From IMG/VR virus record IMGVR_UViG_3300044695_002129, positions 1 to 39,245 of that record: a stretch of 39,245 bases of DNA; one strand, 5' to 3'. Of the stretch, positions 1 to 39,245 are shown piece after piece. Source of the stretch: a virus. Within the stretch, counting starts at the first letter, position 1. Each line of letters opens with the position of its first letter. The notes beneath the pieces were generated by a model, which was given only the letters and a program-made list of their open reading frames with translations, made no database searches and was not told the DNA's origin. A program made the translations under genes and the position numbers.

Positions 1-764
1 ACAATCGGTGGCAATTCAAGCAATATATCTGGTGGCTCTAACTCAGGTGTGGGTGGCAGAAGAACCGTTGCAGGTGGTTCTGGTACTGTCGGCTCTGGCA
101 GGGGTATGGAAGTTGTTTGAAGTATCGTAGAAATTGGTTGGTTTACCACAGGCACAGTCGTAGATGGTGCAATAGTAGAAGTGGTCATCTGTTGAATCGT
201 GGATGTTGTTGTAGATACCCATGTTGTTGTCGTTGTCTCCATAGTAGTAGTTGTAAACGCCTCATCAGGAACTATAGACCATCCCTGATTGTTGATATTC
301 CAAGCCAACATTAAACATGATGACCCACCATTTTCGTACATCCACAAATCAAGCGAATGACTATCTGCACTAATGTCTAGGGGACCTGATTCCATCCAAG
401 TGCAACCTTGGTCCCACCAGTCACCCCACTGATTACCACCAATGTCTATGATGCCACCGTCATCTGTAGCCAACCAAAACTGGATTGTTTCATGTTCTGG
501 GATTATGATTGTCCCCGTTATATGTACCATAAACAAATCGTTCGTACATTCCATAAACGGTTCACCGTCATAAGAACGGTTAATATTGTTTTCCACTTCA
601 CTACCGCAAACGGTATAGATGTCATCTGACCGTGTGGGAGGTACTTCATCAATAATGAAGTACCGTGCTTGTAATCCTAAGATTGGTTCAGCGTGGACAG
701 TTGGGGCAAACAGTGCGAGTATTGCTACTGGTGCAAATATCAGCCAGCGTGAAGTGCGAGCCAC
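1..764 (-). CDS. PA14-like secreted protein, copy A (3' end cut by window edge)
   Basis: An open frame of about 254 codons starts at a GTG (764-762), directly after the stop of the 67-residue gene, and runs off the left edge with no stop. It begins with a signal peptide (MARTSRWLIF, hydrophobic core, cleavage near VHA-EP). A PA14-like beta domain follows, with the motifs IPEHETIQFWLATDDGG and a WDQGCTWMESG loop. Then come a Thr/Ser-rich linker and the beginning of a Pro-rich stalk (EPPATVLLPP). It is a diverged copy of the gene at 37723-39177, and its last 90 or so bases are almost identical to that gene. PA14 domains usually bind carbohydrate; that role is inferred here. The signal peptide suggests export from the infected cell rather than, or as well as, virion incorporation. 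The ending of this copy is not visible. Confidence 0.8.
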   Translation of the reverse strand, partial: MARTSRWLIFAPVAILALFAPTVHAEPILGLQARYFIIDEVPPTRSDDIYTVCGSEVENNINRSYDGEPFMECTNDLFMVHITGTIIIPEHETIQFWLATDDGGIIDIGGNQWGDWWDQGCTWMESGPLDISADSHSLDLWMYENGGSSCLMLAWNINNQGWSIVPDEAFTTTTMETTTTTWVSTTTSTIQQMTTSTIAPSTTVPVVNQPISTILQTTSIPLPEPTVPEPPATVLLPPTPELEPPDILLELPPI

Positions 765-832
765 ATTATTCAGGCTCAACTACTGGCGCAACAAAATCTG
801 TGCCGTTCCATGTATAACCGATACCTGCGTAG
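1..832. repeat. Diverged direct repeat, left copy
   Basis: Bases 1-832 align throughout with 38396-39245. The first 89 bases are identical. Beyond that the copies differ by scattered substitutions, many of them synonymous, and by a net 18-base in-frame length difference in the Thr-rich linker. The repeat covers the PA14-like gene and the end of the gene upstream of it. It may be an assembly junction between strain alleles of a circular genome or a true tandem duplication. Confidence 0.85.
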
Positions 833-969
833 GTTTTGCCTTGAACACCAATAAAAGTTTCAATCCATTCACCTTGATAGCGTTCAGGATTTGCAGCCAT
901 AAACTCTGCTGTAACAACAGCAACCTTAGTGACAATACCATCAGTGACTTGTGCAAAATATTGTGCCAT
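766..969 (-). CDS. Small conserved phage protein, 67 aa (adhesin-cassette partner)
   Basis: The frame starts at ATG 969, two bases after the stop of the Gly-rich gene upstream, and its stop is followed almost at once by the GTG start of the PA14-like gene, so translation is probably coupled. The motifs AQVTDGIVTKVAVVTAEF and KTYAGIGYTWNGTDFVAP match, from memory, a widespread uncharacterised phage family with a KNYAGIGYTYD-type ending, usually found beside tail genes. It is a paralogue of the 72-residue protein at 1841-2059 and of the partial gene at 39179-39245. There is no signal peptide or membrane segment. Function is unknown; a role as accessory or chaperone for the adjacent adhesin is a guess from context. 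Confidence 0.8.
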   Translation of the reverse strand: MAQYFAQVTDGIVTKVAVVTAEFMAANPERYQGEWIETFIGVQGKTYAGIGYTWNGTDFVAPVVEPE

Positions 970-971
970 GA

Positions 972-1841
972 TTAAACCTTAAACCTTATATAAACAATTC
1001 CACTACCACCAGCACCGCCATAATCTCCACCACCACCACCAGAACCAGTGTTTGCTAGTGCTGCACTACCATTTACAGCCGATGATGCACCAGCACCACC
1101 AACAGAACTCCCACCTGCACCACCTGAACCTGAAACTCGTGAACCTCCACCACCACCAGCCTTAAACAATGATGAACCACCAATAAAAGTATTTACTTCT
1201 ATGCCTGCTCCACCTGCGCCACCAACAGATGATGTCCCTACAGCACCTCCTGCGCCTGCACCACCACCTCCGCCTGCACCGTTGCCACCTCCTAAAGAAC
1301 CTTGACCTGCACCACCTGCATTGCCCTGACCAAGAACTTCTACGGCTCTAGCACCAGCATCATTTCTTGCTGCACCAGCAGAACCGCCCCTGTTTGTAGT
1401 GACTACTACCGATGGATTGAATCCTGTACCTGCACCACCACCAACCGCAGTTGGTGCAACTGTGCTTCCCACTGTTACTGAACCTAAAGTGCTATCAAGT
1501 CCAGTTAATTGTGATGCACCTCCTGCACCAACATCAACAGTATAAGTTGTTGCAGGTAAATATACTGTTGCAACTGCAACACCACCTGCACCACCACCAC
1601 CTGCATTTACTGTCCCAACACCTTCACTATTTCCACCGCCGCCGCCACCACCAATAAGCATTACATCAAACAAACCACCCCTAGTAACAGTCAGAGTGCC
1701 ATCAGAAGTAAACGATGTGTAGTTGTAGCCAGTTGGTCCAGCAACAACACCCGTGCCACCTGTAGCAGTTCCATAAACTTCTGCATACGCAGTAACAGTC
1801 GTGTATGCGCTTACATAACCAAGTTGCCGTCTATCAGCCAT
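972..1841 (-). CDS. Glycine-rich tail-fibre/adhesin-like protein 2 (289 aa)
   Basis: The N-terminal 60 residues are ordinary sequence (MADRRQLGYVSAY..., TSFTSDGTLTVTRGG). The rest is dominated by Gly runs such as GGGGGGG and AGGAGG, ending in GGAGGSGIVYIRFKV. Such polyglycine segments occur in phage adhesins that pack polyglycine type II helices (T-even gp38-like receptor binders) and in other Gly-rich fibre tips. The start ATG at 1841 overlaps the preceding stop as TAATG. It is a clear paralogue of the protein at 2056-2916, sharing the N-terminal tyrosine/valine pattern (GYVS...AEVYG.ATGG) and the C-terminal ending. The likely role is host recognition at the tail tip, inferred from composition and position. 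Confidence 0.75.
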   Translation of the reverse strand: MADRRQLGYVSAYTTVTAYAEVYGTATGGTGVVAGPTGYNYTSFTSDGTLTVTRGGLFDVMLIGGGGGGGNSEGVGTVNAGGGGAGGVAVATVYLPATTYTVDVGAGGASQLTGLDSTLGSVTVGSTVAPTAVGGGAGTGFNPSVVVTTNRGGSAGAARNDAGARAVEVLGQGNAGGAGQGSLGGGNGAGGGGGAGAGGAVGTSSVGGAGGAGIEVNTFIGGSSLFKAGGGGGSRVSGSGGAGGSSVGGAGASSAVNGSAALANTGSGGGGGDYGGAGGSGIVYIRFKV

Positions 1842-2059
1842 TACAACTCCTCAACAATCGGTTCAACAAAAATTGGCAATGCAAAATCTGTGCCGTTCCA
1901 TAGGTAGCCAACACCTGCGTATGTCTTACCCTCAACTCCGATGAATGTCTCGACCCAAGTACCAGGGTAACGGTCAGGGTTAGCAGCCATGAATTCTGCT
2001 GAAGCAACACGGACATCAGTAACGACACCATCAACGACCTGTGCAAAATACTGACTCAT
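1841..2059 (-). CDS. Small conserved phage protein, 72 aa (adhesin-cassette partner)
   Basis: A paralogue of the 67-residue protein at 766-969, sharing the blocks YFAQV.DG.VT, AEFMAANP.RY, ETFIGV.GKTYAG and WNGTDF. The C terminus is different and acidic (PIVEEL). Its ATG overlaps the stop of the upstream Gly-rich gene as ATGA, and its stop overlaps the next Gly-rich start as TAATG, so the whole block appears to be one translationally coupled unit. The alternation of Gly-rich gene and 70-residue gene, repeated twice, suggests that the pair forms a functional and evolutionary cassette. Function is unknown. Confidence 0.8.
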   Translation of the reverse strand: MSQYFAQVVDGVVTDVRVASAEFMAANPDRYPGTWVETFIGVEGKTYAGVGYLWNGTDFALPIFVEPIVEEL

Positions 2060-2916
2060 ATCTTAAACCTCACCAATGCAATACCCGAACCACCTGCTGC
2101 ACCATCGTTTCCTGCAATAGTTGTGTTTCCACCACCACCACCACCTGTGTTTGCTGTTCCTGCAACACCACGATTGCCACCGCCACCTACACCGCCTGTA
2201 CCAGCAGAAGCACCGCCACCGCCACCGCCACCGCCGTAGCGTGTTGTTGCTGCGGATTCGCCTCGAAAAGATGAAGCGTCATATCCTGCGCCACCATTAC
2301 CACCAGCGGTTCCTGATGGAGCAGCGCCAGCAGCAGTTGCACCACCACCGCCACCACCACCGTTGCCGTTGGTAGTAGTGCCTGTTCCGCCAGCAAAACC
2401 TTGTAAGCCTAAACCAGCCGTGTTTCGTGGTGCAATACCTGAAGCACCACCACCACCGCAACCGCCGTTGTCGCCAACAAGTTCAATAACACTAGAATAA
2501 CCACCGCCTTTACCGCCGCCAACGCCAGACAGAGAAGTTACATCGGTGCTAACAAGTCGTGTTGTTAAACCTGAGACATATTGTGCGCCACCTGCGCCAA
2601 TATCTATTGCGTATGTTCCAGCAGCAAGACTGACTGTTTGCACAGTAAGACCACCTGCACCTCCACCTCCAATACCTTGTGACCCAGCACTGTTTGCGCC
2701 AGCACCTCCACCACCGCCAACTAAAAGAACATCAAATAAACCTGCGGCAGAAACCGTAAGAGTTGCATCAGCAGTAAAAGTTAAAAGCGTATATGTCTGA
2801 CCGCTGACAGTGATAGACGAAGAAGATGAGCCACCCGTAGCAGCACCATAAACCTCGGCGTAAACAGACTGGACAGCCGAACCACTTACATAGCCCATCG
2901 TTCCACGACTAGCCAT
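2056..2916 (-). CDS. Glycine-rich tail-fibre/adhesin-like protein 1 (286 aa)
   Basis: Same architecture as the protein at 972-1841. It has a short N-terminal head (MASRGTMGYVSGSAVQSVYA), a beta-type segment with TLLTFTADATLTVSAAG, then Gly-rich repeats (GGGGGAGAN, GGGGGGGGAS) and the ending GGSGIALVRFKI. The start is ATG 2916, three bases after the stop of the 123-residue gene. The Gly tracts are encoded by mixed GGT/GGC/GGA codons, so they are not a simple-sequence artefact. Probably a receptor-binding fibre or fibre tip. Keeping two related but diverged copies side by side could broaden or switch host range; this is inference. Confidence 0.75.
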   Translation of the reverse strand: MASRGTMGYVSGSAVQSVYAEVYGAATGGSSSSSITVSGQTYTLLTFTADATLTVSAAGLFDVLLVGGGGGAGANSAGSQGIGGGGAGGLTVQTVSLAAGTYAIDIGAGGAQYVSGLTTRLVSTDVTSLSGVGGGKGGGYSSVIELVGDNGGCGGGGASGIAPRNTAGLGLQGFAGGTGTTTNGNGGGGGGGATAAGAAPSGTAGGNGGAGYDASSFRGESAATTRYGGGGGGGGASAGTGGVGGGGNRGVAGTANTGGGGGGNTTIAGNDGAAGGSGIALVRFKI

Positions 2917-2918
2917 AG

Positions 2919-3290
2919 TTACGCCGTAATTCTGTTAACGAACCCGTGCATAACAATAACATTCGTAGTACCAGCAAACGCACGAACAACCTTTGCCGTA
3001 GCATTACCCTGCAAAAGTAGACCAGGAATTACTGTAACCAAACCAGCCTCAGGAAGAACAGTCACCTCAATGTTGCCATCAGGAGCATCAGCCTGACCCC
3101 ACTCAATTGTAAGTTTAACTGATGCAGAAGAACTGTTTACTGCATACAACCAAATCTCGTCAATCGTTGTCGCTGTAGCAGAAGCCGTGTGAAGTGCTGT
3201 ACCAGCAGTTGCGGTAGCCGCAACCTTAATGCCCAAACCTGTGCCTGTGGCACCTGCTGGTTGTAATGTGAGTTTGCTAAATGTTGCCAT
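2919..3290 (-). CDS. Beta-rich structural protein (123 aa), unknown
   Basis: A small Ala/Thr/Val-rich protein with alternating hydrophobic residues (TTIDEIWLYAVNSSSASVKL, TIEWGQADAPDGNIEVTVLP) that reads like a beta-sandwich. It has no signal peptide, and Cys is absent. It sits at the head of the adhesin cassettes in the late operon. Proteins of this composition in phages are often head-decoration, fibre-attachment or baseplate-wedge components, so a virion role is likely. I do not recognise the family. Confidence 0.65.
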   Translation of the reverse strand: MATFSKLTLQPAGATGTGLGIKVAATATAGTALHTASATATTIDEIWLYAVNSSSASVKLTIEWGQADAPDGNIEVTVLPEAGLVTVIPGLLLQGNATAKVVRAFAGTTNVIVMHGFVNRITA

Positions 3291-3311
3291 ATCTATATAA
3301 CCTTTCGTTCC

Positions 3312-3620
3312 CTAATTGAAAATCATCTGTTCTTCAACAGTGTCATAATACTCAAAAATTTCTTCCTCTAACCATAAATCAAAGTTTTCATAATCATAAC
3401 TTAACAAACTAACATAATCCTCAGACCAGAAATCGTTTGCCAAATCACCTAAAGTTGTCCCCGTAGCACCCTGCTCAACATAATAGTCATATTGCAAAGT
3501 ACCACGATACTCTAAACCCACTTCGGACCAATGAGTATACAGCAAATCGCCTAGCGTTTTGCCTGCATCTGGATACAACAAAACTAGCGCATCGTACATT
3601 GCATCGTTAGTTGTTGTCAT
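3312..3620 (-). CDS. Acidic protein with an internal repeat (102 aa), unknown
   Basis: Very acidic and rich in Tyr, Leu and Trp. Two degenerate repeats are visible: TLGDLLYTHWSEVGLEYRG followed by QYDYYVEQG, and TLGDLANDFWSEDYVSLL followed by SYDYENFD. The repeat of about 35-40 residues suggests a duplicated helical unit. The start ATG at 3620 overlaps the zinc-ribbon gene upstream by 14 bases. It lies between the terminase small subunit and the fibre genes, so a virion or assembly role is plausible. Function is unknown. Confidence 0.7.
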   Translation of the reverse strand: MTTTNDAMYDALVLLYPDAGKTLGDLLYTHWSEVGLEYRGTLQYDYYVEQGATGTTLGDLANDFWSEDYVSLLSYDYENFDLWLEEEIFEYYDTVEEQMIFN

Positions 3621-3747
3621 AATCCCTCATCTTCCTTGGCTCACCCTCGCAACAGGAATCTTTATAACCGCATTGTGGGCAAAGCCAACGAGTAGCCTCA
3701 GGAGGATACTCGCAACCACAGGTTGGGCACTCTATTAGCCGACTCAT
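3607..3747 (-). CDS. Zinc-ribbon microprotein (46 aa)
   Basis: A short frame starting at ATG 3747, immediately after the stop of the terminase small subunit gene. The sequence holds CPTCGCEYPPEA and WLCPQCGYKDSCC, two CxxC knuckles about 14 residues apart, as in rubredoxin-like zinc ribbons. The C-terminal tail is charged (EPRKMRDYDNN). It overlaps the next gene by 14 bases, typical of compact phage operons. It may bind nucleic acid or protein; no family is recognised. Confidence 0.7.
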   Translation of the reverse strand: MSRLIECPTCGCEYPPEATRWLCPQCGYKDSCCEGEPRKMRDYDNN

Positions 3748-4182
3748 TTATAGTAGTTTCTGTTCCTTACGGGACTCAACCTCAGAATGAGCGACTGACG
3801 CTATTAGGGCATCTAGTTCTGCGTCAGAGATTTCTGATGGTTTTTGTGAGTGTTCAACATGTAGTTGGGTTGGGGCTAGACGGTTCGTTGCCTGTAGGTA
3901 TAGTTTGGCGGAGTTGTTGTCGCCTTCTAAGGCACGGGCGTATAACGAATCCAAAATTTTTTGGGTTCGTTCAGGTGATTGTTGTAGGTCTGCGACTCGG
4001 CGTTCCCATTCCATTTTGAACATCGGTTTTTTTTTCCACCTGCGTAATGTGGTTTCGTCTACGCCGACTTGTTCCGCATATTTTTCTTGGGAGGTTGGAA
4101 CCCGATGTGATTGAGGTACTAGTAGCCAGTTTAAAAACTTTTCTTGCCGTTCATCTAGAATGTTGTCCATGCCATTATGCAT
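3748..4182 (-). CDS. terS: Terminase small subunit-like DNA-binding protein
   Basis: 144 residues beginning at ATG 4182, with AGGA about seven bases upstream. Residues 6-55 form a helix-turn-helix of the kind used by phage terminase small subunits and transposases (LDERQEKFLNWLL, EKYAEQVGVDETTLRRWKK). A helical region follows that could mediate oligomerisation (QSPERTQKILDSLYARALEG), and then a charged tail. It is the first gene of the leftward arm. The large subunit gene is far away at 34343-35941, roughly 6.6 kb downstream in transcription order if the ends join. The expected role is recognition of the packaging start site; that site is not identified. Confidence 0.7.
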   Translation of the reverse strand: MHNGMDNILDERQEKFLNWLLVPQSHRVPTSQEKYAEQVGVDETTLRRWKKKPMFKMEWERRVADLQQSPERTQKILDSLYARALEGDNNSAKLYLQATNRLAPTQLHVEHSQKPSEISDAELDALIASVAHSEVESRKEQKLL

Positions 4183-4225
4183 TAGGTTCCTATTTTGAAT
4201 TGTTGACTAATCCTATCATATTACT

Positions 4226-4269
4226 GGGGAACAGGGGGAACATTATTGGGGGGGGGCTACGGGGGGGGG
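4226..4269 (+). other. G-run cluster, potential G-quadruplex
   Basis: Four G tracts of 4, 5, 9 and 9 bases lie at 4226-4229, 4234-4238, 4248-4256 and 4261-4269, with spacers AACA, AACATTATT and CTAC. This satisfies a four-tract quadruplex pattern in a genome that is otherwise A+T-leaning. The two 9-base tracts are also slippage-prone, so their exact length may vary. Confidence 0.5.
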
Positions 4270-4273
4270 ACTC

Positions 4274-4308
4274 GTGTAACAGGTGCAGGGAGTTACACGA
4301 CCTGCACC
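4274..4308 (+). promoter_or_regulatory. Interlocked inverted repeats (two mutually exclusive hairpins)
   Basis: GTGTAAC (4274-4280) is complementary to GTTACAC (4292-4298), and GGTGCAGG (4282-4289) is complementary to CCTGCACC (4301-4308). The two pairs are interleaved, so in RNA they give either one hairpin or the other, or possibly a strained H-type pseudoknot with 1-2 base loops. In DNA they could be overlapping operator half-sites. They lie upstream of the first early gene. Confidence 0.55.
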
Positions 4309-4327
4309 CAGTCTTGTATGGTTAAGG

Positions 4328-4354
4328 ACAAAACCAACCTATGGTTGGTTTTGT
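4328..4354 (+). terminator. 12-bp hairpin upstream of first early gene
   Basis: ACAAAACCAACC (4328-4339) and GGTTGGTTTTGT (4343-4354) are perfect complements separated by TAT. The 3' arm ends in TTTTGT, so it could act as an intrinsic terminator or attenuator for + strand transcripts entering the early arm. On the minus strand the same arm again ends in TTTTGT. It could equally be an operator. Confidence 0.45.
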
Positions 4355-4391
4355 ATAAGTACGGTTTAGCGTGGACAAAAGGACAACAACA

Positions 4392-4787
4392 ATGGGTTAC
4401 ACAAAACCTGAACTACGAGCAAGAATACTGTCCTCCGTTAAAGCAGGAACATCAGGCGGTGCTGCAGGACAATGGTCAGCCCGCAAAGCCCAACTCGTAG
4501 CACAACGCTATGAGAAGGCTGGTGGAGGCTACACAGGAGCCAAAACCAGCAAACAAAAATCATTGTCCAAATGGACTAAAGAAAAATGGACAACCAAATC
4601 AGGTAAACCATCCACTGTAGGACCCAAAGCAACAGGTGAACGCTACCTACCAAAAAAGGCTATAGCAAACTTGTCATCGGCAGAGTACGCCAAAACTAGT
4701 GCAGCGAAACGCAAAGGCATCGCCGAAGGTAAACAGTTTGTTAAACAACCTAAAACAATAGCGAAAAAAACTAAAGGATACAGGTAA
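4392..4787 (+). CDS. DUF5872-like basic protein
   Basis: 131 residues from ATG 4392, chosen over an in-frame GTG at 4371 because AAAGGA sits eight bases upstream. The signature MGYTKPELRARI, GGAAGQWSARKAQLVAQRY, KAGGGYTG and KSLSKWTKEKW matches, as I recall it, the DUF5872 family found in marine phages and giant viruses. The C-terminal part is Lys-rich (KRKGIAEGKQFVKQPK). It overlaps the next start as TAATG, and the partner is also of a family seen in large viruses. No enzymatic motif is visible. The high positive charge suggests nucleic-acid binding; function is unknown. Confidence 0.75.
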   Translation: MGYTKPELRARILSSVKAGTSGGAAGQWSARKAQLVAQRYEKAGGGYTGAKTSKQKSLSKWTKEKWTTKSGKPSTVGPKATGERYLPKKAIANLSSAEYAKTSAAKRKGIAEGKQFVKQPKTIAKKTKGYR

Positions 4788-5050
4788 TGCCCAAAACTGC
4801 TGCATGGACAAGAAAAGAAGGCAAAAACCCTAAAGGCGGACTAAACGCTAAAGGTCGTGCTTCCTATAAAGCACAAACAGGTGGCACCCTAAAGCCACCC
4901 GTCACAGCGAAAGCAGCAGCCAAATCCCCCAAAAAGGCTGCAAGACGCAAATCGTTCTGTGCCAGAATGGGTGGCATGCAGGGACCAATGAAAGACTCCA
5001 AAGGACGACCAACACGCAAAGCATTAGCATTGCGAAAATGGGACTGTTAG
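4787..5050 (+). CDS. DUF6321-like basic protein
   Basis: 87 residues with the characteristic order AWTRKEGKNPKGGLNAKGR, LKPPVT, RKSFCARMGGM and a C-terminal LRKWDC. I recall this pattern as DUF6321, common in cyanophages and other aquatic viruses. Three conserved-looking Cys/His-type positions are limited to the SFCARM and KWDC cysteines. The frame overlaps the preceding stop as TAATG, so the two genes form a coupled pair. It is strongly basic, with clustered KAAAKSPKKAARRK. Function is unknown; DNA or RNA binding is inferred from charge. An A/T hairpin terminator follows. Confidence 0.75.
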   Translation: MPKTAAWTRKEGKNPKGGLNAKGRASYKAQTGGTLKPPVTAKAAAKSPKKAARRKSFCARMGGMQGPMKDSKGRPTRKALALRKWDC

Positions 5051-5053
5051 TTC

Positions 5054-5079
5054 AAAAAATATAACACATTATATTTTTT
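5054..5079 (+). terminator. A/T-rich hairpin terminator
   Basis: AAAAAATATAA (5054-5064) pairs with TTATATTTTTT (5069-5079) around loop CACA, and T7 continues at 5074-5080. It lies four bases after the stop of the 87-residue gene. It is the likely end of the first two-gene transcript and could work on both strands. Confidence 0.55.
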
Positions 5080-5929
5080 TATGACCCACCCCTCATATCA
5101 AAATTATACGCATTGGCTCTACCTCCTATTATAAATAAATGTGAGTAGGGGCGTACCCCCCCATGCTCCCCCATGCGTGTGTACCTGTGGCTAGGTGAGC
5201 AGACTGGCTGTTTTTGATTATGATTTGGTGCCATAATCACCTGTCAAAACATTATGGTGCAGTATAATCATGCGCATGTATTCACAAACGCACACAAGCA
5301 CACACCTAGGCATGGCGGAAGGTCCTGACCGATGCCATGTTACCGATGGGTATATGCCGTTTTGATTCATGTGCTTTGCGTGAATCTCGTGTGCATTATG
5401 CTCAGGGAGATATCGCTGAAAAGTCAACGGGATGAATGACTTGCAATTTGATTTTCCATGATTCATACTATTGGGGTCGGCAACGGCATATCGTCCCCTA
5501 GATGCTTAGGGCAATTGGCGGTAAGCGGTACGACAGGAATGAGCGTCACGAATCGTTCCGCCACACTTGCAGTCACCGAATGGCGTTCGTCATTCGGAAC
5601 GGGATGCGGTTGGAGCCATAGGGTAGCCTAGTGAGTACGAGTAAGAATCGTATATCGGCGTAAAATGGCACGGACAATGTTTACATTGTTCAACATGGAT
5701 GATTTGTCGGATAATCTGTAGATTATGTTTGATGGTCGTATTTGAGGTGGCATCGCTAGGGTTTGGGTGCTGTGTATGATACGAAATTGGGCATAATCGG
5801 AATTACGGCAAGTTGTCATGCAATGTCCTTGTGATTGAATGTTCATGTTCACGAGGTCACGGTAAGCACACAGGCAGTGTGCCAACCGCAAGTATGGACC
5901 AGCATTATGCTGTAGAGTGCTTGTGGTTG

Positions 5930-5960
5930 TAGCGAGGTTCAATTCCTTGCCTTTCCGCTA
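5930..5960 (+). other. tRNA T-arm-like element
   Basis: CGAGG (5933-5937), loop TTCAATT, CCTTG (5945-5949) has the stem and loop size and the TTCAATT loop of a tRNA T arm. The flanks TAGCG (5930-5934) and CGCTA (5956-5960) can also pair. No acceptor 5' strand or acceptable anticodon arm is found upstream, so this is not a complete tRNA gene. It may be part of the large RNA, a tRNA mimic or a remnant. Confidence 0.45.
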
Positions 5961-5980
5961 ACCCCGTTGGGGTTATTTAT
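5959..5980 (+). terminator. Intrinsic terminator closing the noncoding region
   Basis: TAACCCC (5959-5965), loop GTT, GGGGTTA (5969-5975), then TTTAT. The seven-base stem with an A/T tail ends 24 bases before the next start codon. It fits the 3' end of the candidate structured RNA. Confidence 0.65.
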
Positions 5981-6004
5981 AAACGATTCAACTGGAGGTT
6001 GAAT

Positions 6005-6328
6005 ATGAAACTTGAGCAAATTAATCCTAATCATATGGATTCACCTATGTTTAGGGCAGATAAATTGCGAAATGTTGGCAATTGGTCCTTTTATGACTTC
6101 CTATCGGAAGATGCGATTCAGTGTCGTATGGTGATTCATCATGGTACGAGAATGGGTCTTTTCACTCAACAAGATTGGGGATGGGCGTTCGTTCCTGAGT
6201 CCATTGGTTGGGGCAGTGCATCGGACCAACAAGGTATGCAAAAGTTGATGCCTAGCGGTTGGAAGTTCCGTAGGAATGGTGGATGTCCTCGTTATGAGTT
6301 GAATGGTGTTCTTCAAGAAATTATCTGA
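6005..6328 (+). CDS. Hypothetical protein, 107 aa
   Basis: The start ATG 6005 is set by GGAGG at 5994-5998, six bases upstream; the same GGAGGTTGA-type site recurs before several genes of this arm. The protein is soluble and rich in Trp and Met (MDSPMFRADKLRNVGNWSFY, FTQQDWGWAFVPESIGWG). No domain, zinc site or membrane segment is recognised. Its stop codon lies inside the first hairpin of the structured leader that precedes the AAA+ gene. Confidence 0.75.
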   Translation: MKLEQINPNHMDSPMFRADKLRNVGNWSFYDFLSEDAIQCRMVIHHGTRMGLFTQQDWGWAFVPESIGWGSASDQQGMQKLMPSGWKFRRNGGCPRYELNGVLQEII

Positions 6329-6517
6329 ACTAAAGTTCAGTGGGACGGAATAGCAAGTCAATTTGACTTGGGCAGTGCAATTCTGCTACCGTCTACGATG
6401 TCCCACATTGTGGTACACGATGTCCTAGCAATCCTGCTAGGGGATTATGGTGGTCCCGACTTGTCGGGGCATTAGATGTCCGTGAACGGACAGCCATTCA
6501 ATTGCATGGAGGTAAAC
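6325..6517 (+). promoter_or_regulatory. Structured leader with serial hairpins before the AAA+ gene
   Basis: Consecutive helices can be read. CTGAAC-TAAA-GTTCAG spans 6325-6340. The stem GACGG/CCGTC continues into TAGCA/TGCTA (6344-6355 with 6384-6393). CCTAGCA-ATCC-TGCTAGG spans 6424-6441. CCCGA-CTTG-TCGGG spans 6455-6468 (its outermost G can pair on). TGTCCG-TGAA-CGGACA spans 6477-6492. GTGGGAC (6340-6346) can pair with GTCCCAC (6400-6406), but that excludes both the GACGG stem and the local CCACA/TGTGG hairpin (6403-6413), as in attenuators. GATGTCC occurs three times at the base of hairpins. It may be a regulatory leader or a set of processing sites. Confidence 0.55.
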
Positions 6518-7789
6518 ATGCCAGCAAAACCAGCAAGACAAGTCCTATCTATAGATAGGGTAGCGAAAACGGCGGTTCTACAGTATCCGCATGGTTCATT
6601 TTCATTGGACATTCGCCAAATGGACAAGAACCAACTTATTAAAGTTGGCACATTCTTGAAAGTCACTTGGAATGGTACACCAATGCACAAATCGCTTGAT
6701 GAAATCAAGGCGATTGTCAATAGTGCTGTGGATGGTTCACCAATGCCAACACCAGCACCAAAACCTGCACCAATCCCAACCGTACCTACGGTAGCCACTT
6801 CAATTAAGGCTACTGCACCTAACGGTTCGTCATTGGATGCCGTGATTGCAAATATGGTGCAGACAATTTTGGCTACGATGCCATTGGGTACCGACAAGGA
6901 TGCTGTCCTTGAAATTGCTAACGATGTTATGTCCGAAAATTTGGCGGACATAAAAGCGGAAATGATTGAGGTTCGTGATGCTATCCGATTGGTTCGTCCT
7001 GTCGTGACCGAGGTTCACTTGCCACATGGTGAAGTTCGTAGGTTGGAGGGTGTTCAACATGCACAATTCCCTAGTGTGTTGAAGATTCTGCAGAAAAAGC
7101 GGAACATCTTCATGGTCGGCTCTGCTGGCACAGGTAAGACAACGATTGCAGAAAAAGCATCACAAGCCCTTGGCTTGGATTTCTCTGCACAGTCGTTCAA
7201 TTCACAGTCATCTAAGTCCGACCTTGTCGGATTCAAGACCGCTAATGGCGTTTATATCGGAACGGAGTTTCGTGAGCGTTTCCAAAATGGCGGTATCTTC
7301 CTCATGGATGAGATTGACAACGCTAATCCGAACATCTTGGGTACGCTAAATGCGGCACTTGCCAACGGGTTTATGGCGTTCCCTGACGGTATGGTGAAAA
7401 GGCATGACGGATTCATCGCTATTGCGGCAGGTAATACCTACGGCAATGGTGCTACGGCACAGTATGTCGGACGGAATCCGATTGACGGTGCCACGAAAGA
7501 CCGTTTCGTGTTCATGGACATTCTCATTGATGAGAACATTGAGGATGCAATGGTTGCCTCTACAGGGTTGGATGTTCGTAAAGCCACGAAGTGGACGATG
7601 ATTGTCCGCCAGTGTCGTAAGAATGTCGCAGACTTTGGTCTGCAAGTTATCGTGTCCCCTAGGGCATCGGAAAATGGTGCGCATCTTTTAGATGCTGGTT
7701 TCACATTCCGTGAGGCAATTGACATGACCGTACTCAAGGGTGCGAAGCCTGAACAAGCCGAGAAAATCTTGACGGGTGTCGCTCTTTGA
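6518..7789 (+). CDS. MoxR/CobS-like AAA+ ATPase
   Basis: 423 residues from ATG 6518, placed by GGAGG at 6508-6512; an ATG at 6476 lies in the leader hairpins and lacks a ribosome site. Residues 1-185 are a variable N-terminal part with a Pro-rich linker near 75-90. The AAA+ core has Walker A GSAGTGKT (201-208), Walker B IFLMDEID (260-267), a sensor asparagine in AAGNTYGNG (about 306) and an arginine-finger candidate in TKDRF (about 329). MoxR and CobS ATPases remodel or insert metal into partner proteins together with VWA-domain proteins, and the next gene may encode such a partner. In phages the target is unknown. The 11-bp hairpin at its stop may be a transcript end. Confidence 0.85.
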   Translation: MPAKPARQVLSIDRVAKTAVLQYPHGSFSLDIRQMDKNQLIKVGTFLKVTWNGTPMHKSLDEIKAIVNSAVDGSPMPTPAPKPAPIPTVPTVATSIKATAPNGSSLDAVIANMVQTILATMPLGTDKDAVLEIANDVMSENLADIKAEMIEVRDAIRLVRPVVTEVHLPHGEVRRLEGVQHAQFPSVLKILQKKRNIFMVGSAGTGKTTIAEKASQALGLDFSAQSFNSQSSKSDLVGFKTANGVYIGTEFRERFQNGGIFLMDEIDNANPNILGTLNAALANGFMAFPDGMVKRHDGFIAIAAGNTYGNGATAQYVGRNPIDGATKDRFVFMDILIDENIEDAMVASTGLDVRKATKWTMIVRQCRKNVADFGLQVIVSPRASENGAHLLDAGFTFREAIDMTVLKGAKPEQAEKILTGVAL

Positions 7790-7798
7790 GCGACACCC
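7774..7798 (+). terminator. 11-bp hairpin spanning the AAA+ stop codon
   Basis: GGGTGTCGCTC (7774-7784), loop TTT, GAGCGACACCC (7788-7798) are perfect complements, and the TGA stop (7787-7789) lies in the loop and the start of the 3' arm. Only a weak T-rich tail follows (TTCATTTCAT). It is either an inefficient terminator or a 3' end-stabilising or processing hairpin. Confidence 0.5.
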
Positions 7799-7841
7799 TG
7801 TCGGGTTCATTTCATAAACGAACATCAACTGGAGGTTGATT

Positions 7842-8678
7842 ATGTATACAAAGCGTGAAGATATCAAGCAAGGCAAACAGCGTTTGGTCGTAGACCATTT
7901 TGACTCACTTGGCGATTATATTCGCCATGCGGAATCCAATCCCACCAAGGGTTCATCGGATGCTAGGCGTGACGCTGAATGGGCTGGCACAGAGTCCTTG
8001 GCGGATGCTGTCACATTGGCTACACATGGTTGGGATGAGAAGCGTCCTGATGTTGACAAGTTGTTTGCACAACTTGAAACCGACATTGCTAGTGCAATGG
8101 ATGAACCGTTCACAACTTACTATTCTCACAGTGGGGATAGCGTGGACATGGGTCGTTACATGAGTGGTGACCCTGAGTGCATGGTGGATTATGTGACAGA
8201 ACCGCAGGCTCGTATGGGTCGGGTTGTCCGAGTCATAATCAACGGTGCAATGTCGTGCAGTATTTCGGCGGAAGATATCATTCGGCGTGGTGTTGCGGTA
8301 GTCGCTCTGTTGGATGTAATCCACAAGTTGGGTGTTGGTGTTGAGTTGGCAGTGGAAATGCCAGTGTCTAGTGGGAATACCAAGTATTCTACGGTGGTGA
8401 AGTTGCATGATTCATCGGAGATGTTGGACATAAACAACATGATGTATGCGGTTTGTCATCCGTCAATGTTGCGCCGTTTAGCGTTCGGTGCAATTGAGCA
8501 GATGCCTAGTGAGATGTTCACTGATTACCGTTACGGTTATGGTACACCTAGCGAGATGCAACGGAAGGCTGGCTACGATGTGGCGGTTGAGAAATTGCAG
8601 GACGGTCACGGTGACTTGGTTCGGGACCCTGTCGCTTGGGTTCTTAGCACGGTCAAGGGACTTGACTTAGTCGCTTGA
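7842..8678 (+). CDS. Putative VWA-like partner of the AAA+ ATPase (278 aa)
   Basis: The start ATG 7842 follows GGAGG (7831-7835) by six bases. The first 100 residues are charged. The core GRVVRVIINGAMSCSISAED followed by RRGVAVVALLDVIHKLGVGV and ELAVEM has the alternation of a Rossmann-like VWA fold. From memory it resembles the DUF7192-type proteins that phages encode next to CobS/MoxR-like ATPases. A canonical DxSxS metal site is not obvious (NGAMSCSIS is the nearest), so metal binding may be lost. Adjacent position and the same ribosome-site style support a two-gene MoxR-VWA module. The target of the module is unknown. Confidence 0.6.
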   Translation: MYTKREDIKQGKQRLVVDHFDSLGDYIRHAESNPTKGSSDARRDAEWAGTESLADAVTLATHGWDEKRPDVDKLFAQLETDIASAMDEPFTTYYSHSGDSVDMGRYMSGDPECMVDYVTEPQARMGRVVRVIINGAMSCSISAEDIIRRGVAVVALLDVIHKLGVGVELAVEMPVSSGNTKYSTVVKLHDSSEMLDINNMMYAVCHPSMLRRLAFGAIEQMPSEMFTDYRYGYGTPSEMQRKAGYDVAVEKLQDGHGDLVRDPVAWVLSTVKGLDLVA

Positions 8679-8690
8679 ATCGTCTAGTGT

Positions 8691-8733
8691 GGTGTGACAG
8701 GGTAGCGGTTCCCCTCGGCTACCTTGTTACACC
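8691..8733 (+). terminator. 16-bp intergenic hairpin
   Basis: 8691-8706 pairs with 8718-8733 (GGTGTGACAGGGTAGC against GCTACCTTGTTACACC), including two G-U pairs that favour the + strand, with an 11-base loop. An A/T-rich stretch follows about 10 bases later, but there is no immediate T run. Terminator or RNA-processing hairpin between the VWA-like gene and the membrane gene. Confidence 0.5.
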
Positions 8734-8776
8734 CTTGATGTAATATAAAAATAAATTAGCAACCTAGGAGGTTGAA

Positions 8777-9262
8777 ATGTTAGGTAAATGTGCGAAAGTT
8801 GTGTTGATGTGGACAGCGTTTTTCTCTGTCTTATGGTTGTGTTATGGCATGGTCGGGACCCCGACTAATGTGATGGCATATATTTTCTGCTCTGCGTTGT
8901 CGGTGGCTACCTTTGTCCCCGCTATGTATGAAACTATTCTTCTGGTCGGGTTTATGATGCTCAACAATATTCCTAGTGATGATGAAATGGATGATTGGGA
9001 TAATGCGTCATTGAATGAATGGCGTGCCATTGACGATGCGGAAGGTTGGGATGTAACAATCGGTGCTAGAGAAGGATTATATTTCCATCTTTACCAAGAT
9101 AAAGACTTGCCATTCAACGATTTGTTTGTTGGCGAGTTATGTGAACGACATGGAAACATGAATCACATTCTTGACCGTGAACACTTTGCGTCACAACGAT
9201 TGTGTGTTGATTGGTTTCTAGAAAAATCTTTAGAGATTGAGTCGTGGATTCCAAAACATTAG
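8777..9262 (+). CDS. Membrane protein with acidic cytoplasmic domain (161 aa)
   Basis: ATG 8777 is preceded by AGGAGG. Two hydrophobic segments are visible, about residues 7-27 (VVLMWTAFFSVLWLCYGMVG) and 33-60 (AYIFCSALSVATFVPAMYE, TILLVGFMML). An acidic soluble region follows (PSDDEMDDWDNASLNEW) with HLYQDKDLPFNDLFVG and a Cys/His-containing C terminus. There is no similarity that I can name. Early expression of a small inner-membrane protein is often linked to superinfection exclusion or host takeover, but nothing here shows that. The G of its TAG stop is the first base of the hammerhead ribozyme. Confidence 0.75.
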   Translation: MLGKCAKVVLMWTAFFSVLWLCYGMVGTPTNVMAYIFCSALSVATFVPAMYETILLVGFMMLNNIPSDDEMDDWDNASLNEWRAIDDAEGWDVTIGAREGLYFHLYQDKDLPFNDLFVGELCERHGNMNHILDREHFASQRLCVDWFLEKSLEIESWIPKH

Positions 9263-9326
9263 GACGAAACACCATAATGTTACCTCATTATGGTGTCCGT
9301 AAGTATTTGCTTACGCTGACGAGTCC
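9262..9326 (+). ncRNA. Type II hammerhead self-cleaving ribozyme
   Basis: All core elements are present in the order expected for the permuted type II form with stem II open. Stem II 5' is GGAC (9262-9265), followed by GAA then A15.1 (9266-9269). Stem III is ten further perfect pairs (9270-9279 with 9286-9295) closed by loop TTACCT, with U16.1 at 9296 and C17 at 9297. Cleavage is predicted between 9297 and 9298. Stem I is CGTAAG/CTTACG (9298-9303 with 9310-9315) with loop TATTTG. The catalytic strand is CTGACGA (9316-9322) and stem II 3' is GTCC (9323-9326). Every Watson-Crick pair is intact and the cleavage triplet is GUC. It lies exactly between two genes and should cut their shared mRNA. 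Type II hammerheads are known mainly from prokaryotic and metagenomic sequences. Confidence 0.93.
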
Positions 9327-9354
9327 AGCATGACCTACACCTTGGAGGTGTGTT

Positions 9355-9966
9355 ATCAAAACATTAACTAGCGGTGCGTTGCTCCCTTGCGGTATTGGGA
9401 GTGAAATTGAGCCAGCAATTGTTGGCGATTTGGAATCTATTCAACATTATGTTGGTGGATGTATTGATGCTGTTCGTACAGAACTACATGACGGAACCGT
9501 TATCGTGGGCTACTGCCATGATGAAGGGTTGTTGCTTGGCATGGAAACAAACTGGTTCGCTAGTGCGTTGTTCAATCAGCAGTTGTGTGGTCCTGTTGTG
9601 TTGGTGTCGGGTACATCACCTGATGGTGAGTATGACGGTGACAATTATGATTTGCCTGAACAGTTTTACAAATATTTGACAACCAAGTTCACTAAACGGG
9701 TTGCGGAAACATACAACGAAACGATGATTATGTCTGCAGGTATCGCTCTTGCTAGACGGGTTGGCATTATTGATGCAGAAGAAATGGCTGTGTTGGACGA
9801 AAAACTGGAACGAGCATCCGAAGGTGATGACGCAGACTTTGTGGCACACATGGAGGACATCGCTAGGCGTTGTGAAGCGTTTGGTCCTCCGAAAGAATCG
9901 GACACTATGGAAAATATGATTTCCGATATAGAAAAAATGTTACGAGAAGCCGAAGGAGGCAAATAA
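9355..9966 (+). CDS. DUF3846-like protein, apparent ATC start codon
   Basis: From codon 9355 the protein reads (M)KTLTSGALLPCGIGSEIEP, then LESIQHYVGGCIDAVR and a later GPVVLVSG, the layout of DUF3846 phage proteins as I remember them. GGAGG at 9344-9348 lies six bases before an ATC codon at 9355, exactly the spacing seen upstream at 6005 and 7842. No ATG or GTG is in frame nearby. The first TTG (9379) would remove the conserved N-terminal strand and has no ribosome site. The C-terminal third is helical and acidic (AEEMAVLDEKLERASEGDDA). Function is unknown in the family. The ribozyme cleavage site lies 58 bases upstream, so the cut message would begin with a free 5'-OH leader for this gene. 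Confidence 0.7.
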   Translation: MKTLTSGALLPCGIGSEIEPAIVGDLESIQHYVGGCIDAVRTELHDGTVIVGYCHDEGLLLGMETNWFASALFNQQLCGPVVLVSGTSPDGEYDGDNYDLPEQFYKYLTTKFTKRVAETYNETMIMSAGIALARRVGIIDAEEMAVLDEKLERASEGDDADFVAHMEDIARRCEAFGPPKESDTMENMISDIEKMLREAEGGK

Positions 9967-10139
9967 TGCAGGTACCTATGAACAAGAACGGGGGGAGAAG
10001 TCTCCCTCCGTTGTTACCCAAGGGTGTTTATAAATGTCCGAAATGTGATAGCGAAATAGAAGTGTTTGTGCGGATGACTTTGCCACCAGCATGCTTGAAT
10101 CATACTGGCGGTCAAACTACTATGGAAAAGAGAAAATAA
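9966..10139 (+). CDS. Zinc-ribbon-like microprotein (57 aa)
   Basis: The start ATG 9966 overlaps the preceding stop as TAATG. The protein contains GVYKCPKCDSEIEVFVRM and PPACLNHTGG, a CxxC knuckle followed 18-20 residues later by CxxH, consistent with a small zinc ribbon. The C-terminal tail is short and basic. Similar microproteins are frequent in actinophage early regions. A role is not known. An alternative start at the internal ATG 9978 would remove four residues only. Confidence 0.65.
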   Translation: MQVPMNKNGGRSLPPLLPKGVYKCPKCDSEIEVFVRMTLPPACLNHTGGQTTMEKRK

Positions 10140-10267
10140 TGGATAGGCAAGTAATCAAATTTGATGAATGGTGCGACTTGCACTCATTCAATCCTGATAA
10201 CGATGACAACTTCAATCTATATTTGGTGTGGGTTGAAAGAGAAACGAGAGGAAAAAATAATGAGTAG
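10139..10267 (+). CDS. Acidic microprotein (42 aa), unknown
   Basis: The frame begins at ATG 10139, overlapping the previous stop as TAATG, and reads MDRQVIKFDEWCDLHSF, NPDNDDNFNLYLVWVER and a charged end. Its stop overlaps the next gene by eight bases. The tight head-to-tail packing with neighbours is the main support for it being translated; no family is recognised. It is acidic with a hydrophobic NLYLVW patch. Confidence 0.55.
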   Translation: MDRQVIKFDEWCDLHSFNPDNDDNFNLYLVWVERETRGKNNE

Positions 10268-10424
10268 CACATTACCACCTACCGTATGGTCGGAAGAAGA
10301 TACGGTTATATGGGAAAACATGGATGCACCTACGAAGCGTGAATTTATTATTAGTTCAGCGTTTGCAGATGTACGAGAAAAACCGTCCGAATGGTTAAAC
10401 AAAAAACTAGGAGAAACAAAATGA
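10260..10424 (+). CDS. Small protein (54 aa), unknown
   Basis: Starts at ATG 10260 (MSSTLPPTVWSEEDTVIWEN), with a GAGG-type ribosome site (GAGAGGAAAAAATA) before it; a longer reading of the frame from 10161 has no ribosome site and would overlap the upstream gene throughout. The sequence is amphipathic and helical (MDAPTKREFIISSAFADVRE), with a basic end. The stop overlaps the next ATG as ATGA. No domain is recognised. Confidence 0.6.
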   Translation: MSSTLPPTVWSEEDTVIWENMDAPTKREFIISSAFADVREKPSEWLNKKLGETK

Positions 10425-10600
10425 AAGCATTAGCAACAACAAAACTAGTTGAGGTCACACTTGTGCTAGCAATAGAAACATACAGCGATAACAATGACAT
10501 GGTGTGTGCAATGGATTACATCACAACAGCAAGCGAAGCATCCATCATTGGATGGGATGAACGAACACTAGAAGCAACCTACAAGGGAGAAACAAAATGA
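10421..10600 (+). CDS. Small protein (59 aa), unknown
   Basis: ATG 10421 follows AGGAGAAAC and overlaps the previous stop as ATGA. It reads MKALATTKLVEVTLVLAIET then a central SDNNDMVCAMDYITTAS and SIIGWDERTLEATYKGETK. The beta-strand pattern and short length suggest a small beta-sheet protein. Its end GETK repeats the ending of the gene before it (LGETK), because both genes carry the same ribosome-site sequence GGAGAAACAAAATGA over their 3' ends. Function is unknown. Confidence 0.6.
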   Translation: MKALATTKLVEVTLVLAIETYSDNNDMVCAMDYITTASEASIIGWDERTLEATYKGETK

Positions 10601-10803
10601 AAAAGTCCGAGAAGTGTCCAATATGTAATGGTCCTATACCGAACGCCTTGCACGAGGGCAAGTATGCTGGTGCGTTGAGTCGGGTTGATAACAAAACAGA
10701 AATATGTTCCGAGTGCGGAGTGTTTGAAGCATTGCAAGATTTTGTGCAAGGTTTCGCAACTGCCACTGATGCACGCCGAACAACAATCTTGGAAGAGGCA
10801 TAA
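10597..10803 (+). CDS. Zinc-ribbon protein (68 aa), conserved actinophage type
   Basis: Reads MKKSEKCPICNGPIPNALHE, YAGALSRVDNKTEICSECG, then a helix (VFEALQDFVQGFATATDARR). Two CxxC pairs about 28-30 residues apart make a zinc ribbon. The segment GALSRVDNKTEICSECGV.EAL is, from memory, recurrent in small actinobacteriophage proteins. The start overlaps the previous stop as ATGA, and the stop overlaps the next ATG. Probably a nucleic-acid or protein adaptor; the role is unknown. Confidence 0.7.
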   Translation: MKKSEKCPICNGPIPNALHEGKYAGALSRVDNKTEICSECGVFEALQDFVQGFATATDARRTTILEEA

Positions 10804-11033
10804 TGTATATCAATGCTGTAACACCTGAATGTCCCATGTGTGGTGTCGCTAGCGGCATCATGGTGGATTATGACAAATATAAAGCGTGGTGTAACCGTGA
10901 AATACTTGTCCAAGATGCGTTCCCCGATATGTCAAAAGAGGAGCGTGAAGTGTTGATGACAGGCACACATCCTGATTGCTGGTCCATAATGTGGGCTGGA
11001 ATAGACGAAGAAGAAGGAGAAATAGATGAGTGA
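10803..11033 (+). CDS. Cysteine-containing small protein (76 aa)
   Basis: Begins at ATG 10803 (TAATG overlap). MYINAVTPECPMCGVASGIM supplies one CxxC. VDYDKYKAWCNREILVQDAF adds a Cys. The segment DMSKEEREVLMTGTHPDCWS resembles, from memory, a motif common in actinophage small proteins. The C terminus is very acidic (DEEEGEIDE). A zinc site made of the CxxC pair plus later Cys/His residues is possible. Function is unknown. It overlaps the following gene by eight bases. Confidence 0.65.
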   Translation: MYINAVTPECPMCGVASGIMVDYDKYKAWCNREILVQDAFPDMSKEEREVLMTGTHPDCWSIMWAGIDEEEGEIDE

Positions 11034-11727
11034 GCATGAGTGGTTGGATGATGTTACACCTATTGGTGTCAGTCAAGATTCGTTAGCGATACAGAACATG
11101 TGGATGGGTAAACGCATAGCAGAAACTATGGGTTACGATTTATCTAATCCGCAACATATTTTGTCTTGGCTGGCATCGGTAACAGATTTCCATGACAAGT
11201 ATGTGGAATCACAAGGTACTTGTGTGTTGGATTATGATTCTTTGCAGCCGTTAGTTACGGACCCAAACATTTTGGTGCATTGGAAAAACATTCGTGAAAC
11301 GGTCATTAACGCTGTGCGTCAATTCCCTGTCAAATCTGTTCTAGATGTTTTAGATAAAATTGAGATTCCTTTAAGCGAGTTCATGGTTGCTATGACTACG
11401 AACAAGTTTGGGCGTTACATTTCTAGAAAAGAGTTCATAGAATTTGAGCAAGATATGTTGAAAAAAGGTGCGATTATGAGCAAAATAGTCATAAAACACG
11501 GCATAATTCGCAATCTTGTGATTGCTTTTCGTGACCTGTATGAACCGATGGTAATTCGTTTGCATGGACAAGGTAATGACATGACTTTGATGCGAAAAGA
11601 ATTTCACGATTTGATTCGTGCTGGAGGAAACACTAAAGAAATTATTGCGTTTATAAAACAAAAATACAACATTACTTATTCCACTGATGCCATCAGATAT
11701 TACCGTAAAGTTCATAGTCTTAACTGA
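11026..11727 (+). CDS. Hypothetical protein with C-terminal helix-turn-helix-like end (233 aa)
   Basis: Starts at ATG 11026, inside the end of the previous gene and preceded by GAAGGAGA. It is largely helical with no membrane segment. The last 45 residues (HDLIRAGGNTKEIIAFIKQ followed by KYNITYSTDAIRYYRKVHSL) look like a winged or simple helix-turn-helix: a resolvase-like RAGGNTKEI turn and a putative recognition helix. A DNA-binding regulator is therefore possible. The middle part (VLDVLDKIEIPLSEFMVAMT) is unassigned. A 7-bp direct repeat TGTTACA (11736-11742 and 11744-11750) follows its stop and could be a binding site. Confidence 0.65.
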   Translation: MSEHEWLDDVTPIGVSQDSLAIQNMWMGKRIAETMGYDLSNPQHILSWLASVTDFHDKYVESQGTCVLDYDSLQPLVTDPNILVHWKNIRETVINAVRQFPVKSVLDVLDKIEIPLSEFMVAMTTNKFGRYISRKEFIEFEQDMLKKGAIMSKIVIKHGIIRNLVIAFRDLYEPMVIRLHGQGNDMTLMRKEFHDLIRAGGNTKEIIAFIKQKYNITYSTDAIRYYRKVHSLN

Positions 11728-11783
11728 CAGTAATGTGTTACACTGTTACAAGAGATTGTCCATGCTAAATCATTGGAGGTATT

Positions 11784-12623
11784 GTGAAGATTAATGAGAT
11801 TGAGAAACGCATATATGTGAGACAGTCATGGTTGGGTGACATGGCTATTTGTCCCGAACGAGCAAGATTGGGTCATGTCCGACCCGACCTACGGACAGGG
11901 TCGGATGCAACCATAATCGGTACAGCACTGCACGCTGGAATAGAATCAGTTCTAGACAACCGTTCTAAAGAGTTTGGTGATATGCTGGAAGTAGTTGCTA
12001 ACGAATATGAAACTTTGGAAACAACCAACTACAAAAAAACAAACATTGACGAAGAAAAAATTCCTGCATACCTAGAATCAATGTCACTAGCGTTTTATAA
12101 TGACATCCTGCCCAATGTGGAATTAGGTGGTTCAGTAGAACATTACTTCCAAGCCCCACTAGGCATAGAAATTAACGGTTACGGTATTTGGTTAGAAGGA
12201 ACAATGGATTACATTACACCTAGCGGTGTAATTTGGGATTGGAAAACATCCAGCCGTACCTACAACATTAAAGACAAACAGAAATCTGCGGTCCAACCAA
12301 CCGTTTATGCTGACGCTGCAGTGCAACTCGGATTATGCCCAGACTATCCCGTGCAGTTCAGATACGGCATTATGGTCCGAACCGAAACACCTAAACATCA
12401 GATTGCCACAGTGGAACGAACCGAACAACACGGTTTATGGCTACGACATCTGGTGCGAGGTGCAGTGACATCGGCATTGAAAACTGGTTACGATGACAAC
12501 TGGTTTATGAACGATTCGTCCACGCTATGTTCACAAGCATGGTGTTCCTATTGGGAAATCTGTAAAGGTGCATGGTGTGGCGATAAAGAAATTGCTTTCG
12601 CAAACCAGTCCTTAACTGACTAG
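11784..12623 (+). CDS. RecB/Cas4-like PD-(D/E)XK nuclease with Fe-S cysteines
   Basis: 279 residues from GTG 11784, with GGAGG seven bases upstream. The motifs follow the RecB/Cas4 exonuclease order: Cys23 in AICPERARLG, His50 in IGTALHAGIE, then EGTMDYI (Asp142), DWK (Asp152, Lys154) in VIWDWKTSS, and QPTVYA (motif with Gln171 and Tyr175). Four C-terminal Cys lie at about 249, 254, 260 and 265. Cys23 plus three of the C-terminal Cys is the usual 4Fe-4S arrangement of Cas4 and AddB-type nucleases. No cas genes are nearby, so a role in phage recombination or host DNA degradation is more likely than CRISPR adaptation. It begins the replication cluster. Confidence 0.85.
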   Translation: MKINEIEKRIYVRQSWLGDMAICPERARLGHVRPDLRTGSDATIIGTALHAGIESVLDNRSKEFGDMLEVVANEYETLETTNYKKTNIDEEKIPAYLESMSLAFYNDILPNVELGGSVEHYFQAPLGIEINGYGIWLEGTMDYITPSGVIWDWKTSSRTYNIKDKQKSAVQPTVYADAAVQLGLCPDYPVQFRYGIMVRTETPKHQIATVERTEQHGLWLRHLVRGAVTSALKTGYDDNWFMNDSSTLCSQAWCSYWEICKGAWCGDKEIAFANQSLTD

Positions 12624-12650
12624 CATATGATACAATCAATTTTAGTTTAC

Positions 12651-12699
12651 GAACGACTCGGCTGTAGGCAGTACCTCCAGTACCTCAGTCGGGTCGTTC
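12651..12699 (+). promoter_or_regulatory. 14-bp hairpin upstream of the 166-aa gene
   Basis: GAACGACTCGGCTG (12651-12664) pairs fully with CAGTCGGGTCGTTC (12686-12699) using G-U pairs, around a 21-base loop that itself carries AGTACCT twice. It ends about 40 bases before the start at 12739. Possible terminator after the nuclease gene or a translational control element. Confidence 0.5.
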
Positions 12700-12738
12700 A
12701 CAAATGTAATACCAAAACAAACAAGCAGGAGGCTTGAC

Positions 12739-13239
12739 ATGAGTACCGTAAGCAAAGACCAATCCATAATCACACAGGTTGCAGCAAAAATTGCTGCAGA
12801 CCTGACACCGAAAACCGATGACCTGATGACAAACATTGCCAACTGGAACATTGCGTTTGAAGCAACAACCGAAGCACTACTGACCGTTCACGGCATGACC
12901 AAAAGCGAACCAGCCGTAACAACAGAACGAATCCTAGAAGTATTTGAGGGTTCAACAGTTGTGAACACAACACCCGACATGTATGCCAATGCAACACAAC
13001 CAGCATCGGCACCAACATGGGCTAAGGAAGCGGTTTCTGCACCAGCAGGAGGCTTTCAGGTTCGCATCAAAGGTCAGCAACACGGACCAATTCCAGCATG
13101 GCTACATAAAGAGTGCGCCGCTAAAGGCGTATCCGAAGTGTGGGATAACCGTGACGGTTTGACTGCCAACCCTAAGCGACCTTGGTTTAAGGCTGTTGAA
13201 GGTGGCGCAGGATTTTGGGAACCACGAGCAAAGCGATAG
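12739..13239 (+). CDS. Conserved replication-region protein (166 aa)
   Basis: ATG 12739 with AGGAGG ten bases upstream. The first 75 residues are helical, and a low-complexity linker with Ala, Pro and Thr follows. The C-terminal part has the striking string GPIPAWLHKECAAKGVSEVW then DNRDGLTANPKRPWFKAV and FWEPRAKR. I remember this DNR...NPKRPWFKA...FW.PR pattern from actinophage proteins beside helicase and primase genes, where it may be a single-stranded-DNA-binding or primase accessory module. Its stop lies seven bases before the helicase start, so co-translation is likely. Assignment is tentative. Confidence 0.6.
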   Translation: MSTVSKDQSIITQVAAKIAADLTPKTDDLMTNIANWNIAFEATTEALLTVHGMTKSEPAVTTERILEVFEGSTVVNTTPDMYANATQPASAPTWAKEAVSAPAGGFQVRIKGQQHGPIPAWLHKECAAKGVSEVWDNRDGLTANPKRPWFKAVEGGAGFWEPRAKR

Positions 13240-13245
13240 TACGCT

Positions 13246-14316
13246 GTGGCTCCTGATTACGAGGAGCGTTGGGCAAAACTCGGACGGGGCGAAAATATCG
13301 CTCCGTCCGATTTGTCTATAACGCCAAAGTTTTCTTACTACGAACCGTTAGTTCGGGCTGCCGATGATTATGTTCATTGGGCGCAAACACCCAACGAACG
13401 CATCTACTTGGGCTTTGAAAACATTGATTCCGAGATGCGAGGCATCGCACCCTCAGAACTATGTTTAATCAACGGATACTCACATAGCGGTAAAACGCTT
13501 GCGTTGCTACAAATCTTAGTGGCGAACCGTGATAAGCGTGTCGTATATTTCTGTCCTGACGAACCACGCACACTAACCTTAATTAAGTTGGCGTGTGTTA
13601 TGCACGGTGTGGATTCTAAACAGTTGGAACAACAAATCTCATCCAATGACCGTTCCGCTATATCGCTGTTAAAAGAAACTGCGACAGAACATTTCCCAAA
13701 CCTAGCGGTCTTTGACCAAACAGTATCCATGCTTGACATGGAGCGTGCATTAGCAGAAGTATCCGATGCTATGGGCGACCCACAACTTATCGTTGTGGAC
13801 TACTTGGACCTGATTACAGGTGGCGGTGAAGATGTCCCATCCAAAGCGAACGCCATAAAAGCGTTCGGCAAACGCCATAATAAACCGTTGCTAGTGTTAC
13901 ATCAATCCAGCCGTACTTCAGGTGCCGATGGCAAAAAACAAACCATCAGTTCTGGTGCTTATGGTGGTGAGCAACAAGCAACACACATCATAGGTGTACG
14001 CCGTAAACGCTTTGAAATAGAAGCACACATCCGTGACCTCCAAGACAAGTTGGAGCGTGCCACCAACACAGAAAAGATTATGGACCGCATAGAACAACTA
14101 CAATACGACTTGCGTATCCACATGGATACCCTGACATTGAACCTTGTGAAATGCAAGCGTCCAGCATCCAACCTGCTAGATGACATGGACTTTACTATTG
14201 AGTACGGAACAGGCAGATTGCATAAACTGGACAGCAATGTTTTACCTTGGCGTGAGCCACGCCCTATCGTGGATGGGGAACAACTCGTTATAGCCGACAG
14301 TCTGGAGGACTGGTGA
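13246..14316 (+). CDS. DnaB-like replicative helicase (RecA-fold core)
   Basis: 356 residues, GTG start at 13246. Walker A is GYSHSGKT (77-84). Walker B is in LIVVDYLDLITG (181-192), followed by a sensor-like LLVLHQSSRTSG. The loop GAYGGEQQATHIIGVRRKRF fits the DnaB C-terminal ATPase. The DnaB N-terminal primase-interaction domain is missing, as in several phage helicases. The ribosome site is weak and the start is probably reached by coupling from the gene ending seven bases earlier. It overlaps the primase gene by four bases, so helicase and primase are made together and likely act as the replication-fork pair. Confidence 0.85.
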   Translation: MAPDYEERWAKLGRGENIAPSDLSITPKFSYYEPLVRAADDYVHWAQTPNERIYLGFENIDSEMRGIAPSELCLINGYSHSGKTLALLQILVANRDKRVVYFCPDEPRTLTLIKLACVMHGVDSKQLEQQISSNDRSAISLLKETATEHFPNLAVFDQTVSMLDMERALAEVSDAMGDPQLIVVDYLDLITGGGEDVPSKANAIKAFGKRHNKPLLVLHQSSRTSGADGKKQTISSGAYGGEQQATHIIGVRRKRFEIEAHIRDLQDKLERATNTEKIMDRIEQLQYDLRIHMDTLTLNLVKCKRPASNLLDDMDFTIEYGTGRLHKLDSNVLPWREPRPIVDGEQLVIADSLEDW

Positions 14317-15236
14317 TACCCGATTATCTATTCCAAGATTATAAAACTTTGTTTCGTGGACGCACAGATGTGTACGGACACAACGAAGGACGATGCGTTA
14401 AAGAACGCCTAACAGACGAAGTCCTAGAGGCACACCTAGAGGGCAAAGCACCAATGGGTGTTTATCCGATGGTGCCAAAAGACGGTGAACATTATGTTGT
14501 TTGGGGCTGCTCCGACTTTGACACAGCAGATGCATTAGATAACGCAATCAAACTTTATGACTGCTTGGAACAAGTGGGTATCACATCTTGGATTGAACGC
14601 TCACGGTCCAAGGGATACCATGTGTGGGTATTCGCCGAATCACCTGTCCACGCTAAAGATATGCGTAACATGTTTCTTGCTGCACACGCTGTAGCAGAAG
14701 TGCCAGCATTAGAAGTCAATCCGAAACAACCGACCCTTGGGGTCGGTCAGTACGGCAACTATGTTCGCTTACCATACCCCGATGTTCACGATGCTTACAC
14801 AGACAAGCAACGCTTTCTGTATCGGGAACACATTGAAGCAGGCAATCATGGCGAATCCAAAGTCCTGTTTCTAGATTTCTGTCGCAAAGCAATGGCACAA
14901 CGCACACCAGCGTTGCTCATTGAGTCCATTGCGTCAATGTATAAAGAACATAAACCAGTAACAATCAACACCGATTATCTGTATGATGCAACTCTTAGCG
15001 AGGCGATGCAGTCCCTTAGCCCGTTGGGTAAAGTCATTTGGCGTGACGGACCCTTAGAGGGCAATGACCGTTCTCGCACTCTGACCAAACTTGGTCACGA
15101 GTGCGTTCGTAGCGGACTGAATCCCAGCCAAACGAAAACGATTATAAGAACTGCTGATATCCGTTGGGGCAAATATCATTTGCGAACCAATGGCGAGGAC
15201 GAAATAGACAAACTAGTAGTAAGGGTACATTCATGA
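14313..15236 (+). CDS. Archaeo-eukaryotic-type (AEP) DNA primase
   Basis: 307 residues, overlapping the helicase stop (GTGA). Catalytic acidic pair in VVWGCSDFD (Asp68, Asp70). The AEP signature is SRSKGYHVWVF (Ser97-Phe107, His103), and a third motif is ALEVNPKQPTLGVGQYGNYV with RLPY. This order matches primases of phages and of TOTE-type conflict systems. The C-terminal 120 residues are helical, ending in a domain with NGEDEIDKLVVRVHS. No zinc knuckle is visible. It synthesises the primers for replication. As no DNA polymerase is recognisable in the window, the host replicase is presumably used. Confidence 0.85.
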   Translation: MIPDYLFQDYKTLFRGRTDVYGHNEGRCVKERLTDEVLEAHLEGKAPMGVYPMVPKDGEHYVVWGCSDFDTADALDNAIKLYDCLEQVGITSWIERSRSKGYHVWVFAESPVHAKDMRNMFLAAHAVAEVPALEVNPKQPTLGVGQYGNYVRLPYPDVHDAYTDKQRFLYREHIEAGNHGESKVLFLDFCRKAMAQRTPALLIESIASMYKEHKPVTINTDYLYDATLSEAMQSLSPLGKVIWRDGPLEGNDRSRTLTKLGHECVRSGLNPSQTKTIIRTADIRWGKYHLRTNGEDEIDKLVVRVHS

Positions 15237-15403
15237 TAGTTCAAATCAGATGCAGACAATGTGCGGTAACCATCACATATGACCCAACACAACTTGTGTC
15301 ATGCAACTGTGACCCTGATGCCACATCATGGGTTGCTTTAGATAAGACCGCAAAACTTATAAAGATGTCAGGTTCTAACATAGAAATATTGGAAGAAAAA
15401 TGA
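15233..15403 (+). CDS. Zinc-ribbon-like small protein (56 aa)
   Basis: Begins at ATG 15233, overlapping the primase stop as ATGA. It has the pattern IRCRQCAVTI followed by LVSCNCDPD, i.e. a CxxC and a CxC about 17 residues apart, then an ATSWVAL segment and a beta-type tail (KLIKMSGSNIEILEEK). From memory it resembles DUF7695-type phage proteins of the RCKKC...CSCG class. Its function is not known; the position between primase and protease-like genes gives no strong hint. Confidence 0.65.
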   Translation: MIVQIRCRQCAVTITYDPTQLVSCNCDPDATSWVALDKTAKLIKMSGSNIEILEEK

Positions 15404-15996
15404 CAACAATAATCGCCTACCAAGGAGAAGGATACTCACTATTATGTTCAGACTCACGCATTTCATCTATGGATTCGTCAGGGCTTGTGTCGCAGATTTC
15501 TACGACAGGTGGAGCCAAAATTGCCACCAACGGAAAATATTTGTTGGGAGCCGCAGGCGACATGCGAGCCATAAACATCCTTCATCACGCCTTCACGCCA
15601 CCCACCCCTCCTACGGGAATCAAAGGACTAGATAAATTTATTACAGTTTCGTTTATACCTGAGTTACGAAAATGTTTTGACGCACAAGGCTATTCGCTAC
15701 CTGAACGAGACTCATCCGAACACATAGCGGAACAGGGTTCAACTATACTTGTGAGCGTGAACGGTGTCATCTATGTTATTGACGGTGATTACAGTTGGGC
15801 ATCGGACACAAATCGTTTATACGCTTTGGGTACGGGCGCACAGTATGCGCTTGGTGCTTTACAAATTCTTGCAGGAAACAAAAAGTTACAACCGTTACAA
15901 GCAAAATCTATTACATTAAAAGCAATCAATGTTGCCTCTAGGTTTGACCCTCACACTGGTTCTCCTTTTCACACATTCATTCAACAAACAAAGTAG
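15400..15996 (+). CDS. HslV/proteasome-like Ntn hydrolase
   Basis: 198 residues starting MTTIIAYQGEGYSLLCSDSR. After removal of Met the N-terminal Thr would be the nucleophile, and Asp18 (mature 17) in SDSRIS corresponds to the conserved proteasome Asp17. Lys40 in GAKIATNGKYLLGAAGDMRA stands near the place of Lys33. Later LYALGTGAQYALGALQI and ITLKAINVASRFDPHTG match the GSG...A and AxxIA...D segments of HslV. There is no HslU or other unfoldase in the window apart from the MoxR-like ATPase. Similar proteins occur in uncultured phages, but their substrate is unknown. It could process phage or host proteins; this is inferred from fold only. Confidence 0.75.
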   Translation: MTTIIAYQGEGYSLLCSDSRISSMDSSGLVSQISTTGGAKIATNGKYLLGAAGDMRAINILHHAFTPPTPPTGIKGLDKFITVSFIPELRKCFDAQGYSLPERDSSEHIAEQGSTILVSVNGVIYVIDGDYSWASDTNRLYALGTGAQYALGALQILAGNKKLQPLQAKSITLKAINVASRFDPHTGSPFHTFIQQTK

Positions 15997-16001
15997 GACC
16001 A

Positions 16002-16499
16002 ATGGCAATAAAAAAAGTTAAACCAGTTTTGGGTATACCCCAAGCATCAGCCATCAAAATTACTAAAGCAGATGGAACTGTCACCATAAAAAAGGTGAGC
16101 AGAAAACAGGTTATAAACACCATTAAAAAAGGTGAACGAAACAAAAGCAAAATGGCTGAAGTTGGTCACAGTATTTATATTGATACCAAACCGATACCTA
16201 AAGGCAGACCACGCCTTGGACGGCGTGGGCGAGTGTTCACACCTGAATCAACTTTGGTTGCCGAAGCCGTCATAGCCGAAGCGTGGGACGGACCCAAATA
16301 CGAAGGGCTAGTCAAACTGGACTGCTGGTTCACCCCACTGGGCATAGAAGTCTCTGTAACCCCTCTAGGAGCCTCTGAGACAGCCTCAAAACTACGAGGT
16401 GACCTAGACAACTATGTGAAACTATTGATGGATGGATTAAACGGTGTTGCATGGCTAGACGACAAACAAGTTCACATCATTAACGCAGGCAAAAAGTGA
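16002..16499 (+). CDS. rusA: RusA-like Holliday junction resolvase
   Basis: 165 residues; ATG 16002 has AGGA five bases upstream. Residues 55-160 are the RusA domain: PIPKGRPRLGRRGRVFTP and then LRGDLDNYVKLLMDGLNG with VAWLDDKQV, giving the acidic residues Asp134, Asp136 and Asp153/154 typical of the active site. The N-terminal 50 residues are a Lys/Thr-rich extension absent from typical RusA (about 120 residues), and a start at Met51 is an alternative, but no ribosome site precedes it. The enzyme resolves branched DNA before packaging. It overlaps the next gene by four bases. Confidence 0.85.
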   Translation: MAIKKVKPVLGIPQASAIKITKADGTVTIKKVSRKQVINTIKKGERNKSKMAEVGHSIYIDTKPIPKGRPRLGRRGRVFTPESTLVAEAVIAEAWDGPKYEGLVKLDCWFTPLGIEVSVTPLGASETASKLRGDLDNYVKLLMDGLNGVAWLDDKQVHIINAGKK

Positions 16500-16981
16500 C
16501 CAAGAATCAGTCAGATTATGATATTCCTGCCCGCAAATATGATTTCCAAACGGACTTAAAGTTTGGGCATAAAGGAGAAAAACTCGTCACCGAGTTTTTG
16601 GATGCACTATCTGACGGAGACTTTGAAGTAAAAACAGACCGATACCGCAACGGACGCATGGTTCTAGAAATGGAACATAATCCACGCAAACAACAAAACC
16701 CAGACGGCACCGCACTCTGGAAACCATCTGGCTTAGCAATCACCAAAGCCAAATGGTGGGTTTATGTTTATACTTTGGACGGGTCTTTCGTAATCATCTC
16801 AGTCCCACGAATGAAACGCTATTTGAAAATCAACAAGGAACGATTCAACAAAAAGAAACTACATGATTTTGCACGGACATCAAGCAACCCGTCAAAAGGA
16901 TATTTGTTGGAACCCGAAGATGTTATGGACATGATGATAAACACGGAATACGATGAAGTACGAACCAATATCACACCATAA
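16496..16981 (+). CDS. PD-(D/E)XK-like endonuclease (161 aa)
   Basis: GTG start at 16496 overlapping the RusA stop (GTGA). Motifs are KGEKLVTEFLD (Glu28 or Glu33), FEVKTDRYRNGRM (Glu44-x-Lys46) and VLEME, then WKPSGLAITKAKWWVYVYTL, which matches the SGL..T.A..W signature seen in small phage restriction-like endonucleases. The length is right for a stand-alone nuclease. Two structure-specific nucleases in tandem (this and RusA) suggest recombination or debranching of concatemers. Exact substrate is unknown. Confidence 0.7.
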   Translation: MTKNQSDYDIPARKYDFQTDLKFGHKGEKLVTEFLDALSDGDFEVKTDRYRNGRMVLEMEHNPRKQQNPDGTALWKPSGLAITKAKWWVYVYTLDGSFVIISVPRMKRYLKINKERFNKKKLHDFARTSSNPSKGYLLEPEDVMDMMINTEYDEVRTNITP

Positions 16982-17276
16982 CAACTCCGAAGTAGCATGG
17001 CTAATGATGCCGTTCGGTGTCAAACACGAAGATACAAATTGGGAACTAATAGACATCGTGCAAGCAACAATGTCCACGCTAAGTCAATCTGACCAAGATG
17101 CGCTATCGGGAATCTTTTATGAACGGAAAACATATCAAGAACTAGCCAGCGACATTGGCATAAAAGCCAAGTCGCACGCATGGCGCAAAGTAAACTCGGC
17201 AACACAAAACTTGAAGAAAGCGTTGCTAAAAAACCAAGATTTTATTGACATGATGGGCGAAAAATACGAACTATGA
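16953..17276 (+). CDS. Sigma-70 region 4-like helix-turn-helix protein (107 aa)
   Basis: Starts at ATG 16953 within the end of the nuclease gene. Residues about 50-85 read LSQSDQDALSGIFYERKTYQ and ELASDIGIKAKSHAWRKVNS, the layout of sigma region 4 (LxxxxQ...L...Y..LA..LGI....R). There is no region 2, so it is not a full sigma factor. It could be a transcription regulator contacting host polymerase, for example switching to the late arm. That role is inferred; similar free region-4-like proteins occur in many phages. Confidence 0.7.
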   Translation: MKYEPISHHNNSEVAWLMMPFGVKHEDTNWELIDIVQATMSTLSQSDQDALSGIFYERKTYQELASDIGIKAKSHAWRKVNSATQNLKKALLKNQDFIDMMGEKYEL

Positions 17277-17434
17277 AACACAAAAAACTTAACATCGCTA
17301 GCCTAGAGGACTACTTAGAACTGTTAGAAACAGAACTAGAAATCGCTGGCGCACCCATGACCTACATACGCAAGATACATGACATTGAAGCATCAATTAA
17401 ATGGTTGAAAAAACATGCACCACAATTTGGGTGA
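17273..17434 (+). CDS. Helical microprotein (53 aa), unknown
   Basis: ATG 17273 overlaps the preceding stop as ATGA. It reads MKHKKLNIASLEDYLELLET then ELEIAGAPMTYIRKIHDIEA and SIKWLKKHAPQFG: two amphipathic helices joined by a short turn, likely a helical hairpin or coiled-coil dimer. The stop overlaps the next gene by 20 bases. No family is recognised. Confidence 0.6.
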   Translation: MKHKKLNIASLEDYLELLETELEIAGAPMTYIRKIHDIEASIKWLKKHAPQFG

Positions 17435-17669
17435 TGACGACTTCAACCCTGACGACATGTCAGAACTAGAAGGCATATTCACAAACATGATAGCCGATAA
17501 CGAATCAGGATTCGTTATGGAATTTATAATCAGTAAACTTGCTGCCAAAGAACTAGTCAACGAATGGATTAAAGCCTGCTACGGTGACGCTAAAAGTTTA
17601 AATATATCGTTACATGAGTACGCCAAAATCATTGCTGAGATTGAGCGTGCGCTAGTGGACGGAATTTAA
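17415..17669 (+). CDS. Acidic protein (84 aa), last gene of the early arm
   Basis: Starts at ATG 17415 (MHHNLGDDDFNPDDMSELEG). Strongly acidic N terminus, then helices (FVMEFIISKLAAKELVNEW, EYAKIIAEIERALVDGI). There is no zinc site or membrane segment. Its TAA stop (17667-17669) abuts and overlaps the stop region of the opposing 1875-residue gene, so the two arms converge without spacer. A terminator for this strand follows within the opposing gene. Function is unknown; its acidity could suit a DNA-mimic or anti-host role, but nothing more specific is visible. Confidence 0.65.
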   Translation: MHHNLGDDDFNPDDMSELEGIFTNMIADNESGFVMEFIISKLAAKELVNEWIKACYGDAKSLNISLHEYAKIIAEIERALVDGI

Positions 17670-20600
17670 GGCGCAGTAGGTGTGGTTAACCCTTGCGGGT
17701 TTTTAGCAATATAATCCAAAAAGGTTTTCAAATCTTTGCTGGTTAATATTTCACCGCTATTAACTAAATCTTGGAACAGTTCACCAATTTCAACCGTGCG
17801 TCCCACAGCCGCAGACTCTTGCTGTTGAGGACCGACATACCTGATAGGGATACCAAACCAGTTAGCAATGTTGCCCAACTGGCGTTCACCATACGATGAC
17901 TTACCACCAGTTTGACCGCCTGTTACACGATTCAACTGCGCCAATGTTGGCATAGCGTTCTGAAACAAATATGCAACTCGTGGGTCTAAAATTGTTTCAC
18001 CCTTTTCGTTGGTTTTAACCCAAGCGTCACCACCCATCGCTTTAGCGATTGGTGCCAACAAATATTTGTCCAACCCTTTGGCACCCTCAGTGGTTTGCTT
18101 CAACTCTTGGAACGGTCCAACATCAATACCTAATTGTTTACCTGCAACAAACTCTATAGGAACTTTAAGAATCGGAGTCAACTGACCAATCAAACCCTTC
18201 GGTGTAGCAATCTGTTTCAACTGCTGTTCCAACCTCGTAATAGGCAAATCAGGTGTCACAACCCATTGACCACCCTCATCGTTTGGTCCACCCAAAGCCA
18301 ACGGGTTCCAATCAGAAATAAAAGATGGCATTATGATGTCGTTGCCAACAGGAGAAATTTTCTGGAATTTATCGGTAACCGAATAGGCTGCAGGGTTAGC
18401 CCACTGGTTGACAATCTGCAATGGAACATTGCGGCTTGTCCAAATCCAAAACGGAATCAACTTCTTTGCTGCTTCATCTAGCGAGGACAAATCGCTATAA
18501 TCAAAGTGATGCAAAACTATACGAGAAACTGTTTGGTCAAAAGTTTTTCCCTTACGCAAACTATCCAACGCCATAGGCATACGCACAGCACGCTCAATGA
18601 ACTCATTTTTCTTTTGATAAAATCTTGTGTACGGGTTGTTCGTAAACTTTTGTCCCAAAGTTTGCCCAAACTTTAACCCACCAAAATCATCGGTAATACC
18701 ACGACCTGATGTTTCTGTTGCTTTCCAAGCGGTTTCATAAAGTTCACGCTCCGCACCTTTGGAAGCCAAAAATTCTTCCCAATTAGAATGTTGCCACCAA
18801 TGCTCGCCCTCTTTGCCACCTTTGCCAATAGCCCTTGCAGCAGAGAACCCGTCTGGTATATTCCCTATGTCTACACCAGCAGCAAGGTCAGTCCAAAGAG
18901 CAGACAAACCGTTACGAGTAACAAAACCAACAGTAGAAGTCGCATAAACTTTAAAAAAGTTTGAAATTTCTTTATACGCTTCATAAACAACTATCGCACC
19001 TTTTTTGGTGTTCAAACGAGCCAAATTAGGTTTCCAACTAGCCAACAATTCTTCAGGCATTTGCACACCCAAACCAGCAATCTCTTCCCAACCCTTTTCA
19101 GTTGTTTCAATCATGCGACCAAGCCAACCGCTCTTAACATCCTTTAAAGCCATTTCAACAGCAGGTAACGCAACACCTTCCAAGCGTGCCAACTGTGCCT
19201 CATCAGCATGTAACAGTGTTGTAACACGCTCATAAGCAGACCTGACAGCAGGGTCCTGAATACCACCCATGCTGGACAAAGTTTTGTCAACCTTCCTAGC
19301 CCAAGTGCTAGTTTCACCTGCGCCAGCACCCTTCCTTGGAACAGAGTTTAACAACATTCGCATATCTTGAATGTCTTTTTGCAACAGAACACCAGTCGTA
19401 TTAGACCAAGTTTTCATCACCTTCGCATCATCCATTAACATAGCGATACGGTCCCTATAATCAGTTACCGCTTGCGCAGTTGAACCACCCTTGGTTCCAC
19501 TGCGAGGAACACCCTGAGCAACATACATGGCATCAATCTTTTTTTCTAACTGAACATAAGCATTTTCAAGTTTCTTCTGCTTAGCAGTTAAAACCTTTTG
19601 CGCTTGCTCACGGGTAACAGTGGTCTTAACACCGTTCACCTCCATGTCCACGCTAGATGTACGCACTAACTGTTCACGGGCTGCTTCGGCACGGGATGCA
19701 CGAGCGTTCTGCGCTCGTGTCAACCCACCCTTGCGACCTGCAAGTTCCTTAATCGTTTGTCGGGCTTCAGCAGAAGTAATTTGGGCGTTCTCCAAACTAA
19801 TAATTTCTTCTTCTTTCATACCCTTAGAAATGCTGGCATCCAAAGATGCTTGCTCATGCACACCCGAACGAATATCAGAAATAAACTGATTGTCAACAAC
19901 CTGTTGCACGCGAGCAGAACTATTCGTACTAGGACGGCGGTCCCCACTAGGAATCGTAAACTCATTAGGCATCAGAACAGCAAACTCGCCTTCTAAACCA
20001 TCAATGCCTTCATCAATCCAGCGTTGCGGAACTAACAAACCTGCCTCACCAAGTTGCATATTGTTTTGTGCATAATGCCCCAAAGCACCATCCATAATCT
20101 CACGAGCAAAAACATCCACCTCATCCGATGACTGGTCCAAAGAACGACCAAACAAACGCAACAAATCATCAACATCAGTTAACGCATCAAGAATAGCGTC
20201 CTCACCAACATCATAACCTGCGCTAACACCATGATTATAAACTGTACGCACCAACTCAGCGACCTCAGGCATTGTGTCATCCAACACTGCGAACGGACCC
20301 ATCTCACCAGAAACATTCAAATATTGTGCTGCCTGACGCATCTGGTTCGCTTCCTCAAAAATGCCTCGCTGTTCCAACGCATCAGCAATACCAGCAATAA
20401 TGCCGTCATCCTTAAACAGACCGCTAAAAGCAGGACCTTCACGCAAATCAATCACATTACTAGGACCCATCTCGGTACGAGTGCTAGTAGGTGCGTGCAT
20501 AGCCACACTAGAAGGACTGGAATCAAAAGCCTCATCAATAGGTTTGGTACGGAAAATTTTGAAATCACCAGATTCTGGTGGCAAAGGAATCAAATCTTCT

Positions 20601-23293
20601 GCAGCACCATAAATCAAACCATCAGAAGCATATGTGGCTTCGGCACGGACCTCAGCCAAAATACTGAACGAACGCTCTTGTGCTTCTAAATCATAAAACT
20701 CTGATTCAAGATTAGCACGGACAGCATCATACTCTGCACCAACAGGCGTGGAATCTATCACTTCACGCAACTGTTTCATTTCAGCGTTAATGGACCTGAT
20801 TTCTCTGGCTGCAGGAACACCACGACCATTTAAAATCTTTTCTGCCAACCATTCAGGCGACTTCAAATCTATTAACTTCGGATTATGATTAGGGTACATT
20901 TGGGTATAAATGTTTCGCAACTCTACTACAGCCGCATAACGGTCAGGGTCGTTTAACGCTGCACGCAAAGTGCTTACTTCATCAATCATAACAGAATGTA
21001 AAGTAGCGAACTCTCCACGAGCCGTAGCGGTTAATGTCCCAGCAACACGGTTAGCGTCAACAAGTTTTATAACAAGTTCATCCAACCTGCGATGCAGGGT
21101 GGTGATTTCGGCTGTAGTTAAAGCCTTCTTTTTGTATTCACCACTCAAAAAACGGCGTGCAGAATCAGTAGTTGTTTTAATGTAATCTTTGGTTAAAGTT
21201 TTGTTTGTGTCAATACGACCACGCAACTTGGATTGAATTTTTGTTATATAACTAAACGCTTCTTCAAGTTTCAATACCAAACCCTCATCAGGAATGGTTA
21301 CCTTAATTAGCGGTTTAATAAAATCTGAACCATAATCCATAGCCCGCCGAGCAAACGCTGTACGACCTGCAGCCTTGGACATTGAATATGAATATGATTC
21401 CATAATGGAACCAAAGTCTGTTTCAAACCAATCAAATCCAAGTTTTTTTCTAGAAATAGCGTTCAAGCCATCAAGAGTAGCCATCTCTGCTGTTTCCAAT
21501 GAAACACCCAAAAATTCTGATACAACACGCTCACCAGTATCAGGGTTCACATAAGGTGCACGCAACTTACGAAACATCATTGGACCAGTCGGGTCACGAA
21601 TATCTTTTACCGACAAGTCTGCTGTCTTAAACAGATTTGCTTTTTGTGCTTCTAAACCTTTTTGTGACCGCATCCAATCTCTTGCATCGCCACCCATTTT
21701 GTGAAAAATGTAGTCATCAAGAAAACCAATTTCACGGGTAGTAACACTATAATCTTGACCAAATTTTGTTATCTTTTGATTTACTACTTCACGAGCATTA
21801 TTCTGCCAAACTTTAGTGTCCCGTGCCAACTGTTTTAATTCTTCGCTGATTGGTTGCAAAAGCAAATCAGCCTCAGACATTTCAACATAACGGTAAAGAT
21901 TTTGTGCAGCAGTATCACGAATACCGCCCTTACCAGTAACACCTTTAACTCTGTTGCGGATTCCAACGCCAACTAGTTCTCGTTGGCGTTTAATTAAAGG
22001 AACCAAATCTTGATTAAGTTTTGCTGAGGTAGTAGCCATTTCGCCTTTAGCGAAACGCTCGGCAGAAAACTTTCCGATGTTATCCCTGATGGTGCTTAAA
22101 GGTAAATTTTTTCCACGCCCCCCACCAACTTCACGCAATGCTTGCAACGACTTTGGTGTAATAACATCACCAACAGCAGCAACACCTTTTAAACCTGCTC
22201 TTGCACTAGTTGAATAAATAACATCACCCAACGCTGCTCTTGCACGACCAAAAGTATTTGCAAAACCAATTTCCAATGCTCCAGTCTTAGGAACAATTAC
22301 TTTTGCGTAACGCAAACCTAATGCAATACCTTCACCTTCACGAACAACTTTAGGTATACCTGCTGCACCAAGACGCAAAATTTTGTCTGCAACACCTGCT
22401 TCCGCCAACACAGGATATTTCGTAATCATAGAATTAGTGGTTAAATCGGTAAGCAGTGATGCTCTACCGCTATAACCCATGTTGGCATGTGCGCCAACAC
22501 CTGTACGGGTCAAAGGGTCAATAGCAATACTTACACCAAAGTTTAAACCTGCGTCACCAAAAATTCCATCTCTGCCAGTTGAAATAAAATTGTTTTCTGG
22601 GTCAGTACCAAACAAAGAATACTCTTTGTTCATAATATCTTTTGCTATACTTTCAAAAGTTGGACGGTTTTCGTTCAACCATTTTTGTTGCTGCTTCAAA
22701 CCTTCAACACGACTATCAAAACCTAGGGCATCATTCAAAGCAATATAAGGACCAGCAGCATATCTGGCACCAACCTGAACAGTGGTTTGAGCGGCTGCCT
22801 GAACAAAACGACTATAATAACCTAAGCCTTCAAATACCTGTTTAACAACAGGAATGTCTGCAGCCCTGCCAGCCACATTAAGTAAAGCACCGCCAACACT
22901 TTTTGCTGCACCCAAAAGACCACCAGATTGTGATGGTTTATCTTCACCTAATCTGGTGATTTTGTATAGGTCATCTAAACGATTCTTTTTTTGTCCTTCG
23001 CTAAGCAAAGGGTCTTTCATAATCCTAGAAATACCTGCTGCTTCAGCAGCCCTCAGTTCATCCAAATTAGGTGTAGGTGGTTTCGTTGCCTTGGGCAACT
23101 CAATCACCGAAGCAACAGAAGGCATAACAGGCGTGGACATGGGCTTCTTATTTAACAAAGCCTTCTCTGAATATGCTGCAACATTGCCAAGAGTTTTACC
23201 TAAAGGTTTAACCACTGGAGGTACAACAGTTTTAGATGGCGCTTTGTTTAAAAGCGCCTTATCAGACACCAAAGGGTTTTTTAAAACAACCAT
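17666..23293 (-). CDS. Giant internal virion/DNA-ejection-type protein (1875 aa)
   Basis: The largest gene and the last of the late arm. N terminus (1-110) is Pro/Lys-rich with a repeated KALLNK.P motif (residues 12-18 and 44-50). Hydrophobic or amphipathic stretches at about 125-190 (LLGAAKSVGGALLNVAGRA and nearby QVGARYAAGPYIALNDALG) could insert into membrane. The middle is helical and charged, with coiled-coil-like parts near 1130-1260. Near residues 1430-1630 there are strings such as FFKVYATSTVGFVTRNGLSA, VSRIVLHHFDYSDLSSLDEA and KLIPFWIWTSRNVPLQIVNQ, which I recall from giant virion proteins of uncultured podoviruses. No lysozyme, polymerase or protease motif is seen. Likely ejected into the host or forming the ejection conduit, like internal virion proteins of T7-type phages. 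Start and stop overlap neighbouring genes. Confidence 0.75.
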   Translation of the reverse strand: MVVLKNPLVSDKALLNKAPSKTVVPPVVKPLGKTLGNVAAYSEKALLNKKPMSTPVMPSVASVIELPKATKPPTPNLDELRAAEAAGISRIMKDPLLSEGQKKNRLDDLYKITRLGEDKPSQSGGLLGAAKSVGGALLNVAGRAADIPVVKQVFEGLGYYSRFVQAAAQTTVQVGARYAAGPYIALNDALGFDSRVEGLKQQQKWLNENRPTFESIAKDIMNKEYSLFGTDPENNFISTGRDGIFGDAGLNFGVSIAIDPLTRTGVGAHANMGYSGRASLLTDLTTNSMITKYPVLAEAGVADKILRLGAAGIPKVVREGEGIALGLRYAKVIVPKTGALEIGFANTFGRARAALGDVIYSTSARAGLKGVAAVGDVITPKSLQALREVGGGRGKNLPLSTIRDNIGKFSAERFAKGEMATTSAKLNQDLVPLIKRQRELVGVGIRNRVKGVTGKGGIRDTAAQNLYRYVEMSEADLLLQPISEELKQLARDTKVWQNNAREVVNQKITKFGQDYSVTTREIGFLDDYIFHKMGGDARDWMRSQKGLEAQKANLFKTADLSVKDIRDPTGPMMFRKLRAPYVNPDTGERVVSEFLGVSLETAEMATLDGLNAISRKKLGFDWFETDFGSIMESYSYSMSKAAGRTAFARRAMDYGSDFIKPLIKVTIPDEGLVLKLEEAFSYITKIQSKLRGRIDTNKTLTKDYIKTTTDSARRFLSGEYKKKALTTAEITTLHRRLDELVIKLVDANRVAGTLTATARGEFATLHSVMIDEVSTLRAALNDPDRYAAVVELRNIYTQMYPNHNPKLIDLKSPEWLAEKILNGRGVPAAREIRSINAEMKQLREVIDSTPVGAEYDAVRANLESEFYDLEAQERSFSILAEVRAEATYASDGLIYGAAEDLIPLPPESGDFKIFRTKPIDEAFDSSPSSVAMHAPTSTRTEMGPSNVIDLREGPAFSGLFKDDGIIAGIADALEQRGIFEEANQMRQAAQYLNVSGEMGPFAVLDDTMPEVAELVRTVYNHGVSAGYDVGEDAILDALTDVDDLLRLFGRSLDQSSDEVDVFAREIMDGALGHYAQNNMQLGEAGLLVPQRWIDEGIDGLEGEFAVLMPNEFTIPSGDRRPSTNSSARVQQVVDNQFISDIRSGVHEQASLDASISKGMKEEEIISLENAQITSAEARQTIKELAGRKGGLTRAQNARASRAEAAREQLVRTSSVDMEVNGVKTTVTREQAQKVLTAKQKKLENAYVQLEKKIDAMYVAQGVPRSGTKGGSTAQAVTDYRDRIAMLMDDAKVMKTWSNTTGVLLQKDIQDMRMLLNSVPRKGAGAGETSTWARKVDKTLSSMGGIQDPAVRSAYERVTTLLHADEAQLARLEGVALPAVEMALKDVKSGWLGRMIETTEKGWEEIAGLGVQMPEELLASWKPNLARLNTKKGAIVVYEAYKEISNFFKVYATSTVGFVTRNGLSALWTDLAAGVDIGNIPDGFSAARAIGKGGKEGEHWWQHSNWEEFLASKGAERELYETAWKATETSGRGITDDFGGLKFGQTLGQKFTNNPYTRFYQKKNEFIERAVRMPMALDSLRKGKTFDQTVSRIVLHHFDYSDLSSLDEAAKKLIPFWIWTSRNVPLQIVNQWANPAAYSVTDKFQKISPVGNDIIMPSFISDWNPLALGGPNDEGGQWVVTPDLPITRLEQQLKQIATPKGLIGQLTPILKVPIEFVAGKQLGIDVGPFQELKQTTEGAKGLDKYLLAPIAKAMGGDAWVKTNEKGETILDPRVAYLFQNAMPTLAQLNRVTGGQTGGKSSYGERQLGNIANWFGIPIRYVGPQQQESAAVGRTVEIGELFQDLVNSGEILTSKDLKTFLDYIAKNPQGLTTPTAP
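17688..17704 (+). terminator. Intrinsic terminator of the early arm, inside the antisense gene
   Basis: AACCC (17688-17692), TTGC, GGGTT (17697-17701) with a T5 run (17700-17704), 19 bases after the last early stop. It lies within the last 40 bases of the coding sequence of the opposing giant gene. The G/C stem is short, so efficiency is uncertain. Confidence 0.6.
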
Positions 23294-24660
23294 TATCTAG
23301 TTAGAAACCCTTGACCGAAACCACTACCTATCCCAGACCTATCAAGTGCTTCTTCAAGTCTTTTTCGTTGTTCGGGTGTCAAACCACCAACTTCATTACC
23401 AGCAACATCCATAGGACTAACAGCAGGAGTAGGTCGTGACGCTAACGGATAATCTGTTTCACCCTTAGTTCTAATCTCTGCAGCATTATCCAAAGCCTGC
23501 TGGAAGGTATTCATAATGTCACCCTCAGCACTAGTGCGATTAGTGTTCAAACTAGCAAGAGCATCAGCAAACTTGGTGTTAATACCCGACTGCAACCTAG
23601 GTTGTTCCAATGCCAAATAATCCCTGCCAGATTTAGCAGCACCCATCCCAGCATTTCTTAAAGCATCCACATAATTGGTCTGTGCGTTCCCATACTGTGT
23701 ATTAGACCTAGAAATCAACTGTTTCATAAAGTCATTCACAGCCGCATCAGAAGCCGACTGGGCTGCAACCTGACCTGTGTCAGCACCCTGAGACTGCAAA
23801 GCAGTCATCAAAGCATTTTGTTGCTGAGGAATATTCAACAAAGGAACATCCGTATAAGCACTAGGAGTAATTAACCTAGATAGAAAGTCTTTCTCAGACG
23901 CATTAATATCTGTCCCAGCCTGACTTAATACCTGTTGTAGATAATTTAGTTGCTCCTGTTTTTGTGTACCCAAGGCGGCAGCCTGTGGGTCATAAAGGTC
24001 AGCCAAACGCTGCATAGCATCAGTCTTGGCGGTACCAGCACGAGTTTCATAACCACCAATAGAGTTCATAATCGCATCATAAGCAGCCTGATTATCTGTC
24101 GCATCTTTAGTTGCTTTCGCAGCCGCCTCATTAGCCTTCACGGTTTCTTTAGCGTTAGCAGTTTCAATAGCAAGATATTCTTTACGCAACATAGCACGAT
24201 TAGCAGGTGTGTCAGGCAAACCTGACATACGCAACTGGTTAGCAATATAGGATTTTATGGGTGTATTAGTAGCCATGTTTGCGTTTCCTTTTCCACCACC
24301 ACCTTGTGGTGGACTGTTACTTTTATCTATACTGTTAGGGATGCCATCACCATCAGCATCTTCTTTACCCCAAGCAGTTCTTGCTTTCTCATCGGCTTTT
24401 AACGCAAGCATCCGTGCTTCACCTTCTGCTGCAGCATTTTTTTCAAATGCCAAACGAGACTTTCGTTGCTCAGGAGTTAACGGTGGCAAATTAGGTTGAA
24501 CCGCACCACCACTAGGAGGTTTTTTGTTTTGCTCATAAATATCTATTGCAGCAGCAATTTCTTCTGGGGTGAAACCACCAGAACCGCCACTAGGTGTGGT
24601 AGTTGTAGTGGTAGTGCTAGACTCTCGTACCAGACGACCATTTTTATAAACGATAGCCAT
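23293..24660 (-). CDS. Internal/ejection-type virion protein with calcium-site-like motif (455 aa)
   Basis: N terminus has a Thr run (STTTTTTTPSGGSGG) and Pro/Gly-rich linkers. At about residues 99-113 the string EDADGDGIPNSIDKS matches the DxDxDGIPNxxD calcium loop of thrombospondin type-3 repeats. The rest is Ala/Gln-rich helix (residues 150-400, KANEAAAKATKDATDNQAAY and similar), low in aromatics, with long coiled-coil character. Adjacent to the giant gene and the 145-residue protein, it fits an internal virion protein of a short-tailed phage. The calcium loop is unusual for this class. The stop overlaps the next start. Confidence 0.65.
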   Translation of the reverse strand: MAIVYKNGRLVRESSTTTTTTTPSGGSGGFTPEEIAAAIDIYEQNKKPPSGGAVQPNLPPLTPEQRKSRLAFEKNAAAEGEARMLALKADEKARTAWGKEDADGDGIPNSIDKSNSPPQGGGGKGNANMATNTPIKSYIANQLRMSGLPDTPANRAMLRKEYLAIETANAKETVKANEAAAKATKDATDNQAAYDAIMNSIGGYETRAGTAKTDAMQRLADLYDPQAAALGTQKQEQLNYLQQVLSQAGTDINASEKDFLSRLITPSAYTDVPLLNIPQQQNALMTALQSQGADTGQVAAQSASDAAVNDFMKQLISRSNTQYGNAQTNYVDALRNAGMGAAKSGRDYLALEQPRLQSGINTKFADALASLNTNRTSAEGDIMNTFQQALDNAAEIRTKGETDYPLASRPTPAVSPMDVAGNEVGGLTPEQRKRLEEALDRSGIGSGFGQGFLTR

Positions 24661-24662
24661 AA

Positions 24663-25100
24663 TTAATATCCTTGTAACTGGCGCAACGCCGTAGCAGTAT
24701 CAATAATCCGTTGATTTTTAGCCAAAGCCAAATCGTTTATATACTGTTGCAACTCGGACTCCGAAGCCGCCTCGTCCGTGCTAATTCGGTTTAGTTGGTC
24801 TTGCAAGTTTAATGTTTCTGCACCCAAGTTGCTTTGCAAATTGGTTGCATACTTTTCCAAACCTGAACGCTGAATACCCGAAGTCACATTCGGACCAGCC
24901 AAACCACGCCTACCATATTGCGCCATCTTAGGTGCAAAACCTTCAACATACTGTTTAGTAATATCAGACATTTTGCGTGACCCACGCTGCTGACCTAGAG
25001 TAGCAGCCTGTTGATTAGCAATAGAACGATTCTTCCTACGAAGAATCGCACCTGCTTCACTTAAACCATAATTGCCTGAGACAGCATCCATCATGCTCAT
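24663..25100 (-). CDS. Small internal virion-type protein (145 aa)
   Basis: Reads MSMMDAVSGNYGLSEAGAIL followed by RRKNRSIANQQAATLGQQRG and a helical Gln/Asn-rich remainder (LEKYATNLQSNLGAETLNLQ, ESELQQYINDLALAKNQRI). The N-terminal segment is amphipathic and the C-terminal third is coiled-coil-like, as in the smallest of the three internal proteins of podoviruses. The following gene, separated by two bases, is the 455-residue virion protein. No enzyme motif is present. Confidence 0.6.
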   Translation of the reverse strand: MSMMDAVSGNYGLSEAGAILRRKNRSIANQQAATLGQQRGSRKMSDITKQYVEGFAPKMAQYGRRGLAGPNVTSGIQRSGLEKYATNLQSNLGAETLNLQDQLNRISTDEAASESELQQYINDLALAKNQRIIDTATALRQLQGY

Positions 25101-25268
25101 TTAATACCTCGTCTGTTGTTCTTTAAACTTATTTGCAGGCTTACTTTTCAAATCATCAATTTCTAATTGCAAGCGTTCCAACTCACCACGCAACGAAGAA
25201 AAGATGCTCTGCAAAGCATCCTTATCGGTACCACTAAGCGTGGACAAGAAAGGTGAGTTCCAAGCCAT
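25101..25268 (-). CDS. Coiled-coil microprotein (55 aa)
   Basis: A short frame from ATG 25268, whose A is the last base of the preceding gene's stop, ending directly before the next ATG. It reads MAWNSPFLSTLSGTDKDALQ, SIFSSLRGELERLQLEID and DLKSKPANKFKEQQTRY. The middle is a heptad-like coiled coil (LRGELERLQLEIDDL). It fills what would otherwise be a gap of about 165 bases in a fully packed operon. Possibly a small tail or internal protein; the role is not known. Confidence 0.65.
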   Translation of the reverse strand: MAWNSPFLSTLSGTDKDALQSIFSSLRGELERLQLEIDDLKSKPANKFKEQQTRY

Positions 25269-25495
25269 TAGGAAAAAATTTGTGAACCTAAAATTATTGC
25301 TGAAGAATCACCTGCAGCCAACTGACCAGCAACAGTGGCATCAAGTTTGCTGTATGTAATTGCCCCGTCATCAATGTTTGTCCCAGCAGCAATACCTTCA
25401 GTAAAAACTTTTACATCGTTAAAGTTTGCGTTAACTTCTGTAGCAACGGCAGCCGTGCCGTTGGTAAATGTGTTGGTAAATGTTAGTGTAGCCAT
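25268..25495 (-). CDS. Short fibre/neck-like protein (75 aa)
   Basis: Sequence MATLTFTNTFTNGTAAVATE then VNANFNDVKVFTEGIAAGT and NIDDGAITYSKL. The pattern of a Thr/Asn-rich beta strand, NGTxAxAxxVNANF and GAITxSKL is very common at the N termini of phage tail fibres and spikes, where it forms the attachment trimer. Here it is free-standing, without a receptor-binding part, so it might be an adaptor between tail and fibre or a truncated fibre. The adjacent beta-propeller-like protein supports a tail location. Confidence 0.65.
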   Translation of the reverse strand: MATLTFTNTFTNGTAAVATEVNANFNDVKVFTEGIAAGTNIDDGAITYSKLDATVAGQLAAGDSSAIILGSQIFS

Positions 25496-25497
25496 AA

Positions 25498-27099
25498 TTA
25501 ACCTTTAACTTTCCGTGCCTGATATTTGTATCCGATACTATTGATACCCCACTTTTGTCCTGATGGACCATTAAATTCAAGTTGAATACATTTTGCTAAA
25601 CCTAAATTTGAACCAGTCAAAATAGTGCTAGAAATAGCACCACTAGACCAATTGTCACCCCATACCCCAGAACCCCAAACAAGACCAGAAGTAGGAGGTA
25701 TTTGAGTCAAGTTAAATACACGGCGTTCATTGCCAACGCTTTCATCAAAGTTGTGATAAACATTCACCACAATAGTTTGTGCTGAAGCAACTTCTTTAAC
25801 AACAACATCAGGTCTGCGAAACATTTTCTTTTGCATATATGACCCACCATCAAACCAGCGTGTCCGATAATAACTAGTAAAACCTACATCGGTACCAGTA
25901 ATATTGTCCAACTCTTCACTATACATGTCAACTTTTATAACATAAGGTTCAGTTGGATGAATCATCAACTTATAATCATTGTTACTTGAATCAGTCCAAT
26001 CACAACCAGAAACCAATCCTTTAGAGTCGCTGGTAGAAAAAATTGTGTAAACACCATTACGAATAGATGGGTCCAAAACAAAATTTACTGTAGGCGTAGA
26101 AACAGTAGTAGAAGTAGAATACGGCTGAGACAACCAAACACGCTTACCAACCCAAGACAAACTGATAGAAGCATGGTCAGTTTCGTTAATGTAACCTAAA
26201 TCAAAAAGGGGACGAATGTTGTCAAACATGTCTCTAAATGTTGAACCATTATAAAAATAGGTTCCATCATTATGAACATAAAAATATACTCCAGTGTCAG
26301 CAACAGCAATACTGCGAGAAGATTGAACACCCATATTGTTTGTTAACTCAACAACTTGAAAAGTGTCGGTATCATAACCAGTTAAAATATATATAGCGTT
26401 TTCTTTGAAAATCATTAACTGACCAGAAACATTAGCCAAACCTTTAATACCGTTACCACCAGCATTAATTTCAATATAGTTTGTTGCGTTCCAGTTCTCA
26501 GGAGAGTTTTCCAACGACCAATAAACCCGATTAGCATGACGAGTAGAATCAAAAGTAACATCAGCCGCAAACATTTTGTTTGCGTGAACAGCCAAATGTT
26601 TAGCCTGAAACAAAGTATGAACACTAGCATCAGGTGTCGTAGTCAAAAAATTACCTGTAGCAACAGGGGTCAACGCTGTTGCGTAAGTGTCACCAGTTTC
26701 CCAACGATAAACAGAAGCAGAATCAGACAAATACAGTTTGTTACCCCAAGCAACATGAGCCATACCAGTATTAGTCGTAGTAGAAACAATATCGTTACCA
26801 GACGAATACTGTAACTTAGAAAAGTTTCCGCCAGAAGATTTATAAACACGAGTGCTAGTAAACAACATAACATAATGGGTAGCACCATAAAATGGATATA
26901 ATTTTTTAGGTGCCCAAGTACCAGACACAGCAGTAGTGTTCAGTCTGCGTTGCGCACCACGAGAAAACACTCCACCTCGTGGGTCAATTTCAACATTCAA
27001 CATTTTGGGTGACTCATAGTTAGCCAACTGAAACTGGTCCGCACGAAAGTTTATACCACCAGTAAAATCAGACACCTCAACAATGTTTAAACCAGCCAT
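25498..27099 (-). CDS. Tail hub/nozzle beta-propeller-like protein (533 aa)
   Basis: Start ATG 27099 (MAGLNIVEVSDFTGGINF) is preferred: it overlaps the upstream stop as TAATG and has GGAG upstream; a TTG at 27114 has no support. The sequence consists of repeating beta blades with Trp and Asp-rich turns, e.g. KLYPFYGATHYVMLFTSTR, MAHVAWGNKLYLSDS, VYWSLENSPENWNATNYIEI and GQLMIFKENAIYILTG. This resembles gp10-type packaged-DNA-stabilising or nozzle proteins of P22- and T7-like phages. It probably closes the tail channel below the adaptor. No enzyme motif is visible. Confidence 0.65.
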   Translation of the reverse strand: MAGLNIVEVSDFTGGINFRADQFQLANYESPKMLNVEIDPRGGVFSRGAQRRLNTTAVSGTWAPKKLYPFYGATHYVMLFTSTRVYKSSGGNFSKLQYSSGNDIVSTTTNTGMAHVAWGNKLYLSDSASVYRWETGDTYATALTPVATGNFLTTTPDASVHTLFQAKHLAVHANKMFAADVTFDSTRHANRVYWSLENSPENWNATNYIEINAGGNGIKGLANVSGQLMIFKENAIYILTGYDTDTFQVVELTNNMGVQSSRSIAVADTGVYFYVHNDGTYFYNGSTFRDMFDNIRPLFDLGYINETDHASISLSWVGKRVWLSQPYSTSTTVSTPTVNFVLDPSIRNGVYTIFSTSDSKGLVSGCDWTDSSNNDYKLMIHPTEPYVIKVDMYSEELDNITGTDVGFTSYYRTRWFDGGSYMQKKMFRRPDVVVKEVASAQTIVVNVYHNFDESVGNERRVFNLTQIPPTSGLVWGSGVWGDNWSSGAISSTILTGSNLGLAKCIQLEFNGPSGQKWGINSIGYKYQARKVKG

Positions 27100-27818
27100 T
27101 AATACTGGCTCCAATCAAAGTTCCGTCCCAAAGTAGCAGTCCAACCATTAAAAGTAGGACGACCCTTAGTACGACCAGCAGACACAATAGTGTAAGCATG
27201 ACTAGTTGGCTTAGTAACATTCGCTCTCGCTATTTGCACACCCTCATCAAAAGCCCGTTTATAAACCTCAGCCATAGCCGCATCTTCCAAACTTTGGAAA
27301 ATACGAGAACAAGCATAATAAACTAAAGCAAAATGCAAATTAGGGCTAGCATCAACAGCACCACCAGTAGTAGCCCAATCAATCGGCTCACGATAACCAC
27401 GAGCCGTCAAAGTCCGAACCGTACTCGGCTTAGGAAACAAATGAATCTTCCCCTGCCACACAGCATAAAACAGTGGGTCACCAGAAGTATCATAAGTACC
27501 CAAATAAGTTTCCTCAAGAGTGTCATAACCAACCATCTCCAAACGCTTACCAATACCCGTAGCGTCCGTAATAGAAACAACACTAGCAATAGGGTCAGCC
27601 GTCAAAGCCGACACCGTATAAGCCCTCTGGTTAGCAACAGTATTAAAAGTAAACGAAGTCTCTAGAAAAGTCCAACGCTGCTCCAAATCCAGAATACGGT
27701 AATAGCCGTCACGAATATAAAGATTCAACAAAGAATCAGACAGGTCCTCGGTGTCAAGGTCAGTGATGTCTCGGACTGTGCTACGCAAAGTAGCAGCAGT
27801 CATCGTCTGGTAAGCCAT
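27099..27818 (-). CDS. Head-tail adaptor-like protein (239 aa)
   Basis: Begins MAYQTMTAATLRSTVRDITD and continues LDTEDLSDSLLNLYIRDGYY with RILDLEQRWTFLETSF. The pattern (helical N terminus with LNxxIxxGYxxILxxEQRW, then beta) is typical of the podovirus adaptor that sits under the portal, sometimes called gp4-like or gp11-like. The C-terminal part has KPTSHAYTIVSAGRTKGRP. Its neighbour is the beta-propeller-like tail protein, matching the order adaptor then nozzle. The assignment is from pattern only. Confidence 0.6.
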   Translation of the reverse strand: MAYQTMTAATLRSTVRDITDLDTEDLSDSLLNLYIRDGYYRILDLEQRWTFLETSFTFNTVANQRAYTVSALTADPIASVVSITDATGIGKRLEMVGYDTLEETYLGTYDTSGDPLFYAVWQGKIHLFPKPSTVRTLTARGYREPIDWATTGGAVDASPNLHFALVYYACSRIFQSLEDAAMAEVYKRAFDEGVQIARANVTKPTSHAYTIVSAGRTKGRPTFNGWTATLGRNFDWSQY

Positions 27819-28057
27819 TATGACTCCTTAAGGACAGTGGGTTTAGCAGTTTTGCGTGAATGACCTACGCACAGTTCTTGTCCACGCACCCGATTGGCTC
27901 CACAGGTATCATCGTTGCCCGTACATTTGTCGCCACGACCAATGTACGGTCCACTACCAGACGCAAGTTTAGAACCTGCAGTTGCACCAGCAGGACGGTT
28001 ACCATAAACAGGTACACCATATAAGGAATGGGCGGGGACAGAGTTTTTAATCATCAC
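27818..28057 (-). CDS. Small Cys/His protein (79 aa), conserved phage type
   Basis: Reads MMIKNSVPAHSLYGVPVYG and NRPAGATAGSKLASGSGPYI, then GRGDKCTGNDDTCGANRVRG and QELCVGHSRKTAK. The C-terminal string CTGNDDTC(x8)ELCVGH offers three Cys and one His, a likely zinc site of the kind often seen in small phage structural genes. Two adjacent ATG codons make the start ambiguous by one residue. It follows the basic protein cluster. Function is unknown. Confidence 0.65.
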   Translation of the reverse strand: MMIKNSVPAHSLYGVPVYGNRPAGATAGSKLASGSGPYIGRGDKCTGNDDTCGANRVRGQELCVGHSRKTAKPTVLKES

Positions 28058-28084
28058 TCATACGGGAATTGTTCCCCAAAACTG

Positions 28085-28549
28085 TTATTTGTCTTGCCTA
28101 CCCATAAGCAACTTGATTATAGAAGCAAAATCGTTTACAGCGTTTGTAGCACCTTTGGTGCCAACAGCCCCACCTTTAACCTTTTTTAAAACTTTACCAG
28201 CACCCAAAGGAGCAGTAGAAAACAGCAAATTAGCAATATTCTTAACACTATCAGTAGCACTCTGTTTAGGTTTACCCAAATTGTATGCAGAGTCAGCACC
28301 AAACCATTGACCCAAACCAGTATTAGCCAACGCCTCTATACCTTTACCACCCTTAGAAATATATGCTTGTGTTTGCGGAGCAACACCAAACATATCTTTA
28401 CCAGCACCCATAGGAGGAACCTCAATGTCTGCAGCCTCTTGAAACAAATCCTTGGATTTCTGACCAACAGCCTGAGATTCAATAAACTTTAAAATAGCCT
28501 CAATATCAAAACCAGACTTCTTGGCAACCTTAGGTTTCTTAACAGCCAT
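28085..28549 (-). CDS. Basic N-terminal protein (154 aa), virion-associated candidate
   Basis: Starts MAVKKPKVAKKSGFDIEAIL, then KFIESQAVGQKSKDLFQEAA, and a Lys/Gly/Ala-rich remainder (LGAGKVLKKVKGGAVGTKGA). It belongs to a run of five neighbouring small basic genes and, with them, is probably translated at high level in the late operon. There are no cysteines and no signal peptide. One internal hydrophobic region (about 108-118, NIANLLFSTAPLG) could be a membrane-active segment. Role unknown; a minor capsid or DNA-binding function is plausible. Confidence 0.6.
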   Translation of the reverse strand: MAVKKPKVAKKSGFDIEAILKFIESQAVGQKSKDLFQEAADIEVPPMGAGKDMFGVAPQTQAYISKGGKGIEALANTGLGQWFGADSAYNLGKPKQSATDSVKNIANLLFSTAPLGAGKVLKKVKGGAVGTKGATNAVNDFASIIKLLMGRQDK

Positions 28550-28555
28550 AACTAG

Positions 28556-29104
28556 TTACTTAGGCTTATTTTTTTTGATGTCCTTACGGACCTGCTTAGC
28601 ACGATTAGCGTTCCTAGAATCTCGGCGTGCTTTAGCATCAGCAGAGTTACGACCACCAGACTCCTTATATGCCTGTTGACGCTCCTTACGGCGTGCAGCA
28701 TCCCTGACGGCTTTAGCCTCATCAGCGTTCTGCCTAGCACCCATACTCTTAGCACGATTAGCAATACCTCGTGAACGGGCTTCCTCAGCCATACGACCAC
28801 GAACAGTAGACGAACTTTTAGCAGCCTCGTCAGCATAAAACTGTCTGCCGCTAAGTTTGCCCCATTCTTTAGCCAACTGATTCTGACCTTTACGAGTATC
28901 CAACATTCGTTGGCTACGCAACTCTAGTTGACGGGCAGCCTCAATGGCTTTCTTGCGTGCAGCATCCCCAGATGCAGCAGCAGCCTTCTTAGGCATCGGT
29001 GGCTTCTTACCTGCACCACCAGCCGCAGTCTTGGCAGTTTTACCAGCCTTACGCAAAAGAGCAACACCGCCCTTAAGAATATCGTCAGCACCACGCTTTT
29101 TCAC
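28556..29104 (-). CDS. Highly basic protein (182 aa), DNA-condensing candidate
   Basis: Begins MKKRGADDILKGGVALLRKA, and more than a quarter of residues are Lys or Arg, with Ala-rich helical blocks (AAAASGDAARKKAIEAARQL, DAARRKERQQAYKESGGRN), ending RAKQVRKDIKKNKPK. The composition recalls histone H1 tails and the basic core proteins that condense genomes in virions. It shares an N-terminal DDI.. helix with neighbours at 29101-29328 and 36929-37297. The Arg/Lys placement is spread over the whole length, so it is not a simple nuclear-type tail. Function is inferred from charge. Confidence 0.65.
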   Translation of the reverse strand: MKKRGADDILKGGVALLRKAGKTAKTAAGGAGKKPPMPKKAAAASGDAARKKAIEAARQLELRSQRMLDTRKGQNQLAKEWGKLSGRQFYADEAAKSSSTVRGRMAEEARSRGIANRAKSMGARQNADEAKAVRDAARRKERQQAYKESGGRNSADAKARRDSRNANRAKQVRKDIKKNKPK

Positions 29105-29328
29105 GGACGCATACCACCCTTGTAGCCTTTGTAAACACCCTTAGAACCAAAACGCTTTTCATGTTGAACGGTTTGTCGTGCAACATTACTTGTAGCCTTG
29201 GCAGATTTTACAACACTTTTGCCCATGCCTCGTTGAGTTTTAAAAATTTCTTTTGCAGCCTTAAAACCAACTTTGATGATGTCATCAACACCGTTGGTCA
29301 TTTGAATAGCAGGTTTCTTTGCAGCCAT
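29101..29328 (-). CDS. Basic protein (75 aa) of the DDI family
   Basis: MAAKKPAIQMTNGVDDIIKV then GFKAAKEIFKTQRGMGKSVV and a Lys/Arg/Gly-rich tail (FGSKGVYKGYKGGMRP). The motif GVDDIIKVGFKAAKEIF parallels GADDILKGGVALLRKAG in the next gene and GIIDDIVRPIVAKTARF at 36929-37297, suggesting a small paralogous family. The start overlaps its neighbours closely. Function is unknown, probably nucleic-acid or capsid binding. Confidence 0.65.
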   Translation of the reverse strand: MAAKKPAIQMTNGVDDIIKVGFKAAKEIFKTQRGMGKSVVKSAKATSNVARQTVQHEKRFGSKGVYKGYKGGMRP

Positions 29329-29330
29329 AA

Positions 29331-29624
29331 TTATCTTCCCATCTTCTTTGCTTTTGGAACTACTGCGTTACCAATTCGTTTTGATGCTGGCTTTTGACGC
29401 TTAAAAGGTTTTTGAATTACTGCTTTTGGCATTGGCTTTGGCTTTGGACTCTTGGCAGGTTTTGGAATTGCTGCGCCACCAATCCGTTTTGGCATTGGTT
29501 TTGCAAATAAACGCAAATCGTTGTCTATAGAACCCTTTTTTGGTTTTGGACGCAACCGTTTGTAAGGACCCATTCCTTTAGCAATATCTTTAGGAGTTGG
29601 TGGTTTTGGTTCTCTCTTAGCCAT
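29331..29624 (-). CDS. Lys/Pro-rich basic protein (97 aa) with internal repeats
   Basis: Consists almost entirely of Lys, Pro, Ala and Arg: MAKREPKPPTPKDIAKGMGP, RPKPKKGSIDNDLRLFAKP, and then KRIGGAAIPKPAKSPKPKP and KRIGNAVVPKAKKMGR. The unit PxxKRIGxAxxPKxxK occurs twice. SPKP/PKPKP motifs resemble histone-like DNA-binding tails. Its start overlaps the stop of the 48-residue gene as TAATG. Likely disordered in isolation. A genome-condensing or scaffold-binding role is possible. Confidence 0.65.
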   Translation of the reverse strand: MAKREPKPPTPKDIAKGMGPYKRLRPKPKKGSIDNDLRLFAKPMPKRIGGAAIPKPAKSPKPKPMPKAVIQKPFKRQKPASKRIGNAVVPKAKKMGR

Positions 29625-29770
29625 TAGTACATTCCCTTCTTAGACATCTTAGACATTTTAGATGACTTAGCACCTTTAGACTTTTTGCCCTTAGGGTAAG
29701 TGGATGTTTTTGTCCCAGCCTTAGGTTTAGCATCAGCGTGACTGGATAGGATACTGTATTTTACTGGCAT
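29624..29770 (-). CDS. Lys/Ser-rich microprotein (48 aa)
   Basis: A frame from ATG 29770 reads MPVKYSILSSHADAKPKAGT and KTSTYPKGKKSKGAKSSKMS with KMSKKGMY. The tail is a Lys/Ser/Met repeat (KMSKMSKK). Its stop overlaps the next ATG as TAATG, and a ribosome-site-like AAAGGA precedes it by about nine bases. It is the first gene after the capsid block terminator and heads the basic cluster. It could be a phage protamine-like peptide; this is inferred from composition only. Confidence 0.65.
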   Translation of the reverse strand: MPVKYSILSSHADAKPKAGTKTSTYPKGKKSKGAKSSKMSKMSKKGMY

Positions 29771-29817
29771 AATCATAATCCTTTAATACTTATAAACATT
29801 TATATACCATTATAGAA

Positions 29818-29845
29818 ATGGGTGGGGATTTCTGTCCCCACCCAT
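29818..29845 (-). terminator. Strong hairpin after the capsid/decoration genes
   Basis: ATGGGTGGGGA (29818-29828) pairs with TCCCCACCCAT (29835-29845), an 11-bp G/C-rich stem with a 6-base loop. On the minus strand it follows the decoration-like gene by about 30 bases and continues into TTCTATAATGG, so termination may be partial. It would set high capsid output relative to downstream genes. Confidence 0.65.
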
Positions 29846-29873
29846 AACCATTTCGTTCCGTGCGGGGAACTAA

Positions 29874-30299
29874 TTACTTAACTGCACCACCAGAGTTTTT
29901 GCGGTACAACTGCACTGCTGACGATGATGTTACAACAGCAAGGAATGTTGCTGAAGTTCCATCAAACACAACCATGTTTCCACCGTTGGTAATCGTCCAA
30001 CCAGTAGCCGTAGTCACGGTGTATTGGTATGCTGACGCAAGGTTCACGATTGTGAACTCAAACGAAGTTCCAACTGCTTCATCCGTCAACGCTGCAAGCA
30101 CGAGTGCTGCAGTTGGAAGGGTGAAAGTTGTGTCTTGTGTTGGTGTGCCAACAAACAACTTGCTAGTAAGTAGTTGTGCTGCTGTTGGTTCTGCTGCGTC
30201 AGTAATGGCTACTGCTGTAACCTTTTCTGCTGCTGCAATATATGTTTCAATACGCTTGCGTGTTACCGCACCGTCTGTATCATTTCCTAATAGTGGCAT
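29874..30299 (-). CDS. Head decoration/capsid-associated-like protein (141 aa)
   Basis: MPLLGNDTDGAVTRKRIETY, then a beta-rich, Ala/Thr/Val-rich sequence (FTLPTAALVLAALTDEAVG, TSFEFTIVNLASAYQYTVTT, GWTITNGGNMVVFDGTSATF, VVTSSSAVQLYRKNSGG). It follows the major capsid gene by 30 bases and precedes the strong hairpin. Small, Cys-free, beta-type proteins in this position are commonly head decoration or head-fibre proteins. The family is not recognised with certainty. It shares its general composition with the 123-residue protein at 2919-3290. Confidence 0.6.
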   Translation of the reverse strand: MPLLGNDTDGAVTRKRIETYIAAAEKVTAVAITDAAEPTAAQLLTSKLFVGTPTQDTTFTLPTAALVLAALTDEAVGTSFEFTIVNLASAYQYTVTTATGWTITNGGNMVVFDGTSATFLAVVTSSSAVQLYRKNSGGAVK

Positions 30300-30329
30300 A
30301 ATATTTCTCCTTGTTTTCTAGTAGTTAAC

Positions 30330-31268
30330 TTAGGCTGTCTTAGCGGTCAGTTTGCCTTGCTTGGCACGGTTACGGACCGTGAGGTTACCGTAACACATGA
30401 TGAGCGCATAGCGTGCATCCAAATCTTCTGGACGAATAAATGCGGTCTGGTCAAACCACTTGCTCGTGTGACCAACCAAAGTTAGGTACTTGCTGTTCAA
30501 GAAGAAGAATGTTCCTGCTGTGCAACCAGTGTCGTACATTACAGGAGCAGACTTGAACAACAAGTTCTGGAATCCTGCATCTGCAGTCTTAGTGTCCGTG
30601 TAACGGAGTTGTGGTTGAAGCAAAGCCTCATACTTCTCAAACAGGGTTTGAGTTGTCAACAGGGTATCTGGGTGGTCATTACCAACCGAAACGCTGTTGT
30701 ATGCTGTTGCCATTTGTGCAAGTGTCAAAGCAGTTGAAGTGTTTTCCTCATATGACTTCCACCATGTGTAAGTGTTTGAGTCAATGTTTCCAACAGTGTT
30801 ACCTGATTCAACCAAGTTACCAAGACCGTTCCAGTCTTTGTTACTGTTGCCAGTGCCGTTACCGAAGAACATTGTGTTGAAACCTTCACGCATTGACTCT
30901 TCAGCCTGCATGATTTTGGCTTCCAACAAGTTGATGATTTCTTGCTCACCGTTGTTCTTGGCTTCTTCAATACCAGAAATTGAAATGGATGCAGCATACT
31001 GCTTCCATTCAAACTCTGCTGCTGAAATGCCTTCTTGTGGGGCAAGGTTAAGAGTGTCATAGCCACCGTATGAACCAACAGTGTTGTTCAAACCGTAGAT
31101 AAGTGGTTCAACAATTTTTGTTCCGCCATTAAGCATGCGGATACGACCCTTTTCCATAAGGGTGTAAGTCAACGGGCGTGCCGTGAAAATGTTGTCTGTG
31201 AGTTGGTCACGATAATTTGCCAGCGTTGTGCTGAGCAAGGTATCAAAGTTGCTGTTTGCTGAAGCCAT
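30330..31268 (-). CDS. Major capsid protein (312 aa)
   Basis: Reads MASANSNFDTLLSTTLANYR then DQLTDNIFTARPLTYTLMEK and GGTKIVEPLIYGLNN, GGYDTLNLAPQEGISAAEF, GEQEIINLLEAKIMQAEESM and FNTMFFGNGTGNSN. This is the arrangement of HK97-fold coat proteins from many uncultured tailed phages: an N arm, an E-loop-like KIVEPLIY...YDTL segment, then a long helix. The length is normal for the class. It lies directly downstream of the scaffold gene, as expected for a scaffold-dependent capsid. No protease gene is next to it, so maturation cleavage is not evident. Confidence 0.8.
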   Translation of the reverse strand: MASANSNFDTLLSTTLANYRDQLTDNIFTARPLTYTLMEKGRIRMLNGGTKIVEPLIYGLNNTVGSYGGYDTLNLAPQEGISAAEFEWKQYAASISISGIEEAKNNGEQEIINLLEAKIMQAEESMREGFNTMFFGNGTGNSNKDWNGLGNLVESGNTVGNIDSNTYTWWKSYEENTSTALTLAQMATAYNSVSVGNDHPDTLLTTQTLFEKYEALLQPQLRYTDTKTADAGFQNLLFKSAPVMYDTGCTAGTFFFLNSKYLTLVGHTSKWFDQTAFIRPEDLDARYALIMCYGNLTVRNRAKQGKLTAKTA

Positions 31269-31303
31269 GATATGTCCTTTAAAAGTTGTTTATAGAGTTA
31301 ATG

Positions 31304-32092
31304 TTATTCTGCGCCCATAGAGCGTTTGGCTGCTTTCCAAGCCTCGCTAATACTAGTAATGGGTTGAAAGGATTCGCTAGTGGTATTGGTAGTAGCGGAT
31401 GAACCACCCGACACAACACCTGCTTGCCGTTTTGCTGCAACAACACTATCGGTGTTTTGTTGCTGCTTCTCGGCTGCTTTTCTTGCTAATTCTTCTTTTG
31501 CCATCATTTTATCAAACGCAATCTGCTTGTAAGTTCCTTCCAAATCCGTTGAACCTGAGCGTAATGCTGCATTAACAACTTCTTGGATGTTGAAATCCTG
31601 ATACTTTTGCTGCAAACCAGAAACTTCTTTCTCAATTTTTTGTTGAGATTGAAATTCCTCAAATGATGCAATCCGCTTATCTAACTGTTTATATCGTTGT
31701 TCCGTAGGGTCCAACAAATCAAAACCGTCATCCTCAGAAACCATATCTTGTGCAGCCTGACGGCTGATACCATAATGGTTACTAAGCATGTCAATAGTGC
31801 CAGCAGGGTCACGCTGTAAGGCTGCTTCAAGCGCACTAGCAAATTGGAACTGGTCCCGTTGCTGAGATAACTCTTGCGTCTTACGAGTATAATCTGCTTG
31901 CCTTTGATAGCCAGCAATTGCTTCTGATAAAGGAACTTGCAGTTCTTCACCATCTAACTTGACAGGAACTCTATGATTAGAGTATTCCTCTACAGATAAA
32001 TATGGTGCTGTATCTTGGGCTTCTGAAACATCTTCCGAAACGGGTGACCCAACGGGTTCCTCGGCTGACACTTCTACGAGTTCATCACTCAT
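31304..32092 (-). CDS. Capsid scaffolding protein (262 aa)
   Basis: Acidic N terminus (MSDELVEVSAEEPVGSPVSE), a central helical/coiled-coil part rich in Gln and Glu (YQRQADYTRKTQELSQQRDQ, FEEFQSQQKIEKEVSGLQQK) and a basic C-terminal helix (SISEAWKAAKRSMGAE) suited to contact coat protein. Position between portal and coat genes and the disordered Gly/Ser/Thr segment (SGGSSATTNTTSESF) match phage scaffolds. No protease domain is fused. A nested hairpin separates it from the portal gene. Confidence 0.8.
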   Translation of the reverse strand: MSDELVEVSAEEPVGSPVSEDVSEAQDTAPYLSVEEYSNHRVPVKLDGEELQVPLSEAIAGYQRQADYTRKTQELSQQRDQFQFASALEAALQRDPAGTIDMLSNHYGISRQAAQDMVSEDDGFDLLDPTEQRYKQLDKRIASFEEFQSQQKIEKEVSGLQQKYQDFNIQEVVNAALRSGSTDLEGTYKQIAFDKMMAKEELARKAAEKQQQNTDSVVAAKRQAGVVSGGSSATTNTTSESFQPITSISEAWKAAKRSMGAE

Positions 32093-32111
32093 TAATTTTA
32101 TTCTCCTGAGT

Positions 32112-32156
32112 CCTAGTTGGTTGCTCTATATATTGATAGAGCCGTTCCCTACTAGG
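32112..32156 (-). other. Nested hairpin between portal and scaffold genes
   Basis: Outer arms CCTAGT (32112-32117) and ACTAGG (32151-32156) enclose GCTCTAT/ATAGAGC (32123-32129 with 32136-32142). The outer arm includes the portal stop region. There is no T run, so a processing or stability element is more likely than a terminator. It could separate portal and scaffold/capsid dosage. Confidence 0.4.
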
Positions 32157-33897
32157 CTTGTGGAGGTTGCTGTCCTTGCAACATTGCTGCAAGTTGTGCA
32201 GGGTCCATAGGACCTGCACCACCTTGTGGTGCCATCTGTTCAGGAATAGCGGGGACAGGAGGAACACCAGCACCTTCAGGTGCGCCCATAGGGGCTTGTG
32301 GTTGAGCAATAAACTCGTCAGGGTTCTTTACACCAAAACCTTGCTGCAATACATATGCTGCAAGTTTTGGCATATCTATGATTCCTGCACCAGCGAACGG
32401 TGCCATAGCATCAACCATTTGTAAAGCCATCTGTCGGCGGAAAGATTCATTATGAGGTTGCGTTGAACCAGCAACTACTTCAAAATCAAAGTCACCTTGC
32501 AAATAGTCACGGTCATATTGAATCCAAACAGGTTCACCATCTTTACCGATAACACGGGCTACTTGCTCGCCAGTCATAAACTGGCGTGCTAAAGCAACCA
32601 TGCGGCGACCACACTCACTAATGGCTTGCTCAATCATAGCCAACTTATCTGCAGTCCGAGCGTTGCTCGCATCCTGCACCAAAGATGATTCTGTAGCGGT
32701 ACGCCTGATTTCGGATGTTCCACCACGCTGAATTTCTGACACACCAGAAACACGGTCAATGTCACCGATAATCATTTGTGTTTGGTCATAAAAATCTGAC
32801 GGATTAATAACAGCAGGAAACGCTGCAACAATGCTAGATAGAGCCTCGTCACTGATGACGGGAACCATCACATTGTCCTCGTCTGATTCTAGGGCTGTAC
32901 GACCCAAGTTGTCAAACGCAGATTCTTTATATAGGTATTTGCGTGAATACTTTTTACGGTGATTCATCATTTGGGTACGGGTTTCATTCAACTCTCTTTG
33001 CAGAGGTTCAATGGATTCCAAGTCACCAATAGGGTAAAAGTGGTCTGGGACATCATAATTGCGCAACATAACAAAAGGTTGCCCAAACGAATATGGCATC
33101 GGTGTTGGTTTAATCAAAAACTGGTCTGCGGAATCACAGAACACAGACATCGTTTTGGTTGAGATGTCGTAGTATTCCCAAATCTCTGCATAACCTTCAG
33201 TTTTGTCATAAATCTTTTTCTTACTAGGGTCATCCGAGTATCGGCTGACAGCCATAGTTTGAATCTGTTCACGAGCAGCCTTAGAGTATCGTTTGTCACT
33301 TTTAACATCTGCCATTGGACGGCGGATACGCTGTGCAATCCATTTGATGTCATGCATAGATGTTGCGTCAGGGTCAACAAACACATCCATAGGGCTAACC
33401 CGTTCAGCAAAAGGGCTATCCTCAACCACAACCGTAATAGGTGTAATTTCGTTACCGTCAATTGGGTCTAGGGCTTCACCTTCGTTTACTTGTTCTTCTT
33501 CAACGAAACGGTATCCAACTTTAACCCATCCATGACCGCAAGTTAAACTGTCTTTTACTGCACGGCGGAACTCGGTGCGGATGTCTTTGTAACGCCACCA
33601 ATAGTTCACTACTGCTTCAGCGATAACGGCGTTAGCAGCGTTTGCTGGGTTGGTGGCGTTAACAGAAATTTTTGGGTAGTTAACAGAAATGTTTGGTGCA
33701 ATAATGTTGATGGTTGCAAACGCAATGTTGATTGAGAGTCTGTCCTCGGTACGAAAATCTTCGTACTGTAAACCTTTATACATGTCGGTCATTCTGCGCC
33801 ATGTCGCATCATAACCGTCATCTTTACGCCAACGCTTAGATGCTTCTAAGCGTTGCTTATAATGCTTTAGTGAATCGTATGCAGATTTCTTAGCCAT
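32152..33897 (-). CDS. Portal protein (581 aa)
   Basis: Reads MAKKSAYDSLKHYKQRLEAS, RWRKDDGYDATWRRMTDMY, then SINIAFATINIIAPNISVNY, AVVNYWWRYKDIRTEFRRAV, CGHGWVKVGY, SPMDVFVDPDATSMHDIKWI, and the long helix REL.ETRTQMMNHRKK. These are portal landmarks (N-terminal clamp, wing with WVKVGY, VDP turn, stem helix). The C terminus is Pro/Gln-rich. It is adjacent to the terminase large subunit block upstream and the scaffold downstream, the standard order. A portal of this length suits a short-tailed phage. Confidence 0.85.
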   Translation of the reverse strand: MAKKSAYDSLKHYKQRLEASKRWRKDDGYDATWRRMTDMYKGLQYEDFRTEDRLSINIAFATINIIAPNISVNYPKISVNATNPANAANAVIAEAVVNYWWRYKDIRTEFRRAVKDSLTCGHGWVKVGYRFVEEEQVNEGEALDPIDGNEITPITVVVEDSPFAERVSPMDVFVDPDATSMHDIKWIAQRIRRPMADVKSDKRYSKAAREQIQTMAVSRYSDDPSKKKIYDKTEGYAEIWEYYDISTKTMSVFCDSADQFLIKPTPMPYSFGQPFVMLRNYDVPDHFYPIGDLESIEPLQRELNETRTQMMNHRKKYSRKYLYKESAFDNLGRTALESDEDNVMVPVISDEALSSIVAAFPAVINPSDFYDQTQMIIGDIDRVSGVSEIQRGGTSEIRRTATESSLVQDASNARTADKLAMIEQAISECGRRMVALARQFMTGEQVARVIGKDGEPVWIQYDRDYLQGDFDFEVVAGSTQPHNESFRRQMALQMVDAMAPFAGAGIIDMPKLAAYVLQQGFGVKNPDEFIAQPQAPMGAPEGAGVPPVPAIPEQMAPQGGAGPMDPAQLAAMLQGQQPPQA

Positions 33898-34100
33898 TAT
33901 TTTTCTTCCTTAATACCTTCATGCCAACCAATATGGTTGTCAAGTTTGGAACCAATCTTGTCCACTTTGTTGCCTATTACTTTTAGCAAAATTCTTCCTT
34001 CAGCATGCTGGTCAGTATTTTCTTTACGCAACTTCTGCAAAATGACCACAATAGGTCCCATAATTAAAGCAACAACAATAGGAACCCATATTTCAGCCAT
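33897..34100 (-). CDS. Small membrane protein with coiled tail (67 aa)
   Basis: MAEIWVPIVVALIMGPIVVI forms an N-terminal membrane segment of about 18 residues; the rest is a charged helix (LQKLRKENTDQHAEGRILLK, VIGNKVDKIGSKLDNHIGW) ending in EGIKEEK. Heptad spacing suggests oligomerisation. Such one-segment proteins between terminase and portal genes are frequent in uncultured podoviruses and are sometimes predicted holins or virion-linked membrane proteins. No function can be assigned. The start is shared with the portal stop region. Confidence 0.65.
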   Translation of the reverse strand: MAEIWVPIVVALIMGPIVVILQKLRKENTDQHAEGRILLKVIGNKVDKIGSKLDNHIGWHEGIKEEK

Positions 34101-34103
34101 ATT

Positions 34104-34316
34104 TTATACTCGCTCAATAGTCAAGCCAGCAGCCTTGGCTTCCTCAACTTGTTGCTTCTCACGGAACTTCACACTTGGCTGATTATGCCAATCATCCTGA
34201 CCCCAAGTAAAACCTAGGCGAACATCCTTAACATGGCATGCAAAACAAATCTCACCTCTACGGGGGAGTTCATCGGCAGCAAACGATTTGGCACATTTCT
34301 CGCAATTAAACATCAT
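34104..34316 (-). CDS. Zinc-ribbon protein (70 aa) next to terminase
   Basis: MMFNCEKCAKSFAADELPR then RGEICFACHVKDVRLGFTWG. Two CxxC pairs (CEKC and CFAC) 18 residues apart make a classic treble-clef or ribbon, followed by an aromatic segment (FTWGQDDWHNQ) and a charged tail (EKQQVEEAKAAGLTIERV). I recall this small protein as frequent beside terminase genes in actinophages. It may help packaging or bind DNA, but that is not shown. HNH catalytic residues are absent. Confidence 0.7.
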   Translation of the reverse strand: MMFNCEKCAKSFAADELPRRGEICFACHVKDVRLGFTWGQDDWHNQPSVKFREKQQVEEAKAAGLTIERV

Positions 34317-34342
34317 AATAGTGATAGTTCTGTTCCCAAAAA

Positions 34343-35941
34343 CTAGAAAGGGACTCGTTTCCGAACATTATGTGACCCCATGAACACTTTATTTTCATTT
34401 GTTGGACTAAAAAGGTGTTGTTCCCACCATAACAAACTATTTTTTGGTACAGAAACATTACCCCTGTATTCTGGTAGCCAAACATATTTGAGCATCTGGA
34501 CTGCAATAGCCAAACTTATAGTACGGTCATCGTGAGGGCTGCCAGTCGTGCGACCATTCTCTTTCCGAACATAAGTTTTTAGTTCCGCAATTGTTTTCAT
34601 ACAAACCAATTGCAAACCATCATCACGCAAAATAGCACTCAGTTCATCAATAGCCAAAGGCTTACTGGTTGTCGTAGTACGCCAACCCAACACATCAGTA
34701 GCATCAGCACGGACAGAAGTAAGACGGCGTTGTTTATAAAGGTTCTTATAACCATGTTTCTGCGCAGCCTTGAGGGTGGTTAGACCATGATTATTGGATT
34801 CAATGCCAACTAAACAGTTGTTGTACCACCAACCCAACTCAGCCAACAGTTCCCCAAACAAGTCTGGTTCAATGTGTCCATGCCAATGTGCAGCCACCTG
34901 ACCAGTGGAGGCATCAATTATGTGGGCTGAACTATAATCACCATGAGTTAAACCTTCAGCGACATCAGCACCAATCGTATAAACGCTGTCTAGTTCTGGA
35001 TACAGCCAAACAGACAGGTTGCCATCTTCGGCATGGCGAAACTCGCCTTTGCCGTCAGCAAACAAATGTAAATACCCTTGGTCAGGTTCAATTGTTTCCA
35101 TCTGATTCAACATATCTATGTCAAATACTGGGTTTCCTGATTTGATGAACGCTTCTTCAGGGAAGCGTGGATACTCTTGATGCATCTGCCAAGATTGCAT
35201 GTTTCTCGCTTTTGCTGTATACCAGTCCTCGTTGCGTTCACCATCAGCGTCCCAAGGGAAAAAGATTCCTTTAAATTGGTTGGTGCCAGTCTGCGAGCCA
35301 ACCCATAACTGATGAAAAAAGTTGCCACTACCATTAGCGGTGGACAAACCAATAACACGACCACCCACATCCGCAATCGGTTCAATAGATGCCCACGCTT
35401 CCTCAGGGTTCGGTAAGAACGCCCACTCGTCCACAATAACTAGGTATACGGATTCTCCACGAGCAGGGTCATTACCAGAAGGTAATGACTCAATAGCAGA
35501 CTCGTTATCAAACATCATTTTAAGTTGATGGTCAGTTGTTTGTTGCGGTCCACGCTCTTTCATCCACTGCGGAATAAACTTGTAACCATACTTGCTTTTA
35601 GCCAACAACTTAACAGATTCTCGTTCGGTACGGGACAACATGACAACGAAACGGTCTGGACGAAAAAACACTAGCCAAAACGAGTATGCGCTAGCCAAAG
35701 TAGAAAACCCAATCTGACGAGCCTTCAAGACGATACTGTAGCGTTCGGTCATCCATGCACGCATAGTTTCCATTTGGGCTTCACGCAACTCAAACTGGAT
35801 ACGCCCCTTCTCAGGATGTTTAATAGACCAGTAGTTGCCACAAAAGTATTTGAACGCAGCCAACTGTTCATCTATGGTGGCGTTTTCGGGTCCACGACAT
35901 AAACGCCATTCTTTTTCGTTTAACAAAACATTTAAATCCAA
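34343..35941 (-). CDS. terL: Terminase large subunit (532 aa)
   Basis: ATPase domain: Walker A-like KARQIGFST (73-81), Walker B YLVIVDE (166-172), and the coupling motif STANGSGN (200-207). Nuclease domain: TIGADVAEGLTHGDYS (Asp326), VGIESNNHG (Glu381) and a late Asp in HDDRTISLA. The preceding N-terminal adaptor segment contains the usual aromatic RIQFELREAQ. It pumps DNA into the capsid and cuts the concatemer. It overlaps the lysozyme-like gene by ten bases. The small subunit is not next to it but at 3748-4182. Confidence 0.9.
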   Translation of the reverse strand: MDLNVLLNEKEWRLCRGPENATIDEQLAAFKYFCGNYWSIKHPEKGRIQFELREAQMETMRAWMTERYSIVLKARQIGFSTLASAYSFWLVFFRPDRFVVMLSRTERESVKLLAKSKYGYKFIPQWMKERGPQQTTDHQLKMMFDNESAIESLPSGNDPARGESVYLVIVDEWAFLPNPEEAWASIEPIADVGGRVIGLSTANGSGNFFHQLWVGSQTGTNQFKGIFFPWDADGERNEDWYTAKARNMQSWQMHQEYPRFPEEAFIKSGNPVFDIDMLNQMETIEPDQGYLHLFADGKGEFRHAEDGNLSVWLYPELDSVYTIGADVAEGLTHGDYSSAHIIDASTGQVAAHWHGHIEPDLFGELLAELGWWYNNCLVGIESNNHGLTTLKAAQKHGYKNLYKQRRLTSVRADATDVLGWRTTTTSKPLAIDELSAILRDDGLQLVCMKTIAELKTYVRKENGRTTGSPHDDRTISLAIAVQMLKYVWLPEYRGNVSVPKNSLLWWEQHLFSPTNENKVFMGSHNVRKRVPF

Positions 35942-36342
35942 GGTTCACCACCCCAAGGTTGCCATCCAGCATAATCATACATAACCATAAACGCTTTAGC
36001 GTTTATAATCGGGTCCCATAAATCGGCACAAGTTTTTAAAACCTTTTTTTCTTGCAACCAACCCAACTTAGAATACTTTGACGGTTGACACCAGTATCCG
36101 TTGATTTGAAACAACCCGTAAGACCCACCATTAGGGTCCTTCGGGTTGAAAGCCAGTTGTCTGCACCGTGATTCACGGTGCATAATGTAATCAACTTGTA
36201 ACATCATTTTACGGTCCTCGGAAACAAACCGAATAATGTGTTCACGATTATCACATTTCAAATCCATAGGTTTCTTAGCGGAGACAACTGTTCCACCAAA
36301 CAATGAATAACACAAAATAGCGACTATCAAAAGTTTCTTCAT
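35932..36342 (-). CDS. Secreted lysozyme/transglycosylase-like protein (136 aa)
   Basis: N-terminal signal (MKKLLIVAILCYSLFGGTVV, cleavage near VSA-KK). The mature part has MHRESRC with the candidate catalytic Glu57, then GSYGLFQINGYW (73-84) and a WQPWGGEPWI end, the landmarks of SLT/lysozyme-type muramidases. Four or more Cys (30, 60, 85, 105) could make disulphides outside the membrane. It follows the M15 peptidase gene and overlaps terminase. Having its own export signal, it could reach peptidoglycan without a holin. Confidence 0.8.
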   Translation of the reverse strand: MKKLLIVAILCYSLFGGTVVSAKKPMDLKCDNREHIIRFVSEDRKMMLQVDYIMHRESRCRQLAFNPKDPNGGSYGLFQINGYWCQPSKYSKLGWLQEKKVLKTCADLWDPIINAKAFMVMYDYAGWQPWGGEPWI

Positions 36343-36385
36343 ATAACTCTATTCTAGACAACACCAGTTGCCCATAGACAATATA

Positions 36386-36928
36386 TTACTTAGTTTGCAA
36401 CCATGCTGTTACGGCTTCAGGGATAACATCCCCAGCAACATAACGAAGATGCCAAGGTTCTTCTGGGACTACTTCCCAAGACCAACCAAATTTAGCAACA
36501 TTATTAAACATCCATTCTAAACGCTCACCATTGGAACCTGCAACATCAACCGCAACACCCAACATGTGTTTAGAACATGTTTTAGCATCATCGTTTGGTG
36601 CAGCCAACGGCGCATTTTTAGGTTTCAAATAATACTTAACACCATTATAGGTCCGTGTTGACGCACCAACAATAGGTTCTTGTTGATAGCGTTGCATAAA
36701 CCCAGCCTTCTGTTGGGCAATACTGCGGAACATGTCCCCGACACTGGACGGAGCCAAGTTGATACCATCAAGTTTGGCGGCAGCCTCCATAGCCTCCCAA
36801 GCGTCAGCAGCACACAACTCTAGTGAGCCACCTTTAACCACTTTGCGCAACATTGCAGGGGTCACCTGACTAGGCTTCTTGCCCTTAAGGTGTTTGCAGG
36901 GTTTGAATGGTGTTATAAACAGTTTCAA
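36386..36928 (-). CDS. M15-family D-Ala-D-Ala carboxypeptidase-like endolysin (180 aa)
   Basis: Zinc-ligand motif KHMLGVAVDV (His121, Asp128) and EPWHLRY (Glu157, His160) are the VanY/M15 signature. A substrate-binding helix block and the AADAWEAMEAAAKLDGINLA segment fit the N-terminal part. There is no signal peptide or wall-binding repeat, so release probably needs the adjacent holin-like proteins. It cleaves peptidoglycan stem peptides. The enzyme pairs with the lysozyme-like protein downstream to cut both the sugar and peptide bonds. Confidence 0.85.
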   Translation of the reverse strand: MKLFITPFKPCKHLKGKKPSQVTPAMLRKVVKGGSLELCAADAWEAMEAAAKLDGINLAPSSVGDMFRSIAQQKAGFMQRYQQEPIVGASTRTYNGVKYYLKPKNAPLAAPNDDAKTCSKHMLGVAVDVAGSNGERLEWMFNNVAKFGWSWEVVPEEPWHLRYVAGDVIPEAVTAWLQTK

Positions 36929-37297
36929 CTATTTAATGTTCTTTCTTGCATTTTTTATATTTGTTTGATTTACAACAAATGCACGGTCTTTATAAATTTG
37001 TTGTTTATAAACTGTTTTAGCCTTTTTTGATTTAGCATAATTTTTTGCAGGGCTTTTAGAACCCATTACAGGCATTTCATTATCTATTAAATTATATTTG
37101 TTTAATTTATTTTTTTTTAAATAACTTCCAGCACGATTTTTAATAGATTTATCTGAAATTTTATCTAATCTTTGTGCAGTTTTTCCTACACCTTTATCGG
37201 CAATAAAACGAGCAGTTTTAGCAACAATTGGTCTTACTATATCGTCTATAATTCCTTGCGGTCTGGCAAGACCAGTAATAGCAGGTTTCTTAGCCAT
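36929..37297 (-). CDS. Basic A+T-rich-coded protein (122 aa) of the DDI family
   Basis: MAKKPAITGLARPQGIIDDI then VRPIVAKTARFIADKGVGKT, and a Lys/Asn/Ile-rich tail (GSYLKKNKLNKYNLID, KNYAKSKKAKTVYKQQIYK, NIKNARKNIK). The DDI helix resembles the basic proteins at 28556-29104 and 29101-29328. Codon choice differs visibly from neighbours: AAA, AAT, ATA and TTA dominate and the stretch is strongly A+T-rich, which suggests recent acquisition or relaxed selection. It starts at the stop region of the holin-like gene. Function unknown. Confidence 0.65.
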   Translation of the reverse strand: MAKKPAITGLARPQGIIDDIVRPIVAKTARFIADKGVGKTAQRLDKISDKSIKNRAGSYLKKNKLNKYNLIDNEMPVMGSKSPAKNYAKSKKAKTVYKQQIYKDRAFVVNQTNIKNARKNIK

Positions 37298-37551
37298 TAC
37301 TTGACAGCAACCTTCTTTTTGGCTGCCTTCTTCACAGTCAACGGCTTACCCTGAGAAGCCTTGGAACCGATAAACGATGCAACAGTCGGGTCACCAATCT
37401 TCGTACTAGCCCATGACAGTCCTGCAGCCACCAACGGCATAGCCATAGCAGTCAAAGCAGCATCAACATTATATTTTACACATAAATAGACCACAATACC
37501 AAGAACGCCACCTTTGGCGGTTTGGTCAACTGACTGATTACGGTTATTCAT
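37297..37551 (-). CDS. Holin-like membrane protein (84 aa)
   Basis: MNNRNQSVDQTAKGGVLGIV opens a polar N terminus; then VYLCVKYNVDAALTAMAMPL and VAAGLSWASTKIG suggest one or two membrane helices. The C terminus is a Lys-rich tail (KPLTVKKAAKKKVAVK), as in many holins. The ATG overlaps the upstream stop as ATGA. It lies immediately before the basic DDI-family gene and the M15 endolysin. Probable pore former that times lysis; the class cannot be fixed by sequence alone. Confidence 0.65.
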   Translation of the reverse strand: MNNRNQSVDQTAKGGVLGIVVYLCVKYNVDAALTAMAMPLVAAGLSWASTKIGDPTVASFIGSKASQGKPLTVKKAAKKKVAVK

Positions 37552-37712
37552 TTTTTGTCTCCTAAGAGTGCGCCAACCATGTGAACCATGATGGCTACCA
37601 ATGTTATCTGTATACCCAAAGTTCTAGTTGAACCCGACAAAGTGATTAGAACCATACCAGTTCCAGCCAATGTCCAAGTCAGACCATGAATTTCGGATAT
37701 AATCTTCTTCAT
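37548..37712 (-). CDS. Small two-helix membrane protein, second holin-like candidate (54 aa)
   Basis: From ATG 37712 the sequence reads MKKIISEIHGLTWTLAGTGM then VLITLSGSTRTLGIQITLVA and IMVHMVGALLGDKK. Two hydrophobic helices are separated by a short polar turn and the ends are charged, a holin/antiholin layout. Start 37712 is preferred to the longer frame that reaches back to 37832 inside the preceding gene, because AGGT lies eight bases upstream and the extra residues are a shadow of the PA14-like gene. Together with the next gene it may form a holin-antiholin pair. Confidence 0.65.
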   Translation of the reverse strand: MKKIISEIHGLTWTLAGTGMVLITLSGSTRTLGIQITLVAIMVHMVGALLGDKK

Positions 37713-37722
37713 ACACTTTAAC

Positions 37723-39177
37723 CTATTTGTTCCTTCGTTGACCTGCAGCAACGGTGGCAGCCCCAGCAGCCACCGCAATAAGGGTTCTACGAGTATCCAC
37801 AGGAACATTGGACCCCAACGGAACATAATCACCTAAACCATCATCAAACACATTTATCGTTTCCTCAAACGCATTTCTTACTTGTATAGGGGCATCCTGA
37901 ACTGCTTCAACCAAAGCATCCAGTTCAGTGTTATCTAATACGGTTACATCCAAAGTTTCAAAAATTTCTGTTGCCTGTTCAGCAGTTACTACAGCCAAAA
38001 CTTCGGTGTTGGTTGCTAATGATACGGCTTGGTCGGCTGTTACAGCCGTACCAAGAATCTGTTCAATCAAAGCAACCGCTTCAACCTCGGTCAAATCTTC
38101 TATAGAATCAACCACAGTGTCAAACTGTTCATCAGTTAAAGATATATCACCATCACCAGCGTCCTCTAAGGCTTGGACAAGTTCTGGGGGTAATTCCTCC
38201 AATATTGCTGGCGGAAGCAGCACAGGCAATTCTGGTGCGTCTGGGAAGATATCTGGAGGTAGTGGCATCATGTCAGGTGGTTCTGGCATAGTGTCAGGTG
38301 GTTCAGGTAACTGTCCAACAAATGGTAGAGTATCTGGTGGCTCAATCATAGGGTAAGTATCGGGAGGTAGTTCTAATGTTTCTGGTGGAAATATTACAAT
38401 CGGTGGCAATTCAAGCAATATATCTGGTGGCTCTAACTCAGGTGTGGGTGGCAGAAGAACCGTTGCAGGTGGTTCTGGTACTGTTGGCTCTGGTTGGGGT
38501 ATATAAATTATTTGAGGCATCGTAGTAATCGGTGCGCTGGTTACAGGCACAGTCGTAGAGGGTGCAATAGTAGAAGTGGTCGTCGTTGTAGTCGTGGATG
38601 TTGTTGTGGTGTCCCATGATGTTGTTGTCTCCTGAATAGTTGTTGTAGTTGGAACACCGTTGGTTGTAAACGCTGAGTCGGGAACAATAGTCCATCCCTG
38701 ATTGTTAATATTCCAAGCCAACATCAAACATGATGCCCCACCATATTCGTACATCCACAAATCCAAAGAATGTGCGTCTGCACTAATGTCTAGAGGACCT
38801 GATTCCATCCAAGTGCAACCTTGGTCGTTCCAGTTACCCCACTCATTACCATTAATGTTGATTATGCCACCATCGTCCGATGCTAACCAAAACTCTATGG
38901 TGTTATGTTCAGGTATCTCTATGAAGCCTGTCATATGAACCATAAACAAGTCGTTCGTGCAGTCTAGGTACGGTTCACCGTCATACGAACGGTTAATATT
39001 ATTTTCCACTTCACTACCGCAAACGGTATAGATGTTGTCTGACCGTGTGGGAGGTACGGTATCTATTGCGTAGTAAGTGGTTTGTAGTCCTGCTATCGGT
39101 TCAGCGTTAGCGGTTGGTGCGAACAGTGCAAGTATTGCTACTGGCGCAAATATTAGCCAACGAGAAGTGCGAGCCAC
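37723..39177 (-). CDS. PA14-like secreted, membrane-anchored protein, copy B (484 aa)
   Basis: The start GTG 39177 lies one base after the stop of the partial gene upstream. It has a signal peptide (MARTSRWLIF, cleavage near ANA-EP), a PA14-like domain at about 30-165 (IPEHNTIEFWLASDDGG, DQGCTWMESGP), a Thr-rich linker with T runs, and a Pro-rich stalk with a repeated PPDTMPEPPDMMPLPPD type unit. A helical acidic domain follows (LTDEQFDTVVDSIEDLTEVE), then AFEETINVFDDGLGDYVP and a C-terminal membrane helix (RTLIAVAAGAATVAAGQRR). The last 100 residues recall surface proteins of Acidimicrobiia-type actinobacteria, suggesting host gene capture. It would be displayed on the infected cell, or released at lysis, and bind glycans; this is inferred. 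Confidence 0.8.
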   Translation of the reverse strand: MARTSRWLIFAPVAILALFAPTANAEPIAGLQTTYYAIDTVPPTRSDNIYTVCGSEVENNINRSYDGEPYLDCTNDLFMVHMTGFIEIPEHNTIEFWLASDDGGIININGNEWGNWNDQGCTWMESGPLDISADAHSLDLWMYEYGGASCLMLAWNINNQGWTIVPDSAFTTNGVPTTTTIQETTTSWDTTTTSTTTTTTTSTIAPSTTVPVTSAPITTMPQIIYIPQPEPTVPEPPATVLLPPTPELEPPDILLELPPIVIFPPETLELPPDTYPMIEPPDTLPFVGQLPEPPDTMPEPPDMMPLPPDIFPDAPELPVLLPPAILEELPPELVQALEDAGDGDISLTDEQFDTVVDSIEDLTEVEAVALIEQILGTAVTADQAVSLATNTEVLAVVTAEQATEIFETLDVTVLDNTELDALVEAVQDAPIQVRNAFEETINVFDDGLGDYVPLGSNVPVDTRRTLIAVAAGAATVAAGQRRNK

Positions 39178-39245
39178 ATTATTCAGGCTCAACTACTGGC
39201 GCAACAAAATCTGTGCCATTCCATGTGTAACCAAGACCAGCATAA
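38396..39245. repeat. Diverged direct repeat, right copy
   Basis: Partner of the repeat at 1-832; see that entry for the alignment. This copy contains the whole N-terminal half of the complete PA14-like gene and the last 22 codons of a 67-residue-type gene that the window edge cuts. Confidence 0.85.
39179..39245 (-). CDS. Partial 67-residue-type adhesin-cassette protein (5' end missing)
   Basis: The visible C-terminal 21 residues read YAGLGYTWNGTDFVAPVVEP plus a final Glu and a TAA stop, differing from the gene at 766-969 in this stretch only by Leu for Ile. The stop is followed at once by the GTG start of PA14 copy B, just as at 764-768. The upstream part, and whether another Gly-rich adhesin gene precedes it, lies outside the window. 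Confidence 0.8.
   Translation of the reverse strand, partial: YAGLGYTWNGTDFVAPVVEPE

Follow-up and report, generated by a model that had tools for sequence, protein, structure and literature searches.

The DNA analysed here (the window) is a viral record of 39,245 bases from a podovirus-type phage, with a P22-like portal, a DnaB-like helicase and an AEP primase. On its + strand, approximately 950 gene-free bases separate a small, basic DUF6321 gene (4787-5050) from P0001, a short gene followed by a gene for a CobS-like ATPase. Comparative analysis of this locus points to a large structured RNA and two tRNA-like elements (TLEs), arranged as follows:

About 5090 to 5860 (~770 nt, ends approximate), + strand: body of the large structured noncoding RNA, predicted from homology, RNAalifold, covariation and the lack of a conserved frame
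5861 to 5960, + strand: TLE1, the last 100 bases of the large RNA, a complete tRNA-like element
5959 to 5975, + strand: 3' hairpin directly after TLE1, with which it shares UA
5986 to 6004, + strand: hairpin ATTCAACTGGAGGTTGAAT with an 8-bp stem, carrying the Shine-Dalgarno sequence of P0001 directly before its ATG
6005 to 6328, + strand: P0001, a small gene (107 aa) flanked by TLE1 and TLE2, with relatives at the same place
6343 to 6398, + strand: TLE2, a compact 52-nt three-way junction after P0001
6518 to 7789, + strand: P0002, the CobS/MoxR-like AAA ATPase gene (PF07728, phrog_249), downstream of TLE2 and used as synteny anchor

P0001 has no match in Pfam or PHROGs. The CobS protein is nearest to those of Gordonia and Mycobacterium phages, and the terminase to that of a freshwater spring phage. 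At the DNA level, the DUF6321 gene resembles marine Pelagibacter and Synechococcus phages, and it also matches several unrelated families of phage proteins at their C-terminal end. Positions 15400-15996 hold a gene for a Proteasome/HslV-like peptidase (PF00227 below threshold, phrog_1040). To our knowledge, large structured phage RNAs have no assigned function, and for most of them the way in which their ends arise has not been described.

Conservation and structure of the large RNA

Homology can be aligned from ~5085 to 5960 in syntenic phage contigs. Many IMG/VR contigs carry homologues of the large RNA with the order of the surrounding genes unchanged, at DNA identities ranging from 80% down to ~42%, and about 20 distinct, diverged phage contigs carry it at the same place. 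Among isolated phages, blastn gave no match to the RNA, and an early search matched only the DUF6321 gene. A near-invariant motif close to the 5' end, CCCCCCCATGCYCCCC, is carried by 108 stretches of viral contigs, many of them homologous by nhmmer. In bacterial genomes the exact motif was found on nine contigs, none homologous by nhmmer, and prophage copies in bacterial genomes were rejected on that basis.

The first-pass annotation had proposed a structured noncoding RNA of about 900 bases in the early arm, and the homologues bear this out. A conserved reading frame, which it had named as evidence to the contrary, runs through the region in none of them, and 46 of the 51 indels relative to close relatives are not multiples of three; a protein-coding region is rejected because no frame is conserved across homologues. 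The + strand folds with a stability z-score of -3.65 (0 of 20 shuffles as stable), although the - strand also scores -3.33. For 12 homologues, RNAalifold yields -336.8 kcal/mol, compared with -190 to -209 for 10 column shuffles. When the structure was derived from the window's clade only, 65% of the double-changed cells in the other clade (n=552) were canonical; the shuffles gave 44% (at most 51%) and slid partners 35%. The 3' half (5532-5859, 17 sequences) has 95.9% of cells paired versus 80.8% in shuffles, compensatory changes in 33 of 64 pairs, and a covariation score of 0.498 versus 0.219 for shuffled and 0.06-0.13 for slid controls. Covariation among homologues, suggested earlier as a check, is therefore strong relative to shuffles; a tree-aware G-test over the whole RNA, which has little power with 17 sequences, returned a single pair with E<=0.05, and the statistical case is therefore carried by the shuffle, slid and out-of-sample controls.

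Regarding strand, the 3' half contains 162 GU and UG cells and 3 AC and CA cells, an excess that marks the + strand as the RNA, in agreement with the preference that G-U pairs had suggested in the window alone; the opposite strand is rejected on these counts. Judged from these sequence comparisons, the region is a conserved structured noncoding RNA of the + strand, in which the following parts can be delineated:

5114 to 5126, + strand: 5' strand of a long-range helix (5114-5121 with 5611-5618, 5122-5126 with 5601-5606) that closes the 5' domain
5155 to 5170, + strand: C-rich motif CCCCCCCATGCYCCCC, near-invariant and close to the 5' end of the RNA, conserved in each of the 14 sequences aligned in A1
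5536 to 5559, + strand: covarying hairpin (alignment A8, helix 1; 100% paired, compensatory changes in 3 of 5 pairs)
5577 to 5596, + strand: covarying hairpin (A8 helix 2; 95% paired, 4 of 8)
5615 to 5669, + strand: covarying helix 5615-5619/5665-5669 enclosing hairpins (A8 helix 3; 100% paired, 4 of 5)
5672 to 5691, + strand: covarying hairpin (A8 helices 6 and 7)
5698 to 5817, + strand: long covarying arm, 5698-5709/5806-5817 and 5721-5733/5786-5798 (A8 helices 8-10; 12 compensatory pairs)
5824 to 5859, + strand: covarying hairpin abutting TLE1 (A8 helix 11; 6 of 8)

The helix beginning at 5114-5126 has 88-93% of cells paired in 12 sequences and is mostly conserved, not covarying. A 10-bp stem noted earlier (5352-5361 with 5482-5491) is perfect in the window but poorly paired in relatives: across 12 homologues it retains 10, 9, 5, 8, 6, 4, 4, 5, 4, 5, 4 and 4 of its 10 pairs, and with 4-6 pairs in most of them it is not supported. 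The relatives fall into subfamilies A and B (the latter comprising L019, L110, L186, L187, L089 and L222), which have the 5' domain in common and differ in the 3' half. Within the long arm, segments 5712-5717, 5722-5728 and 5792-5798 have two mutually exclusive pairings, both apparently conserved in relatives: either AUAAUC-UGUA-GAUUAU forms a local hairpin, or GAUUAUG pairs with CAUAAUC at a distance of 65 nt, which makes a switch possible. The near-palindrome GCATTATGC occurs twice, at 5393-5401 in the 5' half and at 5902-5910, where it caps the TLE1 long arm. The first of these is widely conserved and could let copies of the RNA contact one another.

The earlier suggestion of membership in GOLLD or ROOL did not hold, and a new class, its other proposal, fits better: the Rfam check that it recommended left 5050-6010 without a match at E values as high as 10, and no Rfam family is matched by the large RNA or by the TLEs. 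GOLLD (RF02032) is likewise a large structured phage RNA, near 800 nt, with tRNA genes nearby in some members. However, its model finds nothing in the region across 10 phage records, with only sub-threshold scores of 8.1 and 5.7 bits elsewhere (cut-off 150). GOLLD also has a universally conserved 3' region and a less conserved 5' part, whereas here the 5' part is shared and the 3' part varies between subfamilies; unlike GOLLD, moreover, the present RNA ends in a tRNA mimic. ROOL (RF03087), also a large structured phage RNA near tRNAs, has no match in the same number of records, but its control genomes were equally silent; the Rfam scan was also without ROOL. On the covariance models, GOLLD/ROOL membership is rejected. 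The association with tRNAs that had been expected from these classes holds for several relatives but not for the window, in which ARAGORN finds no tRNA. The large RNA is immediately preceded by a genuine tRNA-Asn (GUU) in L002 (6871-6946), L012 (2509-2584), L042 (4187-4262), L035, L091, L081 and L073, and a tRNA-Lys is found upstream in L100.

The RNA might nevertheless be of the same functional type as GOLLD and ROOL, a self-assembling RNA cage, with TLE1 as a permanent 3' domain for end protection or for docking to the tRNA or ribosome machinery. Its size, its location in phages and the tRNA-Asn neighbours in relatives match the description of those RNAs (PMC12286853), and the GCATTATGC hairpins could contact other copies. 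We regard this account as quite improbable: there is no sequence or structure match to either class (with the ROOL controls silent as stated), and the fold of TLE1 recurs in TLE2 behind a protein gene, so that TLEs are not confined to the large RNA.

Two tRNA-like elements flanking P0001

A T-arm-like element had already been recognised by the first-pass annotation; it proves to be part of a whole tRNA-like domain, and this domain at the 3' end, like the second element after P0001, had been missed in a reading whose large structured RNA is well supported. The parts of the two elements are as follows:

5861 to 5866 with 5951 to 5956, + strand: acceptor stem of TLE1
5867 to 5881, + strand: D-like hairpin of TLE1, loop AGGCA with invariant GG
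5883 to 5929, + strand: long arm of TLE1 in the anticodon position, a triloop-capped long hairpin with the internal loop GGAC/UAGA
5932 to 5950, + strand: T-arm of TLE1, loop UUCAAUU
5957 to 5960, + strand: 3' GCUA of TLE1, replacing RCCA
6343 to 6348 with 6389 to 6394, + strand: acceptor stem of TLE2, followed by linker AAUAG, a hairpin (6354-6370), the T-arm (6371-6387, loop UGCAAUU) and 3' ACGA

The four-way junction of TLE1 is identical in the unconstrained minimum-free-energy folds of the window and three diverged relatives, the loop of the D-like hairpin reading AGGCA or UGGUA among these four. With a covariance model built from ten relatives, TLE1 of the window is matched at E = 2e-16, and L007, L012 and L011 are matched as well. 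Across 19 sequences, 98.7% of its cells are paired versus 80.9% in shuffles, compensatory changes affect 24 of 38 pairs, the covariation score is 0.547 versus 0.196 shuffled and 0.06-0.11 slid, and GU and UG cells number 105 versus 1 for AC and CA. Neither ARAGORN nor Rfam (RF00005) calls TLE1 a tRNA. Its 4x4 internal loop (5896-5899 with 5913-5916) is present in nearly all members of subfamily A and lost in L011, and may be a protein or tertiary contact.

A scan for a T-arm with a paired acceptor returned exactly two elements in the window, TLE1 and TLE2, and none in 40 dinucleotide shuffles, both strands included; many matches of one motif scan were ordinary tRNAs and were set aside. TLE2 has 98.4% of cells paired and a covariation score of 0.383 versus 0.162 shuffled, and its model (R2) gives one strong match in each of seven phage records, including the window, always at this locus. 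The order of large RNA, TLE1, small gene, TLE2 and CobS is kept in L042, L071, L095, L067 and L045, where CobS identity is only 37-42%. In subfamily B, the large RNA ends in a single, still smaller TLE of 45 nt.

The imitation of tRNA extends to details. An acceptor stem, a T-arm with a UUCRANY-type loop and D-loop purines, which characterise the elbow of mascRNA-type elements, are all present, and both TLEs have the 12-layer acceptor/T stack. Where tRNAs carry RCCA, R-C-N-A follows the 12-nt stack 3' of the T-loop in 50 of 53 distinct elements (GCTA 24, ACGA 16, ACTA 6, ACCA 4). The scan itself imposed the 12-nt 3' stack, whereas R-C-N-A was not a search condition; a scan with neither imposed returned the same elements. 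In addition, the D-loop equivalent GG goes with T-loop UUC/UCC (12 elements) and UAG with UGC (13 elements), with no exception in 25 (Fisher p = 2e-7, uncorrected for kinship). The sister elements of L095 and L067, otherwise near-identical, carry AAGG..UUC and AAUAG..UGC, respectively. As far as the sequences can tell, this association is what a real tRNA elbow predicts.

Such details bear on the idea that the TLEs arose by decay of tRNA genes, or as attachment-site fragments derived from a host tRNA 3' end. The T-arm and acceptor 3' half are indeed tRNA-like, and a real tRNA-Asn lies near in several relatives. We give this idea hardly any credence, since the 5' acceptor strand covaries with the 3' strand, the D and T loops covary, the elements are kept in pairs over large divergence, and no integrase was found among the subset of window proteins scanned. 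Very improbable as well is a role as tRNA decoys occupying host tRNA-binding factors or tRNA-cutting defence enzymes: non-CCA ends would keep the TLEs out of translation, and they conserve elbow and acceptor but have no anticodon identity, yet two elements at fixed transcript positions and in low copy number better fit a cis signal, and there is no anticodon loop for anticodon nucleases.

Predicted processing of the early transcript

The closest parallel to TLE1 is offered by mascRNA and menRNA, found at the 3' ends of the human lncRNAs MALAT1 and MEN-beta (PMC11693755). In the crystal structure of mascRNA, the two Gs of a reduced D arm meet the T-loop, a longer arm takes the anticodon place and junction linkers are absent, and the elbow so formed is regarded as the feature recognised by RNase P and RNase Z (PMC11693755). 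RNase P gauges how far the cleavage site lies from the elbow and accepts non-tRNA T-arm/acceptor stacks such as those of tmRNA, MALAT1 and MEN-beta (PMC4919913), and it also processes the precursor of the phage P1/P7 C4 RNA and some mRNAs (PMC11143913). TLE1 is similarly a tRNA-like element ending a long noncoding RNA, with a T-loop elbow, an acceptor/T stack, a reduced D arm with two Gs, an elongated arm in the anticodon position and no junction linkers. Unlike mascRNA, to which CCA is added later, the TLEs belong to phages, show no sequence kinship to it and end in 3' R-C-U/G-A; the phage system also has a second compact element after the next gene, and its processing is a prediction.

Other RNAs are less close. 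The C4 antisense RNA of P1/P7 (RF01695) also comes from phages, and host RNase P cuts its precursor, but it is a small antisense RNA, and Rfam finds no match to it in the window. The tRNA-like domain of tmRNA likewise has a D-loop/T-loop elbow and is an RNase P substrate; tmRNA, which neither ARAGORN nor Rfam found in the window, has a large insert within the anticodon position, whereas here the large RNA lies 5' of the acceptor and there is no tag frame. A canonical tRNA has an anticodon loop where TLE1 has a long triloop hairpin.

Given the substrate range of RNase P and the mascRNA features found in TLE1, TLE1 would set the 3' end of the large RNA and TLE2 would separate messages. An early + strand transcript would run through the ~770-nt RNA, TLE1, P0001, TLE2 and the CobS-like gene. 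Each TLE would copy the part of tRNA measured by RNase P and RNase Z, that is, the T-loop/D-loop elbow and the 12-layer acceptor/T stack followed by R-C-N-A, and host RNase P would cut 5' of each element, at ~5860/5861 and 6342/6343, in parallel with its action at the mascRNA element of MALAT1. RNase Z or exonucleases would perhaps act thereafter. The first cut would free the large RNA and define its 3' end, and the second would separate the P0001 and CobS messages.

The TLEs are thus most likely RNase P-type processing signals that set transcript ends, an arrangement which suggests that these phages mark transcript cutting points with tRNA look-alikes. Sequence comparison shows the structured RNA and both tRNA-like folds, together with where they lie and how they are conserved; we infer RNase P recognition, the cut sites and a free large RNA. 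To the full proposal, of a new large phage RNA whose 3' end is set by TLE1, with RNase P cuts separating this RNA from the P0001 and CobS messages, we give slightly better than an even chance. By analogy with GOLLD and ROOL, the released RNA may act as an RNA-only assembly. A more far-reaching joint reading, held tentatively and at clearly less than even chance, is that tRNA-mimic punctuation with CUA/CGA ends flanks a small early gene, that TLE1 has the ornate RNA excised by host tRNA-processing enzymes to become a free RNA-only assembly, and that this punctuation is a convergent counterpart of MALAT1 3'-end formation.

Several features count against the processing proposal. The TLE 3' ends are mostly RCUA/RCGA, not RCCA, so the contact between RCCA and RNase P would be weakened. 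U75-A76 of TLE1 can pair into the following hairpin; its acceptor in the window has a U-U mismatch (6 of 7 paired counting C5860, which can pair with G73); an extended D hairpin competes in L007 and L012; and members of subfamily B yielded no TLE2.

An unlikely alternative to processing is that the region forms an uncut, structured 5' leader of the P0001-CobS operon, in which the TLEs control ribosome access, termination or stability in cis, through tRNA-elbow-binding proteins or by folding alone. It would accord with the shared strand, the position ahead of P0001 and CobS, constant throughout the relatives, and the placement of the P0001 Shine-Dalgarno sequence in a hairpin right after TLE1, as well as with the lack of a clear terminator there. 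The hairpin at 5959-5975, previously taken for a clean terminator, is real and covaries (alignment A6, helix 7: 99% paired, compensatory changes in 4 of 7 pairs), but its U-tract is poor, and in many relatives a U-tract is missing; an intrinsic terminator after TLE1 is rejected, as there is no proper U-tract and a terminator scan does not call the hairpin. On the other hand, ~770 nt would be very long for a structured leader, and the exact tRNA geometry, with its 12-layer stack, elbow covariation and RCNA, would be superfluous for a plain leader hairpin.

Both large phage RNAs and tRNA-like processing signals are known kinds; what is new is their combination, with the signals in a pair. A literature search, with most subscription journals outside its reach, turned up no account of phages of this kind using tRNA-like elements as transcript ends. 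If processing occurs as predicted, one class of large RNA gains a concrete and testable answer, a 3' end marked by a tRNA mimic, as a phage counterpart to what was described for nuclear lncRNAs and plant virus RNAs. The natural compensatory series in stems and elbow would define what the recognising enzyme must read, and the compact element of 50 nt, consisting of elbow and acceptor only, would be useful as a minimal RNase P substrate and transcript-end signal.

Short hairpins directly before start codons of + strand genes occur at 7824-7840, 8760-8774 and 14298-14312 as well as at 5986-6004, with the Shine-Dalgarno sequence GGAGG in or beside the loop (e.g., ATTCAACTGGAGGTTGAAT-ATG), and the same is seen in relatives.
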